Made by a program: the position numbers and the translations under genes
Assembly (NCBI RefSeq): GCF_000196615.1
Contig: NC_014306.1
Coordinates: forward strand, 1,550,001 to 1,614,000
Length of the DNA: 64,000 nt
Source: Erwinia billingiae Eb661
GTDB taxonomy: Bacteria > Pseudomonadota > Gammaproteobacteria > Enterobacterales > Enterobacteriaceae
Direction: 5' to 3'
Notes under the pieces: generated by a model
Databases searched by the model: none
What the model saw: only the letters and a program-made list of their open reading frames with translations
Told to the model about the DNA's origin: nothing
Part shown: one piece after another, positions 1-64,000 of the stretch
Layout: every line of letters starts with the position of its first letter
Numbering within the stretch: position 1 is the first letter of the stretch

Positions 1-392
1 TCACCCAGGGCGAAGGCGGGAGGATTATCAACATCACCTCGGTGCATGAACACACGCCGTTGCCCGGTTCCATTTCTTACACCGCTGCCAAGCACGCGCT
101 GGGCGGGTTAACCAAATCGATGGCGCTCAGCCTGATCAAACACAATATTCTGGTTAACGCGGTAGCACCCGGCGCGATTGCCACCGCCATGAATCAAATG
201 ACCAATGACGATGCCCGCACCGTATTCATTCCGGAAATCCCGGCAGGCCGTCCGGGTGACACCCGCGAAATTGCCAGTATGGTCGCCTGGCTTTGCTCGC
301 AATGGTCAAGCTACACCACCGGGCAATCCTTTGTGATTGATGGCGGGTTCACGCTGGCGAACCCGCAATTCTTTATGCAGAAATCAGACTGA
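1..392 (+). CDS. yohF: SDR family oxidoreductase YohF, C-terminal part (5' end outside window)
   Basis: This is the C-terminal half of a short-chain dehydrogenase; the frame is open from base 3 and the gene starts before the window. It shows the catalytic Tyr-x-x-x-Lys as SYTAAKHALGG, preceded by the catalytic Ser region NITSVHEH, and the usual SDR ending with VDGGF. The sequence agrees closely with E. coli YohF as I recall it (HEHTPLP, LANPQF near the C terminus). It faces yohD convergently, as in E. coli. The substrate is not established; an acetoin dehydrogenase-like or general NAD(P)-dependent reductase role is a family-level guess. Confidence 0.9.
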   Translation, partial: TQGEGGRIINITSVHEHTPLPGSISYTAAKHALGGLTKSMALSLIKHNILVNAVAPGAIATAMNQMTNDDARTVFIPEIPAGRPGDTREIASMVAWLCSQWSSYTTGQSFVIDGGFTLANPQFFMQKSD

Positions 393-412
393 ATGCCGGG
401 CAACCGGCTGCG

Positions 413-1042
413 CTAGTGTTGCGGTCGGTTGCTGCTTTCATCCTGAGAACCCTGATCCTCGTCCTCGTCGTCTTTCTCATTGTTTGAGCGCCGCTTCAGA
501 TAGAGACGCACGCCCCACACCAGCGCCAGGCTCAATACCACCCAGAAAATCTGCTTCAGATGGCGATCGATGGTATGCAGCCATGGCGCAATCACCTGGC
601 CACCGAGATAGCCGAGAGAAACAAAGATCACCGCCCACAGTACCGCGCCAATCACGTTCAGCAGCAGGAACTTTTGCGGCTTCAGCTTGCTGGCCCCGAT
701 GATGATCGGGCCGACAATGCGCAGGCCATACATAAAGCGCACGCCAATCACAAACAGCACCGGCCGTTTACGGATCAGCTTGTTGGCTTTATTGATCTGT
801 TTCTGGTGTTTCTTAAAGCGTTTTAGCAGGCTGTCGCCGTAGTGACGTCCAATAAAGAACAGCGCGGTGTCACCGAGAATGCCACCGGCCATCGCCACCA
901 GCACCACCCAGCCGTAATGTAATAACCCTTCATGCGCGGCAATACCGCCGAGCAATGTGAAGGTTTCCCCTTCGGCTATACAGCCGATAAACAGCGCCCA
1001 GTAACCGTATTGTGATATCAGACTGTTGACGTCCATATGCAT
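413..1042 (-). CDS. yohD: DedA family inner membrane protein YohD
   Basis: A 209-residue integral membrane protein of the DedA/SNARE-associated family, whose members are linked to undecaprenyl-phosphate or phospholipid translocation and envelope homeostasis. The sequence shows the DedA pattern of a re-entrant helix (GxIAEGETFTLLGG) followed by a glycine-rich segment and R-F-M-Y-G-L-R before G-P-I-I-I-G. The tail is highly charged (KDDEDEDQ). Two starts lie six bases apart (ATG CAT ATG) behind a GGAGGAG ribosome site, so the protein may be two residues shorter. It is divergent from yohC, the E. coli arrangement. Confidence 0.9.
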   Translation of the reverse strand: MHMDVNSLISQYGYWALFIGCIAEGETFTLLGGIAAHEGLLHYGWVVLVAMAGGILGDTALFFIGRHYGDSLLKRFKKHQKQINKANKLIRKRPVLFVIGVRFMYGLRIVGPIIIGASKLKPQKFLLLNVIGAVLWAVIFVSLGYLGGQVIAPWLHTIDRHLKQIFWVVLSLALVWGVRLYLKRRSNNEKDDEDEDQGSQDESSNRPQH

Positions 1043-1253
1043 GATCTCCTCCGGTCGATGCGCAACAAACCCCTAAGTCTAACTGCTTTGGCTTAAACCG
1101 TGATGAAAGATGTTGCGAAAGCGGTTTATTTTCACTGCAAATTGAAGTGATTAGCACAAAGTTTCCCTGTAGAAAAAACAAACAGTTCACGGCCACTTAT
1201 ACTTGAAGACAATCCGCGCTGATTGCGGCCTTTCCGAGTAGAGGAGTGAAGAT

Positions 1254-1841
1254 ATGAACCATGTATGGGGACTTCTTGCGCATCCCGACCGTGAGATGCG
1301 TGACATCAAACAAGAGAACGAAACCGTCTCTTACCATTACACTCACCACGTCCTGTTACTGGCGCTGATCCCGGTGATCTGCGCGTTTATCGGCACCACT
1401 CAACTTGGCTGGGATCTCGGCGCACGACAGACCATCGCCTTATCGATGGTGACCGCCTTCGGCCTGGCGATCCTGTTTTATGCGGTGATCCTCGGCGGCG
1501 TGGCGGTGATGGGCCGGGTGATTCACTGGATGGCGCGGGATTATCCGCAGCGCCCCAGCCTGCAGCGCTGTACGGTGTTTGCCGGCTATGTGGCCACACC
1601 GCTGTTTATCAGTGGGTTAGTGGCGCTTTATCCGCTGGTCTGGCTGTGCCTGTTTGTCGGTACGCTGGCGCTGGTGTACACCGGGTATCTGCTGTACGTC
1701 GGCATTCCGCTGTTCCTCAATATCGACAAAGAAGAGAGCATGCGTTTTTCCGGATCGACGCTGGCAATCGGGGTGTTGGTTCTTGAGGTTTTACTGGCCC
1801 TGACCGTGGTGCTTTGGGGCTATGGATATCAGCTTTTCTAA
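1254..1841 (+). CDS. yohC: Yip1 family inner membrane protein YohC
   Basis: A 195-residue protein, the same length as E. coli YohC, beginning MNHVWGLLAHPDREM, which is typical of the Yip1 domain (a short cytoplasmic N terminus and five membrane helices). The start ATG follows GAGGAG with seven bases of spacing. Membrane segments are visible around residues 33-50, 60-85, 105-130, 130-155 and 168-192. No biochemical function is known to me. It lies between yohD (divergent) and pbpG (same strand), and a strong palindromic terminator follows it. Confidence 0.9.
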   Translation: MNHVWGLLAHPDREMRDIKQENETVSYHYTHHVLLLALIPVICAFIGTTQLGWDLGARQTIALSMVTAFGLAILFYAVILGGVAVMGRVIHWMARDYPQRPSLQRCTVFAGYVATPLFISGLVALYPLVWLCLFVGTLALVYTGYLLYVGIPLFLNIDKEESMRFSGSTLAIGVLVLEVLLALTVVLWGYGYQLF

Positions 1842-1848
1842 CGCTTTT

Positions 1849-1877
1849 CGCCGCCGGGATCCCGGCGGCGTCTCATT
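1849..1877 (+). terminator. Perfect GC palindrome after yohC
   Basis: Ten-base arms (CGCCGCCGGG / CCCGGCGGCG) separated by AT lie at 1849-1870, eight bases after the yohC stop, followed by a short T-rich tract TCTCATT. The position and strength suggest a Rho-independent terminator; the tail is weak. Confidence 0.6.
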
Positions 1878-2021
1878 CATCATCAGAAACGAATATCCAC
1901 TAGGAAAATACTTAGCGGCCAGCGTATGATGCGCTTGCCAGCCCCCGTGTGGCCTGCTTTTCGCGGCGGCGGCGTGCGGTTTTTCCGCACCTGAATCACT
2001 TCCCGGTTAAGTTTTTATAAG

Positions 2022-2969
2022 ATGCCTGCAAAAATTCGCTTGTCTCTTCTGAGTTTGGCTTTAGTTTTCTCCGCTCAGCTCCCGCTGGGCCAGGCCGTCG
2101 CCAGCAGTAAACTGGCTGATGTTGCCCCGATCGTACAGCCGCAGATTGCGTCTGGCAGTGCGATGATTGTCGATCTCAATACCAACAAAGTGATCTTCGC
2201 CAGCCATCCCGATCTGGTGCGCCCCATGGCCTCTATCACCAAGCTGATGACGGTTATGGTAACGCTGGATGCCCATCTGCCGATGGATGAGATGCTGAAC
2301 GTGGATATCAGCCATACGCCAGAGATGCGCGGCGTCTATTCCCGCGTGCGCCTGAACAGTGAAATCAGCCGCAAAAACATGATGCTGCTGGCGCTGATGT
2401 CCTCTGAAAACCGTGCCGCAGCCAGCCTGGCCCACCATTATCCTGGCGGCTACGACGCCTTTATCCGGGCGATGAACGCCAAGGCACAGTCGCTGGGCAT
2501 GACCCATACGCATTACGTGGAGCCCACCGGCCTGTCGATTGAAAACGTCTCGACGGCGCGCGATCTGACCAAACTGCTGATCGCCACCAAACGCTACCCG
2601 CTGATTGGCCAGCTCAGCACCACCCATGAAGACATGGCGGTGTTTAAGAGCCCGAACTACACCTTGCCGTTCCGCAACACCAACCACCTGGTGTACCGTC
2701 AGGACTGGAATATCCAGCTGACCAAAACCGGCTTCACCAATGAAGCGGGGCATTGCCTGGTGATGCGTACGGTGATCAATCAACGTCCGGTGGCGCTGGT
2801 GGTGATGGATGCCTTTGGCAAATATACCCATTTTGCTGACGCTAACCGTCTGCGTGACTGGATTGAAACCGGCAAGATTTCACCGGTGCCCGCGTCCGCG
2901 CTGAGCTATAAAAAGCAGAAGGCGGCGGAGATGGCCAGTACCGGCAGCAATACCGAGATCGTCGAGTAG
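2022..2969 (+). CDS. pbpG: D-alanyl-D-alanine endopeptidase PBP7
   Basis: A periplasmic low-molecular-mass penicillin-binding protein of 315 residues (peptidase S11) that cleaves DD-crosslinks in peptidoglycan. All three active-site motifs are present: S71-I-T-K, S128-E-N and K235-T-G. A Sec signal peptide covers roughly residues 1-27 (hydrophobic core [13 protein letters not shown], cleavage near AVA-SS). It lacks the C-terminal amphipathic anchor region of PBP5/6, as expected for PBP7. In E. coli pbpG is directly beside dld; here a mechanosensitive channel gene is inserted between them. Confidence 0.95.
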
Positions 2970-2998
2970 CGTTTTCGTTAGTGAATCCTATAGTGTCG

Positions 2999-3047
2999 GG
3001 CCGGGCAAAAGCATAGACTTGCACGCAGGCTGCTGGATTGCCCGGCC
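2999..3047. other. Long-loop inverted repeat between pbpG and the DUF3772 channel gene
   Basis: Arms GGCCGGGCAA (2999-3008) and TTGCCCGGCC (3038-3047) are perfectly complementary over ten bases around a 29-base loop. There is no clear T tract, so a simple terminator is not certain. It lies 30 bases after pbpG and 24 before the next start, and could attenuate read-through. Confidence 0.5.
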
Positions 3048-3070
3048 ATATCTGATACCTGGAAATTTTC

Positions 3071-5500
3071 ATGTCTACGTTGTTAATCTATTTTCGCATC
3101 CTCCTTTTAAGTCTGGTCACCCTCTCCCCGGTGATGGCACAGGCTGCCGATGACACCACTCAACAAACCAGCGATGCGCCTGTAAAGGTCAACGCCGCGG
3201 TTGAGCTGCCAAAAATGCAGAAGGTGCTGGATAAAATTAAGCAGCAGGTTTCTGGCGAGAGCAACGACAGCAAACTCAGTGCGCTGAACGATATGGCGCT
3301 GGAACTCTCCGGCGACGCCGATACCCTGATGCAGGGCATTATTCCACAGCGCGCCCAGCTGCAGGCGCAGTTAGGCGTCCTGGGCCCGGCACCCAAGCCG
3401 GAAAGCGGGGTAAAAGAAACCGCGGAAGTCACCAGCAAACGCAAAAATCTGGAAAGCCAGAAAAGCAAGATGGATGACCAGGTTAAGCAGGCCGAAGCGA
3501 TCAAAAGCGGTGCCATTAACCTCTCTGCGCAAATTGTTAACCTGCGCCGCGATGCGCTGAAAACCCAGCTGGCACTGAACGCCGGCAGTATTTTTGGCCC
3601 GCGTTTCTGGTCACCGTTATTCAATACCCAGAGCGATGACGGCGATAAGGTCAGTGACTTTGTTGATGAACTGAAAGATACCGCCGTGCTTTCATGGGAA
3701 CCCGGCTGGCGTGTCGGCACCGTATTGTGGGTGGTGATGTCAGTGCTGGTGGCCACCTTAGGCCGTCGCTATCTGGAAGAGTTTCTGGCCTGGGTTGGCA
3801 TTCATTTGCTGCCGGAAGGCCGCCTGCGTCGCAGCTTCCTCGCGGCGGCAACCGCGTTAACCACGCTCGCCGCAGTGGTGCTGGCGTTTAATTTCCTCGA
3901 TCTCGCCTTTACCCGTCACGATAACGTGGTGGATGACGTGCGTGATTTTGCCGACAAGCTGGTTGGCCTGAGTATTCTGTGCGGCCTGATTGCCGGGCTG
4001 GGCAGGGCGTTCCTCTCCACGCGCCGTCCGTCGTGGCGACTGCCGAATATCTCGAATGAAGTGGCCACCGCGTTAAAACCGTTCCCGCCGCTGACCGCCG
4101 GTCTGGTGTTTGTTTTCCAGACGGTAGAAATCCTCAACAGCAGCGCCAACACCAGCGTTGGCACCACCATTTTCGCCAACGGCTTAACCGCGCTGCTGAT
4201 CGGCTTTACCGCCTTATCGATCAGCTTCCGCACCAACCGCGTTCGCCGCAAAATGTTGCTGGCCGGCCAGCAGCCGGAAGCCAAGTCGACGCTGGTCGGG
4301 CTGATCCAGATGGCGATCACCCTGTTCGGTATTTCGATCATGGTGACGCTGGTGATTGGTTACGTCACCCTGGCGCGCTTCCTGAGCTATGAACTGATCT
4401 GGATGGGCATCGTCTTCGGCTCGTTCTATATTCTCAGCCAGCTGATGGCCGACGGCTGTGAAAGCCTGTTCTCCACCAATAACGCTTCCGGCAAAAGTAT
4501 CCAGCGCTCGCTGAACATCGATGAACGTCATCTGGCGCAGGTTGCTGCGCTGCTGGCCGGACTCGGTAAAACGATTCTGGTGCTGGCCGCTGCCATGGCG
4601 GTGTTGAACGGCACGTTCGGTAGCTCAACGCCGATTGAACTGGTGCAGAAGGCGATCGAATTCTGGGGCGGCAAAGGCCTGGAAACGCTGAACATCGTTC
4701 CGGCCCACGTGCTGAATGCGTTGATCACCCTGGTGGTCGGCATTTACGTGCTGCGGTCGGTTAAGCGCTGGCTGGATACCGATTTCCTGCCGAAAACCAC
4801 CATGGACGCGGGCATGCGCGTCTCGCTGATTACGCTGTTCAGCAACCTCGGTTACGTGATGGTGTTCCTGCTGGCCCTGTCGATTATGGGGCTGCAATGG
4901 AACAAGCTGGCCTGGATCGTCAGCGCCTTGTCGGTCGGTATCGGTTTTGGCTTGCAGGAGATTGTGAAGAACTTTATCTCCGGTCTGATCCTGTTAACCG
5001 AACGTCCGGTGAAGGTTGGCGATCTGGTCAGTATCAGCGGCATTGAAGGGGATATTCGCCGTATTAACGTGCGTGCCACCGAAATCCAGCTGAGCGATAA
5101 ATCGACGGTGATTGTGCCGAACTCGCAGCTGATCTCGCAGAACGTGCGTAACGCCACCATGGGCAATGCGCAGGGGGTGGCGACCATTACGCTGACCTTC
5201 CCGCTGGATATCAATCCTGAGCAGGTGCGCGATCTGTTGCTGGAAGTGTATAACGAAAACGAACGTATTCTGGAAAATCCGGAACCATCCGTCTCGTTCA
5301 AGGATCTGACGTCGGCGGGCATCGTGCTGTCAGTCACCGGTAACGTCGCCAGCCCGCGTCAGGTATCCGGCGCGAAGAGCGATCTGCTGTTCGATATCCT
5401 GACCCGACTGCGCAAAGAGGGCGTGGTGTTATCCACGCCGCAAACCATGATTGTCGAGCAACGTAACGGCACGCTGATGGTTAAGGATCCTGAGGAGTAA
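3071..5500 (+). CDS. DUF3772 / MscS-family mechanosensitive ion channel
   Basis: A large 809-residue inner-membrane channel. A signal peptide (residues 1-26, ending AQAA) is followed by a periplasmic helical DUF3772 region (about 35-190, rich in Lys/Gln and probably coiled coil), about ten membrane helices (about 205-620), and a C-terminal MscS domain with the pore-lining and beta-domain signature (SVGIGFGLQEIVKNFISG, then ERPVKVGDLV). MscS channels release solutes on hypo-osmotic shock. It is larger than MscS and differs from MscK and from the YbiO at the far end of this window. It is inserted between pbpG and dld relative to E. coli, and its 3' end overlaps the dld 3' end by 20 bases. Confidence 0.9.
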   Translation: MSTLLIYFRILLLSLVTLSPVMAQAADDTTQQTSDAPVKVNAAVELPKMQKVLDKIKQQVSGESNDSKLSALNDMALELSGDADTLMQGIIPQRAQLQAQLGVLGPAPKPESGVKETAEVTSKRKNLESQKSKMDDQVKQAEAIKSGAINLSAQIVNLRRDALKTQLALNAGSIFGPRFWSPLFNTQSDDGDKVSDFVDELKDTAVLSWEPGWRVGTVLWVVMSVLVATLGRRYLEEFLAWVGIHLLPEGRLRRSFLAAATALTTLAAVVLAFNFLDLAFTRHDNVVDDVRDFADKLVGLSILCGLIAGLGRAFLSTRRPSWRLPNISNEVATALKPFPPLTAGLVFVFQTVEILNSSANTSVGTTIFANGLTALLIGFTALSISFRTNRVRRKMLLAGQQPEAKSTLVGLIQMAITLFGISIMVTLVIGYVTLARFLSYELIWMGIVFGSFYILSQLMADGCESLFSTNNASGKSIQRSLNIDERHLAQVAALLAGLGKTILVLAAAMAVLNGTFGSSTPIELVQKAIEFWGGKGLETLNIVPAHVLNALITLVVGIYVLRSVKRWLDTDFLPKTTMDAGMRVSLITLFSNLGYVMVFLLALSIMGLQWNKLAWIVSALSVGIGFGLQEIVKNFISGLILLTERPVKVGDLVSISGIEGDIRRINVRATEIQLSDKSTVIVPNSQLISQNVRNATMGNAQGVATITLTFPLDINPEQVRDLLLEVYNENERILENPEPSVSFKDLTSAGIVLSVTGNVASPRQVSGAKSDLLFDILTRLRKEGVVLSTPQTMIVEQRNGTLMVKDPEE

Positions 5501-7256
5501 CCTCGTCCGGTGCGCCGCTGTGAACAGCAGACGGCGCACCGCATCCACATTCTCCCCAGTATTTCGCTTTAGTGGTTTTCCCAATCCCAGGGTTAAAGCT
5601 GTTGGTCGGATCCAACTGCTGATAGAACGCCTTCAGCTGCGGTTTAGCGGCATACAAATGCCCGACGTTATGTTCAGCCGGGTACTCCGCACCGCGATCG
5701 GCCAGCATCGCCAACATCTTCTCCTTCAGCGCGTGGACATCGACCCCTTTTTTGACAATGTAATCCTGATGGAAAACATGGCAGAAGAAGTGGCCGTAAT
5801 AGAGGCGGTGCACCAGCGCATCATCGAATTCTGCCGGTAAGCGTTCAAACCAGTCGCGATCGTTACGGCGCAGCGCGATATCCAGCGCCAGAATATCCTC
5901 CACTTCATCGTGATGCACCGCGTGATAGCGCACGGCCGCACCCGCTGCGGCAAAGCGATGCAGGAAGGCTTTGCTGCCTTCATCCGGCGTACATTCAAAG
6001 AACTCGCCGTCCGCCTGGGCGAAATACGTCGTCAGATAGTCCCGCGCTTCGCCAATCCCGTCGCCCGACATCTTAATCATCAGATGGTGTTCAAAGCGGT
6101 CGCGGTAGGCTTTCATCCGTTTGGGCAGATGTGACGGTAACGCCTTGCTGATTTTTTGCAGCAGCCGATCGCTGAAGTTCGGTTTCAGGAACGAAACAGG
6201 CTTAAGCAAGGCGTCGGTACGGCCCTTCAGGGTAAAGAACAGCGGCATCTTATCGGTGCCGAGCTTGTCGATCATCACAAAGGTATCTTTGCCGTAGACC
6301 TCGGCGATATCGAAAATATCGCGGTGCATATACTCTGCCGCCACCGGAAGATGGCTGAAGTGTTGCAGCATATGGCGACGCAGTTCGTCCAGCACGTCGG
6401 GATCGTTGGTGCCGAGATAAAACACCTGCTGTTGCTTCTCGCTGACAAAGGTATCCAGCCGCACGGCAAACACCGCCAGCTTGCCCGCACAGCCGGACGC
6501 TTCAAATAATCGGCGGGCGTCGGCATTAAAACGTGAAGGGGTGTCCGCCTCGACGTCGCGCACGCGGTCGGCATAATCGTTGTCGGACGCCAGGCGCTGG
6601 TCGTATTTCACCGCCTCGGGCTGCCAGGTTTCGTCGTCCAGCCGGCTGAGGATCTGTTCCGGCGTGGTGCCTAAATCCATCCCTAAATGGTTGACCAGCG
6701 TCAGTTTGCCCTGCGCATCCACCTGCGCATACAGCGCCATTTCGCTGTAGGCGGGCCCGCGTTTAATCAGCGAACCGCCGGAGTTATTGCACACGCCACC
6801 GAGCACGGACGCGCCGATGCAGGACGAACCGATCACCGAGTGCGGCTCGCGTCCCAGCGGTTTCAGCACCTTTTCCAGCTGATACAGCGTGCTGCCCGGA
6901 AAAGCCAGCACCTGTTTGCCCTTATCCAGCAGCTGAATTTTATCCATCCGCAGGGTGCTGATAATCACGATATCGCGATCGTAATCGTTGCCGTTCGGCG
7001 TTGAGCCTTCGGTCAGGCCGGTATTCGCCGCCTGCATCAGCACGATGACATCGGCGGCGACGCAGGCCTGCAGAATGCGCCATTGTTCCAGCAGGGAGCC
7101 GGGGAAAATCACCGCCAGCGCGTCACCCTGACCAGAGCGAAAGCCGGTGCGATAGCGCGCGGTTTGTTGCGGATCGGTAAGAAGATGATTGCGGCCCACG
7201 ATGCGGCGCAAGTCGGCCACCAGTTTCTGGCTGCCTGTCGGGGAAGTGTTGTGCAT
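5481..7256 (-). CDS. dld: Quinone-dependent D-lactate dehydrogenase
   Basis: A peripheral membrane flavoprotein that oxidises D-lactate to pyruvate and passes electrons to quinone. An N-terminal FAD-binding type 4 domain is evident (RYRTGFRSGQGDALAV, then GLTEGSTPNG, then GGVCNNSGGSL), followed by the Dld membrane-binding C-terminal domain. The frame is open to a GTG at 7280, but the ATG at 7256 follows AAAGGA with eight bases of spacing, so a 591-residue protein is preferred. A short C-terminal tail carries a Cys-rich GECGCG stretch. It is divergent from bglX, as in E. coli. Confidence 0.95.
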   Translation of the reverse strand: MHNTSPTGSQKLVADLRRIVGRNHLLTDPQQTARYRTGFRSGQGDALAVIFPGSLLEQWRILQACVAADVIVLMQAANTGLTEGSTPNGNDYDRDIVIISTLRMDKIQLLDKGKQVLAFPGSTLYQLEKVLKPLGREPHSVIGSSCIGASVLGGVCNNSGGSLIKRGPAYSEMALYAQVDAQGKLTLVNHLGMDLGTTPEQILSRLDDETWQPEAVKYDQRLASDNDYADRVRDVEADTPSRFNADARRLFEASGCAGKLAVFAVRLDTFVSEKQQQVFYLGTNDPDVLDELRRHMLQHFSHLPVAAEYMHRDIFDIAEVYGKDTFVMIDKLGTDKMPLFFTLKGRTDALLKPVSFLKPNFSDRLLQKISKALPSHLPKRMKAYRDRFEHHLMIKMSGDGIGEARDYLTTYFAQADGEFFECTPDEGSKAFLHRFAAAGAAVRYHAVHHDEVEDILALDIALRRNDRDWFERLPAEFDDALVHRLYYGHFFCHVFHQDYIVKKGVDVHALKEKMLAMLADRGAEYPAEHNVGHLYAAKPQLKAFYQQLDPTNSFNPGIGKTTKAKYWGECGCGAPSAVHSGAPDEVTPQDP

Positions 7257-7451
7257 ATCCTTTGTCCTTTTATTTGACACGCCCTAACTTTAGCAGCTCC
7301 CGCTGCGGTCGGCGGCAGCAAAAATCAGACGCGGATCGCGCCAGTACGTTGAAAACTACCTGCTATCCTGAAGTTATGGCACACTGCCCATCTTACGACT
7401 TTGTCACCCAGACTCTTTTTGCTCCGCAGTTATTTGAGAGAAACCAACCTG

Positions 7452-9752
7452 ATGAAATGGATTTGCTCTGTCAGCCTCGCTGCCGCCTTAACCTTGCAGC
7501 CGGCTTTTGCTGAAGACCTGTTTGGCCCACATCCGCTCACCCCTGAAGCCCGTGATGCGTTCGTGACGAATTTGCTGAAGAAAATGACCCTGGATGAAAA
7601 AATAGGGCAGCTGAGATTGATCAGCGTCGGGCCGGACAACCCGAAAGAAGCCATCCGCGAGATGATCAAACATGAGCAGGTTGGGGCGATCTTTAATACC
7701 GTCACCCGTGACAATATCCGCGCGATGCAGGATCAGGTGATGCAGCTTAGCCGCCTGAAAATCCCACTGTTTTTCGCCTATGACGTGGTGCACGGTCAGC
7801 GTACCGTTTTCCCGATCCCGTTAGGGCTTGCGGCCACCTGGGATCTGGATGCGGTGGCAAACGTCGGCCGCGTTTCAGCCTATGAAGCGGCAGATGATGG
7901 TCTGAATATGACCTGGGCACCGATGGTGGACGTCACCCGCGAACCGCGTTGGGGCCGGGTATCCGAAGGCTTTGGCGAGGACACCTACCTGACGTCGGCG
8001 ATGGGCCGCACGCTGGTGGAATCCATGCAGGGTAAAAGCCCGGCGGATCGCTACTCGGTGATGACCAGCGTGAAGCATTTTGCGGGCTATGGCGCCGTGG
8101 AAGGCGGACGTGATTACAACACCGTGGATATGAGCCCACAGCGTCTGGCGCAGGATTATCTGCCGCCTTATAAAGCGGCGCTGGATGCCGGCAGTGGCGG
8201 CGTGATGGTGGCGCTGAACTCGCTGAACGGCGTGCCGGCAACGGCGGACAGCTGGTTGCTGAAAGATCTGCTGCGCGATCAGTGGCACTTTAAAGGCATT
8301 ACCATCAGCGATCACGGCGCGATTAAAGAGTTGATGAAGCACGGCGTGGCCAGCGATCCGCAGGACGCGGTGCGCATTGCCATTCAGTCAGGCGTGAACA
8401 TGAGTATGAGCGACGAGTACTACAGCAAGTACTTGCCGGGACTGGTAAAAAATGGCGCGGTGAGCGAGAAAGAGATCGACGATGCCGTGCGCCACGTGCT
8501 GAACGTGAAATATGATATGGGGCTGTTTAACGACCCGTACAGCCACCTGGGCCCGAAAGAGAGCGACCCGGTGGATACCAATGCGGAAAGTCGCCTGCAC
8601 CGTGCCGATGCGCGCGATGTGGCGCGTAAAAGCATTGTGCTGTTAAAGAACCGTCTGGAAACCTTGCCGCTGAAGAAATCCGGCACCGTGGCGCTGATTG
8701 GGCCACTGGCCGACAGCCAGCGTGACATTATGGGCAGCTGGTCTGCCGCCGGTAAGGCTAATCAGTCGGTCAGCGTATTGCAGGGGGTGAAAAATGCCCT
8801 CGGCGATAAGGCGACGGTGCTGTATGCCAAAGGCGCCAATATTACCGACAACAAAGCGATTCAGGACTTCCTCAACCAGTATGAGAAAGGCTCGGTGATC
8901 GTCGATCCGCGCACGCCGAAGCAGATGCTGGATGAAGCGGTGGCCACCGCGAAAAAAGCGGACGTGATCGTGGCGGTCGTGGGCGAGTCGCAGGGGATGG
9001 CGCATGAGGCATCCAGCCGCAGCGATATCACCATTCCGCCAAGCCAGCTGACGCTGATTGATGCGTTAAAAGCCACCGGCAAACCGCTGGTGCTGGTGAT
9101 GATGAATGGTCGTCCGCTGGCGATGGTGAAAGAGAATATGCAGGCGGATGCGCTGCTGGAAAGCTGGTTCAGCGGCACCGAAGGCGGTAACGCCATTGCC
9201 GATGTGCTGTTTGGTGATTACAACCCGTCGGGCAAACTGCCGATGTCCTTCCCGCGCTCGGTTGGTCAGATCCCGATTTACTACAATCACCTGAACACCG
9301 GTCGTCCGTATGACTTCACCAGACCGAACAAGTACACCTCGCATTATTACGATGCGGCTAACGGTCCACTGTTCCCGTTTGGATATGGTCTGAGCTACAC
9401 CACCTTTACGCTGTCGCCAGTGAAAATGTCCGCTGCCACCATGCCACGTAATGGCACGGTGAATGCCAGCGTGACGGTGACCAATACCGGCGATCGTGAT
9501 GGTGCCACCGTGGTGCAGATGTATCTGCATGACGAGATGGCGAGCATCAGCCGCCCGGTGAAAGAGCTGAAGGGCTTTAAGCGCATCATGCTGAAAGCGG
9601 GTGAGTCGCAGACGGTGACCTTCCCGATTGATGTTAACGCGCTGAAGTTCTGGAACGCGAAGATGCAACAGGTGGCTGAACCGGGTAAATTCAATGTGAT
9701 GATCGGGCTGGATTCTGCCCGCACCACCGATGCGGAATTCACCTACCTGTAA
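7452..9752 (+). CDS. bglX: Periplasmic beta-glucosidase BglX (GH3)
   Basis: A 766-residue exported glycoside hydrolase family 3 enzyme. The signal peptide MKWICSVSLAAALTLQPAFA is cleaved before EDLFG. The frame is open upstream to 7401, but E. coli BglX begins MKWLCSV, so the ATG at 7452 is chosen. The nucleophile lies in ISDHG (Asp287 by this numbering). The order is the GH3 N-terminal barrel, the GH3 C-terminal domain (LVLVMMNGRPLAMV, then SGKLPMSFPRSVGQIP) and a fibronectin III-like domain near residues 660-750. It hydrolyses terminal beta-glucose residues in the periplasm. A strong terminator follows. Confidence 0.95.
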   Translation: MKWICSVSLAAALTLQPAFAEDLFGPHPLTPEARDAFVTNLLKKMTLDEKIGQLRLISVGPDNPKEAIREMIKHEQVGAIFNTVTRDNIRAMQDQVMQLSRLKIPLFFAYDVVHGQRTVFPIPLGLAATWDLDAVANVGRVSAYEAADDGLNMTWAPMVDVTREPRWGRVSEGFGEDTYLTSAMGRTLVESMQGKSPADRYSVMTSVKHFAGYGAVEGGRDYNTVDMSPQRLAQDYLPPYKAALDAGSGGVMVALNSLNGVPATADSWLLKDLLRDQWHFKGITISDHGAIKELMKHGVASDPQDAVRIAIQSGVNMSMSDEYYSKYLPGLVKNGAVSEKEIDDAVRHVLNVKYDMGLFNDPYSHLGPKESDPVDTNAESRLHRADARDVARKSIVLLKNRLETLPLKKSGTVALIGPLADSQRDIMGSWSAAGKANQSVSVLQGVKNALGDKATVLYAKGANITDNKAIQDFLNQYEKGSVIVDPRTPKQMLDEAVATAKKADVIVAVVGESQGMAHEASSRSDITIPPSQLTLIDALKATGKPLVLVMMNGRPLAMVKENMQADALLESWFSGTEGGNAIADVLFGDYNPSGKLPMSFPRSVGQIPIYYNHLNTGRPYDFTRPNKYTSHYYDAANGPLFPFGYGLSYTTFTLSPVKMSAATMPRNGTVNASVTVTNTGDRDGATVVQMYLHDEMASISRPVKELKGFKRIMLKAGESQTVTFPIDVNALKFWNAKMQQVAEPGKFNVMIGLDSARTTDAEFTYL

Positions 9753-9816
9753 CGGTTCGCACATCCTGAGCGCATAAACCGGATAAAAGCGTTACGCCGG
9801 TTAATGCCACACTCTG

Positions 9817-9848
9817 AGGGACGAATTTATTCGTCCCTTTGTTTATTT
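9817..9848 (+). terminator. Rho-independent terminator of bglX
   Basis: A nine-base perfect stem AGGGACGAA / TTCGTCCCT closes a TTTA loop and is followed by TTGTTTATTT. It lies 65 bases after the bglX stop and 20 before the next start. Confidence 0.85.
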
Positions 9849-9868
9849 AACAGGAATCTAGCACCCTT

Positions 9869-10741
9869 ATGCCTTCGTTTCGCGACAGAATTCAGCAACA
9901 GGTCTTTCGATTAAATGGGCTGGCAATGAACGAATTCGACCTCTCAACGCCTGCGGGCGATCCGGGCTTATATGGCCCTGACAGCGTGATCTGGCGGGTA
10001 CACGGTGATTTTTCCTCCATGCTGTGCGGCGGCATATCGGCGCTGCTGATGCAGATGCTGCATCCGCTGGCGCTGGCCGGCGTGTGGGATCACTCGACTT
10101 TCCGTTCGGATATGATGGGAAGACTGCGGCGGACCAGCCAGTTTATCGCCGTCACCACCTTTGGTAACACGGTGGATGCCCAGACGCTGATTGAGCGGGT
10201 CAGGCGCATCCATTTGCAGGTTACCGGCGTCGATGCGCAGGGTGTTGAATACGCCGCCAGCGATCCCCGTTTACTGACCTGGGTGCATGTGGCCGAAACC
10301 AGCCGTTTCCTGGCCTCGCACGTACGTTATAAAAACCCGCAGCTCAGTCTGGCCGAGCAGGACCGCTATTACGCCGAAGCCGCCGTGGTCGCCGAAGCGC
10401 TGGGCGCTGAGCAGGTGCCGAAATCGGTTGAGGACGTGGAGGCCTATCTGCTGGCGATGCAGCCCCAGCTGCGCTGCGACGAACGCACCCGCGAAGTATT
10501 GTCGATACTGATGAATGCGCCGGCACCGAGCTGGCAGGCACGTCCGGCGATGAAGGCAATGCTGATGGCCGGCATAGAGCTGCTGCCAGAATGGGCGCAG
10601 CAGCAGTTCGGCTTTCGCTTTTCCCCGTTGCGCCGCCGCCTGATCCGCCTGCGTATCAACCTGCTGGCAAAAGCCCTGCGCTGGTCCATCCGCCGGGGTG
10701 CCTATCAACGCGCAATGCAGCGGATGGGCAGGGAGGTTTAG
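9869..10741 (+). CDS. MpaB-like oxygenase (DUF2236) family protein
   Basis: A 290-residue protein resembling the oxygenase MpaB/DUF2236 family: the stretch DSVIWRVHGDFSSMLCGG, then ALLMQMLHPLALAGVWDHS, followed by GRLRRT, matches the family's conserved His-Pro and Arg-rich segments. Members are thought to be haem- or oxygen-dependent enzymes (MpaB in mycophenolic acid synthesis, latex clearing protein). No signal peptide is seen. The start has only an AGGAA twelve bases upstream; a second ATG at 9929 has no better site. It is absent from this spot in E. coli. The substrate is unknown. Confidence 0.75.
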   Translation: MPSFRDRIQQQVFRLNGLAMNEFDLSTPAGDPGLYGPDSVIWRVHGDFSSMLCGGISALLMQMLHPLALAGVWDHSTFRSDMMGRLRRTSQFIAVTTFGNTVDAQTLIERVRRIHLQVTGVDAQGVEYAASDPRLLTWVHVAETSRFLASHVRYKNPQLSLAEQDRYYAEAAVVAEALGAEQVPKSVEDVEAYLLAMQPQLRCDERTREVLSILMNAPAPSWQARPAMKAMLMAGIELLPEWAQQQFGFRFSPLRRRLIRLRINLLAKALRWSIRRGAYQRAMQRMGREV

Positions 10742-10742
10742 C

Positions 10743-10768
10743 GTTTATCCCGTAAGGACGGGATAAAC
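10743..10768. terminator. Bidirectional hairpin between two convergent genes
   Basis: A perfect eleven-base stem GTTTATCCCGT / ACGGGATAAAC with an AAGG loop lies between the ends of the MpaB-like gene and the small exported protein gene. The A/T-rich stem edges fit a shared terminator. Confidence 0.7.
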
Positions 10769-10775
10769 CTGATTA

Positions 10776-11213
10776 TCAGAACTCGCGTTTAACGATGATA
10801 TAGCCGTTAAATCTTACGCTGCATTCGTCATCACTGGCGAGTGTCGAGACTAAAAAGACGTTTTGCTTTTTTTCCTTATTCTCGAAGGTAAACTTTATTA
10901 TCAGATTGCGGACGTTATGTTCCGAAAATATCTCTTTATAGCTTTTGAGCGACGTCCAATTATTGGGCGCTTCGTTGTATGACTGTAGCGCATACTGTGA
11001 TGCCAGTCGGTTAGTGATGGGGTTATTGTAAATCAGCTCTGTTGTGGTTTTTTCTTTAACAATACTGTCAGTGTCTATCCTCATGGACCGGGACATTTCA
11101 TCCATCATGATGCTAGCCGTGCCCGACTGCGGGGCTTTGCAATTGTTATCTTCGGGTGTGTCTGCCCAGGCGGGGCAGGAAAATATAATCGAAGCGAGTA
11201 ATAATCTCTTCAT
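10776..11213 (-). CDS. Small exported protein of unknown function
   Basis: A 145-residue protein with a clear signal peptide (MKRLLLASIIFSCPAWA, cleaved before DTPED). The mature part has two cysteines (NNCKAP near the start, DDECSVRF near the end), which may form a disulfide, and ends FNGYIIVKREF. I do not recognise the family with confidence; similar small enterobacterial periplasmic proteins occur beside toxin-like genes. Base use is clearly more AT-rich than in neighbouring genes, a sign of transfer. Its ATG overlaps the stop of a truncated upstream frame (ATGA), which points to translational coupling with that partner. GGAGG lies ten bases before the start. Confidence 0.6.
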   Translation of the reverse strand: MKRLLLASIIFSCPAWADTPEDNNCKAPQSGTASIMMDEMSRSMRIDTDSIVKEKTTTELIYNNPITNRLASQYALQSYNEAPNNWTSLKSYKEIFSEHNVRNLIIKFTFENKEKKQNVFLVSTLASDDECSVRFNGYIIVKREF

Positions 11214-11419
11214 TCAACAATGACCTCCTTATCAAGCATGGCTAAAGCCCTGGATTTCCCTAGAGGTAAAGGGCCATTATTTACTTCTCCCGCATCATCA
11301 ATATCCTTATATCTTATGAATGTGCGCCGTGGAATATCCGGCCTTCTGCCGGGTTGTTTATTAACCTCGATCAAGATTGACCGTTTTATTGGAAAGATTC
11401 GGAGGGTTTTACGACGCGT
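11210..11419 (-). pseudogene. 5'-truncated remnant coding frame upstream of the small exported protein
   Basis: The minus-strand frame from 11419 to the TGA at 11212-11210 is open for 69 codons and reads like protein (for example ILIEVNKQPGRRPDIPRR, then TFIRYKDIDDAGEVNNGPL). It has no ATG start, and an in-frame TAA lies at 11422-11420. It therefore looks like the 3' end of a gene whose 5' part has been lost, just where the neighbouring SUFU gene begins. Its stop overlaps the next ATG. AT-rich composition is shared with the downstream gene. The family is not recognised. Confidence 0.55.
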
Positions 11420-11522
11420 TTATCATTTTTGAGACTTTTACCCTTGCTCCGACGTGGCACATCGGGACATCCTGCCCTATTCTCCGGGAAAAGGATCCCC
11501 CTACATCCATTGTCGAGGCTTT

Positions 11523-12632
11523 ATGACACAGTCGTACCGGATTGCTGAAGTCCACAATCAGCAACAAACGCTGATCGCCAGGGTTGAACAGGATGAGCGT
11601 ACCGCCTATTTCTATCTGTGGCCTGCCGAAGGGTTCCGCAGCCAGTTTGCGGTGCGCGGCTGCTGGTTGCGCAACCTGTTGCCTGCCCCTGCCAGCGAAG
11701 ACCTCGCGTCGATGGAGCAGGGGATCCCGCCGTTACTTAGCGCTGAATACTGCCGCACCTTGCAGGCCGAACCGATGCTCGATCCTGCCGGGTTACAGAT
11801 TATCTGGGAGCCAGCCGATGACGGCGCGGCGCTGTGGTATCAGGGGCAATTACTGGCGGTGATCCCTGGCTGGAGCCTCTATCAAAACAAGCAGGTTAGC
11901 TTCTCTGCCGGCTGCATAAAAGAGAACCGGCTGACCGCGCCGTTAGGTTCGGCCTCCACCAACGATTACTACGCTCAGGCTGAAAAGCACCGCCATTTCT
12001 GGCGTGACTGGCATGACGGTCATCTGTGGGACCCGATGCAGCGCGAAATGATCGCCTGCTACGAAGCGCAGTACGGGGAATCCCTCAAGTACTACTCCAT
12101 CGACCAGGGAAACTGGCCGCCGATGGCGATCTCACAACATTATCATCAGGGCAGTTGGTATTTCCTGACCCTGGGGATGAGCATCCGCCCGATGCCGTGG
12201 GTTGATTTTCTGTTTGAGGATCTGGCCGGGCAACACCGCCGCGTTGAGCTGGCGATGGCCATCGATGCTGAGGTCATGACCGAAGAAAACGCGGTACAGA
12301 TGGCCAGCGCACTGGCCAGCTTCGCGCATTTCCCCTGGGCGCGTCTCAGCTGGTTGGGCGAAGGCCATACGCTGGAATCGTCGGTGGCACCGGTCGGCTT
12401 TGAAGGCTTCCTGATCTCAGGTGAACTGAGCGGCGAAGCAGGGCAGTTCAAATTGCCGAAACGCGACGGCGAGAAGGTCAACCTGCTGTGGACCACGCCG
12501 GTCACCACCGCTGAACGTGAACTGGCCGAAGCGGAAGAGAGCGGCGGCAACCAGCTGGTGGAAAGATTGCGTCAGGAAGGCTGTAACCACGTTTTCCGCC
12601 CCCGTCCGCAGGTGGTTGATTCACAGAATTAA
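11523..12632 (+). CDS. Suppressor-of-fused (SUFU) domain protein
   Basis: A 369-residue cytoplasmic protein whose C-terminal half resembles bacterial SUFU-domain proteins: a segment WPPMAISQHYHQGSWYFLTL leads into GMSIRPMPWVDFLFEDL, the pattern seen in that family. The frame is open from 11454, but ATG 11523 follows GAGG with four bases of spacing and is preferred. SUFU proteins in bacteria are often linked to contact-dependent or polymorphic toxin immunity; that role is not shown here. The truncated AT-rich pair immediately upstream makes such a context possible. Recognition is moderate. Confidence 0.6.
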   Translation: MTQSYRIAEVHNQQQTLIARVEQDERTAYFYLWPAEGFRSQFAVRGCWLRNLLPAPASEDLASMEQGIPPLLSAEYCRTLQAEPMLDPAGLQIIWEPADDGAALWYQGQLLAVIPGWSLYQNKQVSFSAGCIKENRLTAPLGSASTNDYYAQAEKHRHFWRDWHDGHLWDPMQREMIACYEAQYGESLKYYSIDQGNWPPMAISQHYHQGSWYFLTLGMSIRPMPWVDFLFEDLAGQHRRVELAMAIDAEVMTEENAVQMASALASFAHFPWARLSWLGEGHTLESSVAPVGFEGFLISGELSGEAGQFKLPKRDGEKVNLLWTTPVTTAERELAEAEESGGNQLVERLRQEGCNHVFRPRPQVVDSQN

Positions 12633-12730
12633 ATTCTGCCAGGCGATCCGATCGGGTCGCGTCAGCAAAACATTTGTCTGAAATGAGACCGATGTCACAT
12701 CAAGTTTCCCTGTCAGCGGCCGTTAACCCG

Positions 12731-12750
12731 ATCAGGCAATTGTGCCTGAT
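12731..12750. promoter_or_regulatory. Perfect palindrome before the chemoreceptor gene
   Basis: ATCAGGCA-ATTG-TGCCTGAT is a perfect eight-base inverted repeat ending 20 bases before the chemoreceptor ATG. It may be the terminator of the SUFU gene (about 100 bases upstream) or an operator; the sequence alone does not decide. Confidence 0.45.
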
Positions 12751-12770
12751 TGAGTTGAGTGGGGCTCGTC

Positions 12771-14666
12771 ATGTTGAAAACAACCCAGGCCAGATTTACC
12801 CTCCTGATCGTCGGCTTTTTTGCGTTACTGCTGTTGATCACGGTAGTGGTGATTAAAATGTTTGTTGCGCCCCAGCTCACGACCAATGAGAGTCGTCTGG
12901 TGCGTTATGAAGTGGAAACGATCGGTGCACGCATTACTGAAATGATGAACCGTATCCAGGCGCAACAGCGCAGCATCACGGAATCCGCTGCGGTGCTCGA
13001 CAGCGCGGCTATCGACACCGTGTTACCGGCGTTAGTGAACCAGTATCAGGACGTTAACGTGTTTGGCGGCGGCATCTGGCCACTGCCAAAAATGCGTGAT
13101 GCGGCGAAAGATAAGTTCAGTACGTTTTTTGCCCGTGACAGCAGCAACACCCTGCAGGTCAACACCTTCTGGAACTCCGCCGAAGCGCCAAATTACTATG
13201 AGCAGTCGTGGTATAAAGACGGCCTGGCGGCGGCCAAAGGCCAGTGTGCCTGGGCGAAAGCCTATCAGGATGCGGCCAGCCCTCAACCCCGTACCAACTG
13301 CGCGATGGGCATCTATCGCAACGGCGCAGCCTGGGGCGTTGCCACCATCGACGTGACGCTGGGCTTCTTCAACCATCTGGCGAAAGAGATGGGCGATGCG
13401 GTGCAGGGCCAGGTGCTGATTGTCGAAGCTGACGGCAAGGTCGTTGGCGATGCCAGCCTGATCGACAGCACGCCAAAACTGCGTAACCTCAGTGAGCTGA
13501 CCACGCCAATGGCGGCATCCCTGCGCACCGCGCTGACATCGGCCGGCAGCGAAGCGTCGCAGAGCACCTATGACGGTGAAGACGGCAACCATACGCTGTT
13601 TGTGCAGCAGATCAGCGGCAGCCCGTGGTTTATCGCCAGCGACGTCCCGACGGCGTTACTGTCCAAACAGACCAACTCGATCCTGACCCGTCTGGGCCTG
13701 GTGCAAATCCCGTTAGCGATCCTGCTGTTGCTGGTGCTGCTGGGCTTTATCCGTACCATGATGAAACGTCTGTCCGGCCTGAATGACAACATTCTGGCGC
13801 TGTCGACCGGCGGTGCGGATTTGACGCAGCGTCTGCCAAACAGCAGTAGCCCGGAATTCAATGCGGTTGCCCAGAGCTTCAACAACTTTATTGAATACCT
13901 GCAGGGGCTGATCCGGCAGGTGGGTGAGAGCGCGATGGCGATCACTTCGGCGTCGAAAGAGATTGCCAGCGGCAACCTCGATCTGTCCGCCAGGACCGAA
14001 GAGCAGTCCAGCTCGATCGTGCAGACGGCGGCTTCGATGGAAGAGTTAACCGGCACCGTGCGTCAGAACGCCGATAACGCCACCCATGCTAACCAGCTGG
14101 CGGGCGATGCGTCTCGCGTTGCCGCGCGCGGTTCCAACGTGGTGAAACAGGTGGTGGTCACCATGGGCGAGATCAACACCTCTTCCCGTAAGGTGGTCGA
14201 TATCATCAGCGTGATCGACAGCATCGCTTTCCAGACCAACATTCTGGCACTGAACGCGGCGGTCGAAGCGGCGCGTGCCGGTGAGCAGGGCCGTGGATTT
14301 GCGGTGGTCGCCTCCGAAGTGCGTAATCTGGCCCAGCGTTCAGCGAACTCTGCCCGTGAGATTAAGAAACTGATTGAAGAATCGGTGGCGAATATCGATC
14401 AGGGAAGTCAGCTGGTGCAGGAAGCCGGCAGCACCATGGATGAGCTGATGAACGGTGTCAGCAGCGTCACCACCTTAATGTCAGAAATCATGTCTGCCAG
14501 CCGCGAGCAGAGTATGGGTATTGACCAGGTGAACACCGCCATCACCCAACTGGACAGCACTACCCAGCAGAACGCCTCGCTGGTTGAGCAGGTTTCCGCC
14601 GCCGCCCAGGCGATGGAAGAGCAAAGCGTTCAGCTGGAATTAGTGGTCAGCAGCTTCAAGTTATAA
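12771..14666 (+). CDS. Methyl-accepting chemotaxis protein
   Basis: A 631-residue transmembrane chemoreceptor. Membrane helix 1 lies at about residues 10-30, a periplasmic dCache-type sensor at about 35-300, membrane helix 2 at about 307-330, HAMP at about 330-382 and the signalling coiled coil to the end. The conserved hairpin tip that contacts CheA/CheW is present ([20 protein letters not shown], near residue 483). There is no C-terminal NWxxF pentapeptide for CheR/CheB binding. The GTG at 12759 is in frame, but ATG 12771 has GTGGGG six bases upstream. The ligand is unknown. It is a lone receptor gene with a terminator after it. Confidence 0.93.
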
Positions 14667-14684
14667 TCCTCCGTCCCGCCGCCA

Positions 14685-14717
14685 ACAGGGCAGCTTTATG
14701 CTGCCCTGTCATAATTT
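14685..14717 (+). terminator. Terminator of the chemoreceptor gene
   Basis: Ten-base perfect arms ACAGGGCAGC / GCTGCCCTGT around TTTAT, followed by CATAATTT, start 18 bases after the stop codon. Confidence 0.7.
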
Positions 14718-14788
14718 CGCACGATTTCATGCAGCCGAAACGCCCTAAGCTGTGCCACAATGTGTGAGATTAGTCCTAAGGAGGGCGC

Positions 14789-15331
14789 ATGTCTGCAATC
14801 GAAGTTATCCTGGTTGATCGTCACGATCGTCCCATCGGCAGGATGGAAAAGCTGGAGGTTCATCAGAAAGGTTTACTGCATCGCGCGGTAACCGTTTACG
14901 TGTTCAACTCCCGCCACCAACTGTTGCTGCAGCAGCGCGCCACGGGTAAATATCATTGCGGTGGCTTGTGGAGTAACACCACCTGCGGTCACCCGTTCCC
15001 CCAGGAATCAACGCAACATGCCGCAGAGCGCCGTCTGCGTGAAGAGATGGGCATGCGTCTGTCGCTGGATCCGGCGTTCGAGCTAAGCTACAACCTGCCG
15101 ATGGGCAACGGCTTAACCGAACACGAATACGGCCACGTCTTTTTTGCCTTTAGCGATGAGCCGCCGCAGCCCAACCCGGAAGAAGCGGGAGGCTGGCGCT
15201 ATGCTTCACTGAATGAAATCGAGCAGGAGATGCAACGTTACCCGGAACGCTTTACGCCGTGGTTCCTGCACACCTTTGCCCGCATTCCCCCGGCGTTTAA
15301 GCAGTTCACCGCGCAACAGCTTGCGGGCTGA
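14789..15331 (+). CDS. idi: Isopentenyl-diphosphate delta-isomerase type 1
   Basis: A 180-residue Nudix-fold enzyme that interconverts isopentenyl and dimethylallyl diphosphate. The catalytic cysteine lies in NTTCGHP (Cys66), the metal-binding Nudix region around AAERRLREEMG, and the catalytic Glu in TEHEYGHV. An excellent ribosome site AAGGAGG sits four bases before the ATG. No carotenoid (crt) genes follow, although in many Erwiniaceae idi lies by a crt cluster; here it stands alone before a convergent MFS gene. Confidence 0.95.
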   Translation: MSAIEVILVDRHDRPIGRMEKLEVHQKGLLHRAVTVYVFNSRHQLLLQQRATGKYHCGGLWSNTTCGHPFPQESTQHAAERRLREEMGMRLSLDPAFELSYNLPMGNGLTEHEYGHVFFAFSDEPPQPNPEEAGGWRYASLNEIEQEMQRYPERFTPWFLHTFARIPPAFKQFTAQQLAG

Positions 15332-15343
15332 ACCTCAGCCCGC
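15323..15343. terminator. Hairpin at the idi 3' end
   Basis: GCGGGCTGA / TCAGCCCGC with a three-base loop includes the idi stop codon and lies between convergent idi and the MFS gene. It has no T tract, so it is only a possible shared terminator or 3' stabiliser. Confidence 0.4.
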
Positions 15344-15363
15344 ATCGGCAGTTATCCTCGCGC

Positions 15364-16833
15364 TTACTGCGCAAAATCCTCCGCATCCACATCGTAACCT
15401 GACGGTTCCCAGCGAATCGCCAGCAGGGCGATCAGCCCGGCCAACGGCGCCAGCGCAATAATCCAGAACACATTGGTACTGAATGCCGCCGACAGCAGCG
15501 GGAACAGGAACAGCGAGGCGGTAGAGCTGGCGCGCATCAGGGTCTGATTGAAGCCGACGCCCACGCCGCGTAACGAGGTGGGATAGCTGAGCGAGGCAAA
15601 GGTCATGGTATGGGAACCCGGACCAAATCCCTGACCCAACAGGAACAGCGCCAGCATGCCGATCGACACCGCCGCTTCCGCACCGTCGGCGGGACGGCCA
15701 ACCAGCGCAAGGCCAATCAATGCGGCAAACTGGAAACTGTAGCCAAGGGTGGTCATCTTCCACGCGCCAAATCTGGGCACCAGCCGCACCGCCAGGATGC
15801 CGCCGACAAAGGCAAACAGCAGATTTAACGCCAGCGACACCAGAATGGTGGTCAGCATTGACTGGGCAAGGAAGCTGGAAAGGATCACCGGCAGGCCAAA
15901 GGCCACGGCGTTATAAGCAAAGGCGGAGGCAATCGCCGTCACGGTCGCCAGAATGGTACGACGCAGGTAAACCCCTTTCAGCAGTTCACCATAGTTGCGC
16001 CAGCTGGCCTTGCGGGTGGCTTTGGCCGGCGTCAGGTCCGCGTCTTCCGCCACATGGGCATTGATGCCGTAAGAGCTGCGCAGGATCGCCGCCGCACCTT
16101 TTAAATCCCCCTGATTGGCTGCCCACACCGGTGATTCGCTCATATAGCGGCTGCGGATGCAGATAATCAGAATCGCCGGTACCGCGCCGAAGCCCAGAAT
16201 GATGCGCCACAGCAAGCCGGAATGGGCTTCTGGCAGCACGGAATAGAAGAACAGCACCAGCAGATAGGAAATCGAAATCGCCGCGTACCAGGTGGGGCAC
16301 CACATCGCGATACTGGCGGCTTTGTTGCCGCGCCCCTTCAGCTTGGAAAACTCGGCGAGGAACGCCATCGCCACCGGCAAATCAATCCCGACCCCTAACC
16401 CCATCACAAAACGTGCGGCGGTGAGTACATACTCATTCGGTGCGAAGGCACAGGCCAGCGCGGCAAACACGAAGAAAAACATATCGGCCATAAACACCCG
16501 ATAGCGGCCAATTTTATCGGTCAGATAGCCGCCGAGCAGCGCGCCGACAATGGCCCCAAATGCAATCGCCGACGCCACCATGCCCGCGCCGGTTGGCGAC
16601 AGACCAAACTCTTTGGTGACATCCTTCATGCCAAAGGCCAGTGCGCCGAGGTCGTAAGCGTCGAGAAACACCCCGCCCAGCGCAATGCCGATCACGATAC
16701 GGGCGTTACTGCGGGCCTGGGTACTGGTGTTGACCAGATGTGATACGTCAGCGGCGCGGCGGATAGTGAAGGCTTCCCCCGTCGGCGCACTCCCTGCAAT
16801 GGCGACATGCGCCGAAGATGCTAAGTCAGTCAT
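15364..16833 (-). CDS. MFS transporter (metabolite:H+ symporter type)
   Basis: A 489-residue major facilitator with a cytoplasmic N terminus of about 45 residues and twelve membrane segments. The loop 2-3 signature GGYLTDKIGRYRVFM and the R-F-x-x-G-x-G-x-G-x-D pattern (RFVMGLGVGIDLPVA) place it in the sugar/aromatic-acid/niacin-like MFS branch. FLDAYDLG in helix 1 is typical of organic-acid symporters. No substrate can be named. The ribosome site is weak. It is divergent from osmF with a 221-base gap. Confidence 0.85.
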   Translation of the reverse strand: MTDLASSAHVAIAGSAPTGEAFTIRRAADVSHLVNTSTQARSNARIVIGIALGGVFLDAYDLGALAFGMKDVTKEFGLSPTGAGMVASAIAFGAIVGALLGGYLTDKIGRYRVFMADMFFFVFAALACAFAPNEYVLTAARFVMGLGVGIDLPVAMAFLAEFSKLKGRGNKAASIAMWCPTWYAAISISYLLVLFFYSVLPEAHSGLLWRIILGFGAVPAILIICIRSRYMSESPVWAANQGDLKGAAAILRSSYGINAHVAEDADLTPAKATRKASWRNYGELLKGVYLRRTILATVTAIASAFAYNAVAFGLPVILSSFLAQSMLTTILVSLALNLLFAFVGGILAVRLVPRFGAWKMTTLGYSFQFAALIGLALVGRPADGAEAAVSIGMLALFLLGQGFGPGSHTMTFASLSYPTSLRGVGVGFNQTLMRASSTASLFLFPLLSAAFSTNVFWIIALAPLAGLIALLAIRWEPSGYDVDAEDFAQ

Positions 16834-17054
16834 GATGTTAAGGTCTTTTATTTTAAGAATAAGCCCAGAGAATACTCCCGGGGATGACAGAGATAAATTC
16901 CTGCTGGTTATAAGTTACAACAAAATGCCCGTTGAAAAAGGGTGAGCGAAAGGGTTCTCTCTCTGAGAGGCGGCTCGGGGTTTTTAGCCGTCTGGCTTTC
17001 TCTGCTGATTTATTAGGCTACGCTTGTTACTAACCTTAAGGAAAGGAACAGAAA

Positions 17055-17975
17055 ATGTCGCAAAGAACAGGGCGCACAGCCTCACTGGCACTGGCCGGAT
17101 TACTGGCTCTGACCGCAACCGCACAGGCGGCAGACCCGGTCAAAGTCGGTTCGAAAATTGATACCGAAGGATCGTTACTGGGCAATATCATCCTGCAGGT
17201 GCTGGATAAGCACGGGGTGAAAACGGTCAACAAGGTGCAGCTCGGCACCACCCAGGTGGTCAGAGGCGCGATCACCGCCGGCGAACTGGACATTTATCCC
17301 GAGTACACCGGCAACGGTGCCTTCTTCTTCAATGATGAAAAGGATCCTGCGTGGAAAAATGCCAAAGCAGGCTACGAGAAGGTGAAGAAGCTGGATCAAG
17401 AGAAAAACAAACTGACCTGGCTGACGCCGGCCCCGGCAAACAACACCTGGACGATTGCGGTACGCAGCGATCTGGCCGACAAGAATAAGCTGAAATCCCT
17501 CGACGATCTCAGCGCCTACCTGAAGAAGGGCGGTGAGTTCAAACTGGCGGCGTCGGCCGAGTTTATCGAACGCGCCGATGCGTTACCGGCGTTCCAGAAA
17601 GCCTATGGCTTCACCCTGAAACAGGATCAGCTGCTGTCTCTGGCCGGCGGTGATACTGCGGTGACCATCAAGGCGGCGGCGCAGCAGACTTCCGGCGTGA
17701 ATGCGGCGATGGCCTATGGCACCGACGGCCCGGTAGCGGCGCTGGGACTGCAAACCCTGAGCGATCCAAAAGGCGTGCAGCCCATCTATGCGCCAACGCC
17801 GGTGATCCGCGATGCGGTGCTGAAAGCCTATCCGCAGATTGCCGACTGGCTGAAACCGGTCTTTGCCTCGCTGGACGAGAAAACGCTGCAGGAACTGAAC
17901 GCAAAAATTGCCGTAGAAGGGCAGGATGCGAAAACGGTGGCGGCGGACTATTTGCAGCAGAAAAAACTGTTGTAG
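17055..17975 (+). CDS. osmF: Osmoprotectant ABC transporter periplasmic binding protein
   Basis: A 306-residue exported protein (signal about residues 1-25, ending AQAADPVK) of the glycine-betaine/choline OpuAC binding family. The start of the mature domain KVGSKIDTEGSLLGNIIL and the aromatic-rich motif DIYPEYTGNGAFFF match E. coli OsmF (YehZ), which serves a low-affinity betaine importer induced under RpoS. Its order before yehY-yehX-yehW is the E. coli order. AAGGAAAGG lies before the ATG. Upstream at about 17017 the sequence CTACGCT could be an RpoS-type -10, but this is weak evidence. Confidence 0.93.
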   Translation: MSQRTGRTASLALAGLLALTATAQAADPVKVGSKIDTEGSLLGNIILQVLDKHGVKTVNKVQLGTTQVVRGAITAGELDIYPEYTGNGAFFFNDEKDPAWKNAKAGYEKVKKLDQEKNKLTWLTPAPANNTWTIAVRSDLADKNKLKSLDDLSAYLKKGGEFKLAASAEFIERADALPAFQKAYGFTLKQDQLLSLAGGDTAVTIKAAAQQTSGVNAAMAYGTDGPVAALGLQTLSDPKGVQPIYAPTPVIRDAVLKAYPQIADWLKPVFASLDEKTLQELNAKIAVEGQDAKTVAADYLQQKKLL

Positions 17976-17983
17976 GGTGAGCC

Positions 17984-18004
17984 CGGGCCGGACGCATCGG
18001 CCCG
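17984..18004 (+). other. Intra-operon hairpin between osmF and yehY
   Basis: A perfect seven-base stem CGGGCCG / CGGCCCG around GACGCAT lies between the binding-protein gene and the permease gene. Such hairpins often stabilise the upstream message so that binding protein is made in excess. Confidence 0.5.
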
Positions 18005-18022
18005 CAAGGTAGTGGGAAAATT

Positions 18023-19183
18023 TTGCGCCTCCAACTTCATAATCGGGTTTTGCTGACGCTGGCTGTGCTGCTGGCCGTTGCCGCAGCCAGCTTGCCCTTT
18101 CTGAATTACGCCCCTAACCGGCTGGTTTCCGGCCAGCCATTGCCGCTGCATCAGCTGTTGCAGGGCGTGCAATGGCTGCTGCCTGTGCCGGTCATTCTGT
18201 TGCTGCTGCTGGCTTTCCTGCCGGTTTCCCGTCGACATCTGGTGCTGACGCTGCTGCTGAGCGAAGGGCTGTTTATCGCCCTGATCGCCTTTAGCGGCCA
18301 TCAGGCGACGTTACTTTCCCAGCAGGGCAGTCCACTGGCCAGAACCTCGTGGGGCAGTGGCTTCTGGCTGAGCGGCGGGCTCTGTCTGCTTATTGCGGCG
18401 GATACGATCTCCCGCCTGACGCCGCAGGTCTTCTGGCGGCTGCTGTTGAATGGTCAAATCTGGCTACCGGTCATCGTTTTTTTACTGACCGGTCAGCTGG
18501 ATCAGATGGCGCTGTTGAAGGAGTACGCCAACCGTCGGGAAGTGTTCGATCAGGCATTCTCGCGCCATCTGCTGCTGCTGGTCGGCACCCTGATCCCGAC
18601 GCTGGCCATCGGCATTCCGCTCGGCTGGTGGTGCGCCAAAAAAGCGGCGGTGCAGTCACCGGTGTTCGCCGTGCTGAATGTGATCCAGACCGTGCCTTCC
18701 GTGGCGTTGTTCGGTCTGCTGATTGCGCCGTTAGCCGGACTGGCCCGCGCCTTTCCCTGGTTATCCGAACTGGGGATCAGCGGGATTGGCATGGCGCCCG
18801 CGCTAATAGCCCTGGTGTTGTATGCACTGTTACCGCTGGTGCGCAGCGTGGTCGCCGGGTTGCAGCAGGTGCCGAAAGAGGTGATCGAAACCGCAGAAGG
18901 GATGGGCATGACCCGCAGTCAGATTTTCTGGCAGGCGGAAGTGCCGCTGGCGCTGCCGGTGCTGCTGACCGGCCTGCGGGTGATTGCGGTACAGACCGTC
19001 GGCATGGCGGTGATCGCCGCACTGATTGGCGCCGGCGGATTCGGGGCGATCATTTTCCAGGGCCTGCTCAGCAGCGCGCTGGAACTGGTGCTGCTGGGGG
19101 TGATCCCGGTGATCGCCATGGCGGTGGTTATCGATGCCCTGTTCAAATTTGTTCTTTCCGTTATTGAGGCGAAGCGCCAATGA
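18023..19183 (+). CDS. yehY: Osmoprotectant ABC transporter permease YehY
   Basis: A 386-residue permease with an extra N-terminal membrane region (about residues 1-170) before the binding-protein-dependent transport domain. The permease coupling loop reads ETAEGMGMTRSQIFWQAEVP and the flanking helix MAVIAALIGAGGFGA. E. coli YehY is 385 residues with the same two-part layout. The start is a TTG at 18023 behind GGGA, chosen because no ATG lies near and the length then fits. Its stop overlaps the yehX start (ATGA). Confidence 0.92.
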   Translation: MRLQLHNRVLLTLAVLLAVAAASLPFLNYAPNRLVSGQPLPLHQLLQGVQWLLPVPVILLLLLAFLPVSRRHLVLTLLLSEGLFIALIAFSGHQATLLSQQGSPLARTSWGSGFWLSGGLCLLIAADTISRLTPQVFWRLLLNGQIWLPVIVFLLTGQLDQMALLKEYANRREVFDQAFSRHLLLLVGTLIPTLAIGIPLGWWCAKKAAVQSPVFAVLNVIQTVPSVALFGLLIAPLAGLARAFPWLSELGISGIGMAPALIALVLYALLPLVRSVVAGLQQVPKEVIETAEGMGMTRSQIFWQAEVPLALPVLLTGLRVIAVQTVGMAVIAALIGAGGFGAIIFQGLLSSALELVLLGVIPVIAMAVVIDALFKFVLSVIEAKRQ

Positions 19184-20112
19184 TCCACTTTAACCAGGTC
19201 AGCAAATACTTTGCCGGAAAAGCGGCGGTCAGCGAGTTAACCCTGAATATCGCCAAAGGCGAATTTACCGTGCTGATCGGCACGTCCGGCTCCGGCAAGT
19301 CCACCACGCTAAAGATGATCAACCGGCTGATCGAACACGATCGGGGCACCATTGAATTTGCCGGTGAGGAGATCCGCAGCTTCAATCCGCAGATCCTGCG
19401 CCGCCGGATGGGCTATGCCATCCAGTCCATTGGCCTGTTCCCGCACTGGACGGTGGAAAAGAATATCGCCACCGTGCCGGCGCTGCTCAACTGGTCAAAG
19501 CAGCGGATTGCCGAGCGCGTCACCGAATTGCTGGCGTTGCTCAATCTCGACGAGCAGTTTCGCCACCGTTTTCCGCACCAGCTTTCCGGCGGTCAGCAGC
19601 AACGCGTTGGCGTGGCCCGCGCACTGGCGGCCGATCCCGAAGTGCTGCTGATGGATGAGCCGTTTGGCGCGCTGGATCCGGTTACGCGCGGCGCGTTACA
19701 GCAGGAAATTGCCCGTATTCACCAGATTTCTGGCCGCACCATTGTGCTGGTGACCCACGATATTGACGAAGCGCTGGCGCTGGCCGACCGACTGGTGTTG
19801 ATGGACGGCGGCAAGGTGATCCAGCAGGGCACGCCGGTCGAATTGCTGACCCAGCCCGCCAACGACTTTGTGCGGGATTTCTTCGGGCGCAGCGAGCTGG
19901 GCATCCGCCTGCTGTCGCTGGGCAACGTTGGCGCGGCGGCGCGGCGCGGTGAATGGCTGGAAGAGGAGGCCATCCCGGAAGAGATGACCCTGCGTGAGGC
20001 GTTGTCGCAGTTTATCGCGCGCCAGACCGACCGCCTGCCGGTGATCGACCGCCAGCAGAAACCGCTGGGCGTGCTGCACTTCGCCGATTTGCTGCGGCAG
20101 AGGAGGGAGTAA
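19180..20112 (+). CDS. yehX: Osmoprotectant ABC transporter ATPase YehX
   Basis: A 310-residue ABC ATPase. Walker A is GTSGSGKST, the Q-loop is in QSIGLFPHW, the signature is LSGGQQQRV, Walker B is [11 protein letters not shown] and the switch His is in VTHD. A C-terminal CBS-like tail ([18 protein letters not shown]) is typical of betaine importers such as OpuA/ProV, which sense ionic strength. It overlaps yehY by four bases and is followed after one base by yehW. Confidence 0.95.
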
Positions 20113-20113
20113 T

Positions 20114-20839
20114 ATGCGCTGGACTCGGGATCCGTTGCTGTGGCTGATCGCAGTGTTTATCGCGTTGTTGGTGTTGCTGCCTTACAGCCAGCCGCTGTTC
20201 GCCAGCTGGTTTCCAGAACTCGACCGGCCAATGTACCGGCAGGACAGTTTCCTGCAGCTGGCGCTGGCGCATATCGAACTGGTGGCGGTTTCCAGCCTGT
20301 TTGCGGTGATCGTCGGGATGGGGGCCGGGATTTTTGTCACCCGTCCGGCGGGAAAAGAGTTTCGTTCGCTGATTGAAACGTTGGTGGCCGCAGGGCAAAC
20401 CTTTCCGCCGGTGGCGGTGCTGGCGATTGCGGTGCCGATCATGGGGTTTGGCGAGAAGCCGGCGATAATCGCGCTGTTTCTTTATGGCCTGTTGCCGATC
20501 CTGCAAGGCACGCTGGCGGGCATTGGCGCGGTGCCGGCCAGTGCCCGCGAAATTGCGGAAGGCGTGGGCATGAGTTCATGGCAGATTTTGCGTAAGGTCG
20601 AATTGCCGCTGGCAGCCAGCGTGATCGTGGCGGGGATCCGCACTTCGGTGATTATCAATATTGGCACGGCGGCGATAGCCTCAACCGTCGGTGCCAAAAC
20701 ATTAGGATCGCCGGTGATCATTGGACTCAGCGGGTTTAATACCGCCTATGTGATTCAGGGTGCCTGCCTGGTGGCGCTGCTGGCTATCGTCACCGATCGC
20801 CTGTTTGAGCGCCTGCAAAAACGCTTCAGGAACGGATAA
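20114..20839 (+). CDS. yehW: Osmoprotectant ABC transporter permease YehW
   Basis: A 241-residue second permease of the osmF system, with about six membrane helices and the coupling motif [20 protein letters not shown]. It begins right after yehX (AGGAGGGAGTAAT before the ATG), so the two are translationally linked. Its last 14 bases overlap the convergent yohO end. Confidence 0.93.
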
Positions 20840-20930
20840 TCAGGGTATAACCGGTCAGCATCACGCCGCCAATGCCGCCGAGCGCCATTAACAGGAAGAT
20901 GAAGATGACGCCAATTTTTTGCAAGTTCAT
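20826..20930 (-). CDS. yohO: Small membrane protein YohO
   Basis: A 34-residue protein found by reading the minus strand after yehW: it begins [18 protein letters not shown] and ends TGYTLIIRS. It has one hydrophobic helix with the [11 protein letters not shown] motif that I recall in E. coli YohO (35 residues), and the same place between yehW and mlrA. The ribosome site is weak. The function is unknown; a single-pass inner-membrane protein is expected. Confidence 0.85.
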
Positions 20931-21015
20931 GCCGGTGTGTCCATGGTGGTCTGCCGCTGAAAGAGGGCGAAGTATAACGCCATTCGCCCTCGCGGGTTAA
21001 GCCTTTGCTGTCATT

Positions 21016-21549
21016 TTATTGCCCGGCCGGCTGCTCTTTGTTGAAGAAAATGGTGACGCGCGCCACTTCAACGCCCAGCTTTTTCATCGACGTTACGTTC
21101 ATCAGATGCGTGGCATCCTGCTGATAAATCCAGTCATCAAAGTTCAACTTGTAGCTGCTGCTGTCGGTTTTGACCGTCATCGCATATTGCCAGTTGAAGG
21201 CGTTGCCCGCCGCATGACCCTTGGCGGTGCCAATGATATCGCCCGCCGTGCCGACATAGCTACCATCCTCCAGCTTGCGGATATGCCAGACGCGGCTCTG
21301 TTTTTCACCATCATCGTAAACAAACTGCTCGTTGAGGGTCAGCGTTGGCCCGACCACCGTGCCCTTGATGGTCACTTCAAAGCGGCGGATCTGCTTACCG
21401 CTGTAATCCTGCACCATGCCCCAGGCGCGGGACTGGCCGTTAAACCACTGGAAAATATCTATCTTCGGCTGGGCCTGCTGATAATCTTCTATTTTCGCGC
21501 CGCAACCTGTCAGCAGCAGCGCACCAATTAACATCAGGGATTTCCACAT
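21016..21549 (-). CDS. DUF3833 lipoprotein
   Basis: A 177-residue predicted lipoprotein: MWKSLMLIGALLLTGCGAK gives a lipobox LTGC with Cys16 as the acylated residue. The mature domain (FNGQSRAWGMVQDYSGKQ, then FVYDDGEKQSRVWHIRK) matches the DUF3833 pattern. It is the last gene of the mlrA-led operon, and its start lies at the stop of the chalcone-isomerase-like gene with a one-base overlap. DUF3833 proteins commonly travel with CFA-like methyltransferase/DUF1365 clusters; the role is unknown, probably envelope lipid-related. Confidence 0.8.
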   Translation of the reverse strand: MWKSLMLIGALLLTGCGAKIEDYQQAQPKIDIFQWFNGQSRAWGMVQDYSGKQIRRFEVTIKGTVVGPTLTLNEQFVYDDGEKQSRVWHIRKLEDGSYVGTAGDIIGTAKGHAAGNAFNWQYAMTVKTDSSSYKLNFDDWIYQQDATHLMNVTSMKKLGVEVARVTIFFNKEQPAGQ

Positions 21550-22061
21550 CAGCTACCTCCGGTGAGTGCCCGACGAATGTCGGGATAGGTGGTTTTTTCT
21601 GAAAGCCAGATGGCCAGGAAGGCGTCGCGGAAAGCCGGGTCAAAAGGCTGCCCCAGCGGCTTGATTGGGGAAGCGATCCCCGGCGCCTGCCAGTAAAACT
21701 GTCCACCCTGTTGGCTGGCCTGAAAAGCCAGTCGGGTGCCGTCCGTGACGTCGGGCCACAGTCGGTTTAATGCGGTGATCCACGCCTGACGCTGGCTAAG
21801 GGTGCCAATGTTTTGCGCCTGCCACTGCTCTTCGGTGGCCTGAGTCAGATCCTGATGGCTGATGTCGCGGCGGTAGGTGATCACCAGCGCTAACGGCCAC
21901 TGCTGCGGCGTAAACGTGCCCGCCGGTGTAAACAGCTGCGAATCGTAAACCGTAAACGGTCCCCATGTCAGCGTAGCTTTCCCCACCGGCTGCCAGCGCT
22001 GCCAGTCGGAGGCCTGCGCCAGCGGCGAGAGTACCAGCATCATCAGCAACAGCGATCTCAT
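21549..22061 (-). CDS. Chalcone-isomerase-like periplasmic protein
   Basis: A 170-residue exported protein (signal about residues 1-17, LSPLAQA-SDW) with the bacterial chalcone-isomerase-like fold pattern: VGKATLTWGPFTVYDSQLFT, then ALVITYRRDIS. These bacterial proteins are thought to bind fatty acids rather than to isomerise chalcones. It overlaps DUF2878 by four bases upstream and DUF3833 by one base downstream, so it is co-translated within the operon. Confidence 0.78.
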   Translation of the reverse strand: MRSLLLMMLVLSPLAQASDWQRWQPVGKATLTWGPFTVYDSQLFTPAGTFTPQQWPLALVITYRRDISHQDLTQATEEQWQAQNIGTLSQRQAWITALNRLWPDVTDGTRLAFQASQQGGQFYWQAPGIASPIKPLGQPFDPAFRDAFLAIWLSEKTTYPDIRRALTGGS

Positions 22062-22543
22062 CTCTCACTCCTTTGCAGCAGCCTGCGGGTAAGCGGCAGA
22101 TAAATCGCCCAGCCGATGGCCATCAGGCCAAAGACTTTTAATGGCGACGCGGTCAGTTCCATGCCGCCCAGTCGTTCACCGAGATAATAGGTGAACGGAC
22201 CAACAACGGCGCCCAGCACCGCCAGTAACGGTCCGCTTAAGGCGTAGCGGTGCAGGCACAGCGGCCACCAGCAGGCATAGGCCAGCCATAACGACAGCAT
22301 CCACAGCGGCACCCAGTGTGCGTCGGCGAAATGGAACAGATCCAGCCACAGCCACAGACTGTCCATGGCTAACCCCACCAGCGCCACCGCTAACACCCGC
22401 AGCCGGATGGCGGCATCGCTGGCCCACCAGGCCAGCAGCGCAATGACCACTAACGCGTAAACCGCGCGCTCGCGCATCCCGACAGCCAGCGCCCAGTAGA
22501 GGTCAAACCCGAGCGTCAGCAGCCAGAAGCGCAGGGTGCTCAT
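22058..22543 (-). CDS. DUF2878 inner membrane protein
   Basis: A 161-residue integral membrane protein with about five helices (for example MRERAVYALVVIALLAWWAS and LLAVLGAVVGPFTYYLGERL). The frame is open to 22624, but ATG 22543 overlaps the stop of the methyltransferase gene (ATGA), so this start is chosen. DUF2878 members occur in the same lipid-type clusters. The function is unknown. Confidence 0.75.
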   Translation of the reverse strand: MSTLRFWLLTLGFDLYWALAVGMRERAVYALVVIALLAWWASDAAIRLRVLAVALVGLAMDSLWLWLDLFHFADAHWVPLWMLSLWLAYACWWPLCLHRYALSGPLLAVLGAVVGPFTYYLGERLGGMELTASPLKVFGLMAIGWAIYLPLTRRLLQRSER

Positions 22544-23769
22544 GCCCGCTCCGCGGTGAGCTGAACGGTGCCGATGGTTTTCGCGCGGAAGCCTGCTTCG
22601 CAATAGCATAGATAGAACAGCCACATGCGGCGGAAGTGTTCGTCAAAACGGCCTTTTTCCAGCTGCGGCCAGGCGTGATCGAAACGGTGACGCCACTCCT
22701 GCAACGTGCGCGCGTAATCCAGCCCCATCTCAAACAGATCCAGACTGACGAAATCCGTCAGCTCGTTCATGGTCTTTTGCAGCAAATTGACCGACGGCAA
22801 AAAACCGCCGGGGAAAATATAGCGCTGGATAAAATCAACGCCCCGCGCATAGCTGTCGAAACGTTCTTCGCTGATGGTGATTGCCTGCAAGGCCATGCGG
22901 CCGCCGGGTTTTACCAGCTGCTGACAGCGTTCGAAAAACAGCGGGATATAGTTTTTGCCCACCGCCTCAATCATTTCGATCGACACCAGCTTGTCATACT
23001 GACCGGTCAGGTTGCGGTAATCCTCTTTCAGCACCGTGACCCGATCGCTCAGCCCCGCCGCCTGAATGCGCTGGCAGCTGTAGTCATACTGCTCCTGGGA
23101 AATGGTGGTAGTGGTCACCCGGCAGCCGTACTCGCGTGCCGCGAACTCGGCCATCGCGCCCCAACCGGTGCCGATTTCCAGCAGGTGATCGTTGGGGCCC
23201 AGCCCCAGCTTGACGCACAGACGGCGCATTTTTTCCTGCTGCGCCTGTTCCAGCGTCATCTCCGGCTGCTTGTAACAGGCACTCGAGTAGAGCATCGCCC
23301 GGTCGAGAAACGCGGTGTAGAAATCGTTGCCCAGGTCATAATGTGCGGCGATATTGCGCTTCGCCTGTTTCACGCTGTTGCGGCGAAACGCATGGCGCAT
23401 CCTGTTCAGCGGCGACGACATCCAGCTCAGCCGCGACTCCAGCTTATCCAGCACCGGCATATTGGTGGCCAGCGTCAGGATCACCGCCGTTAAATCTGGC
23501 GTATCCCAGTCACCGTCCATATAGGTTTCCGCTGCGGCAATGCTGCCGCCGAACAACACCCGACGATAAGCGCTGGAGTGATGAACCACCACTTCAGCCT
23601 GGATCGCCGCCTGGCTGTCGCCAAAGAAATGGGTGCCGAGGTGCGGATCGTGCAGACGCAGACCCGCCCCTTGCAGATGTTGCAACAGAGAAAAAATCAG
23701 CCGTCGTGAGGTGGACAAACGTTTGCCCGCTTTACCGCGACGGGTCAGGGTCAGTTCCGGTATACACAT
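22540..23769 (-). CDS. CFA-synthase family SAM-dependent methyltransferase
   Basis: A 409-residue class I methyltransferase related to cyclopropane-fatty-acyl-phospholipid synthase. The SAM site is LLEIGTGWGAMAEFAA near residue 200; the family motif NIAAHYDLGNDFY and the acidic YSSACYKQP are present. It differs from housekeeping E. coli Cfa by its operon. In other bacteria homologues next to DUF1365 and a flavin oxidoreductase methylate or remodel unsaturated acyl chains (for example the singlet-oxygen-induced set in Rhodobacter). The product here is inferred only as a modified membrane lipid. It begins three bases after the DUF1365 stop. Confidence 0.88.
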   Translation of the reverse strand: MCIPELTLTRRGKAGKRLSTSRRLIFSLLQHLQGAGLRLHDPHLGTHFFGDSQAAIQAEVVVHHSSAYRRVLFGGSIAAAETYMDGDWDTPDLTAVILTLATNMPVLDKLESRLSWMSSPLNRMRHAFRRNSVKQAKRNIAAHYDLGNDFYTAFLDRAMLYSSACYKQPEMTLEQAQQEKMRRLCVKLGLGPNDHLLEIGTGWGAMAEFAAREYGCRVTTTTISQEQYDYSCQRIQAAGLSDRVTVLKEDYRNLTGQYDKLVSIEMIEAVGKNYIPLFFERCQQLVKPGGRMALQAITISEERFDSYARGVDFIQRYIFPGGFLPSVNLLQKTMNELTDFVSLDLFEMGLDYARTLQEWRHRFDHAWPQLEKGRFDEHFRRMWLFYLCYCEAGFRAKTIGTVQLTAERA

Positions 23770-23772
23770 CCG

Positions 23773-24486
23773 CTATTTCTCCGACTTGGGGTGGTCATAG
23801 ATCGGCGCGCCTTTGCGCCACAACTTCCAGGCCTGCCAGTAAATGGCCAGTCCGGTTCTCAGGGTGATCAGCGGAAACCGCCACAGATGGTGGCGCAAGG
23901 TCTTGCGGGTCAGCGGCTGATGACGCAGGTGCAGCGTGGCATCAAATTCGCGACCGGCCCGGTGATTCTCAATGTGCACCGACAACGATTTGCCGGGCGC
24001 GGAAAGCCGCCAGTGATAGACCATATCCATCGGGTTAAACGGCGAAACGTGAAACGCTTTCTGCGTGGTTTCGCTGCCGTCTGGCTTCACCGCATAGGTA
24101 TGGCGTTCGTTCCACGGCGTATTGCGCACTTCGGCCAGCATCCAGCGCAGGCTGTCGGCGTCATCGTAGAGGTAGTAAAAATTTACCGGGTTAAACGCGC
24201 TGCCGAGATAGCGCAACTGGGTCAGTAACATCACCCGGCCGTTGAGCTGCTCGCCGGTCAGTTCGGCAATCCGCGTTTGCGCCCGCTGCTTAATGTCGCC
24301 GCCGCCAAGATAATCCTCCTGGCAAAAAGAGGCCCAGGAAAACTTGCCGGGCCGGATGCCGACGCTGCGCAGCAGTGGCAGCTCATCAAGGTCAATCAGC
24401 GGCATAAAAATGCGGTAGCTGAACTGATGATCCACCGGGGTGAAACGCCGGTGACGCACGTGGCCGCTGTACAGGGCGCTGTTCAT
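23773..24486 (-). CDS. DUF1365 family protein
   Basis: A 237-residue protein with the family opening YSGHVRHRRFTPVDHQFSYR and the core SAFNPVNFYYLYDDA, both hallmarks of DUF1365. The family almost always sits between an FAD oxidoreductase and a CFA-like methyltransferase, as here, and is presumed to act on acyl chains. Its ATG overlaps the FAD gene stop (ATGA). Confidence 0.88.
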   Translation of the reverse strand: MNSALYSGHVRHRRFTPVDHQFSYRIFMPLIDLDELPLLRSVGIRPGKFSWASFCQEDYLGGGDIKQRAQTRIAELTGEQLNGRVMLLTQLRYLGSAFNPVNFYYLYDDADSLRWMLAEVRNTPWNERHTYAVKPDGSETTQKAFHVSPFNPMDMVYHWRLSAPGKSLSVHIENHRAGREFDATLHLRHQPLTRKTLRHHLWRFPLITLRTGLAIYWQAWKLWRKGAPIYDHPKSEK

Positions 24487-25748
24487 AGCAATCCCGCCTG
24501 TTCCATGCCGGCCACCACATCCAGCCCGCTGCGAATGCCGTCTTCATGGAAGCCGTTATAGCTCCATGCGCCGCAGAACCAGCTGCGGTTACAGCCATTC
24601 AGCCGCAGCCGTTCGGTCTGGGTGATCAGGCTTTGCAGACTGAACTGCGGATGATGGTAGCTATAGCGACCCAGCACTTTGGCCGGATCGATCGGTTGCG
24701 TGGCATTCAGCGAGACACAAAAGGTCTCGGATGACTTGATGCCCTGCAAAATGTTCATGTTGTAGGTGACGCTGGCGCCCAACAGCTCGTCGCCGGCCTG
24801 CGTATCATCCAGCCGGTAGTTCCAGCTGGCCCAGGCGCGGCGGTTTTCCGGCAGCAGCGACGTATCGGTATGCAGGATCACTTCGTTGGCGCTGTAAGGC
24901 ACGCCCAGCAGCATCTCGCGTTCTTCTGCGGTGGCATCGGCCAGCAGGTTCAGCGTCTGGTCACTGTGGCAGGCGAAAATCACCTGGTCATAGCTCTCCT
25001 CACCGCGCGCGCTGTGCAGGGTCACACCCTGTGGATGACGCACCGCTTTCAGCACCGGTGTGGCAAGATGTACGGTGAGCTTGTCGCCCACCAGCGCGAT
25101 CAGCCGGCGGATATATTCTCTGGACCCGCCTGGCACCACATACCACTGCGGGCGCTGGCTCAAATCCAGCAGGCCGTGATGGTTAAAGAAGTGCAGAAAC
25201 AGCGACAGCGGCATCTGGCGGATCTCAGCCAGTGACGTTGACCAAATCGCCGCGCCCATGGGCAGAATGTAGTGCTGGGCGAAGAACTGGCTGAAGCCCT
25301 CATGCTGCAAAAAATCATCCAGCGTTCCCTGCTCCGACTGATGTTCCAGCCAGGCCTTGCCGCGTTTATTGAAACGCACGATTTCCATCAGGAAACGCCA
25401 GAAGCTCGGCTTTAACAGGTTGCTGCGTTGAGCAAACAGCGTGCTCAGCGTATGGCCGTTGTACTCCAGGCCGCTGCGATTGTTGCGCACCGAGAAGCTC
25501 ATTTCGGTCGGCCTGCTTTCCAGCCCCAGCTCGGCGATCAGCGATAGAAAACGCGGATAGGTCCGATCGTTGTAAACGATAAAACCGGTATCAATCGCCC
25601 AGCGTTTGCCCGCCAGTTCCACGTCAACCGTCGCGGTATGTCCGCCCAGCGTGTCGCCGGCCTCATACAGATGCACTTCTGCTTTGTTTGCCAGCTTCCA
25701 TGCACAGCTGAGCCCGGAAATCCCACTGCCTACAATCGCAATTCTCAA
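24483..25748 (-). CDS. NAD(P)/FAD-dependent amine-oxidase-type oxidoreductase
   Basis: A 421-residue flavoprotein. The N-terminal dinucleotide-binding motif is IAIVGSGISGLSCAW, followed by YEAGDTLGGHTATV; the C-terminal FAD motif is GAWSYNGFHEDGIRSGLDV. It belongs to the amine oxidase/desaturase-like superfamily found beside DUF1365 and CFA-type methyltransferases. It likely oxidises a lipid acyl chain, but this is by context only. It starts three bases after the SDR stop. Confidence 0.87.
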   Translation of the reverse strand: MRIAIVGSGISGLSCAWKLANKAEVHLYEAGDTLGGHTATVDVELAGKRWAIDTGFIVYNDRTYPRFLSLIAELGLESRPTEMSFSVRNNRSGLEYNGHTLSTLFAQRSNLLKPSFWRFLMEIVRFNKRGKAWLEHQSEQGTLDDFLQHEGFSQFFAQHYILPMGAAIWSTSLAEIRQMPLSLFLHFFNHHGLLDLSQRPQWYVVPGGSREYIRRLIALVGDKLTVHLATPVLKAVRHPQGVTLHSARGEESYDQVIFACHSDQTLNLLADATAEEREMLLGVPYSANEVILHTDTSLLPENRRAWASWNYRLDDTQAGDELLGASVTYNMNILQGIKSSETFCVSLNATQPIDPAKVLGRYSYHHPQFSLQSLITQTERLRLNGCNRSWFCGAWSYNGFHEDGIRSGLDVVAGMEQAGLL

Positions 25749-25751
25749 AGA

Positions 25752-26468
25752 TTACCTCGCTATCTGTTGGGTAAGCAGACGCTGTAGCGATACCGGCAGA
25801 CGGGAGGTCATGCGCAGAATAAAGGAGAGCAGGCGCGGGAAGGAGATTTCCGCTTTGCCTTTCGCCAGGCCTTCACGAATGCAGCGCGAAGCCTGATTGA
25901 CGTTGATGATCATCGGCATTGGAAAATCGTTGCGCTCGGTCAGGGGAGTATCGACAAAACCGGGCTGCACCAGGCTGATGGCGATTTGCTGACGCTTCAG
26001 ATCCTGGGCCAGGCTGCGGGCGAAGTAGGCCAGCGCGGCTTTGGAGGCACCATAGGCTTCGGCCCGAGGCATCGGCACCAGGCTGGCGGTCGACCCGACC
26101 AGCGCCACCCGGCTGCCGGGGGCCAGCTGCGGCAGCAGCACGTCCAGACAGTTCACCGGGCCGTTGAAATTGGTGCTCATCACCCGATGGACTTTCTCCG
26201 CTTCCACCACGCCGTGATTAAGGTACTCACAGGTGCCGGCACAGAGGATCACCAGGCTGGCACTTTTACCCAGCAGCGCCTGGCGGGTCTCATTCAGATC
26301 GGTGATATCAAACACGCACAGCACGATGTCGCTGTGGTGTTCCCGCAGCGTTTCCAGCTTGGCGCGATTTCTGCCGCACGCGGTAACGTGCCAGCCGTCG
26401 GCGGCATAATCGAGCGCCAGTTGGTAACCAATTCCGGAGCTTGCGCCGGTAATTAACACCCGTTTCAT
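25752..26468 (-). CDS. SDR family oxidoreductase
   Basis: A 238-residue short-chain dehydrogenase. The cofactor motif is TGASSGIGYQLA, with downstream CAGTC in place of NNAG, and the active site is Y-G-A-S-K (RAEAYGASKAALAYFA) with Ser in GSTASLV. The C terminus is hydrophobic and basic (LLSFILRMTSRLP), suggesting membrane association. It overlaps the NTF2-like gene by four bases, and its stop is three bases from the FAD gene start. Confidence 0.88.
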   Translation of the reverse strand: MKRVLITGASSGIGYQLALDYAADGWHVTACGRNRAKLETLREHHSDIVLCVFDITDLNETRQALLGKSASLVILCAGTCEYLNHGVVEAEKVHRVMSTNFNGPVNCLDVLLPQLAPGSRVALVGSTASLVPMPRAEAYGASKAALAYFARSLAQDLKRQQIAISLVQPGFVDTPLTERNDFPMPMIINVNQASRCIREGLAKGKAEISFPRLLSFILRMTSRLPVSLQRLLTQQIAR

Positions 26469-26896
26469 GGTTGTAACCTCTTTTTAAGCTGCCTGATTAC
26501 CGATCCCAGCACGGGGATCTTTTCGTACAGCATGGCGCCCATGTCGTAGTAATCGCGCTGAAAACTGATCTTATCGTCGCGGAACTGGATGTAGCTGCTG
26601 CCCTCCAGCGTCTGCTCCGCGCCGCCTTGCAGGGATGGGTGCGCATAGAACATTCGCCAGATCAGCAGGGCGTTATTGTCAAAATGGTGAGTCTGCGAGA
26701 CGTCAAACCGGCAGTAGCGCAGGTTTTTCAGCAGTGAAGAAAAGTAGTCCGAGACCACCGGCAGCCCGCGATGTTCACCGACCGGGTCTGCCAGGCAGAT
26801 ATCAGAGTGGTAAATGTCGGCCAGTTGGTTGAGCTTGCTGGCCTCCAGCGTCTGGTAAAACGCCACTAGTCTGGCCAGCGTTTCCTGCTGTGTCAT
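26465..26896 (-). CDS. NTF2/SnoaL-like protein
   Basis: A 143-residue protein with a nuclear-transport-factor-2-like cone fold pattern: LARLVAFYQTLEASKLNQLA then DIYHSDICLADPVGEH, and the late motif QFRDDKISFQRDYYDMG. Family members bind small hydrophobic ligands or act as isomerases/cyclases. It is the first enzyme-type gene after mlrA (16-base gap) and overlaps the SDR by ATGA. The function is not known. Confidence 0.82.
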   Translation of the reverse strand: MTQQETLARLVAFYQTLEASKLNQLADIYHSDICLADPVGEHRGLPVVSDYFSSLLKNLRYCRFDVSQTHHFDNNALLIWRMFYAHPSLQGGAEQTLEGSSYIQFRDDKISFQRDYYDMGAMLYEKIPVLGSVIRQLKKRLQP

Positions 26897-26912
26897 ATGC
26901 CACTCCTCAGCC

Positions 26913-27644
26913 TCAGCTGTTGATATAGGTGATTAAGAACCCCTGTTCGTGCCAGTGCGTCAGCTGTTCCTGCTGTCGGCGGGTGAGGGGTTTACCGGTG
27001 AACACAAAGATTTTTTGGCCCGGAAACAGTTCAGGGCGCGGCATCTCAAGGGGTTCAGCCAGCACATCGATTCGCCAACCCTGCTGCGACAGCCGCCATG
27101 CTTCTAACCAGAGTCGGGTGCGGTCTTCATTGGCCCAACCCATCAGCAACGCGTCCTTGCCAGGTTTCTTACGCGAACCGGTTAAACAGAAGGCGACATA
27201 ATCAATTAAAGCACCATCCAGCAAACTGCACATGGTCCTGGCGGTATTTTGATCCAGCCCCAGCCGCTGTCTGATTGGGATGAAAACGTGGTCAATCAAC
27301 ACATCTGCCGGATTTTCACGACCGGTTGCCGCAATTTTAGCGCGAAGTTTTGCCGGCCTGACATGACGGAGGACCGCCATCATTTCTTCCTGCAGTGTGA
27401 CCCATCCATCATGGACGTTAACGTTTTCGCCTTCTAACAGCGCCTTGACCTTGCCGACAGGGACGCCACTTTGCACCCAGCGTTTAATCTCTTCGATGCG
27501 AAGAATATCTTCGTCATCAAACTGGCGGTGACCGCCTTCGGTCCGCTGGGGTTTTAATAAGCCGTAGCGACGCTGCCATGCCCGTAGCGTGACGGGATTG
27601 ATACCGCAGCGGACTGCGACGTCACCAATACTGTACAATGCCAT
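26913..27644 (-). CDS. mlrA: MerR-family regulator MlrA
   Basis: A 243-residue regulator, the same length as E. coli MlrA, with a MerR winged helix at residues 1-70 ([20 protein letters not shown], then [20 protein letters not shown]) and a C-terminal domain related to B12-binding regulators but without an obvious B12 His motif. E. coli MlrA activates csgD (curli and cellulose). Its position after yohO is conserved, but eight genes are now inserted downstream on the same strand with only a 16-base gap, so it heads that operon and may control it. Paired TGTACA sites lie just upstream. Confidence 0.9.
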
Positions 27645-27697
27645 TCATTTCCTCACGATCTGCCCACTCCACCTAACCGTAGCGAACTCTCCATTGC

Positions 27698-27722
27698 TGT
27701 ACAACTATTATTTTTCTGTACA
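27698..27722. promoter_or_regulatory. Paired TGTACA boxes, likely MlrA operator
   Basis: Two TGTACA hexamers (27698-27703 and 27717-27722) are separated by 13 bases in the mlrA/XRE intergenic region; the second is followed by A to give TGTACAA. The E. coli MlrA box, as I recall it, is TTGTACA-N12-TGTACAA. Site, spacing (one base longer) and place suggest autoregulation and control of the lipid operon. A third TGTACA at 27632-27637 lies inside codons 3-4 of mlrA. Confidence 0.6.
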
Positions 27723-27724
27723 AG

Positions 27725-27753
27725 TTGAAGTTCACACTAAATCCCTGTAGATC
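27725..27753 (+). promoter_or_regulatory. Possible sigma-70 promoter of the XRE-cupin gene
   Basis: TTGAAG (27725-27730) and TAGATC (27748-27753) are separated by 17 bases and point towards the XRE gene. The -10 is poor. The -35 abuts the second TGTACA box, so an MlrA-type protein would touch this promoter too. Confidence 0.3.
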
Positions 27754-27789
27754 TCAATTTAGAGAAACTTTCCCTTTTATGAGATTTTT

Positions 27790-28356
27790 ATGGAACCTCT
27801 TGCCAATACCGACCGACGTCTGGCCCAGCGGCTGGCGGATTTACGTCTGGAAAAAGGCTGGTCGCTGGAAACCCTGGCTGAGCTGACCGGCATCAGCCGG
27901 GCCTCTTTGTCGCGCATTGAGCGGGGCGAGACCAGCCCAACCGCCGCCCTGATGAACCGCCTGTGCATTGCCTACGGGCTGACTATGTCGCGTCTGCTGA
28001 GTGAGGTTGAAGAGCAGGGGCCGCAGCTTCTGCGCGCGGGCGCGCAGACCGTCTGGCAGGACCGCGAAAATGGCTATCACCGGCGCAGCGTTTCACCGCC
28101 GGCCACCCCTTTTCACGCTGAGCTGGTGGAAGGGCGTTTGCAGAGCGGGGCGCTGATTGAATATGACGCGCCGCCCGTAGAAGGCATTGAACAACATATC
28201 TGGATGCTCGCCGGCGTGCTGGAGTTCAGCATGAACGACGAGCAGTGGCGGCTGGAAGCCGGTGATTGCCTGCGCTTTCACCTGTTTGGCCGCTCCTCTT
28301 TCCACGCGCCGGAGGCCGAAGGTGCGCATTACGCGTTGGTGGTGTGTCGTCCATGA
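27790..28356 (+). CDS. XRE-family regulator with cupin domain
   Basis: A 188-residue regulator: an N-terminal helix-turn-helix (residues about 12-68, GWSLETLAELTGISRASLSR, then RGETSPT) and a C-terminal cupin (about 110-185, GALIEYDAPPVEGIEQHIW, then GDCLRFH). Such proteins sense small molecules and usually control a neighbouring gene. Here the partner is the GNAT gene that overlaps its stop (ATGA). It is divergent from mlrA. Confidence 0.9.
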   Translation: MEPLANTDRRLAQRLADLRLEKGWSLETLAELTGISRASLSRIERGETSPTAALMNRLCIAYGLTMSRLLSEVEEQGPQLLRAGAQTVWQDRENGYHRRSVSPPATPFHAELVEGRLQSGALIEYDAPPVEGIEQHIWMLAGVLEFSMNDEQWRLEAGDCLRFHLFGRSSFHAPEAEGAHYALVVCRP

Positions 28357-28874
28357 ATGAAATTCAGTATCAGCTTCTCAGTGCAGAACAGGCAGCCAGT
28401 GAACAGGACGCGTTGTACAACGTTCTGCACGGCTGTGTGGCAGAAGGCGCCAGCATTGGTTTTATCTCGCTGGATCCGCAGCCCATGCTCACTTTCTGGC
28501 AGGGCGTGGTGACCAGCCTGGCCAGTGGCGATAAACGGTTAATCGTGGCCCGCCAGCAGGGCGAGATCGTGGCGACGGTGATAGTGGTGTTGGGCATGAT
28601 GCCTAACGGCCAGCATCGCGCGGAAATGGCCAAGCTGCTGGTCCATCCCAAAGCCAGACGGCAGGGCATCGCCCGCGAATTACTGCATCAGGCGGAGAAA
28701 CGGGCTGAGCAGGAGGGAAGAACCTTGCTGGTGCTGGATACCCGCAGCGGCGATGTGGCAGAGCAACTGTATCTGGCGCAGGGCTGGCAGATAAGCGGTC
28801 AGATCCCGCATTACGCGCTCTCCACCGAAGGGGTGTTTGATGCCACCACGGTGATGTTTAAGCGGGTGGGCTGA
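28353..28874 (+). CDS. GNAT family N-acetyltransferase
   Basis: A 173-residue acetyltransferase. The acetyl-CoA binding motif is VHPKARRQGIARELLHQAEK (pattern R-x-x-G-x-A), preceded by AEMAKLL and followed by LLVLDTRSGDVAEQLYLAQG. ATG 28353 overlaps the XRE stop, so this start is used although the frame is open further up. The acceptor substrate is unknown; the linked cupin regulator suggests a small-molecule detoxification or amine-acetylating unit. Confidence 0.9.
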   Translation: MNEIQYQLLSAEQAASEQDALYNVLHGCVAEGASIGFISLDPQPMLTFWQGVVTSLASGDKRLIVARQQGEIVATVIVVLGMMPNGQHRAEMAKLLVHPKARRQGIARELLHQAEKRAEQEGRTLLVLDTRSGDVAEQLYLAQGWQISGQIPHYALSTEGVFDATTVMFKRVG

Positions 28875-28913
28875 AAAAAAAGCCAAGGGTGCGCATCATG
28901 ATGGTGCAGGCGC

Positions 28914-29864
28914 TCAGGCTATTCCCAGCGAATCCATAAACAGTTTAATAATCTGATTTATCTTGCGGCCTTTTTTTATTATCAGACAGAAGGGTGTATG
29001 CACCTGCAACGCATCCGGGCCGACGGCGCGGATGCTATTCTCCTGCACATATCGCGCGGCGTAATGCGTCGGTAAATAACCAATAAAATGCCCGGTGAGG
29101 ATCAGCATCGCCACCGCTTCAACCTGTACCGCCTGAATGTTGCTCTCATTAAAGGCAAACAGCTTATTGCCGTGGCGATGTGTGACATAGGTATGATTAA
29201 TGATCTTTTGTTGTTTTAATAATTCAAGGGTAATGTCGGCATCCGCCATTGAAAATAACGCATGCTCACTGCTGCAATATAATGCCGAGGTTTCGCTGTA
29301 GGCAGAATAATAATCGAAGTCACTCTTCTCATCATAAACCGGCGCAATAGCACAATTAAAACGGCCCTCATTTAATCCTTTTTCAATATCATCCAGATGC
29401 GCGGTTTGCAGCCGGATGTTTACTTTTGGTGCAGCAATATGCAGTCGCTGCACGGCTTTGGTGACCGGCGAATGCGGGTCAGAAATGGTGTTATCGACCA
29501 CGGTAATACTCAGGTCGCCCAGCAGTTCATTGCGGCTGTTATGCAGCCTGTCGCGGAAGGTATTCAGCGACGAAAACAGCTCCAGCGTGGCCTGATAAAC
29601 GGTAATGCCGTACTCCGTCAGCTCAAAGCCTTCCCGCCCACGGCTGCACAGAGTCATCCCTAAACGGATCTCCAAATCCGACACCTGTTTACTGATTGCC
29701 GCCAGACCAATATTCAGTTCATGACTGGCAGAGGTCAGCCCGCCGGCTTCCACGACACATTTAAATACACGCAATAACTTCAGGTCGACATTGTTAATGG
29801 TTATCGATGAATTATCGCTGCGCGGATAATTCATGTTTCCCGCATTGGAAACCTTACTTTCCAT
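28914..29864 (-). CDS. LysR-family regulator of the ArgH-like/ABC operon
   Basis: A 316-residue LysR-type regulator with an N-terminal winged helix (residues about 25-85, NNVDLKLLRVFKCVVEAGGL, then TSASHELNIGLAAISKQVSD) and a C-terminal effector-binding domain. A 24-residue N-terminal extension is unusual; an internal ATG at codon 11 could also serve. It is divergent from the ArgH-like gene with a 172-base gap, so it is the likely regulator. It is clearly more AT-rich than its neighbours, suggesting transfer. Confidence 0.9.
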   Translation of the reverse strand: MESKVSNAGNMNYPRSDNSSITINNVDLKLLRVFKCVVEAGGLTSASHELNIGLAAISKQVSDLEIRLGMTLCSRGREGFELTEYGITVYQATLELFSSLNTFRDRLHNSRNELLGDLSITVVDNTISDPHSPVTKAVQRLHIAAPKVNIRLQTAHLDDIEKGLNEGRFNCAIAPVYDEKSDFDYYSAYSETSALYCSSEHALFSMADADITLELLKQQKIINHTYVTHRHGNKLFAFNESNIQAVQVEAVAMLILTGHFIGYLPTHYAARYVQENSIRAVGPDALQVHTPFCLIIKKGRKINQIIKLFMDSLGIA

Positions 29865-30036
29865 AATAACTATTCAACCCCGGCTTAAATACAGTGAAAG
29901 TAAGAGTGAACCTGAATCAGACACGAAATACCAGACAGTACGCAAATATAACCTTTATTTATCGTTAAGGCTGTTTCCAGAGGATTTCCTTATTCTCCTG
30001 CGGATCCGGCGTTAACCTCGCCATAAGAGAGAAATT

Positions 30037-31464
30037 ATGTCAGACAGTGCCGATCGTTTATGGGGTGCCCGTTTTAAAACGCCACCAGCCGCCGCCTTAA
30101 CCGCGCTGTCGCGCAGCCCTGAATACTATTTTGCACTGGCACCTTATGACCTCGCCGGCTGCCGGGCGCATGCGCACGAACTTCAGCGCGCGGGCCTGCT
30201 TACCGCAGAAGAAACCGGGCACATGACCGCCGCTATCGACCAGCTCGACCTGGATTACCGGGCAGGAAAGGTCGATCCGATCGCGGCTGATGAAGATGTT
30301 CATACCTTTATCGAACGCGTCCTGACCGAGCGGCTTGGCGCGCTGGGCGGCAAGCTGCGCGCGGGCCGTTCTCGTAACGATCAGACCGTCAACGATCTGC
30401 GACTGTATCTGCGCGATAACGTCCGCAATATCACCACCGCATTGCTGGCGCTGCAGAAGGCATTGATTTTCCAGGCCGACCAGCACACTCATACCCTCGC
30501 GCCCGGTTTCACCCATCTTCAGCAGGCTCAGCCGATTGTGTTTGCTCATCAGCTGCTGGCCCATGCGCAGTCGTTCTCACGGGATATTGAACGCATTCAG
30601 GACTGGGATCACCGCAGCGCCTTCTCGCCACTCGGCGCAGCAGCGATGGCCGGTTCCGCCATTGCGCGTCGCCCGGAACTGGCGGCGAAAGAGCTGGGCT
30701 ATCGCGCCCCGTGCGAGAACTCGATTGATGCCGTGGCCAGCCGCGACTACGTTGCCGAATTCCTGTTTATCACCAGCATGATTGGCGTCAACCTGTCGCG
30801 CATCAGCGAAGAGATTTGCCTGTGGACCTCCCGCCAGTTCCGCTGGGTAGAAATCAGCGACAGCTATGCCACCGGCAGCTCGATCATGCCGCAGAAAAAG
30901 AATCCGGATATTGCCGAGCTGACGCGCGGTCGCAGCGGCCGCCTGATCGGCAACCTGACGGCGATGCTGGCCACCATGAAGGCGATGCCGCTCTCCTACA
31001 ACCGTGACCTGAGTGAAGACAAACGCAGCGCCATTGATTCGGTCGACACCCTGCTGTTAGTGCTGCCTGCAATGGCCGGCATGATTGAAACCATGAAGGT
31101 CAACACCGGGGAGATGCTGGCTCAGGCCCCGGATGGCTTCACCCTCGCTACCGAAGTGGCTGACTGGCTGGCGATGCGCGGCGTGCCGTTTAAGGAGGCG
31201 CATGAGATCACCGGCAAACTGGTTCAGCTGTGTGAATTCCATCAGCAGGGCCTGTCCGATCTGACCGACGACCAGCTGGCTGAGGTCGATGTCCGGCTGA
31301 CGCCAGAAGTGCGCAGTGCGCTGACGCTGGAAGCGGCGATCCATTCCCGCGACGGCTTCGGCGGCACCGCACCGGCGCGCGTCAGCGAGCAGATTAGCCG
31401 CCTGAAAGCGCGTATCCAGCAGCAGGCCGAGTGGGTGAGCGTCTATCAGGGCCCTCGTCTGTAA
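30037..31464 (+). CDS. Argininosuccinate-lyase family C-N lyase (ArgH paralogue)
   Basis: A 475-residue member of the fumarase/aspartase/ArgH superfamily. The signature loop GSSIMPQKKNPD carries the catalytic Ser; GFTHLQQAQPI holds the catalytic His; AGRSRNDQ is the substrate-binding loop. It is linked to an ABC importer and not to other arg genes, so a catabolic role is likely. ArgH-like lyases acting on N-substituted aspartates (for example ethylenediamine-disuccinate lyase) are known; argininosuccinate itself is the default. It opens an operon of six genes. Confidence 0.85.
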   Translation: MSDSADRLWGARFKTPPAAALTALSRSPEYYFALAPYDLAGCRAHAHELQRAGLLTAEETGHMTAAIDQLDLDYRAGKVDPIAADEDVHTFIERVLTERLGALGGKLRAGRSRNDQTVNDLRLYLRDNVRNITTALLALQKALIFQADQHTHTLAPGFTHLQQAQPIVFAHQLLAHAQSFSRDIERIQDWDHRSAFSPLGAAAMAGSAIARRPELAAKELGYRAPCENSIDAVASRDYVAEFLFITSMIGVNLSRISEEICLWTSRQFRWVEISDSYATGSSIMPQKKNPDIAELTRGRSGRLIGNLTAMLATMKAMPLSYNRDLSEDKRSAIDSVDTLLLVLPAMAGMIETMKVNTGEMLAQAPDGFTLATEVADWLAMRGVPFKEAHEITGKLVQLCEFHQQGLSDLTDDQLAEVDVRLTPEVRSALTLEAAIHSRDGFGGTAPARVSEQISRLKARIQQQAEWVSVYQGPRL

Positions 31465-31493
31465 TTTCTCAGCCTACAACCTCCGGAGCCGGA

Positions 31494-32366
31494 ATGAACA
31501 GTTCGCAAAACGTTAACGAGACGGGCAGGGCAGCCGACCCCGCTTACGATCTCAAGCGCTACCAGATGGTCCCCAAGCGCTATTACGGGCGCATCACCGC
31601 CACGGTGGTGATCATCCTGTTGCTCGGCTCGCTGGTGCACGCCTTTTCGCAGGGCAAAATCGAGTGGTCCTATGTCGGGCAGTTCTTTACCGCCCGCGCG
31701 ATTCTGGACGGGGTGGTGAATACGCTGGTGATGTCGATCCTGGCGATGGCGCTGGGCATCTTCTTCGGCGTGGTGGCGGCGATTATGTATATGTCGCCCA
31801 ACCCGGTGCTGCATTACCTCTCGGTCGGCTATGCCTGGGTCTTTCGCGGTACGCCGCTGATCCTCCAGCTGCTGCTGTGGTTCAACCTGGCGCTGGTGTT
31901 CCCGGTGATCGCCATTCCCGGCGTGTTCAGCGTCGAAACCGTCAACGTGATGACGCCGTTTGTCGCGGCGCTGCTGGGGCTGAGCATCAACCAGGGCGCG
32001 TACACCTCGGAAGTGGTGCGTGCCGGCCTGTTATCTGTTGATACCGGTCAGTATGAGGCGGCGAAGTCGATTGGCATGCCGCGTCTGCAGGCGCTGCAAC
32101 GCATCATCCTGCCGCAGGCGATGCGGGTGATCCTGCCGCCGGTCGGCAACGAATTTATCAGCATGATCAAAACCACCAGCCTGGCGAGCATGATCCAGTA
32201 CTCCGAACTGCTCTACAACACGCAGAACATCTACTACGCCAATGCGCGGGTGATGGAGCTGCTGTTCGTGGCGGGCATCTGGTATCTGATTATCGTTACC
32301 GTGCTGTCGTTCGGGCAGAGCCGCCTTGAGCGCTACTTCTCACGCGGCCAGCGCCGCCGCAACTAA
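31494..32366 (+). CDS. Amino-acid type ABC transporter permease
   Basis: A 290-residue permease of the HisM/GlnP type. ATG 31494 follows GGAG five bases upstream; the frame is open further up but overlaps the lyase. The coupling loop is EAAKSIGMPRLQALQRIILP, followed by QAMRVILPPVGNEF. A cytoplasmic N-terminal extension of about 35 residues precedes the first helix. It is the only permease gene in the cluster, so it probably acts as a homodimer. Confidence 0.92.
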   Translation: MNSSQNVNETGRAADPAYDLKRYQMVPKRYYGRITATVVIILLLGSLVHAFSQGKIEWSYVGQFFTARAILDGVVNTLVMSILAMALGIFFGVVAAIMYMSPNPVLHYLSVGYAWVFRGTPLILQLLLWFNLALVFPVIAIPGVFSVETVNVMTPFVAALLGLSINQGAYTSEVVRAGLLSVDTGQYEAAKSIGMPRLQALQRIILPQAMRVILPPVGNEFISMIKTTSLASMIQYSELLYNTQNIYYANARVMELLFVAGIWYLIIVTVLSFGQSRLERYFSRGQRRRN

Positions 32367-32378
32367 GGAATTCCTGCG

Positions 32379-33143
32379 ATGAGAAATATCGTCAGAGCCG
32401 TTGAGGTGAACAAGTACTTCGACCATTTCCATGCCCTGAAGGACGTCAGTCTGGAGGTAAATTACGGCGAGGTGATGTGCATTTTGGGGCCGTCCGGCTC
32501 CGGCAAAAGCACTTTTCTGCGCTGCATTAACCAGCTGGAGAGGGTCGATCAGGGCGGGATTTGGATCGACAACGAACTGGCCGGCTACCGCATGGCCGGC
32601 AACAAACTGCATCCGCTGAGCGACAAGCAGATTGCCCGTCAGCGGCTGCAAACCGGCATGGTTTTCCAGCGTTTTAACCTGTTCCCGCATAAAACCGCGC
32701 TGGAAAACGTGATTGAAGGGCCGTGCAGGGTGCTGTTGCGGCCAAAGCGGGAAGCGACGGAAGAAGCGATGGCGCTGCTGGATCGGGTGGGGTTATCCAG
32801 TAAGGCGCACGCCTATCCGCAGGCGCTTTCCGGCGGACAACAACAGCGTGTGGCGATTGCCCGCGCGCTGGCGATGAAGCCCAAGCTGATGCTGTTCGAC
32901 GAGCCAACCTCGGCGCTTGACCCGGAAATGGTCGGCGAAGTGCTGGCCGTGATGCGGACGCTGGCAAAAGAAGGAACCACGATGGTGGTGGTCACCCATG
33001 AAATGGGCTTTGCCCGTGAGGTGGCCAACCAGGTGGTGTTCATGGATGAAGGTCGCATTATCGAACGCGGTGCGCCCGAAGACATCCTGCTGAATCCGCA
33101 AAATCCGCGGATGCAGAATTTTATCAACGCCATTCTTCTTTAA
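32379..33143 (+). CDS. Amino-acid type ABC transporter ATPase
   Basis: A 254-residue polar amino-acid ABC ATPase (GlnQ/HisP type). Walker A is GPSGSGKST, the signature LSGGQQQRV, Walker [13 protein letters not shown] and the switch THEMGF. An inserted stretch near residues 60-75 ([16 protein letters not shown]) is longer than in GlnQ and resembles the HisP/OccP group. It lies 12 bases after the permease. Confidence 0.95.
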
Positions 33144-33160
33144 TAACCAGGGTAAATCAG

Positions 33161-33982
33161 ATGAAAAAGATCGTGCTTACTGCCGTTGCTGCCGCTGTTC
33201 TGCTTAACTCCGCCGCCTGGGCTGCGGAGCTGCCTGCTGCCCTGAAAGCGAAAGGCGCACTGACCGTGGCCATCATGCCGAACTATCCACCGATGGAATT
33301 CAAAGATCCGGCCACCAATACCTTAACCGGCGTCGATGTCGACCTGGGTAACGCGATTGGCGAGAAGCTGGGGGTCAAAATCAACTGGCAGGAAATTGCC
33401 TTTGAACAGATGGTTAATGCCGTATCAACTAAGCGTGTCGATATGGTGATGTCCGGCATGACCGACACCGCCGAACGTCAGAAGGTGGTCAGCTTTATCG
33501 ACTACTTCACTACCGGCCCGCAGTTCTACACCTTAGCGGCGCGCAAGGACATCAACAGCGCGACCGATTTGTGTGGCAAGAAAGTCGGCACCAGCCGTCG
33601 CACCACCTTCCCACAGGAAATCGCCAAATGGAGCCAGGCCAACTGCGAAGCCAAAGGTAAGCCCGCTATCGTGGTGGTCGGCGCGGAAGGTACGGCAGAT
33701 GCGCGTACCCAGCTGCGTCAGCGTCGTCTGGATGGCGCGGTGCAGGGCAGCGAAACCCTGCCGTACGTGATGAACCTGGAGAAAAACACCTACAAACCGT
33801 TGGATAAGGCGATCGCTTCGCAGTTCACCGGCATGGCGATCGACAAAAACGATCCGGCGCTGATTGCAGCGGTGCAGGGCGCGGTCAATGCGATGATCGC
33901 CGATGGCAGCTATGTGAAGATCCTCAGCAAATGGGGCCTGGCGGATAACGCCGTGAAAACAGCGACCGTGAACGGGAACTGA
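33161..33982 (+). CDS. Periplasmic solute-binding protein, family 3
   Basis: A 273-residue exported binding protein (signal about residues 1-21, LLNSAAWA-AELP) of the SBP family 3. The pattern PNYPPMEFKDPATNTLTGVD, then DLGNAIGEKLG and VDMVMSGMTDTAERQKVV is typical of amino-acid binding proteins. It serves the adjacent permease and ATPase; the ligand is unknown, probably an amino acid or aminocarboxylate. Its stop overlaps the next ATG. Confidence 0.93.
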   Translation: MKKIVLTAVAAAVLLNSAAWAAELPAALKAKGALTVAIMPNYPPMEFKDPATNTLTGVDVDLGNAIGEKLGVKINWQEIAFEQMVNAVSTKRVDMVMSGMTDTAERQKVVSFIDYFTTGPQFYTLAARKDINSATDLCGKKVGTSRRTTFPQEIAKWSQANCEAKGKPAIVVVGAEGTADARTQLRQRRLDGAVQGSETLPYVMNLEKNTYKPLDKAIASQFTGMAIDKNDPALIAAVQGAVNAMIADGSYVKILSKWGLADNAVKTATVNGN

Positions 33983-34833
33983 TGATGACCTCACCTGACG
34001 TTCGCCCGCGCTGGCCGCAAGGCAAGCAGGGCTGTATGGCACTGGCCTTCGATCTCGATGGCCCCACCGGTGACGCGATGCTTAACGGCACGATCTGGCA
34101 GACGCCCGAGTATTTCACCTTCGGCGGCTACGGTCCGTTCCGCGCGCTGGGGCGGATCCTCGATCTGCTGGAGCAGTTTGACGTTCCCGCCACCTTCTTT
34201 ATTCCGGCGTGGGTGGTGGAGCAGTGGCCGCAGCAGTGCGCCGCCATCGTCGAAAAAGGGCATGAGGTGGCGTATCACGGTTACCGCCATGAATCCTTCT
34301 ATGCCCTGAGCGGCGAACAGCAGCGTCAGGTGATGGCGACATCCCGTGAGATTTTCTGGCAACACCTCGGTATCCGTGCCGAGGGGTTCCGCACGCCATC
34401 GGGCGACTGGCACCACGAGACGCCGGGCATATTGCTGGACGCTGGCGTCACCTATTCCAGCAGTATGCGCGGCGACGACCGGCCCTACGCCATCGCCGTG
34501 CCGGGTTTTACGCAGAAGCTGGTGGAAATCCCCGGCAAATGGGAGATGGATGATTATGCCTCGCTGGCCTACACCCGCGAGCCGGACTTCCCGAAAGGGC
34601 TGGATCGCACCGCCAGCTATGCCCTGACGCTGGATAACTGGTGCCGCGAATTTGATGGCGCGATGGACGAAGGGCTGTGTCTGACCACCCTGTTCCATCC
34701 GAAAATTAGCGGGAAACCCGGCCGCATTCTGCTGCTGGAACAATTTATCGCGCATATGCGCCAGCGCAACGTGTGGTTCGCCCGCTGCCGCGATGTCGCC
34801 CACTGGTATCTCAAGGAGCAGCAGCATGACTGA
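33982..34833 (+). CDS. Polysaccharide-deacetylase family hydrolase (PuuE/allantoinase-like), first copy
   Basis: A 283-residue NodB-homology domain protein without a signal peptide, so cytoplasmic. The metal-binding motifs are AFDLDG near residue 16 and H-G-Y-R-H (VAYHGYRHESF); a later RTPSGDW matches motif 3. Cytoplasmic members of this branch cleave C-N bonds of small amides, such as PuuE allantoinase, more often than polysaccharides. Two in-frame ATGs are adjacent (ATGATG). It overlaps the binding-protein stop and the second copy start. Confidence 0.82.
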   Translation: MMTSPDVRPRWPQGKQGCMALAFDLDGPTGDAMLNGTIWQTPEYFTFGGYGPFRALGRILDLLEQFDVPATFFIPAWVVEQWPQQCAAIVEKGHEVAYHGYRHESFYALSGEQQRQVMATSREIFWQHLGIRAEGFRTPSGDWHHETPGILLDAGVTYSSSMRGDDRPYAIAVPGFTQKLVEIPGKWEMDDYASLAYTREPDFPKGLDRTASYALTLDNWCREFDGAMDEGLCLTTLFHPKISGKPGRILLLEQFIAHMRQRNVWFARCRDVAHWYLKEQQHD

Positions 34834-35707
34834 ACCCACACGCTGGCCAGACGGGCAGCAATCCGCCGTGGTGCTGACCATCGATTTCAATGATATTCAC
34901 GGCATTCTGACGCACACCCCCGCCGTGGCCGGGCGCGATAAAACCCTGTCGGTCTGGCGTTACGGCACGCTTCGCGGCGTCGATCGCCTGCTGAAGCTGC
35001 TGGCAGAGAAGAACGTGCGCGCAAGCTGGTGTCTGCCCGCTATCGTGGCGGAAGAGAATCCTGAGGTGTTCGCGCGGATCGTCGCCGCGGGGCATGAAAT
35101 TGCCGGCAGCGGCGATCGCCATCAGAATTTCGATACCCTGACGCTGGCGGAGCAGGTAAGCAGCGTCACTGCCGGTTGCGACCGGCTGGAAGCCGCCTGC
35201 GGCCAGCGTCCGGTGGGATTCCGCACGCCGGCCGGGCAGTGGAAACCGGGGCTGGCAGCGGCGCTGAGCGATCGCGGCATCCGCTGGTCTTCCAGCTGGC
35301 GCGGTGACGATTTGCCCTATTTTCATCCGGCCACCCGGCTGGTGGAACTGCCGATGCACTATGAACTGGAAGACGAGCCTTACTTCGCCTTCAACCTCAG
35401 TCCGGCGGTGCCGCCGGGGCAGTCGCGCATCGCCTCGTATCAGCAGACGCTGGAAAATATGAAGCTCGATTTTCAGGGCTTCCACCGCTTTGGCCTGTGC
35501 TACGTCTTACGCCTGCATCCCGAAATCATCGGGACGGCCGGGCGCATTGGCCTGCTTGGCGAACTGCTGGACTTTATCCGCAGCCATGAAAAGGTCTGGC
35601 TGGCCAGCGCCGGAGAAGTGGCGGCGTGGTGGCAGACCCAGCCGGATAACGTCAGCGAACACCCAGCGGAGATCTTCCAGCGCCAGCGTCAGGAGCAGCA
35701 AGCATGA
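34826..35707 (+). CDS. Polysaccharide-deacetylase family protein, second copy with altered metal site
   Basis: A 293-residue paralogue of the gene before it, overlapping it by eight bases; ATG 34826 has AAGGAG upstream. Motif 1 is TIDFND, and where the first copy has H-G-Y-R-H this one has S-G-D-R-H, so the first metal-binding His is Ser. RTPAGQW (motif 3) is kept. The difference suggests a changed or lost metal site, or a heterodimer in which only one subunit is catalytic. No signal peptide. Confidence 0.78.
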   Translation: MTEPTRWPDGQQSAVVLTIDFNDIHGILTHTPAVAGRDKTLSVWRYGTLRGVDRLLKLLAEKNVRASWCLPAIVAEENPEVFARIVAAGHEIAGSGDRHQNFDTLTLAEQVSSVTAGCDRLEAACGQRPVGFRTPAGQWKPGLAAALSDRGIRWSSSWRGDDLPYFHPATRLVELPMHYELEDEPYFAFNLSPAVPPGQSRIASYQQTLENMKLDFQGFHRFGLCYVLRLHPEIIGTAGRIGLLGELLDFIRSHEKVWLASAGEVAAWWQTQPDNVSEHPAEIFQRQRQEQQA

Positions 35708-37065
35708 GCCAGAGCATCAATCAACTGGCCCGCTTTGTCGTGCAAACCACCTTCAGCGATCTGCCTGAGGCGCTGGTTGAGCGCGCCAAACGGCATATTC
35801 TGGATACCTTCGGCGCGACCCTTGCGGGCAGCAACAGCCCGATCGCGCTGGCGGTTCAGCAAACGGTGCTGGCTGAAGGCTGCGCGCCGGCTGCCCGCGT
35901 CTGGGGACGTTCGCTGGCCACCTCGCCGCGTAATGCGGCCTGGCTGAACGGTATTGCAGCGCATATGTATGAGCTGGACGATACCGGCGGTTGCGATCAC
36001 TCCGGCGCGGTGGTGCTGCCTGCGGTGATGGCGGTGCTGCCACTGTGCCCGCCTGATGTCACGGGCCGCGAGCTGATTACCGCCGTGGTGTTGGGCTATG
36101 AGATTGGCCGCCGGGTGCTGGAAGCCTGCGGTGGCTATGCACCGCACAACGAAGCCGGTTGGCATTCCACCTCCACCTGCGGCGTATTTGGCGCGGCGGC
36201 GGCGGTGGCCTCATTACTTAAGCTTAATCAGAACCAAACGGTGCAGGCGTTGGGCATAGCGGCCAGCTTTAGCGGCGGCTTATGGGGCTTTATCCACGAC
36301 GGTTCGCAAAGCAAGAAGCTGCACGCCGGACGGGCCGCAGAGGGCGGGGTGCTGGCGGCGATGCTCGCCGGCCAGGGAATCACTGGGGCATCACAAACCT
36401 TTGAGGATCTCTGGGGCGGCTTCCTGAAGACGCTGGCTCCTTCCAGTCGGCAACCGCAAGCGCTGACCGCCGAACTGGGGCTGGTATGGAAACTCAACCG
36501 TTGTTCGATCAAGCCCTATGCCTCCTGCCGCGGCACGCATTCGGCGGTGGATGCCGTTGGCGAGTTGATGGCAGCCCATCGTTGCAGCGCCGCAGAGATT
36601 GCCCGCCTTCACGTTTACCTCAATCCTTTCCTGCAGGAGATGTGCGGCAACAGCGATCTTGCAAGCCTGGCGGCGGCGCAGATGAGCCTGCCTTACGCGA
36701 TGGCCGCACGCGTGCTGTATGGCCATGCGGGCCTCGCGGCGTATGACGCGGAAAAACGCGGCAGCACAGAGATGGCCGCCATGCTGGAACGCATTGTGCT
36801 GCATGTCGACGCCAGCCAGAACAGCAACGAAGAGCCGATTGTTGAGCTGGAAACGCTTAGCGGCGAGCGCGGGCGTAAGCAGGTGACCGTTCCGCTGGGA
36901 TCGCCGCAAAACCCATTGAGCGATGAGGCGTTGTTGCTGAAGTTTCAACAGCTGGCGGTCAGGGTGTTACCGGCGCAGCAAACCGCCGCGCTGGAAGCTT
37001 ACTGCCTGACGCTGGAGCAGCAGACCGATATGCAGGAACTGCTGAATCTGCTGACGGTGCATTAA
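35704..37065 (+). CDS. MmgE/PrpD family protein
   Basis: A 453-residue protein of the MmgE/PrpD fold (2-methylcitrate dehydratase, cis-aconitate decarboxylase and iminodisuccinate epimerase belong here). Diagnostic stretches are AKRHILDTFGATLAGS, AAHMYELDDTGGCDHSG, NEAGWHSTSTCGVFGAA and SKKLHAGRAAEGG. It lacks prp genes as neighbours, so propionate use is unlikely. With the ArgH-like lyase it points to an aminocarboxylate pathway (inference). It overlaps the second deacetylase by ATGA and ends the operon. Confidence 0.88.
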   Translation: MSQSINQLARFVVQTTFSDLPEALVERAKRHILDTFGATLAGSNSPIALAVQQTVLAEGCAPAARVWGRSLATSPRNAAWLNGIAAHMYELDDTGGCDHSGAVVLPAVMAVLPLCPPDVTGRELITAVVLGYEIGRRVLEACGGYAPHNEAGWHSTSTCGVFGAAAAVASLLKLNQNQTVQALGIAASFSGGLWGFIHDGSQSKKLHAGRAAEGGVLAAMLAGQGITGASQTFEDLWGGFLKTLAPSSRQPQALTAELGLVWKLNRCSIKPYASCRGTHSAVDAVGELMAAHRCSAAEIARLHVYLNPFLQEMCGNSDLASLAAAQMSLPYAMAARVLYGHAGLAAYDAEKRGSTEMAAMLERIVLHVDASQNSNEEPIVELETLSGERGRKQVTVPLGSPQNPLSDEALLLKFQQLAVRVLPAQQTAALEAYCLTLEQQTDMQELLNLLTVH

Positions 37066-37071
37066 AAAAAT

Positions 37072-37113
37072 CCCCGCAGTTGACCTTCAGGCGCTGCGGG
37101 GGTTACTTTCCTT
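37072..37113 (+). terminator. Terminator of the ArgH-like/ABC/PrpD operon
   Basis: CCCCGCAG (37072-37079) pairs with CTGCGGGG (37094-37101) across a 14-base loop, preceded by an A run and followed by GTTACTTTCCTTT, seven bases after the PrpD stop. Confidence 0.65.
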
Positions 37114-37149
37114 TAATGCCCGTTTTTCCCCCAGGTGGATCAAGGAACT

Positions 37150-37926
37150 ATGCTCACGTTGAAAGTGTTAAGTATTGGATTTATCTGCATCATGCTGCTC
37201 TCTTTCGGCCAGAGTTACCTTAACGCCTCGCAGAACGGTACGGCGATGACCGGTCAGAGTTGGTCCACAGCGAAACGGGATTCCGCCGGCATCGCCCCCG
37301 ATCCGGTGGCCTTCAGGCAGACCGCCATTGTGCAGGTGTATATTGCGCCTGCCTTTAGCTGGCGCGGGCTGCTGGCTGTTCATCCGTGGATCATCTTTAA
37401 GAAGGCTGGCGAGACGCAGTTCCGCCGCTATGAAGTGGTGAGCTGGGGAAGTAACAACGTCATCAGAGAGAATTTCACCCTGCCGGACGGTTACTGGTTT
37501 GGCGGTCAGCCGCAGCTGATCGTCGATCACCGGGGCGCTGGCGCAGAGGCGATGATCCCGCAGATTGAAGCGGCAATTAAAAGCTATCCGTGGCCGCACA
37601 CCTACCGCGTCTGGCCTGGCCCGAACAGCAATACCTTCCTGGCGCACATTGGCCGCGAAGTCCCCGCGCTGAAGCTCGATCTGCCCGCTAACGCCATCGG
37701 CAAAGATTTCCGGCCGCTGACCAATCCGGTCGGTTTGCCGCCGTCAGGACGCGGTTTCCAGGCCTCGCTGTTGGGCGTGCTGGGATTAACGTTGGGTGGG
37801 GAGGAAGGGCTGGAGATCAATATCCTCGGCTTCAATATGGGCGTGGATGTGAAATCTCCCGCGCTGCGCCTGCCGTTTATCGGCCGCATCGGCAAAGCCC
37901 GGCTGGAAACGGATAGCGGAAGCTAG
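37150..37926 (+). CDS. DUF3750 domain protein
   Basis: A 258-residue protein with an N-terminal hydrophobic segment (MLTLKVLSIGFICIMLLSFG) that is either a signal peptide or an anchor. The central region (LAVHPWIIFKKAGETQFRRY, then EVVSWG) and the motif PWPHTYRVWPGPNSNTF fit DUF3750, whose function is unknown. An in-frame GTG at 37135 exists, but the ATG at 37150 follows AAGGA with short spacing and is preferred. It stands alone between two terminators and is followed by a short 36-bp repeat tract. Confidence 0.72.
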   Translation: MLTLKVLSIGFICIMLLSFGQSYLNASQNGTAMTGQSWSTAKRDSAGIAPDPVAFRQTAIVQVYIAPAFSWRGLLAVHPWIIFKKAGETQFRRYEVVSWGSNNVIRENFTLPDGYWFGGQPQLIVDHRGAGAEAMIPQIEAAIKSYPWPHTYRVWPGPNSNTFLAHIGREVPALKLDLPANAIGKDFRPLTNPVGLPPSGRGFQASLLGVLGLTLGGEEGLEINILGFNMGVDVKSPALRLPFIGRIGKARLETDSGS

Positions 37927-37948
37927 CGTCTGCTGGCATCAGCAGGCC

Positions 37949-38035
37949 GATAGCGAAAGCGAAGGTGGGTTGGAGAATCCGGAGGAGAGCGAAAGCGAAG
38001 CTTTACTGGATAACCTGGAGGATAGCGTTTGCTGC
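37949..38035 (+). repeat. 36-bp imperfect tandem repeat after the DUF3750 gene
   Basis: Units start at 37949, 37985 and 38021, exactly 36 bases apart. The first two share GAxAGCGAAAGCGAAG and end in CTGGAG or CCGGAG; the third is decayed. In one frame the units read as twelve-residue acidic repeats (DSESEGGLENPE, ESESEALLDNLE). This frame is shifted by one from the DUF3750 gene and has no start, so it may be a lost C-terminal tail or simple intergenic repeats. Confidence 0.6.
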
Positions 38036-38043
38036 GGGTTTAC

Positions 38044-38066
38044 CGGCGCCGAAAGGCGCCGTTTTC
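38044..38066. terminator. Strong GNRA-loop terminator between convergent genes
   Basis: CGGCGCC / GGCGCCG closes a GAAA tetraloop and is followed by TTTT. It serves DUF3750 on the plus strand and may also serve the convergent dehydrogenase. Confidence 0.8.
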
Positions 38067-38083
38067 ACCACTAACTTCGCGGC

Positions 38084-39169
38084 TTATCGCTGCGCTGCCA
38101 GCGCCTCCACGCGGGCAATCGCCTGGTACAGCGCCTCGACAGTAACCGGTTCGGCCATGTTTTCCATATCCGGCGCGTGTACCGACTCGCGGACAATCAC
38201 CTCAAGCTCTTCCTCCGTCAGCCCGGCAATCTCTTGCAGACTCAGCGGCACGCCGCATTTGTGCGCCAACGCCATCTCATGCAGCAACTCTTCATCACTG
38301 CGATTTTCCAGCGCCAGCAGACACAGATTGCCGTAGCCCACCAGCAGGCCGTGACCGAATTCGCGGGTTTTATCGCAGAAGGTAAAGCCTTCATAAATCG
38401 CGTGTGCGGCTGCGGCATGCGCGCCATTGCTCATCAATGAGGTCAGGCCGGCAAAGGTAAAGATCACGTCCAGCACCTGATCCAGATGGTGATCAGGCAG
38501 ATTTTTGCGCACCGCCTCGACCGCTTTCGGCCCGTGGGCGGCGATAATTTCATAGCAGATATGGCTGTGCGCCAGCGAAGAACGGGCGTTGGCATCCAGC
38601 GCCGGGTGACGCTGGCTGACCGCACGGAATTCATACCACTTGGCCAGCGTATCGCCGAGGCCAGCCGCCAGCCAGCGCAGCGGTGCCAGCGCCAGCAGTT
38701 CGCTGTCGATAATCACCGCCGCCGGCGCCTGATGCAGCGGAAAGATATCGTGAAAGTTGCCGTTATCATCGTAACGAATACTCAGCGGCGTCACCGCCGA
38801 ACAGGTGGCGGCAATGGTGGGCAGGGTAATTACCGGGATATTGCATTCAGCGCCTACCGCCTTACAGGTATCCAGCGACTTGCCTCCGCCGGTGGCGATA
38901 ATCACATCCGCCCTTAACGCCATTGCCAGCTCACCCAGCCGGGCAATCTGCGTGAGCGAGGTTTCCCCGCCGAACCATTCGCAGCCGACCAGCGCCACTT
39001 CTGCATCCGCCAGCTGCGTTCGCACCTGCGGCTCCACCGCTTTCAGCGCCTGATGGCCGCCAATCAGCAACGCGCGCTGCCCCAGCTCGCGACAGATTTC
39101 TCCTAACTGATGAATCACCCCTGCGCCACGCAACACACGGGCCGGGAAAACCAGATTTTGTTCAGACAT
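38084..39169 (-). CDS. Iron-containing alcohol dehydrogenase family (glycerol dehydrogenase-like)
   Basis: A 361-residue dehydrogenase with the NAD-binding motif ATGGGKSLDTCKAVG and PTIAATCSAVTPLS, and metal-ligand regions DTLAKWYE, HAAAAHAIYEGF and EFGHGLLVGYG. It resembles the GldA/HcxA (YbdH) subgroup, whose members reduce hydroxyketo or 2-oxo acids. The frame is open to a TTG at 39184, but ATG 39169 follows AAGG six bases upstream. It lies 35 bases after the ureohydrolase gene and is probably co-transcribed. The substrate is unknown. Confidence 0.85.
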   Translation of the reverse strand: MSEQNLVFPARVLRGAGVIHQLGEICRELGQRALLIGGHQALKAVEPQVRTQLADAEVALVGCEWFGGETSLTQIARLGELAMALRADVIIATGGGKSLDTCKAVGAECNIPVITLPTIAATCSAVTPLSIRYDDNGNFHDIFPLHQAPAAVIIDSELLALAPLRWLAAGLGDTLAKWYEFRAVSQRHPALDANARSSLAHSHICYEIIAAHGPKAVEAVRKNLPDHHLDQVLDVIFTFAGLTSLMSNGAHAAAAHAIYEGFTFCDKTREFGHGLLVGYGNLCLLALENRSDEELLHEMALAHKCGVPLSLQEIAGLTEEELEVIVRESVHAPDMENMAEPVTVEALYQAIARVEALAAQR

Positions 39170-39204
39170 GACTGACCTTATCAATGTGCCGACGCAGGGC
39201 GCCT

Positions 39205-40167
39205 TCAGTTGTATTTCACTCCGGGTAACACACAGAGCATTTCGTAGAGAATGTTTGCTGCCAGCTGCGAGGTGGTGCCGCTGATATCATAAGGGGGTGA
39301 AACCTCAACCAGGTCAGCGCCAATCAGGTTCAGACCGCGGCATCCGCGCACAATTTCCAGCCCCTGAATCGAGGTTAAGCCGCCCACTTCCGGCGTGCCG
39401 GTGCCCGGTGCCCAGGCGGGATCAAAGCTGTCGATATCATAGGAAAGATAAACCGGGCCGCTGCCCATCTGCGCACGAACCTCTGCCATCAGCGGTGCCA
39501 TGGACTGATACCAGCATTTTTCAGCGGGTACCAGACGGAAACCCCGGTCGACGCCCCACTGAAAATCGCCGGCATCATAGCCCTGCGCCCGCTGACCAAT
39601 CTGGATCACCCGTTTGAGATCGAGTAATCCTTCTTCGACCGCCCGGCGGAAGGTGGTGCCATGCGCAATCTTCTCGCCAAACATGTCGTCATTGGTATCA
39701 GTATGCGCATCGACATGGATAAGTCCTACCGGTCCGTGCTTTTTTACCAGCGCGCGCAGAATGGGCAGCGTCAGGGTGTGATCGCCACCGAGCGTAAGCG
39801 GCACCAGCGGGAAGGCGTTCAGCCCGGTGTAGTAGTCTTCGATAATCTGTACGGATTTATGCAGATTATAGGTATTGATCGGCACATCGCCGAGGTCAGC
39901 CACCCGCAGTGAATCAAACGGCGCCGCGCCGGTGGCCATGTTATACGGCCGGATCATCACCGAGTCCGCCCGAATGGCGCGCGGGCCATAACGGGTGCCT
40001 GAGCGCTGCGACGTGCCGATGTCCAGGGGAATGCCAACAAAGGCCGCATCCAGTCCAGCCGGCGTGTCGGCTGCCGGCAGGCGCATCATGGTGCCACGTC
40101 CGGCAAAACGCGGCATATCGTTACCGCTTTGTGGCTGCGGGAAAGAGTGATTATCAACAGGTTGCAT
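39205..40167 (-). CDS. gbuA: Guanidinobutyrase/agmatinase-type ureohydrolase
   Basis: A 320-residue ureohydrolase (arginase/agmatinase superfamily, two Mn). Metal ligands appear as GGDHT, VDAHTDTND and YDIDSFDP. Stretches such as GTRYGPRAIRADSVMIRPYN and GTGTPEVGGLTSIQGLEIVR match my memory of Pseudomonas GbuA (4-guanidinobutyrate to 4-aminobutyrate plus urea) better than SpeB. ATG 40167 is chosen for its GGAGG eight bases upstream. It is divergent from a LysR gene, the arrangement known for gbuR-gbuA. Agmatinase activity cannot be excluded. Confidence 0.8.
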   Translation of the reverse strand: MQPVDNHSFPQPQSGNDMPRFAGRGTMMRLPAADTPAGLDAAFVGIPLDIGTSQRSGTRYGPRAIRADSVMIRPYNMATGAAPFDSLRVADLGDVPINTYNLHKSVQIIEDYYTGLNAFPLVPLTLGGDHTLTLPILRALVKKHGPVGLIHVDAHTDTNDDMFGEKIAHGTTFRRAVEEGLLDLKRVIQIGQRAQGYDAGDFQWGVDRGFRLVPAEKCWYQSMAPLMAEVRAQMGSGPVYLSYDIDSFDPAWAPGTGTPEVGGLTSIQGLEIVRGCRGLNLIGADLVEVSPPYDISGTTSQLAANILYEMLCVLPGVKYN

Positions 40168-40295
40168 CGGGTGCGCCTCCGGGCAGTCAGCAAATGAAAC
40201 GCCATCATCTGTCGTACAGGCTTGTGAAAAAATCCCTGAGAGCAAATAATCAGTTCAGAAAATTCATAACTGATTGCCGACCCTGAGGATCCGCC

Positions 40296-41195
40296 GTGAG
40301 CGCCACCCGTCTGCCCAACCTCAAGCTACTGACTATTTTCGCCACGGTGGCCCGCTGCCAGGGCTTTTCCCGCGCGCAGCAAGAGTTGAATATGACCATG
40401 CCGGCGATCAGCGGTTATATGAGCGAACTGGAGCAGCGGTTGGGTTTTGTGCTGTGCCAGCGCGGACGCGGCGGATTTTCGTTAACCCCGCGCGGTGAAC
40501 AGTTTTTGCAATACAGCCTGCAGCTGCTGGGCACGCTGTCCGACTTTGACCGCCAGGTTGAGGGGCTGAAAACCGAACAGGGCGGCGTTTTTTCGCTGGG
40601 GGTGGTGGATTCCGTCTCTACCGACACCCGGCTGGGGCTGGCGGAGAGCATCAATCAGTTCAGCGAGCGATTCCCGGCGGTCTACCTCAATCTTTCGGTT
40701 CGCGATCCCAATGAGCTGCAGCAGAAGGTGCTGGATAACCGGCTGGATCTGGCCATCGGTCATTTCCCGGTTAACGTCAATAACCTGGTGACGGTGCCGC
40801 TGCATCACGAGCAGCACTGGCTGTACTGCAGTGACAGCCATCAGCTGTTTGACCAGCCGGACCTCGATGCGCTGGATCTACATGATTATGGCTTTGTCAC
40901 CCGCAGTTACTGGAATCAGGCCGAGCTGATGCGGCGTGGATTCAAGGCCAGCGCCGCTTCGGTGGAAAGTATTGAAGCGCAACTGATCCTGATCCTCTCC
41001 GGGCGTTATATCGGCTATCTGCCGGAACACTGTGCGCGGCCCTGGGTGGAGAAAGGGCGGCTGAAAAGGCTGTCTCCGCAGCAGTTCAGCTATCAGGCCT
41101 CTTTCTCACTGATTTTCCGCCGTGGGCGCAGCCGGGAGACGCTGATCAGGACCTTCCGCGATTTAGTAAAATTGCGTGCCGCGCCGACACAATAA
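40296..41195 (+). CDS. LysR-family regulator divergent from the guanidinobutyrase gene
   Basis: A 299-residue LysR-type regulator starting with GTG (GAGG eight bases upstream). The winged helix is at about residues 7-66 (LKLLTIFATVARCQGFSRAQ, then QELNMTMPAISGYMSELEQR). It is related in layout to the other LysR of this window, and both end in a similar RGR-type tail. Divergent position suggests it controls the ureohydrolase/dehydrogenase operon, perhaps in response to a guanidino compound (inference). Confidence 0.88.
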   Translation: MSATRLPNLKLLTIFATVARCQGFSRAQQELNMTMPAISGYMSELEQRLGFVLCQRGRGGFSLTPRGEQFLQYSLQLLGTLSDFDRQVEGLKTEQGGVFSLGVVDSVSTDTRLGLAESINQFSERFPAVYLNLSVRDPNELQQKVLDNRLDLAIGHFPVNVNNLVTVPLHHEQHWLYCSDSHQLFDQPDLDALDLHDYGFVTRSYWNQAELMRRGFKASAASVESIEAQLILILSGRYIGYLPEHCARPWVEKGRLKRLSPQQFSYQASFSLIFRRGRSRETLIRTFRDLVKLRAAPTQ

Positions 41196-41201
41196 TCTAA
41201 G

Positions 41202-41219
41202 AAGGCTGACGTCAGCCTT
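41202..41219. terminator. Perfect 18-base palindrome between the LysR gene and dinG
   Basis: AAGGCTGACGTCAGCCTT is a perfect palindrome six bases after the LysR stop and directly before the dinG SOS box. It may terminate the LysR transcript; a loopless hairpin with little T tract makes this uncertain. Confidence 0.4.
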
Positions 41220-41220
41220 A

Positions 41221-41240
41221 TACTGTGTAAAAATACAGGC
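41221..41240. promoter_or_regulatory. LexA (SOS) box of dinG
   Basis: TACTGTGTAAAAATACAGGC has the LexA core CTG-N10-CAG and agrees with TACTGTATATATATACAGTA at most positions. It lies 24 bases before the dinG ATG, as expected for this DNA-damage-inducible gene in E. coli. Confidence 0.85.
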
Positions 41241-41263
41241 CGTCTCAGTAAAAAGTGGTTGTC

Positions 41264-43426
41264 ATGGCGTTATCTGCCGCGTTAAAAACGCAAATTGCCG
41301 AATGGTATAAAGCCCTTCAGCAACAAATTCCCGATTTTATTCCCCGCGCGCCGCAGCGGCAGATGATTGCCGAAGTGGCGAAAACGCTGTCGGGCGATGA
41401 TGGTCGCCATCTGGCGATTGAAGCGCCGACCGGCGTGGGGAAAACGCTCTCCTATCTGATCCCCGGCATCGCGGTCAGCCGTGACGAGAAGAAGCCGCTG
41501 GTGGTCAGTACCGCTAACGTGGCGCTGCAGGATCAGATTTACAGCAAGGATTTGCCGCTGCTGAAGAAAATCATTCCCGATCTGCAGTTCACGGCGGCCT
41601 TTGGCCGTGGGCGCTATGTCTGCCCGCGCAATCTGTCGGCGCTGGCCACCGATGAAGAGAAGCAGGGCGATCTGCTGCTGTTCCTTGATGAGCAGATGAC
41701 CGCCAGCAAGGATGAGCGCGCGCTGTGCACCACGCTGGAAAAAAACCTCAACCGCCATCAGTGGGACGGCCTGCGCGATCACTGCGAAGACACCATTGAG
41801 GATTCCCTGTGGCAGCGCCTGAGCACCGATAAAGCCAACTGCCTGGCCAGCAACTGCCACTGGTTTCGTGAATGTCCGTTCTATGTTGCCCGCCGCGAGA
41901 TTGAACATGCGGATGTGGTGGTCGCCAACCATGCGCTGGTGATGGCCGCGCTGGAAACCGAATCGGTGTTACCGCCAGCGAAAAACCTGCTGCTGGTGCT
42001 GGATGAGGGCCATCATCTGCCGGACGTCGCCCGCGATGCGCTGGAAATGAGCGGCGAGATCACCCCGGGCTGGACCACCTTACAGCTCGATCTGTTCTGC
42101 CGTCTGGTGGAGCAGTGTATGGCGCAGTTTCAGCCAAAAAGGCCGCCGGGGCTCAGTAATCCTGAGCGGCTGAAAGCCCATTGCGAAGAGGTGCGTGAAC
42201 AGCTTCAGCAGCTGTCGCATATCCTCGCCCAGCTGCTGCCGCCCAATAATCAGGAAGGCGAATACCGCTTTGAAATGGGCCTGCTGCCGGAAGAGGTGCT
42301 GACGATCTGTGCGCGCCTGTTTAAGCTCAGCGACGGGCTGCGCGGTCTGGCAGAAGCCTTGCTTAACGATCTGAGCGAAAAATCCGGCCAGTTTGATGTG
42401 GTCAGGTTGCACCGCACGCTGATCCAGATGAACAAGGCGTTGGGCTGGTTTGAAGCCAGCAGCAAACTGTGGCGGCTGGCGGCGATGGAGAAAGCCTCTG
42501 GCGCACCGGTGTCGAAATGGGCCACGCGGGAAATCCGTGAAGGCAATGCGCATCTGATGTTTCATTGCGCCGGGATCCGCGTCAGCGATCAGCTGGAGAA
42601 ACTGCTGTGGCGCAAAATTCCCCATGTGGTGCTGACCTCCGCGACCCTGCGCTCGCTCAGCAGCTTCCAGCGTTTGCAGGAGATGTCTGGCCTGACGGAG
42701 AAGGTCGGCGATCGTTTTGTCGCCCTGGATTCCCCGTTTAACCATATTGACCAGGGCAAGCTGGTGATCCCACAGATGCAGTACGAGCCGATGCTGGCGA
42801 ATGAGGTGAAGCATCTGGCGGAAATGGCGCACTTTTTCCGCGATCAAATTAAGCAGGCGAAGCACAAAGGCATCCTGGTGCTGTTTGCCAGCGGCCGCGC
42901 CATGCAGCAGTTCCTCGCTTACATTCCTGAACTGCGGCTGATGATGCTGGTGCAGGGCGATAAGCCGCGTCCGGCGCTGGTGGCCTTACACCGCAAGCGC
43001 GTTGAGCAGGGTGAAACCAGCATTCTGGTTGGCCTGCAGTCGTTTGCCGAAGGTCTGGATCTGAAGGGCGATTTGCTGTCCCAGGTGCATATTCATAAAA
43101 TTGCTTTCCCCCCGGTGGACAGTCCGGTTATTTTGACCGAGGGCGAATGGCTGAAAAGCCTGAAGCGCTACCCGTTTGAAGTACAAAGTCTGCCCAGCGC
43201 CTCCTTTAATCTGATTCAGCAGGTGGGCAGGCTGATCCGCAGCCATGAATGTTTTGGCGAAATCGTGATTTACGACCGCCGTTTACTGAGCAAAAGTTAC
43301 GGCGCCCGTTTGCTGGGGGCGCTTCCGGTCTTCCCGATCGAGCAACCTGCCATGCCGGAAGGGCCGTTGCCGAAAGCCAGTCCGGCCCTCAGCGGCAAGA
43401 AACCTGCCGCCCGTCGTCGCCGCTAA
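41264..43426 (+). CDS. dinG: ATP-dependent DNA helicase DinG
   Basis: A 720-residue XPD-like superfamily 2 helicase (5'-3', unwinds D-loops, R-loops and fork structures). Walker A is APTGVGKT near residue 55, the DEAH-type motif is LDEGHHLPD, and iron-sulfur cysteines are in RGRYVCPRN and NCLASNCHWFRECPF. Motif VI is QQVGRLIRS. ATG 41264 (MALSAALK) matches E. coli DinG; an upstream GTG three codons earlier is ignored. The gene has an SOS box and is followed by ybiB, the E. coli order. Confidence 0.96.
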   Translation: MALSAALKTQIAEWYKALQQQIPDFIPRAPQRQMIAEVAKTLSGDDGRHLAIEAPTGVGKTLSYLIPGIAVSRDEKKPLVVSTANVALQDQIYSKDLPLLKKIIPDLQFTAAFGRGRYVCPRNLSALATDEEKQGDLLLFLDEQMTASKDERALCTTLEKNLNRHQWDGLRDHCEDTIEDSLWQRLSTDKANCLASNCHWFRECPFYVARREIEHADVVVANHALVMAALETESVLPPAKNLLLVLDEGHHLPDVARDALEMSGEITPGWTTLQLDLFCRLVEQCMAQFQPKRPPGLSNPERLKAHCEEVREQLQQLSHILAQLLPPNNQEGEYRFEMGLLPEEVLTICARLFKLSDGLRGLAEALLNDLSEKSGQFDVVRLHRTLIQMNKALGWFEASSKLWRLAAMEKASGAPVSKWATREIREGNAHLMFHCAGIRVSDQLEKLLWRKIPHVVLTSATLRSLSSFQRLQEMSGLTEKVGDRFVALDSPFNHIDQGKLVIPQMQYEPMLANEVKHLAEMAHFFRDQIKQAKHKGILVLFASGRAMQQFLAYIPELRLMMLVQGDKPRPALVALHRKRVEQGETSILVGLQSFAEGLDLKGDLLSQVHIHKIAFPPVDSPVILTEGEWLKSLKRYPFEVQSLPSASFNLIQQVGRLIRSHECFGEIVIYDRRLLSKSYGARLLGALPVFPIEQPAMPEGPLPKASPALSGKKPAARRRR

Positions 43427-43446
43427 CCACCGAACAGAGTAGAAGC

Positions 43447-44418
43447 ATGGAATATAACAAGATCATCAAAGAAGTCGGGCGCGGTAAAAACCATGCCCGT
43501 GATATCGATTTTGCCACCGCGCGCGATCTCTATCGCCAGATGTTGGCGGGAGCGGTGCCGGATCTGGAACTCGGCGGCATTCTGATTGCCCTGCGCATCA
43601 AAGGCGAAGGCGAAGAAGAGATGCTCGGCTTTTATCAGGCGATGCAGGAACGGGTGATGCAGCTGACGCCGCCGGCCAATCAGCCGATGCCGGTGGTGAT
43701 CCCCAGCTACAACGGCGCGCGCAAACAGGGAAACCTGACGCCGCTGCTGGCGCTGTTGTTAAGCAGGCTCGGCTTTCCGGTGGTGGTCCATGGCGTCAGC
43801 GACGATCCGACCCGCATTACCAGCGAAGCGATTTTTGCGGCGTTAGACGTGCCAGCGGTGCACAACGCCGAACAGGCCCAGGCAAAACTGGCGCAGGGTG
43901 AACTGGTGTTTATGACCGTTGCCACGCTGTGTGAACCGCTGGATCGTCAGCTGTCGCTGCGCTGGAAGATGGGCGTGCGTAACAGCGCACACACGCTGGC
44001 CAAGCTGGCGACGCCGTTTGCGGAAGACGCGGCGCTGCGCCTCTCCAGCGTGTCCCATCCTGAGTACATTCCCCGCGTCGGCAAGTTTTTCCAGGCGATC
44101 GGCGGTCGTGCGCTGTTGCTGAACGGTACCGAAGGCGAGGTGTACGCCAATCCCCAGCGTTTTCCGGCCATCAGCCTGATCAATGGCAGCGAACCGCAAC
44201 TGATGCTGCCGCGCCAGGACGAGGTGGTTACCGACCGTGATGCCCTGCCGGAAGCGAAAGATGCTGACACCACCGCCGCCTGGATCACCCGCTGCCTGAA
44301 TCGTGAGGTTGCGGTGCCGGAAGCGCTGCGCCAGCAGATCGCCTGCTGTTATGTCGCCACCGGTCGGGCGGCGGATATCGCCGAAGGGTTAGTGCAGATC
44401 GACGCTGCCGGCTATTAA
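43447..44418 (+). CDS. ybiB: YbiB, TrpD-fold nucleic-acid-binding protein
   Basis: A 323-residue protein with the nucleoside phosphorylase/phosphoribosyltransferase (TrpD2) fold. In E. coli YbiB binds DNA and is SOS-induced with dinG. The sequence begins MEYNKIIKEVGRGKNHARDI and has the family segment PVVIPSYNGARKQGNLTPLL. The frame is open from 43249 inside dinG, but ATG 43447 fits the known N terminus. It lies 20 bases after dinG and is probably co-transcribed. Confidence 0.93.
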   Translation: MEYNKIIKEVGRGKNHARDIDFATARDLYRQMLAGAVPDLELGGILIALRIKGEGEEEMLGFYQAMQERVMQLTPPANQPMPVVIPSYNGARKQGNLTPLLALLLSRLGFPVVVHGVSDDPTRITSEAIFAALDVPAVHNAEQAQAKLAQGELVFMTVATLCEPLDRQLSLRWKMGVRNSAHTLAKLATPFAEDAALRLSSVSHPEYIPRVGKFFQAIGGRALLLNGTEGEVYANPQRFPAISLINGSEPQLMLPRQDEVVTDRDALPEAKDADTTAAWITRCLNREVAVPEALRQQIACCYVATGRAADIAEGLVQIDAAGY

Positions 44419-44454
44419 GCGCGACGTCGCGGGGAGAGTTGCGTGACAGAGATT

Positions 44455-44476
44455 CGGGCGGCGCGTTTACCGCCCG
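44455..44476. terminator. Hairpin between convergent ybiB and the amidohydrolase gene
   Basis: CGGGCGG / CCGCCCG around an eight-base loop lies in the short gap between the two convergent genes. The flanking T content is low, so termination is only suggested. Confidence 0.45.
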
Positions 44477-44484
44477 ACGTTAGT

Positions 44485-45642
44485 TTAACGCAGAGGCAGT
44501 AAACGCTCGGCCAGCGCGGTCCACAGCGAAATGCCTTCGCCAATTAGCTGGTCGTTAAAGTCGTAATGGGCATTGTGTAACGGCCTGGAGGGCGTCTCGC
44601 CATCGGCGCCAATCCAGAAGTAGGCACCCGGACAGACGTCCAGCATGCAGGCGAAGTCTTCCGACGCCATCGACGGACTGACTTCCCAATGCACCCGTTC
44701 AGCCGGCAGCAGCGCCAGCGCACAGTCGCGCACCTTCTCCGCTTCCGCCGCATTGTTGCGCGTCACCGGATAATCCGTCAGATACTCAATGCTGCCTTCA
44801 ATGCCCATTGGTGCGGTGAAGGTAGTAACGAATTCATCAATCATCTTGCGCACTTTGCTTCGGACATCCCCTTGCAGACAGCGCAGGGTGCCGCGCAGCA
44901 CCACATTCTCCGGGATAACGTTGATCGCTTCACCACCGGCAATCTGGGTGATGCTGACCACCGCAGACGCCAGCGGCGACAGGCGACGGGCTGGAATGGT
45001 TTGCAGTGCGAGGATCAGCTGGGCGGCAGCCACAATCGGGTCCGCGCCGTTTTCAGGCATCGCCGCATGGCAACTTCTGCCATGCAGGGTAATTTCGAAG
45101 GCATCCAGCGAGGCCATCATCGCGCCGCTGTTAACCGCCAGATGACCGACCGGCAAGCCGGGCCAGTTATGCAGGCCGTAGATCGCATCCATCGGGAACA
45201 GCTCAAACAGGCCATCCGCAACCATTTTGCGGGCGCCGCCGAGATTCTCTTCCGCCGGCTGAAAAACAAAGTGCACCGTACCGCTAAACTGGCGGGTTTC
45301 ACTCAGATGTTTTGCGGCGGCCAACAGCATGGCGGTATGGCCATCATGTCCACAGGCATGCATCACGCCTGGCTGGGTGGAACGCCATTCGGCATTGCCC
45401 AGCTCGGTGATCGGCAGGGCGTCCATATCGGCACGGAAACCAATCGTCGGCCCAGGGCCGTTTTCCAGCGAGCCCACCACGCCAGTGCCGGCCAGGCCGG
45501 TATGCACCTGCAAGCCAAATTCCCGCAGCAGTTCAGCGACTTTGCGGGAAGTCTGATGTTCCTGGTAGCCCAGTTCCGGCAGAGCATGCAGCTCTTTACG
45601 CCAGCGGGTGGCTTGTTCAATCAGCGAAACGGGGATTGCCAT
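44485..45642 (-). CDS. M20 family amidohydrolase (hippurate hydrolase-like)
   Basis: A 385-residue M20D metallohydrolase that removes acyl groups from N-acyl amino acids. Metal ligands are in ACGHDGHTAML, PAEE (FVFQPAEENLGGARKM) and HNAHYDFND at the end; the dimerisation lobe lies around residues 180-290. ATG 45642 follows GAGGAGAGG. It lies on the same strand as hutHU but after their terminator, and may feed the histidine pathway by freeing amino acids from N-acyl derivatives (inference only). Confidence 0.88.
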   Translation of the reverse strand: MAIPVSLIEQATRWRKELHALPELGYQEHQTSRKVAELLREFGLQVHTGLAGTGVVGSLENGPGPTIGFRADMDALPITELGNAEWRSTQPGVMHACGHDGHTAMLLAAAKHLSETRQFSGTVHFVFQPAEENLGGARKMVADGLFELFPMDAIYGLHNWPGLPVGHLAVNSGAMMASLDAFEITLHGRSCHAAMPENGADPIVAAAQLILALQTIPARRLSPLASAVVSITQIAGGEAINVIPENVVLRGTLRCLQGDVRSKVRKMIDEFVTTFTAPMGIEGSIEYLTDYPVTRNNAAEAEKVRDCALALLPAERVHWEVSPSMASEDFACMLDVCPGAYFWIGADGETPSRPLHNAHYDFNDQLIGEGISLWTALAERLLPLR

Positions 45643-45737
45643 AACGTCCTCTCCTCTGCGGGCTGTCATTCCTGATATCTGGCTGATTTAAGGTAGCATA
45701 AAATGGCGGGCAGAAATGGCGTGCTGTGCGGATGTCG

Positions 45738-45771
45738 AAAAAATGAAACAGGCCGGGCAGGGCGCCCGGCC
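45738..45771 (-). terminator. Rho-independent terminator of hutHU
   Basis: On the minus strand GGCCGGGC-GCCCT-GCCCGGCC (45771-45751) is followed by TGTTTCATTTTTT. It begins eight bases after the hutU stop. Confidence 0.82.
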
Positions 45772-45778
45772 ATCAGGT

Positions 45779-47464
45779 CTAGCGAATCATCGGCAGGTTC
45801 AGTTCGTGCTTCGCGGCACATTCCTGCGCCAGTTCATAACCCGCATCCGCATGACGCATCACGCCGGTCGCCGGATCGTTCCACAGCACGCGGCCCAGAC
45901 GCTTATCGGCCTCTGCGGTACCGTCGGCAACAATCACCACGCCCGCATGTTGTGAGAAGCCCATACCGACGCCACCGCCGTGGTGCAGGCTGACCCAGGT
46001 CGCGCCGCCCGCAGTATTCAGCAGCGCATTCAGCAGCGGCCAGTCGGAAACGGCATCAGAACCGTCTTTCATCGCTTCCGTTTCCCGGTTTGGCGAGGCG
46101 ACTGAGCCGCAGTCCAGATGGTCACGGCCAATCACCACCGGCGCTTTCAGTTCGCCATTGCGCACCATTTCGTTAAAGGCCAGACCGGCAAGGTGACGCT
46201 CGCCCAGTCCCAGCCAGCAGATACGGGCTGGCAAGCCCTGGAAAGCAATGCGCTCCTGCGCCATATCCAGCCAGCGGTGCAGGTTTTTGTGATCAGGGAA
46301 CAGCTCTTTCAGTTTGGCATCGGTCTTGTAGATATCTTCCGGGTCGCCAGACAGCGCCACCCAGCGGAACGGACCTTTGCCTTCACAGAACAGCGGACGG
46401 ATATACGCCGGGACAAAGCCTGGGAAATCGAAGGCATTTTTGACCCCTTCTTCCAGCGCCACCTGGCGAATATTGTTGCCGTAGTCGACGGTGGGGATGC
46501 CCATATGACAGAAGTCGAGCATCGCCTGCACATGCACCGCCATCGAGGCACGGGCGGCTTTCGCCACCGCTTTAGGATCGGATTTGCGGGTCTCTTCCCA
46601 CTGCTCAACGCGCCAGCCCACCGGCAGGTAACCGTTGATTGGGTCATGGGCCGAGGTCTGATCGGTAACGATGTCCGGCTTCATGCCGCCAGCTTTGGCG
46701 CGTTTCACCAGTTCCGGCAGGATTTCAGCGGCGTTGCCCAGCAGGCCGACGGAGATTGCGCGTTTTTCTTTGTTGGCGCTGTCGATCATCGCCAGCGCTT
46801 CATCAAGGCTGGTGGCTTTAAAGTCGACATAGCGGGTGCGCAGGCGGAAGTCGATACGCGATTCCTGGCACTCAACGGCCAGCACCGACGCGCCAGCCAG
46901 TACGCCAGCCAGCGTTTGCGCGCCGCCCATGCCACCTAAGCCTGCGGTCAGTATCCATTTACCGCTCAGGTCGCCGTTGTAATGCTGGCGGCCGGCTTCA
47001 ACGAAGGTTTCGAAGGTGCCCTGCACGATGCCCTGGGCACCGATGTAGATCCAGGAACCGGCGGTCATCTGGCCGTACATCATCAGGCCGGCTTTATCCA
47101 GCTCGTGGAAGTGGTCCCAGGTGGCCCAGTGCGGCACCAGGTTGGAGTTGGCGATCAGCACGCGCGGCGCATCGGCATGGGTACGGAACACGCCGACCGG
47201 TTTGCCGGACTGAACCAGCAGCGTCTCTTCCGGTTGCAGGGCTTTCAGCGAGCGCAGGATCTGCTCGAAGCACTCCCAGTTACGGGCCGCTTTCCCGATG
47301 CCGCCGTACACCACTAGATCTTCCGGGCGCTCTGCCACGTCGGGATCGAGGTTGTTCTGGATCATGCGGTAGGCCGCTTCAATCAGCCAGTTGGCACAGT
47401 TAAGTTCGCTACCATGAGGGGCACGCACTTCGCGAGCCACGGCTTTGCTTACGTTGTCACTCAT
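45779..47464 (-). CDS. hutU: Urocanate hydratase
   Basis: A 561-residue enzyme converting urocanate to 4-imidazolone-5-propanoate with tightly bound NAD as electrophile. Recognised by [28 protein letters not shown], the NAD-binding [12 protein letters not shown] and the C-terminal [20 protein letters not shown] region (shown in parts). Length is standard (about 556-561). AAGGA lies seven bases before the ATG. It follows hutH by 26 bases and is co-transcribed with it. Confidence 0.97.
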
Positions 47465-47490
47465 TTTTCAGTCCTTAATTTTGGGGTTGC

Positions 47491-49035
47491 TTAACGTGCT
47501 GCACTGGGTAAAAGGGCGGCAACTGGCTGCGGCCAGCGGTCGCTGCTTGCCCATAACCGCATTTGTTCAATATCCGGCGCCATCAGGCGATCTTTGTCGA
47601 GGAAGGCGACGCGCTCGCGCAGGGCAGAGAGTTCCTGCTCAATCAGCGGAGAGCTTTGCAGCGGGCGATGGAAGTCTATGCCCTGTGCCGCCGCCATCGC
47701 TTCAATGCCGACCACCGCCGAGGTGTTAAAGCACATCGCGCCGAGGCGTCGGGCGGCATAGGTTGCCATTGAGACGTGGTCTTCCTGGTTTGCCGAGGTA
47801 GGCAGGCTGTCGACGCTGCCAGGGTGCGCCAGGGATTTGTTTTCCGAGGCCAGCGCGGCCGCGGTGACCTGGGCAATCATAAAGCCGGAGTTGACGCCGC
47901 CATCGTTAACGAGGAACGGTGGCAGGCCGGACAGGCCGGTATCCAGCAGCAGCGCCATGCGGCGTTCGGAGATGGCGCCAATTTCGGCAATCGCCAGCGC
48001 CAGAATATCGGCGGCGAAGGCAACGGGTTCGGCATGGAAGTTACCGCCGGAAATCACATCGCCGGTGTCGCTGAAGACCAGCGGGTTATCCGAAGCCGCA
48101 TTGGCTTCAATCTGCAGGATTTTGGCGGCGTGGGTCAGGTTATCGAGGCAGGCGCCCATCACCTGAGGCACGCAGCGAATGGAGTAGGGATCCTGCACCC
48201 GGCCGCAGTTGGCGTGCGAAGGGAGGATTTCACTGCCTTCCAGCAGCGCAGTGACGGCGGCGGCCACGGCGATTTGCCCCACTTGACCGCGCGCTTCATG
48301 GATGCGGCTGTCGTAAGGTTTAATCGATCCCTTGATGGCTTCCAGCGACAGCGCGCCGGCAACCAGTCCGGCGGCAAAGGCTTTTTCGCCTTCGAACAGG
48401 CCGCGCAGGGCCAGTGCGGTCGACACCTGGGTGCCGTTCAGCAGCGCCAGGCCTTCTTTTGGTCCCAGCACGAACGGTTGCAGGCCGGCCAGCGCCAGGC
48501 CTTCCGTCGCCGGGATCAGTTTGCCTTCAACCCGCACGTCACCTTCGCCCAGCAGCATCAGGGAAAGGTGCGCCAGCGGTGCGAGGTCGCCGGACGCGCC
48601 AACCGATCCTTTTTCGGGAATGCAGGGCATCACGCCGGCGTTAAACAGGGCCAGCAGGCCGTCGATCAGTTCGATGCGCACGCCTGAATGGCCGCGCGCC
48701 AGGCTGATGATTTTGGTCGCCATCACCACGCGCACCACATCATCGGGCAGCAGGTCACCCAGGCCGACGCTGTGCGAGAGCACCAGGTTGCGTTGCAGTT
48801 CCGCCAGGCGTTCAGCCGGGATAGAGGTTTGCGCCAGTTTGCCGAAGCCGGTGTTGATGCCGTAGGTTACCTTGCCAGAATTAACGATGGCTTCGACGGT
48901 GGCGCGGGCCTCAAGGATTTTGGCGCGGGCGCTGTCATCCAGCGAGAGGTGAACCTCACCGTGATAGATGCGTTTCAGCATCGCCAACTCAACCTTACCG
49001 GGGATCAGGTGGCAGAGATGCGGGGTGGCTGACAT
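47491..49035 (-). CDS. hutH: Histidine ammonia-lyase (canonical, MIO-containing)
   Basis: A 514-residue enzyme deaminating histidine to urocanate. The Ala-Ser-Gly triad that cyclises into the MIO cofactor is intact in [14 protein letters not shown] (Ser148), and the catalytic Tyr lies in YGINTGFG. The frame is open to 49221, but ATG 49035 follows AGGAG six bases upstream. First gene of the hutHU operon, read from a sigma-54-like promoter at 49183-49168 with HutC-like operators in the leader. Confidence 0.97.
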
Positions 49036-49044
49036 GGTATACTC

Positions 49045-49057
49045 CTGTATAGACAAG
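49045..49057. promoter_or_regulatory. HutC-like operator at the hutH ribosome site
   Basis: CTGTATAGACAAG is the imperfect palindrome type bound by HutC. It overlaps the hutH ribosome-binding region, about 100 bases downstream of the predicted transcription start. Confidence 0.6.
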
Positions 49058-49144
49058 TTCGTAGGGTATCGACCCTTTTTCAGGGATGCCGTTGCCATTG
49101 GGCAGCGGGGGCTTAACAGGTCACTTTCTGCAGTGAAGCAGATG

Positions 49145-49164
49145 TGTATAGTCTTGTCTATACA
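49145..49164. promoter_or_regulatory. HutC-like operator over the hutHU transcription start
   Basis: TGTATAG-TCTTGT-CTATACA is a perfect seven-base inverted repeat with spacing six. It covers the start predicted from the sigma-54 elements (about 49157). HutC released by urocanate would free it. Confidence 0.7.
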
Positions 49165-49167
49165 ATT

Positions 49168-49183
49168 AGCAATGCTTGTGCCA
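49168..49183 (-). promoter_or_regulatory. Sigma-54 promoter of hutHU
   Basis: Read on the minus strand the sequence is TGGCACAAGCATTGCT, which agrees with TGGCACG-N4-TTGCW at all main positions, with GG and GC separated by the required ten bases. Confidence 0.75.
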
Positions 49184-49355
49184 GTTCGATCACAAAACTT
49201 TCTGTCTGTGGTGAATTTCATCTCAGGCGAGGTGGCGGCGGGCTTCAGGGCCGGATCCGCGTGGTGACTGGGCTGGTGGTGTTTTTAATCGAGGCGCGGG
49301 TCGTGCGCTATTCTGAAGCATGCTGCTCCATTGCAGTGCAGTGGTTGCCCCTCAG

Positions 49356-49367
49356 ATGTATATACAT
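49356..49367. promoter_or_regulatory. HutC-like operator upstream of hutC
   Basis: ATGTATATACAT is a perfect twelve-base palindrome 54 bases before the hutC ATG, consistent with autoregulation. Confidence 0.65.
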
Positions 49368-49420
49368 TTGGGTGGGTTAACAGTAAACTGGCGAAAGTAT
49401 TTTCATTAAGGAAGCAATTT

Positions 49421-50176
49421 ATGGTCGAGCAGACTGCCATTTCTCAACTTTCAGCCGCCATGAGCGATCAGCCTGCGCCGATTTATCAGCGGGTGAAGCA
49501 GGCGATCGTCAGCCAGATTACGGAAGGCGTTTGGAAGTCGAATCAGCGGGTGCCGTCTGAGAGCGAGTTGGTGAATGAGCTTGGCGTCAGCCGGATGACC
49601 ATAAATCGGGCGTTGCGTGAGCTGACCAGCGAAGGCTATTTGATCCGCATGCAGGGCGTCGGCACCTTTGTGGCCGAGTCGAAAGGTTACACGGCGATGT
49701 TGGAAGTGCACAATATTGCCGAGGAGATTGCTCAGCGCGGGCATCGCCACAGTTGCAAGATTGTGGCATTACGGGAAATCAAAGCCGATCCTGAGCAGGC
49801 CTCGGTATTGGGTTTGAGCACCGGTAATGCGGTGTTCCATTCGGTGATTGTGCATTTCGAGAACGATCTGGCCGTTCAGTTGGAGGACCGGTTGGTGAAT
49901 CCGCTGGTGGCGCCGGATTATTTGCAGCAGGATTTCACCGCGCAAACCCCTTACACCTATTTGATGCGCGTCGCGCCATTAACGGCGGGTGAGCACATTG
50001 TCGAAGCGGTATTGCCGAATCGTCAGCAGTGTACGTCGTTGGCGATAGAGGCCAATGAACCCTGTTTGTTAATCCGTCGTCAGACATGGAGTGACGCGAA
50101 GATCGTGACCTACGCCAAGCTGTTGTATCCCGGCTCGCGATATAAGTTGCTGGGGCGTTTTAAGGGGCACGGCTAA
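49421..50176 (+). CDS. hutC: Histidine utilisation repressor HutC (first copy)
   Basis: A 251-residue GntR/HutC-family repressor: winged helix at residues about 18-85 (PAPIYQRVKQAIVSQITEG, then SESELVNELGVSRMTINRAL) and a UTRA ligand domain (about 95-245) that binds urocanate in known HutC. ATG 49421 follows AAGGA. It is divergent from hutHU and followed by a large repeat region rather than by hutD. A close paralogue is encoded 5 kb away. Confidence 0.95.
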   Translation: MVEQTAISQLSAAMSDQPAPIYQRVKQAIVSQITEGVWKSNQRVPSESELVNELGVSRMTINRALRELTSEGYLIRMQGVGTFVAESKGYTAMLEVHNIAEEIAQRGHRHSCKIVALREIKADPEQASVLGLSTGNAVFHSVIVHFENDLAVQLEDRLVNPLVAPDYLQQDFTAQTPYTYLMRVAPLTAGEHIVEAVLPNRQQCTSLAIEANEPCLLIRRQTWSDAKIVTYAKLLYPGSRYKLLGRFKGHG

Positions 50177-50185
50177 GTTTACTAA

Positions 50186-50280
50186 GGTCAAAACCGGGTT
50201 CGGTGTAAGTCTTCAGCCAGGGTCAAATTCGGCTTTGGTGTAAGCCTTCAGTCAAGTTCAAAACCGGGTTCGGTGTATGG
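50186..50280 (+). repeat. 35-bp tandem repeat array 1
   Basis: Three units start at 50186, 50221 and 50256, exactly 35 bases apart. The first unit opens GGTCAAAACCGGGTTCGGTG and goes on TAAGTCTTCAG; the second is a GGTCAAATTCGGCTTTGGTG variant. The third runs into structured element A. There are no spacers, so it is not a CRISPR. Confidence 0.85.
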
Positions 50281-50284
50281 CGTC

Positions 50285-50441
50285 CGCACAGAGCGGGTTA
50301 TCCGAGACGCCGTGAACCCATCCCTGGGGGCTTGGATGCCGCATCCTTGCGGCATACACTCGGCTAACCCGCTCTGTGCTACCGCCCGGTAACTTCAACG
50401 TTTATTGGGCGGTTTTGTGGATGCACAGGTCAAAACCGGGT
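50285..50441 (+). repeat. Structured palindromic element, copy A
   Basis: Outer arms CACAGAGCGGGTTA (50287-50300) and TAACCCGCTCTGTG (50365-50378) extend through an inner CCGAG/CTCGG stem. Inside lie two hairpins: GCC-GTGAA bulge-CCCA-TCCC-TGGG-GGC, and ATGCCGCA-TCCT-TGCGGCAT. After the outer stem a third hairpin ACCGCCC/GGGCGGT leads to GCACAGGTCAAAACC. The whole is non-coding. Confidence 0.8.
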
Positions 50442-50557
50442 TCGGTGTAAGTCTTCAGTCAAGGTCAAAACCGGGTTGGGTGTAAGTCTTCAGCCAAGGT
50501 CAAATTCGGCTTTGGTGTTAGCCTTCAGTCAAGGTCAAGACCGGGTTCGGTGTATAG
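50428..50557 (+). repeat. 35-bp tandem repeat array 2
   Basis: Four units start at 50428, 50463, 50498 and 50533, again exactly 35 bases apart, alternating the CGGGTTCGG and TTCGGCTTT variants. With copy B it forms a direct duplication of array 1 plus copy A, offset by about 277 bases. Confidence 0.85.
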
Positions 50558-50562
50558 CGTCC

Positions 50563-50720
50563 GCACAGAGCGGGTTATCCGAGACGCCGTGAACCCATCC
50601 CTGGGGGCTTGGATGCCGCATCCCTGCGGCATACACTCGGCTAACCCGCTCTGTGCTACCGCCCACTAACTTCAACGTTTTCGGATGCTTTGGTGAACGC
50701 ACAGGTCAAAATCCATCTGG
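50563..50720 (+). repeat. Structured palindromic element, copy B
   Basis: Nearly identical to copy A: outer arms at 50564-50577 and 50642-50655. The second hairpin loop is TCCC where copy A has TCCT. The third hairpin is degraded on its 3' arm. It ends in GCACAGGTCAAAA at about 50699-50711. Confidence 0.8.
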
Positions 50721-50734
50721 TTTTGACCTGTGCG
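50698..50734. repeat. Long palindrome joining copies B and C
   Basis: CGCACAGGTCAAAA (50698-50711 approximately) pairs with TTTTGACCTGTGCG over 14 bases around a short loop containing TCCATC. It is formed by the tails of the oppositely oriented copies B and C meeting head to head. Confidence 0.75.
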
Positions 50735-50870
50735 TCCCGAATTAACTATTCGACGCTGAAGCTGACGGGAAGGGAGAGAGGGGTGATAAGCAAAGCATCG
50801 GCGACAGGGATGTCGCCGCTGAGCCCCCAGGGATGGGTTCACGGCGACTTTGTGTTCACCCCTCTCTCCC
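50715..50870 (-). repeat. Structured palindromic element, copy C
   Basis: Read on the minus strand the element has outer arms built from GGGAGAGAGGGGTGA (50772-50786) and TCACCCCTCTCTCCC (50856-50870), unlike copy A in sequence but fully complementary. The core GCCGTGAACCCATCCCTGGG is unchanged, the second hairpin is CGGCGACA-TCCC-TGTCGCCG, and a TCCCG/CGGGA hairpin precedes GCACAGGTCAAAACC. Confidence 0.78.
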
Positions 50871-51016
50871 AGACCTTGCCACCAAGACACCCAGACGACT
50901 TACAGAATAGCAGCCACAAACTCTCCCTAACCTTGCCACCAAGACCCCCAAACGACTTACAGAATAGCAGCCACAAACTCTCCCAGACCTTGCCACCAAG
51001 ACACCCAGACGACTTA
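50864..51016 (+). repeat. 57-bp tandem repeat
   Basis: Units begin CTCTCCC at 50864, 50921 and 50978, exactly 57 bases apart, each with CCTTGCCACCAAGAC and (first two) GACTTACAGAATAGCAGCC. The first unit starts inside the outer arm of copy C. The third is partial. The period is a multiple of three and an open frame crosses it, but codon content gives no sign of a gene. Confidence 0.85.
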
Positions 51017-51031
51017 ACTCACCAACCCAAC

Positions 51032-51580
51032 CTATCTCTGCCTAATCTCCGTAAACAGCAACTCGGCGTCCGCCGATCCCGGTGCCAGCGGCTCACCGTT
51101 TTGCGGCCACCAGACGCCCTGACCCTGTTGCAAACGGCGGTCGCCAAGGACCCATTCTCCGGCTAACACATAGGCGACGCCGGCGGTTTCGGCGGCAGGG
51201 AAAATACTTTCGTTGACCACCCGCACCGCTGCCTGATGCGTTTCCCGCCGGGTCATCACGTTAAAGTCACTGCTTACGCCACCGATTAACCGTGACGCAA
51301 TCTCATCTTCACCCGCGAAAACAAATGGCTGATTACGCAACAACAGCTGCTGATACTTGCCACGGGCATTCAGCTCCACACCGTCGCCGTCCAGGAGCGT
51401 GATCACCCGATCGATGCCTGGAAACAGGGAAAAATCCCCGTCCTGAGCGATGGTGGCAATGCTGATGCGCCAGCTGAAGGCTTCGACGGAAGGCGGGAAA
51501 CTGATGATCTCTCGCGTTTCGCCGCCACCATTTCGCCAACGGCTGACCGGCAAGGTTTGCATGTCAAAGAAATGCATCAT
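51032..51580 (-). CDS. hutD: HutD family protein
   Basis: A 182-residue cupin-fold protein. The family opening WRNGGGETREI and the later core FSLFPGIDRVITLLDG are diagnostic for HutD. HutD is proposed to buffer urocanate or formylglutamate levels during histidine catabolism; it has no known catalytic activity. It overlaps hutF by four bases (ATGA) and is the last gene of that operon. Two adjacent ATGs are present. Confidence 0.92.
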   Translation of the reverse strand: MMHFFDMQTLPVSRWRNGGGETREIISFPPSVEAFSWRISIATIAQDGDFSLFPGIDRVITLLDGDGVELNARGKYQQLLLRNQPFVFAGEDEIASRLIGGVSSDFNVMTRRETHQAAVRVVNESIFPAAETAGVAYVLAGEWVLGDRRLQQGQGVWWPQNGEPLAPGSADAELLFTEIRQR

Positions 51581-52935
51581 TTCAGCGCCTCAACCACAGC
51601 ACGGAAAGCCGCATCGATTTGCGGCTGATCGGCATGCTTACCGTCCGCAATCACCTGCTTACCGGCAACAAAGACGTCCTGAATCTGCCCACGATGCCCG
51701 GCAAACAGCCAGCGGTTCAACAGCGAAGCGTCTGCCGTGCTTCCCAATAACGCATCATCGGCCAACACCAACCAGTCGGCCCGGTATCCTTGCGCCAGCT
51801 GACCCATCTTCACGCCACAGGCCTGCGCGCCGCCTTCCAGCGACTGACGGTAAAGCAGATCGCCAACCGAGGTTTGTTCTGGGGTGACTATGCGGTTGCG
51901 ACGACGATCGCGCAGCCGTTGACCGTATTCAAGCAGACGCAACTCTTCAACGACATCCAGCGAAACGTGACTGTCGGAACCGATGCCCCATCGGCCGCCA
52001 AGGGCGATATAGTCGGTGGCCGGGAAAATCCCGTCGCCGAGATTGGCTTCGGTGGTCGGGCAAAGACCGGCGACCGCCTTGCTGGCGGCGAGACGCGAAA
52101 CCTCGCTCTCGTCGAGATGAGTGGCGTGGATCAGACACCAGCGCGCATCCACCGCAAACCGATTGAGCAGCCAGCTGACCGGGCGTTCACCGCTCCACGC
52201 CAGACTGTCAGCCACCTCTTTTTCCTGCTCGGCAACGTGAATATGCACCGGCAGACTGTCCGACAGGGCGGCCAGCACCTCACGCATCTGCGTTTCGCTG
52301 ACCGCACGCAGCGAGTGGAAGCAAATCCCCTGATTATGCAACGGCTTGTCGGCGAGCAGCTCAGCCAACTGCTGCTGCTGACGCAAATAACCGGCGGTAT
52401 CCTGAATAAAGCGCTTCTGGCCCGGCTGCGGCGGCTGCGCACCAAAACCGGCATAGCTGTAGAGAACCGGCAACATGGTCTGACCGATGCCGACGCGGCC
52501 GGCTGCGGCAATCAGCTGCTGCAACATCTGATCCTGCGGATACGGCGTGCCGTCGGTGTGGTGATGCAGATAATGGAATTCAGCGACCTGGGTATAGCCG
52601 CCTTTCAGCATGTCGACATAAAGATGGGCGGCGATGGCGCCAACCTGTTCGGGCGAAAGGCGCTGCACCATGCGATACATTAAATCGCGCCAGGTCCAGA
52701 AACTGTCCTGCGGATCGCCAGCCACTTCTGCCAGCCCCGCCATTACGCGCTGAAAGGCATGAGAATGCAGGTTTGCCATCGCCGGGATCACCGCGCCATT
52801 CAGGCGTTCGGCGTCGCCTTCAGCGGCATTGGGCGTGAGCTTCTGAATAAAACCAGCGTCGTCGACTTCAATCAAAACATCGTGATGCCAACCGTCCACC
52901 AGCAGGACGCGCGGCGCAAAATAGCGAGCCATCAT
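51577..52935 (-). CDS. hutF: Formimidoylglutamate deiminase
   Basis: A 452-residue amidohydrolase-superfamily enzyme converting N-formimidoyl-glutamate to N-formylglutamate plus ammonia, the fourth step of the five-step hut route. Metal and catalytic motifs: NLHSHAFQR, then HIHVAEQ, and GSDSHVSLD. It shares a short intergenic region with divergent hutI that holds a HutC-like palindrome. Length fits the family (about 453). Confidence 0.95.
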   Translation of the reverse strand: MMARYFAPRVLLVDGWHHDVLIEVDDAGFIQKLTPNAAEGDAERLNGAVIPAMANLHSHAFQRVMAGLAEVAGDPQDSFWTWRDLMYRMVQRLSPEQVGAIAAHLYVDMLKGGYTQVAEFHYLHHHTDGTPYPQDQMLQQLIAAAGRVGIGQTMLPVLYSYAGFGAQPPQPGQKRFIQDTAGYLRQQQQLAELLADKPLHNQGICFHSLRAVSETQMREVLAALSDSLPVHIHVAEQEKEVADSLAWSGERPVSWLLNRFAVDARWCLIHATHLDESEVSRLAASKAVAGLCPTTEANLGDGIFPATDYIALGGRWGIGSDSHVSLDVVEELRLLEYGQRLRDRRRNRIVTPEQTSVGDLLYRQSLEGGAQACGVKMGQLAQGYRADWLVLADDALLGSTADASLLNRWLFAGHRGQIQDVFVAGKQVIADGKHADQPQIDAAFRAVVEALK

Positions 52936-52958
52936 GGTTGCTTCCCAGGCAATGTAGT

Positions 52959-52975
52959 TGTATATACATATACAT
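52959..52975. promoter_or_regulatory. HutC-like operator between hutF and hutI
   Basis: TGTATATACA (52959-52968) is a perfect palindrome directly followed by TATACA, giving an extended TGTATATACATATACA tract. It lies in the 73-base gap between the divergent hutFD and hutIG operons and could repress both. Confidence 0.7.
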
Positions 52976-53008
52976 ACTTATGAATCAACAGTAAAGCCGG
53001 GAGAGAAG

Positions 53009-54229
53009 ATGAGCGGTGAACTTCGCTGTGACAGCCTGTGGTACGGTGCCGATATCGTGACGATGCAGGAGGGCAAGTATAGCATCATCCCGAACGGGGC
53101 TATCGCGGTGCGTCAGGACAGGATCGTCTGGATTGGCCCATGGAAAGACGCAAAACATATTCGCGCCGATATCCATAACAAACTGGATGGCGGGATCGTG
53201 ACGCCAGGCTTCGTCGATTGCCATACGCATTTGGTGTTCGGCGGCGACCGTAGCCACGAGTTCGAACAACGACTCAACGGCGTCAGCTACAGCGAAATTG
53301 CGGCGCAGGGCGGGGGGATCATTTCGACGGTCACCGCCACCCGCAAAGCCTCGCTCGACGAACTGGTGGCCAGTGCCAGCTGGCGGCTGGAAAGACTGCT
53401 GGCGGAAGGCGTCACCACCGTTGAGATCAAATCCGGTTACGGGCTGGACCAGGAGAGCGAACTGCGGATGTTGAAAGCGATCCGCCAGCTGGCAAAGATC
53501 CATCCGGTGCAGATTCGCTCGACCTGCCTGGCCGCTCATGCCACCCCACCTGAATTCAAATCCGATCCTGATGGCTGGATCACGCTGATCTGCGAACAGC
53601 TGCTGCCGCAGGTCGCCCGCGAAAAACTCGCCGATGCGGTGGACGCCTTCTGCGAACATCTGGCGTTCTCGCCTGCTCAGGTCACCCGCGTGTTTGAGGC
53701 CGCGCAACGGCTGGGGATGCCGGTGAAACTGCATGCCGAACAGCTCTCTTCCCTCGGTGGGAGTTCGCTGGCGGCGAAGTTTAACGCGCTGTCTGCTGAC
53801 CACCTGGAATATGCCACCGAAGCGGATGTGGCCGCGATGGCCGCAAGCGGCACCGTGGCCGTCTTGCTACCCGGCGCTTTCTACCTGCTGCGTGAAAAAC
53901 AGGTGCCGCCGGTGGCGCTGTTCCGCCAGTACAAAGTGCCGATGGCGCTGGCCAGCGATGCCAATCCGGGCACCTCGCCCGCGCTGTCATTACGCCTGAT
54001 GCTGAATATGGGCTGCACGCTGTTCGGTATGACGCCGGAAGAAGCGCTGGCGGGAGCCACGCTGCATGGCGCAAGGGCGCTGGGCCTGGCGGATACGCAG
54101 GGATCGCTTGAGACCGGCAAATACGCTGATTTCGTTCACTGGCCGCTCAAGCGCCCGGCGGAACTGGTTTACTGGCTTGGCGGGCAATTGCCTTGTCAGG
54201 TGATCTTCAGAGGAGAGGCAATTCGATGA
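53009..54229 (+). CDS. hutI: Imidazolonepropionase
   Basis: A 406-residue metal-dependent amidohydrolase that opens the imidazolone ring to give N-formimidoyl-glutamate. The metal-binding HxH lies in [16 protein letters not shown]; further motifs are [16 protein letters not shown] and [11 protein letters not shown] 53009 follows GGGAGAG; the frame is open to 52958 through the operator. Its stop overlaps hutG. Confidence 0.96.
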
Positions 54230-55005
54230 AACCATTTGAGTTTACCCAGGGTTCGCTACCCTTACTGGTCAGCATCCCGCATGCCGGCACCGCGCTGACA
54301 CCCGAAGTCGAACAGGGCCTGAGTGAAGCGGCTCGCGGCCTGCCGGACACCGACTGGCATATCCCCCAGCTGTATGATTTTGTCCGTGAGATGGGTGCCA
54401 GCGTGCTGGTGGCCAACTATTCCCGTTTTGTAATCGACATGAACCGACCGCCGGACAACGAGGCGCTGTACACCACCGCCACCACCGGGCTCTATCCCGA
54501 AACGCTGTTTGACGGTACGCCAACCTTCAAGCCCGGCATGACGCCGAGCGATGCGCAGCGGCTGGGCTATCTGGCGACTCTCTGGACGCCATACCATCAG
54601 CAAATCCAAAAGGAGCTGGCGCGAATTAAGCAGAAGTTTGGCTATGCACTGCTGTTTGATGCGCACTCCATCGCCTCGGTGATCCCGCGTCTGTTCGACG
54701 GCCAGCTGCCGGATGTGAATCTGGGTACCAATGGCGGCCTGAGCTGTAGCCCGGCCATCGCCGAAGGGTTGACGGAGATTTGTGCCGCGCAATCCAGCTT
54801 CAGCTGGGTGATGAACGGGCGCTTTAAGGGTGGCTACATCACCCGCGCTTACGGTAAGCCGGAAGAAAATCAGCATGCGGTGCAGCTGGAGCTGGCCCAG
54901 TGCAATTACATGGATGAGACGCCGCCGTTTAACTGGCGCGGCGATAAGGCCAGCACGCTGCAACCGCTGCTGAAGCAACTTATCGACCGGATGCTAAAGC
55001 GCTAA
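54226..55005 (+). CDS. hutG: N-formylglutamate deformylase
   Basis: A 259-residue N-formylglutamate amidohydrolase that releases formate and glutamate, the last step when HutF is present. Motifs [18 protein letters not shown] and [16 protein letters not shown] are typical. It is not the arginase-type HutG. ATG 54226 overlaps the hutI stop (ATGA) with GGAGAGG upstream. Confidence 0.95.
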
Positions 55006-55012
55006 CCTCACT

Positions 55013-55033
55013 AGCCTGTTCAATCAGCAGGCT
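55013..55033. terminator. Hairpin between convergent hutG and the second hutC
   Basis: AGCCTG / CAGGCT around a nine-base loop lies eight bases after hutG and 12 before the end of the convergent repressor gene. The stem is short. Confidence 0.4.
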
Positions 55034-55044
55034 GGCTTAATCCC

Positions 55045-55800
55045 CTAATTCTGCGGCTGGAAACGGCCGAACATCTTATAGCGCGCGCCCGGATACAGCA
55101 GGCGTGCGCAGGTCACCACCGCCTGCTGATGCCAGGTGCGGCGCTGAATTTGCAGGCAGGGTTCGCCCACCGCAATCTGCAGCAACTGCCGCTCCTCTTC
55201 CGTGGCGCTCACCGCTTCCACCACATGCTCGCCGGCGGTTAACGGCGCAATCCCGGTCAGATAAGCAAAGGGCGTTCCCTGGGTAAAATCCTGCTGAAGA
55301 TAGTCAGGGGCGACCCGCGGATTAACCTGACGATCCTCTAACTGCACCGGTATCTCGTTATCAAAATGGATAATGCGCGAGTGAAACAGGACTGCCCCCA
55401 CGCTGATGCCCAGCGCCTGGGCGGCGACAAACTCGGCCTTTTCCTCACGCAGGAACAGCACCTCGCTGGCGTGACGATGTCCCCGGCTGGCAATCTCATC
55501 GGCAATGTTATGCACCTCCAGCATCGGCGTGAACGCCTTTAACTCGGCGACAAACGTGCCGACGCCCTGCAGGCGCATCAGAAACCCTTCGCTGGTCAGC
55601 TCCCGCAGCGCACGGTTGATGGTCATTCTGCTGACGCCCAGTTCCACCACCATTTCACTTTCCGAGGGAACGCGCTGATGGGGTTGCCAGTGTCCGGCGC
55701 GGATCAGGTTGATGATGCCTTGTTTGACCTGTTGATAGAGCGGGGCGGGTTCATTGCTGAGCAGGGTAATCATCTCGGAGAGCGCTTTGTGGTCTGACAC
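55045..55800 (-). CDS. HutC-family repressor (second copy)
   Basis: A 251-residue paralogue of the HutC at 49421: winged helix (EPAPLYQQVKQGIINLIRAG, then SESEMVVELGVSRMTINRAL) and UTRA domain with the same stretches LEVHNIA and VAPDYLQQDFT. The start is taken as GTG 55800 (AAGG upstream), which makes the N-terminal arm exactly as long as in the first copy; ATG 55773 is the alternative. It is divergent from the histidine ABC operon, so it may have become a dedicated regulator of uptake. Confidence 0.9.
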   Translation of the reverse strand: MSDHKALSEMITLLSNEPAPLYQQVKQGIINLIRAGHWQPHQRVPSESEMVVELGVSRMTINRALRELTSEGFLMRLQGVGTFVAELKAFTPMLEVHNIADEIASRGHRHASEVLFLREEKAEFVAAQALGISVGAVLFHSRIIHFDNEIPVQLEDRQVNPRVAPDYLQQDFTQGTPFAYLTGIAPLTAGEHVVEAVSATEEERQLLQIAVGEPCLQIQRRTWHQQAVVTCARLLYPGARYKMFGRFQPQN

Positions 55801-55831
55801 TGCGGATACCTTTTTGCGGGCTGAGGAGAAA

Positions 55832-55846
55832 GTGTACACAGTGTAT
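55832..55846. promoter_or_regulatory. HutC-like site at the second hutC
   Basis: GTGTACACAGTGTAT contains a perfect GTGTACAC palindrome 32 bases before the chosen start of the second repressor, fitting autoregulation. Confidence 0.5.
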
Positions 55847-56014
55847 CTGACGGTACAACAGACATTTTTTGCCGCCGTTAGCCGCACTTAACCGTGCCGT
55901 TTTGGTGCGTATTGCCTTCTTCTGGTGCAAAAGGTTGATGTCGTTACCAGGCTAAACGGCTGTTTGGCTCAGACGTGTCTTGTTTTAGCAGGGGTGAGCC
56001 GGTAAGGGTGAAAA

Positions 56015-56030
56015 TGGCATAAAAATTGCT
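56015..56030 (+). promoter_or_regulatory. Sigma-54 promoter of the histidine ABC/hutH2 operon
   Basis: TGGCATAAAAATTGCT has GG and GC ten bases apart with the TGGCA and TTGCT blocks of the sigma-54 consensus. The predicted start is near 56041. Confidence 0.7.
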
Positions 56031-56034
56031 CTGG

Positions 56035-56046
56035 TTGTATGTACAA
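56035..56046. promoter_or_regulatory. HutC-like operator over the ABC operon start
   Basis: TTGTATGTACAA is a near-perfect palindrome covering the start predicted from the sigma-54 promoter, as at hutHU. Confidence 0.65.
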
Positions 56047-56131
56047 GACATAACAACTGATGACAACAAGTCATTAACATAGAGTGCGTCACAGTTTTGT
56101 CTTTGGTCGCGGGAATAGTCACGGCTTTACT

Positions 56132-56141
56132 TGTATATACA
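56132..56141. promoter_or_regulatory. Second HutC-like operator in the ABC leader
   Basis: TGTATATACA, a perfect palindrome, lies about 92-101 bases after the predicted start. The hutHU leader has a second site at the same distance. Confidence 0.65.
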
Positions 56142-56234
56142 TGACATAGCTACTTCACCTCTGTGCGGGTTTAACAGAGACAAACTCAGGGTTGCGCCGT
56201 CAGTTGTGCCACCCCTTTTCTCCAGGAGCGCTTG

Positions 56235-57092
56235 ATGAAACATCCGTTAGTCCGTCGGGTACTGGTTACCTCCCTTGTTACTTCAGCCTTGCTTTGCGCC
56301 GTCTCTGTTCAGGCGAAAGAGTGGAAATCGATCACCATTGCCACCGAAGGCAGCTACGAACCCTGGAACATGACGTTGCCAGGCGGCAAGCTCAGCGGCT
56401 TTGAGCCAGAGCTGATGGCTGACCTGTGCCAGCGGATGAAAATCAGCTGCAAGCTGGTGGTGCAGAACTGGGATGGGATGATTGCCGGTATGCAGGCCGG
56501 GAAATACGACGTGATCATGGATGCGATCGTCATCACCCCGGACCGCCGCAAGGTAATTGACTTCACCGTGCCGTACGCCTCAACGCCGGCCAGCTTTATT
56601 ACCACCAAAAGCGGCGGCGTGCTGCCGGCGGGCACCGGCGCTGCCGGGATCATCAAACTGCATGACGATGCGAAAGAAATCGAACCGGCGATTGCCAGCC
56701 TGAAAGCGGCGCTGAAGGGCAAAACCATCGGCATCGCCTCCGGCACGGTGTACACCCCATTTATTGATAAGTACTTCAAGGATGTGGCGACCGTGCGCGA
56801 GTACAACGCGTCGGCGGATGCGATCCTCGATTTGCAGGCCGAACGTATTGACGCGGTGTTTGACGATGTGACCTTTGCCACCTCGATTCTCAGCAAGCCG
56901 GAGAACAAGGATCTTCAGCTGGGCGGCACGCAGTTGGGCGGTCCGATCTGGGGTGAAGGCGAAGCGCTGGGCATCCGTAAATCTGACAACGATCTGAAAG
57001 CCAAACTGGATGAGGCGATCAAAGCGGCGCTGGCGGATGGCACGGTGAAAAAGCTCAGCCAAAAATGGTTTAAAACTGACGTAACGCCGTAG
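56235..57092 (+). CDS. Histidine-type ABC transporter periplasmic binding protein
   Basis: A 285-residue exported protein (signal about residues 1-27, AVSVQA-KEW) of SBP family 3. It reads TIATEGSYEPWNMTLPGGKL, then SGFEPELMADLC, and PYASTPASF as in lysine/arginine/ornithine/histidine binding proteins. AGGAG lies six bases before ATG 56235. It sits behind HutC-like operators and in front of a HutH paralogue, so histidine, urocanate or a related imidazole is the likely ligand. Confidence 0.88.
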   Translation: MKHPLVRRVLVTSLVTSALLCAVSVQAKEWKSITIATEGSYEPWNMTLPGGKLSGFEPELMADLCQRMKISCKLVVQNWDGMIAGMQAGKYDVIMDAIVITPDRRKVIDFTVPYASTPASFITTKSGGVLPAGTGAAGIIKLHDDAKEIEPAIASLKAALKGKTIGIASGTVYTPFIDKYFKDVATVREYNASADAILDLQAERIDAVFDDVTFATSILSKPENKDLQLGGTQLGGPIWGEGEALGIRKSDNDLKAKLDEAIKAALADGTVKKLSQKWFKTDVTP

Positions 57093-57108
57093 GCGGGGAG
57101 AAGCAACA

Positions 57109-57825
57109 ATGGCCAATCTTGGGTTTGGTGAAAATGGCTGGGGAGGCTTAATCCTGAGTGCAACGCTGACCACATTACTGCTTTCGCTGGTGGCGATGAT
57201 GGTCGGTGCGGTAGTGGGCAGCGGCGTGGCGGCAGCCAAGCTTTCTCCCAGACGTCCGGTGCGCTGGCTGGGTGACGGCTATTCAGTGATTTTCCGCGGC
57301 ATTCCGGAACTGCTGATTATCTACCTGTTCTATTTCGGTGGCTCCGGGCTGATTACCCAGATTGGTCAGATGTTTGGTGCTGATGGCTTTATCGAGGTGC
57401 CGCCGTTTCTGATTGGCGCGCTGGCGATCGGCCTGATTTCCGCCTCGTATCAGGCGGAAGTCTTTCGCGCGGGCCGACTGGCGCTCAATTCCGGCGAGAT
57501 CGAAGCGGCACAGGCCATCGGCATGCCGAAGTGGCGCATTCTGCAACGCATTATTCTGCCGCAGGTGGTGCGTTACGCGCTGCCGGGCCTGTCCAATGTC
57601 TGGCAGATGAGCCTGAAGGATTCGGCGCTGATCTCGGTGACCGGCATCGTGGAGTTGATGCGTGCCAGCCAGGTGGCGGCCGGTTCCACCCGGCAGTACT
57701 TCACCTTTTATCTGATTGGCGGCACCTGTTATCTGCTGCTGACGGTGCTCTCGAACACCGCCTTTAAAAAGGCGGAACAACGGCTGGGGCGCGCACATCA
57801 AAGCCGCACTGCGGCCCACAGCTAA
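57109..57825 (+). CDS. Histidine-type ABC transporter permease (HisQ-like)
   Basis: A 238-residue permease with about five helices. The coupling loop EAAQAIGMPKWRILQRIILP and the following LPGLSNVWQMSLKDSALIS match the HisQ/ArtQ group. It follows the binding protein by 16 bases and precedes the second permease by 12. Confidence 0.9.
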   Translation: MANLGFGENGWGGLILSATLTTLLLSLVAMMVGAVVGSGVAAAKLSPRRPVRWLGDGYSVIFRGIPELLIIYLFYFGGSGLITQIGQMFGADGFIEVPPFLIGALAIGLISASYQAEVFRAGRLALNSGEIEAAQAIGMPKWRILQRIILPQVVRYALPGLSNVWQMSLKDSALISVTGIVELMRASQVAAGSTRQYFTFYLIGGTCYLLLTVLSNTAFKKAEQRLGRAHQSRTAAHS

Positions 57826-57837
57826 AGGAGAGGCCCG

Positions 57838-58581
57838 ATGATTGATTTTGCTTTTTTGACCGATACCTTCCTCAAACTCGCGGCCGCGCTGCCGGTGACG
57901 CTGGGGCTTTTTTTCGCGTCATTTGTGCTGGGCGGTCTGCTGGCACTGGTGATCCTGGCGATGCGTATGAGCCGCAACCCGCTGCTCAGCGGCTTCGCCC
58001 GTCTGTATATTCTGGTTTTCCGCGGCTCACCGCTGATGATCCAGCTGTTCCTGATCTATTACGGCCTGGGGCAGTTCGAGGTGATCCGCCACAGCTTTGT
58101 CTGGCCGGTGCTGCGTGAGCCGTTCTTCTGCGCCGTGGTGGCGCTGGCACTCTGTACCGCGTCTTACACCGCCGAAATTTTCCGTGGTGGCCTGCTGGCG
58201 ATCCCTTCCGGGCAGATTGAAGCCGGAATGGCCTGCGGCATGTCCCGCTGGCTGCTGCTGCGCCGGATTATCGCGCCCATCATGCTGCGCTATGCGCTGC
58301 CGGCCTATTCTACCGAAGCGATCCTGCTGGTGAAGTCCACCGCGCTCGCCAGCCTGGTGACGGTATGGGATGTCACCGGCGTGGCGCAACAGATTATTCA
58401 GCGTACGTACCGCACGATGGAGGTGTTCGTCTGTGCGGCGCTGATTTACCTGATCCTCAATTTTATCATCGTCCAAATCTATGCCTGGATTGAGCGCAGG
58501 CTGTCGCCACGTCTGCGCCCGGTGGAGGCCGATGTGCCGCTGCCTGTTCCCCCTGTGATTGCCGGAGAGAAACATGACTGA
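57838..58581 (+). CDS. Histidine-type ABC transporter permease (HisM-like)
   Basis: A 247-residue permease of the HisM/ArtM type; the [16 protein letters not shown] stretch near residue 60 and the coupling loop [20 protein letters not shown] are diagnostic. It pairs with the HisQ-like permease. AAAGGAG precedes the ATG, and its stop overlaps the ATPase start. Confidence 0.9.
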
Positions 58582-59356
58582 TTACGCCCCAATTACCCTG
58601 TCGATGAACGACATCCGCAAGTCTTTCGGCTCGCTTGAAGTATTAAAAGGCATTTCGCTGGAGGCGAGAAAGGGCGACGTGATCTCGATCCTCGGCGCAA
58701 GCGGTTCCGGCAAAAGTACCTTTCTGCGCTGCATCAATCTGCTGGAAACGCCGGACTCGGGCGTGGTCAGCGTGGCGGGCGAAACTATCGAGATGAAGCG
58801 CCACGCGCGCGGGCATCAGCTGGCGGCCAACCATCGCCAGGTGGAGTCGCTGCGTTCCCGGCTGGGAATGGTCTTTCAGAGCTTCAATCTGTGGTCGCAT
58901 ATGACCGTGCTGCAAAACGTGATTGAAGGGCCGCTGTATGTGCTGAAGCGCAGCAAGAAAGAGTGCATTGCGCAGGCGGAAAAAATTCTCGACCGCGTCG
59001 GATTGCTGAACCGCAAAGATTTCTATCCTTCGCAGCTGTCGGGTGGTCAGCAACAGCGGGTGGCGATTGCCCGCGCGCTGGCGATGGAGCCGGAAGTGAT
59101 GCTGTTTGATGAGCCGACGTCCGCGCTGGATCCCGAGCTGGTCGGCGATGTGCTGAAAGTGATGCGCAGCCTGGCCGAAGAGGGCCGTACCATGCTGGTG
59201 GTTACCCATGAAATGGGGTTTGCCCGTAACGTGTCGAACCGCGTGGTGTTTATGCATCAGGGCACCATCGACTGCCAGGGCACGCCGGAAGAGATGTTTG
59301 GCGAACAGGGATCGCCGCGTTTCCAACAGTTTATTTCCAGTCATCGGGCGGGCTGA
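58574..59356 (+). CDS. Histidine-type ABC transporter ATPase (HisP-like)
   Basis: A 260-residue ATPase. Walker A is GASGSGKST, the signature LSGGQQQRV, Walker [13 protein letters not shown], followed by THEMGF. An insert near residues 70-90 ([19 protein letters not shown]) resembles the HisP/OccP insert. It overlaps the permease by eight bases and ends two bases before hutH2, so the lyase-like protein is made with the importer. Confidence 0.94.
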
Positions 59357-59358
59357 CC

Positions 59359-60861
59359 ATGAGCACAACAGAGCAGGTCACCTGGGGCGATACGCGCCTG
59401 AACTGGCAGGACGTGGTGCAGGTGGCGAAATCCTCCGCCAGCCTGCAACTGAGTGCCGCCGCCTGGCAGCGCATCTATGCCGCGCGCGACATTGTCAGCC
59501 GCATCGTCAGCGATAAGCAGATCGCCTATGGCATCAACACCGGACTGGGCGCGCTGTGCAATATCACTCTGGAAGACGATCAGCTCAGCCAGCTGTCACG
59601 CAATACGCTGCTGAGCCATGCCTGTGGCGTTGGGCCTAAACTGCCGGATGTGCAGGTCAGGGCGATTATCTGCGCTGCCATTGGCAACTACAGCCACGGT
59701 AAATCCGGCGTTTCGCCAGAAATTGTGCAGGGGCTGCTGTCGTTACTGAATCGCGGCATTACCCCACAGGTGCCGACGCAAGGATCGGTTGGCTACCTGA
59801 CGCATATGGCCCATGTCGGGCTGGCGCTGATTGGCGTCGGCCACGTCAGTTATCGCGGGCAAATTGTGCCGGCCACGGAAGCGCTGGCGGCCGAAGATTT
59901 GCCGCTGTGTCGGTTAGGCGCGAAAGATGGCCTGAGCCTGGTGAACGGCACGCCCTGTATGACCGGACTCTCCTGCCTGGCGCTGGAAGAAGCAAGCCGC
60001 TTATTTGCCTGGGCAGACGTCACCGGGGCGATGAGTTTTGAAGCCTTGCGCGGCCAGCTCGACGCCTTTGATGCCGAGATCCTGGCACTCAAAGGCAGCG
60101 CCAACGTGCAGATTGTGGGGGAACGGCTGCGTGGCCTGCTGGCGGGCAGCCAGATTATCGCCGAGAGCAAAGGTATCCGCACCCAGGATGCTCTGAGCCT
60201 GCGATCGATGCCGCAAATCCACGGTGCCAGCCGCGATCAGTTTGATTACGCGGCCCGGCAGATTGAAACAGAGCTGAATGCCGCCACTGACAACCCGCTG
60301 GTGCTGGGAACGGCTGAGCAGTGGCGCGTGGTGTCACAGGCCAACCCGCACGGTCAGTCCGTGGCGCTGGCCGCCGATGCGTTAGCCATTGCGGTGGCCG
60401 AAGCCGGCAGCGTGGCGGAGCGCCGCCTCGATCGCCTGATCAACCCGCTGGTCAGCGGCCTGCCCGCCTTCCTGGTGGCTGAACCGGGCGTCAACTCCGG
60501 CATGATGATTGCGCAATACGTTGCCGCCTCACTGTGCGGCGAGAACCGCCAGCTGGCACAGCCCGCGGTACTGGATAACTACGTCACCTCCGGCCTGCAG
60601 GAAGACCACCTGAGCATGGGCACCAGCGCGGCATTAAAGCTGCTGAAACTCACCGACAACACCGTACAGATTTTGGCTATCGAATACCTGCTTGCCGCCC
60701 AGGCGCTGGACTTCCATAACTCTGAACACGCGGGCGAGGGCACGCAACGTGCCTGGCGATTGCTGAGACAGACTGTCGCAACCTGGCGGGAAGATCGCTG
60801 GCTGGCACCCGAGATCGAAAAAGCCGCCCACCTGATCCGAACCCAGCATATTGCGGTGTGA
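59359..60861 (+). CDS. HutH-family protein lacking the MIO triad
   Basis: A 500-residue aromatic amino-acid lyase homologue. The catalytic Tyr region YGINTGLG is kept, as are NPHGQSVALAADALAIA-type core segments and GLQEDHLSMG. Yet where HutH has [14 protein letters not shown], this protein has GSVG-YLTHMAH (residues 142-152): the cofactor-forming Ala-Ser-Gly is deleted exactly, without frame loss. Standard MIO chemistry is therefore not expected. It is the last gene of the ABC operon. Options are a pseudo-enzyme, a regulatory partner of HutH, or a lyase with different chemistry. Confidence 0.9.
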   Translation: MSTTEQVTWGDTRLNWQDVVQVAKSSASLQLSAAAWQRIYAARDIVSRIVSDKQIAYGINTGLGALCNITLEDDQLSQLSRNTLLSHACGVGPKLPDVQVRAIICAAIGNYSHGKSGVSPEIVQGLLSLLNRGITPQVPTQGSVGYLTHMAHVGLALIGVGHVSYRGQIVPATEALAAEDLPLCRLGAKDGLSLVNGTPCMTGLSCLALEEASRLFAWADVTGAMSFEALRGQLDAFDAEILALKGSANVQIVGERLRGLLAGSQIIAESKGIRTQDALSLRSMPQIHGASRDQFDYAARQIETELNAATDNPLVLGTAEQWRVVSQANPHGQSVALAADALAIAVAEAGSVAERRLDRLINPLVSGLPAFLVAEPGVNSGMMIAQYVAASLCGENRQLAQPAVLDNYVTSGLQEDHLSMGTSAALKLLKLTDNTVQILAIEYLLAAQALDFHNSEHAGEGTQRAWRLLRQTVATWREDRWLAPEIEKAAHLIRTQHIAV

Positions 60862-61191
60862 AAGTGACTACATATGAACGCTCATGTCGGTCTTAAAACT
60901 TTCCCACCCAGCCACAATCTCCACAACAACGCCGAACCACGGAGCAGGTTTTGACCTGTGCAGCCACCCAGCTCCCCAACAACACAGAAGCTTAAGGGTG
61001 GCGGCATAGGGCACCTTAGCCGGGTGTATGCAGCAGGGATGCTGCATCCAAGCCTACAAGGATGTATTTACGGCGTCCCGGATAAGGTGCCCTATGTCGA
61101 CGCCGAACTACGGAGCAGGTTTTGACCTTTGCTGACGCCGTACCCCGGAACAGGTTTTGACCTGTGCCCTTAACCTCATTCCTCAAAAACC
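60862..61191. other. Repeat-filled gap between hutH2 and the flavin reductase gene
   Basis: 330 bases without a gene. About 240 of them belong to structured element D and its 33-bp units (listed separately). The first 65 bases after hutH2 show nothing clear. Confidence 0.7.
60929..61167 (-). repeat. Structured palindromic element copy D with 33-bp flanking repeats
   Basis: Outer arms CATAGGGCACCTTA (61005-61018) and TAAGGTGCCCTATG (61083-61096) are complementary but unlike those of copies A-C. Read on the minus strand it has CCGGG/CCCGG, then GCC-GTAAA-TACA-TCCT-TGTA-GGC, then TGCAGCA-TCCC-TGCTGCA, then GCCACCC/GGGTGGC and GCACAGGTCAAAACC. Three 33-base units at 60929, 61100 and 61135 each contain CAGGTTTTGACC, the complement of the 35-bp repeat head. 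Confidence 0.78.
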
Positions 61192-61821
61192 CTATCGACG
61201 CGCATCCGGCCGAATCAAATCGAAACGCAACTCCTCGCTGATCCCGTAATACGCACTTGGCCCACCGGCCCTCAGAATCGGATTGGCCTTCGCCGTCTGG
61301 TAAATGCCGTCTTCCAACAACCTCGGATCAATGTGGATCGCGACCACTTCGCCAAACACCATCCACTGCTCCAACTTCTCGCCGTTGACCCCTTCCAACT
61401 GCAACACCTGCGTCAACTTGCACTCAAAATTGACCGGACTTTCAGCGACCATGCTCACCGCCACCTGCGTGCCCGGCAACACGGTTAACCCGGCCAGCGC
61501 GAACTCATCCTCATCTCGCGCAACCGAGGCAGAACTCTCGTTCATCGCTTCCGCTAACTCACGCGTCGCCAGATTCCAGACAAACTCGCCGGTTTCAACA
61601 ATGTTGGCCACACTGTCTTTCCAACCCTGACTCGAAAAGCCAATGATCGGCGGCTTATAGTTGAAACAGTTGAAAAAACTGTATGGCGCCAGATTGCGAT
61701 CGCCGCTGGCACTCTGTGAACTGATCCACCCTATCGGCCGCGGACCGATAATGGCGTTTAAAGGATCGTGCGGTAAACCATGACCAAGACGGGGTTGATA
61801 CGAGTAACGGGATTGGGACAT
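61192..61821 (-). CDS. Flavin reductase family protein (FMN-binding split barrel)
   Basis: A 209-residue flavoprotein of the flavoredoxin/FlaRed type. Typical stretches are ARPIGW-like [32 protein letters not shown] and [17 protein letters not shown] 61821 ([10 protein letters not shown]) follows AAGGTG; the frame stays open far upstream but that is a shadow of rlmF. Its partner oxygenase, if any, is not nearby. It is divergent from rlmF. Confidence 0.88.
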
Positions 61822-61947
61822 CAGGACACCTTTATCTTTACGGGAATCGCACAGTGTAGAACAACTGTTCGCGGAAAAAAGTCGGGAAGTGTTTACGATC
61901 TTTACCTTAGCAGGTATCTTACGCGGCTTCAGACAAGAGAGCCGCTC

Positions 61948-62880
61948 ATGAAATACACCGCCGAAAAAACACAGCTTCATCCCCGTAACCGTCACCGCGC
62001 GCGTTATGACTTCCCCGCGCTGATCGCCAGCTTTCCTCCGCTGGCAGACTTTGTGGCCGTTAACCAACACGGTGATGAATCGGTGAACTTTGCCGATCCG
62101 GCGGCGGTGCGTACCCTGAATCAGGCGCTCCTGCAGCACTTTTATCAGATCGCTAACTGGACCATCCCGGAAGGCTTCCTTTGCCCACCGGTGCCGGGCC
62201 GCGCTGACTATGTTCACCATCTTGCCGACCTTTTGGCGGAAGATAATAAGCGTTCTGTGCCGCGCGACATCACCGTACTGGATATCGGCTGTGGCGCAAA
62301 CTGCATCTATCCACTGATCGGTTTCCGCGAATACGGCTGGCGCTTCACCGGTAGCGAAGTTAATGAAGAAGCGATGAAGGCCGCAAACGCCATTATTGCC
62401 GCTAACCCAGACCTCAACCGCGGCGTTCGCCTGCGTCGTCAGAAAGACAGCAGCCTGATGTTCAGCGGCATCATCCACAAAAACGAATTCTTCCATGCGG
62501 TGATGTGTAATCCGCCGTTCCACGCCTCTGCCGGCGATGCCCAACAGGGTACCCAGCGTAAAGTGCGTAACCTTGGCTTGGCGAAAAACTCTCCGCTCAA
62601 CTTCGGCGGCCAGCAGGATGAACTCTGGTGTGAAGGCGGCGAAAAAGGCTTTATCAGCCGCATGATCGCCGAAAGCGTTAACTTCTCCCGCCAGTGCGTC
62701 TGGTTCACGTCTCTGGTATCCCGCAAAGAAAACCTGCCGGACATCTGGCGCGCACTGGAAGAGCACGAAGTCGTTGCCTACCGCACCATCGAAATGGCGC
62801 AGGGGCAAAAACAGAGCCGCATCATCGCCTGGACCTTTATGGAAAAACCGGCGCGTGAACGTCAGATGGGCCGCGTTTAA
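61948..62880 (+). CDS. rlmF: 23S rRNA (adenine-1618-N6)-methyltransferase
   Basis: A 310-residue SAM-dependent methyltransferase (E. coli RlmF is 308). The SAM site is [15 protein letters not shown] and the N6-adenine catalytic motif is CNPPFH. It starts [14 protein letters not shown] at ATG 61948; the frame is open upstream, but that part is AT-rich leader. It is convergent with ybiO with a four-base overlap, the E. coli neighbour pair. Confidence 0.95.
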
Positions 62881-64000
62881 TCCGGCGCAGGTAACGACTG
62901 GACGCTGGCGGCACCGTCAATCTCGCTACCGGTCTGCATCACCTGCACGGTCTGATGCGGCGCTCTGATACCGGCCGCATCAAAATGTTTCTTCACCATG
63001 TTGTCCAGCGCGAAGCGAACCGTCCACTGCTTCAGCGGCTGCGTGGTGAAAGACACCCGCACCGTAAAGCCCTGATTGGTCAGCCCAACCAGCCCGGCAA
63101 AGGACGGCTCGCCAATCACCATCCCGCGAATATCCGTATCCTGCATCAACTCCTCAACGGCCGCCTGTAAAATGCTGTTCACCCGCTCGCTGTCCTCCCG
63201 CCGATCGACATCGTAATTCGCCACGAACGAGCCAATGCCACGCACAAAGTTGGCGAAGGTGGTGATCGAAGACCAGGGAATGATGTGATACGCACCGGTA
63301 TCCTGCCGCACGCCGACCGAACGAATCGACATCCGCTCTACGGTGCCGGTGATCGCGCCGATAGTCACCAAATCCCCGGTATTCATGCCGTTCTCAAACT
63401 GGATGAAAATCCCGGTGATAATATCTTTCACCAGCGTCTGCGAACCAAAAGAGACCGCCAGACCTAACGCTCCGGCACCCGCCAATAATGGCGCAATGTT
63501 TACACCAATTTCTGACAACAGGATCATGATGGTAATGGTGCTGATCACCACCGCCAGTGCATTGCGGAACAGGGTCAACAGCGTGCGTGTTCGGGCGCTG
63601 GGCATCGGGCGACCGTGGGAATCGGACGCCAGACGGCTCTCAATCAGACTCGCCAGCAGCGTCCAGCCGACGGCGGAGAAGAACAGGATCATCACGATGC
63701 GGATAATCACATCCACCAGCTTCACGCCCGCGCCGACCGTCAGCCAGTGCCAGAGATCAAACAGATTCCACGCGTTCAGCAACAGCAAACTCACGGCGAA
63801 CACCGTCAGCGTGCGCGCCAGCTTTAACATCACCGAAATCCAGCCGTTCACCCGCTGCTGTAACTCGGGATAGTTGCGCCGTAAGTCAGGCGACAGAATG
63901 ATGGTTTTGGAAATCCAGCGGGTCAGGATGCCCGACACCAGTGCGCCGATGCCGATAATCGCCAGCGAACGCACCGTTGCGGACATCATAAACTTCAGGC
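62877..64000 (-). CDS. ybiO: Moderate-conductance mechanosensitive channel YbiO, C-terminal part
   Basis: The C-terminal 374 residues of an MscS-family channel; the frame runs through the window edge (LKF before MMSATVRS matches E. coli YbiO), so the ATG at 63989 is internal. The pore and beta domain appear as [20 protein letters not shown], then [21 protein letters not shown]. coli YbiO gives intermediate conductance and protects at high osmolarity shifts. The N-terminal signal and membrane region lie outside. Confidence 0.93.

Follow-up and report, generated by a model that had tools for sequence, protein, structure and literature searches.

What keeps a palindromic repeat foldable while its sequence changes? 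The question is raised by the 64,000-nt stretch of Erwinia billingiae Eb661 DNA analysed here (the window), which carries four copies, A to D, of a scattered, foldable DNA repeat family that is known but poorly understood. The original prediction left three options: a small RNA, a protein-binding hairpin or a mobile palindrome. The last two fit best, given target duplications in one related genome (G444) and the consensus of the loops, and the small RNA fits less well. Our results suggest, at slightly better than an even chance, that the element is a dual-site CsrA-binding RNA module that has spread as a miniature mobile repeat.

Architecture and copy number in the window genome

The four copies have in common a 64-nt three-way junction with two hairpins, set inside outer arms that vary between copies yet remain complementary (Table 1). 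All four arm pairs are exact complements, as originally claimed. Two further claims hold in part: the third hairpin has its partner in copy A, whereas copy B has ACCGCCC (50658) without GGGCGGT, and the supposedly fixed tail GCACAGGTCAAAACC matches exactly in copies A, C and D and is altered in copy B. Copies A and B share 96% identity over 220 nt. Copies A to C lie between a hutC-like (49331-50176, +) and a hutD-like (51032-51580, -) gene that converge, and copy D lies between convergent histidine ammonia-lyase-like and flavin-reductase-like genes, all of them open reading frames (ORFs) with putative names.

Tandem repeats adjoin the copies. The 35-bp direct repeats AGGTCAAAACCGGGTTCGGTGTAAGTCTTCAG (50185-50554) flank copies A and B, and the AGGTCAAAACC portion of the tail recurs within them. 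The first bases of the 57-bp tandem repeat (CTCTCCCAGACCTTGCCACCAAGACACCCAGACGACTTACAG..., 50864-51010) overlap an outer arm of copy C. A literature search for CATCCATG repeats gave nothing relevant among the matches listed.

Table 1 Features of the repeat copies in the window
Feature	Position	Strand	Remarks
Repeat block, 855 bp	50177-51031		between convergent hutC-like and hutD-like genes
35-bp direct repeats (AGGTCAAAACCGGGTTCGGTGTAAG...)	50185-50277		beside copy A
Copy A outer arm CACAGAGCGGGTTA	50287-50300		exact complement at 50365-50378
Copy A core, 64 nt, A-type	50301-50364	-	R1 match 88.5 bits; two CANGGATG loops on minus strand
Copy A outer arm TAACCCGCTCTGTG	50365-50378		pairs with 50287-50300
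Copy A accessory third hairpin ACCGCCC / GGGCGGT	50381-50413		without partner in copy B
35-bp direct repeats	50427-50554		separate copies A and B
Copy B outer arm	50564-50577		exact complement at 50642-50655
Copy B core, A-type	50578-50641	-	R1 match 91.2 bits
Copy B outer arm	50642-50655		pairs with 50564-50577
Copy C outer arm GGGAGAGAGGGGTGA	50772-50786		exact complement at 50856-50870
Copy C core, C-type	50790-50853	+	R1 match 88.3 bits; opposite to B, A/C composite with B
Copy C outer arm	50856-50870		pairs with 50772-50786
57-bp tandem repeats	50864-51010		adjoin copy C; two full copies and start of third
Copy D accessory third hairpin GCCACCC / GGGTGGC	60963-61002
Copy D outer arm CATAGGGCACCTTA	61005-61018		exact complement at 61083-61096
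Copy D core, A-type	61019-61082	+	R1 match 86.1 bits
Copy D outer arm	61083-61096		pairs with 61005-61018

BLAST with copy A returned 34 matches in the window genome, partial ones included, and a regular expression run over the fetched loci identified 33 full copies. From these 33 we built a covariance model of the 64-nt core, termed R1. A covariance-model search for further copies had been proposed with the original prediction; R1 found 34 copies in the window genome as strong matches, together with one weak match, and other genomes have further copies. By core sequence the 33 copies divide into 20 A-type and 13 C-type, and each of the 13 C-type copies is paired with an opposite-orientation A-type copy 218-288 bp away. 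The 34th copy (C3:3056365) is C-like by eye and has no listed partner. Counts on unique copies were made after duplicates with the same arms and core had been removed; none of the 32 unique copies of the window genome was placed inside an ORF by a crude ORF caller. Two steps of the analysis were based on 91 and 42 chosen loci.

Folding, covariation and loop sequence

Copies A, C and D, folded as RNA on both strands, gave -58.8 to -65.4 kcal/mol (z -4.8 to -7.7), and no shuffle among 200 folded as well. Among the 33 copies of the window genome, 98.9% of 560 core cells are paired against 86.2% after shuffling, pairing falls to 28-45% when the partner is slid, and changes on both sides number 69, where shuffles average 21. 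Of the five measures taken in these 33 copies, two were unremarkable: the count of pairs with at least one change on both sides, reached by 47 of 500 shuffles, and that of further pair types, reached by 354 of 500. In 103 distinct rows from other genomes, an alignment fitted to the model and hence leaning towards it, 95.6% of 2044 cells pair against 69.2% shuffled, both-side changes number 535 against 145, and sliding the partner takes pairing down to 26-50%. The outer arms, which lie outside the model, pair above the 95% point of between-copy arm exchanges in 130 of 140 unique copies. The paired compensatory change claimed at the outset is borne out, with covariation far above shuffles both within the genome and across other genomes.

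Covariation alone is no proof of selection at the RNA level, because long DNA palindromes may also stay matched through templated correction. The main rival explanation, which we consider fairly unlikely, is that the element works as DNA: the palindrome would fold as single-stranded DNA or as a cruciform and be recognised by a transposase, a recombinase or an architectural protein, and the arms would be kept complementary by this recognition or by templated (quasipalindrome) correction instead of an RNA function. It ranks as the main rival chiefly because the core stems are nearly free of G-U and the neighbouring genes show no strand preference. In the core stems of 107 copies, a count that omits cores not 64 nt long or without the loop A and GA (letters fixed by choice), there are 13 G-U, 5 A-C and 1874 Watson-Crick pairs; once per genus, the G-U asymmetry of 11 to 5 is not significant. 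RNA stems usually carry more G-U, and the near-absence of core G-U, set against this general norm rather than a control family, hints at a constraint at the DNA level. That these stems are almost purely Watson-Crick speaks for the DNA-level reading.

A role as DNA does not predict the G-U excess in the outer arms. On the strand that reads GGA, the arms hold 284 G-U against 159 A-C raw. Counted once per genus the figures are 172 to 135 (p 0.04), and 21 genera favour G-U against 8 with 9 ties (p 0.024), both p-values ignoring the remaining relatedness; a symmetric score was used, and arm alignments below 19.5 were dropped. The asymmetry is reversed in the Ysr224-like genus g8 (4 to 6) and, by distinct pairs, in the window's own genus (11 to 15, though 36 to 21 raw).

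The loops, originally described as fixed, are better read on the opposite strand, on which both are C-A-N-GGA-N-G; the final A-T 'pair' of each loop is not kept as a pair. New here is that both loops, some 20 nt apart, fit CANGGANG, the CsrA/RsmE consensus, which makes them candidate CsrA sites by sequence. A-N-GGA stands in both loops of 185 copies out of 194 unique ones, which represent 38 genera, and is absent from the first loop in 8 and from the second in 1. The GGA motifs are spaced 22-25 nt start to start, 23 nt in 138 of the 185. Of the 194 copies, 157 have two occurrences of the stricter CANGGANG and the other 37 have one.

Since the model might favour its own loop, we repeated the search with the loop open, using a pattern that fixes only AGCC and TTNACGGCGT on the flanks of an open 12-nt gap. 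The 150 listed matches are first places per genome only; three outer pairs close a hairpin in 123 of them, which come from 22 genomes, and 119 of these hairpins contain CANGGANG, whose C and G belong to the hairpin criterion and whose A and GGA do not. About six of the 27 dropped matches, those without three outer pairs, resemble one-mismatch modules, and the rest look like chance. With each genome and sequence counted once, 54 of 55 distinct hairpins keep the loop A, and the base facing it is T in 31, C in 16, G in 5 and A in 3. A fixed A facing a varying base is not the behaviour of a stem pair, and the CsrA/RsmE consensus fits it. A DNA-level role predicts neither this invariant A nor two equal loops at the distance of a CsrA dimer.

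The RsmE/CsrA consensus is given as A/U-CANGGANG-U/A (PMC5864733) and the CsrA SELEX consensus as RUACARGGAUGU (PMC7652899); the latter source describes CsrA dimers as bridging two sites separated by 10-63 nt, with distances above 18 nt the most favourable. The element has CANGGANG in hairpin loops and two such sites within 10-63 nt. Two features count against the CsrA-binding reading. Most of the SELEX hairpins have four or fewer pairs (PMC7652899), against seven in the longer stem of the element, and conservation extends to the junction and bulge (AGCC, TTNACGGCGT), beyond what CsrA binding alone requires. A CsrA match was found in 46 of 50 carriers and in 189 of 224 non-carriers (274 genomes); the carriers without one are G204, G265 and G296 (67-88% complete) and G391 (98% complete, inferred from absence among the listed matches). 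The window genome has CsrA. Such co-occurrence does not discriminate, and neither supports nor sinks the CsrA idea. On balance, binding of CsrA by the RNA is probably, by a modest measure, the reason for the loops, and our confidence was slightly lowered because the arm asymmetry is absent in the window's genus by distinct pairs.

Distribution, gene context and mobility

To describe the distribution of the element, we searched samples of the window's order, class and phylum. Carriers are 44 of 197 genomes and 16 of 80 genera in the order sample (E <= 0.01), 50 of 274 genomes and 44 of 222 genera in the class sample (E <= 0.001), and 16 of 299 genomes in the phylum sample (E <= 1e-4), all 16 from the window's class, members of which that sample itself includes. 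Copy numbers in these large samples are lower bounds, because few candidates were scored per genome. Within the window's genus, 22 of 37 genomes have 1 to 91 matches and 15 have none, and a match number ranging from 0 to 91 in one genus is in keeping with a mobile DNA element. Exact-pattern carriers among the matches listed include Stenotrophomonas, Xanthomonas, Marinobacter, Microbulbifer, Alteromonas, Shewanella, Vibrio and Ectothiorhodospira. The 5-Mb genome G444 has 472 exact junction-pattern matches (234 + 238) with one loop left open, and a reversed-pattern control in it gave 0. Presence in this share of the sampled genomes of the class, one with so many exact matches, is new here. Copy A had no BLAST matches in plasmids, nor did copy C have any in E. 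coli genomes or phages. In G750, matches at C1:2268347-2271965 are regularly spaced, about 431-496 bp apart, which suggests a tandem array of a longer unit.

A crude ORF caller placed 64 of 194 copies between convergent genes, 43 in antisense tandem, 32 in sense tandem, 29 inside an ORF and 19 between divergent genes, with 7 unassigned. Placement at 3' ends is clear in the window genome, with 21 of 32 unique copies between convergent genes, and in G126, with 12 of 14; neither has a divergent copy. One possible explanation, improbable in our view, is a bidirectional 3'-end element whose stable hairpin terminates or protects convergent transcripts, as proposed for ERIC/YPAL, with the loops incidental. 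The convergent placement by this crude caller and the very stable folds argue for it. However, the 19 divergent and 29 intragenic calls in the full set argue against it, and it leaves the conservation of loops and junction unexplained. Among the 194 copies we saw no preference of the neighbouring genes for the GGA strand (32 same-sense against 43 antisense pairs). This lack of a sense-strand bias favours a DNA-level role and, with the near-absence of core G-U, counts against a purely RNA-level one.

For the hutC-hutD junction, 16 relatives were chosen from the 36 in the genus set. A hutC match is present in 14 of them at 75-83% identity, and hutD follows hutC in 13 of the 14 fetched loci; by extrapolation from the BLAST ends, the gap is about 0-10 bp in 10, about 100 bp in two and about 560 bp of a different repeat in one. 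The comparison displays all of the 14 primary loci except L222. The module is at the junction in none of the 14 fetched relatives (best 14.1 bits, E 0.21), as a mobile DNA element would predict, and this is most simply read as a gain of the 855-bp block in the lineage of the window. In L220 (G742), about 560 bp of different tandem repeats occupy the same convergent junction, which suggests that this junction may attract repeats.

In G444, 8 of 19 fetched copies lie in a MITE of 165 bp (164 bp in a single case) whose inverted ends are 17 bp long, and all 8 copies with both ends are bordered by 9-bp target duplications, 5 exact and 3 with one mismatch. Another 5 of the 19 lie in a 184-185-bp repeat with other ends and the same core, and the remaining 6 fit neither type. 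The core therefore travels in different vehicles. Its occurrence in repeats with different ends, and the nine-bp duplications in eight copies, are new here. A MITE body with target duplications is what a DNA-level element would show, but one end-recognising transposase is inadequate as its agent, because the same core sits between unrelated ends in one genome; nor was a transposase recognised by eye beside or between copies in the ORF lists of three loci. Mobile spread is evident in G444 and likely for the window copies. In the window genome, the boundaries of the element are obscured by tandem repeats.

A proposed model and relation to described families

We then propose a model for the element as a CsrA-binding RNA. 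The unit would be the 64-nt three-way junction, with two hairpin loops some 20 nt from each other, both reading CANGGANG on the same strand, and the outer arms, free in sequence and strictly complementary, would hold it. Once the region is transcribed, presumably on the relevant strand and most often at the 3' end of an adjacent gene, the element would act as RNA, and its two loops would bind one CsrA (RsmA/RsmE) dimer. This binding may titrate CsrA or mark the transcript; any benefit is putative. Spread would be that of a miniature non-autonomous mobile element, in some hosts within MITEs. It is tempting to speculate, with rather less than even confidence, that the element is a transposable CsrA sponge: an old two-site CsrA/Rsm module of Gammaproteobacteria, moved among unrelated miniature transposons, multiplied into the hundreds and the same thing as YPAL, Ysr224 and TwoAYGGAY. 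If so, mobile elements would tune, or shelter behind, the global post-transcriptional regulator of their host.

The window element almost certainly belongs to one superfamily with YPAL/RU-2, Ysr224 and TwoAYGGAY, and these three appear to be one family. They look like one because relatives from two other genomes pass the Rfam cut-offs: L074, whose source belongs to the window's family but to a different genus, reaches 82.4 bits for Ysr224 (cut-off 70), and L067, from another family, scores 43.8 bits for TwoAYGGAY (cut-off 43) on the same strand as R1. A mobile palindrome, a Yersinia sRNA and a candidate structured RNA, kept separate in the literature consulted, thus look like one module; our search of literature records and excerpts found no paper uniting the three.

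The original prediction matched the element to no named repeat, ERIC and BIME included, and took a direct match to a described family as the outcome that would count against it. Such a match exists. RU-2, which is YPAL (Yersinia palindromic sequence, ~168 bp), is printed from Y. pestis in Table 1b of PMC2759123, and by eye against copies C and D it shares the core: the GCGCCAAGGATGGCGC hairpin, the GAGCC linker, the TACATGGATGTA hairpin and the TTTACGGCGTC bulge and junction are as here. Like the window element, YPAL is dispersed, intergenic and multicopy, and YPAL is mobile (PMC2229807); its targets span or adjoin dyad symmetry (PMC2229807), a point in favour of a role as DNA. This account draws on excerpts of PMC2229807, PMC2759123 and PMC2267715. 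The window element differs from YPAL/RU-2 in its outer arms and flanks, in the opposite-orientation pairing of A and C subtypes (218-288 bp) in its genome, and in the 35-bp and 57-bp tandem repeats that adjoin its copies.

At the curated Rfam cut-offs no family matches at the window repeats. Matches to miRNA, HCV, IMES and Acido-1 families at the E-value threshold were taken as chance. Elsewhere in the window, at 1923-2011, Peptidase-S11 RNA (RF03039) scores 58.7 bits against a cut-off of 34.8. For Ysr224 (RF02770), copies A to C score 26.8-34.3 bits at a loose threshold, below the gathering cut-off of 70, the highest being copy C (34.3 bits, minus strand); copy D, scanned at the cut-off only, gave no match. 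The Ysr224 model spans hairpins, junction and outer stem, as in the window element, and its Rfam strand is the complement of the CsrA-like one. Ysr224 is multicopy and expressed in Yersinia ruckeri according to PMC12112432, where the strand is not given. This expression and the Rfam strand would suit an antisense-type small RNA whose UCC loops pair with the Shine-Dalgarno GGA of mRNAs. We regard this as very improbable: it predicts neither the fixed A and G flanking two free positions nor the dimer spacing, and the overall strand asymmetry of the arms points the opposite way.

TwoAYGGAY (RF01731) has no match in the window at its cut-off of 43, and none for copies A to C at E <= 10. Its two hairpins with A-N-GGA loops within a poorly conserved outer stem are as in the window element, and two such hairpins are present in all four window cores. 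PMC2864571 reports it from human gut, gamma-Proteobacteria and Clostridiales as 'probably' a biological RNA and probably not cis-regulatory; its entry there, in contrast to our description of the window element, does not name it a mobile repeat. The CsrA idea is not new for TwoAYGGAY, since PMC4333381 had already predicted such binding.

REP/BIME elements and GTAG/CGTC palindromes are likewise short palindromic repeats, often in opposite-orientation pairs (PMC3733652). We rejected REP families with these tags as a match: the same source describes them as single stem-loops with an unpaired tag, in contrast to the two-hairpin three-way junction of the window element.

The CsrA sponges CsrB, CsrC and RsmXYZ likewise have CAGGA(U/A/C)G-like sites in loops at a spacing that suits a dimer, and CsrA-binding sRNAs, Aln1a-c, are described in Alteromonas (PMC5864184). 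If the loops of the window element bind CsrA, carriers, whose copies number from tens to hundreds, would have, in addition to CsrB/CsrC, a dispersed and rapidly changing supply of CsrA sites, and mobile elements would take part in a global regulatory circuit. CsrB, CsrC and RsmXYZ are described as dedicated sRNA genes, CsrB with many sites, whereas the window element is a two-site dispersed repeat.
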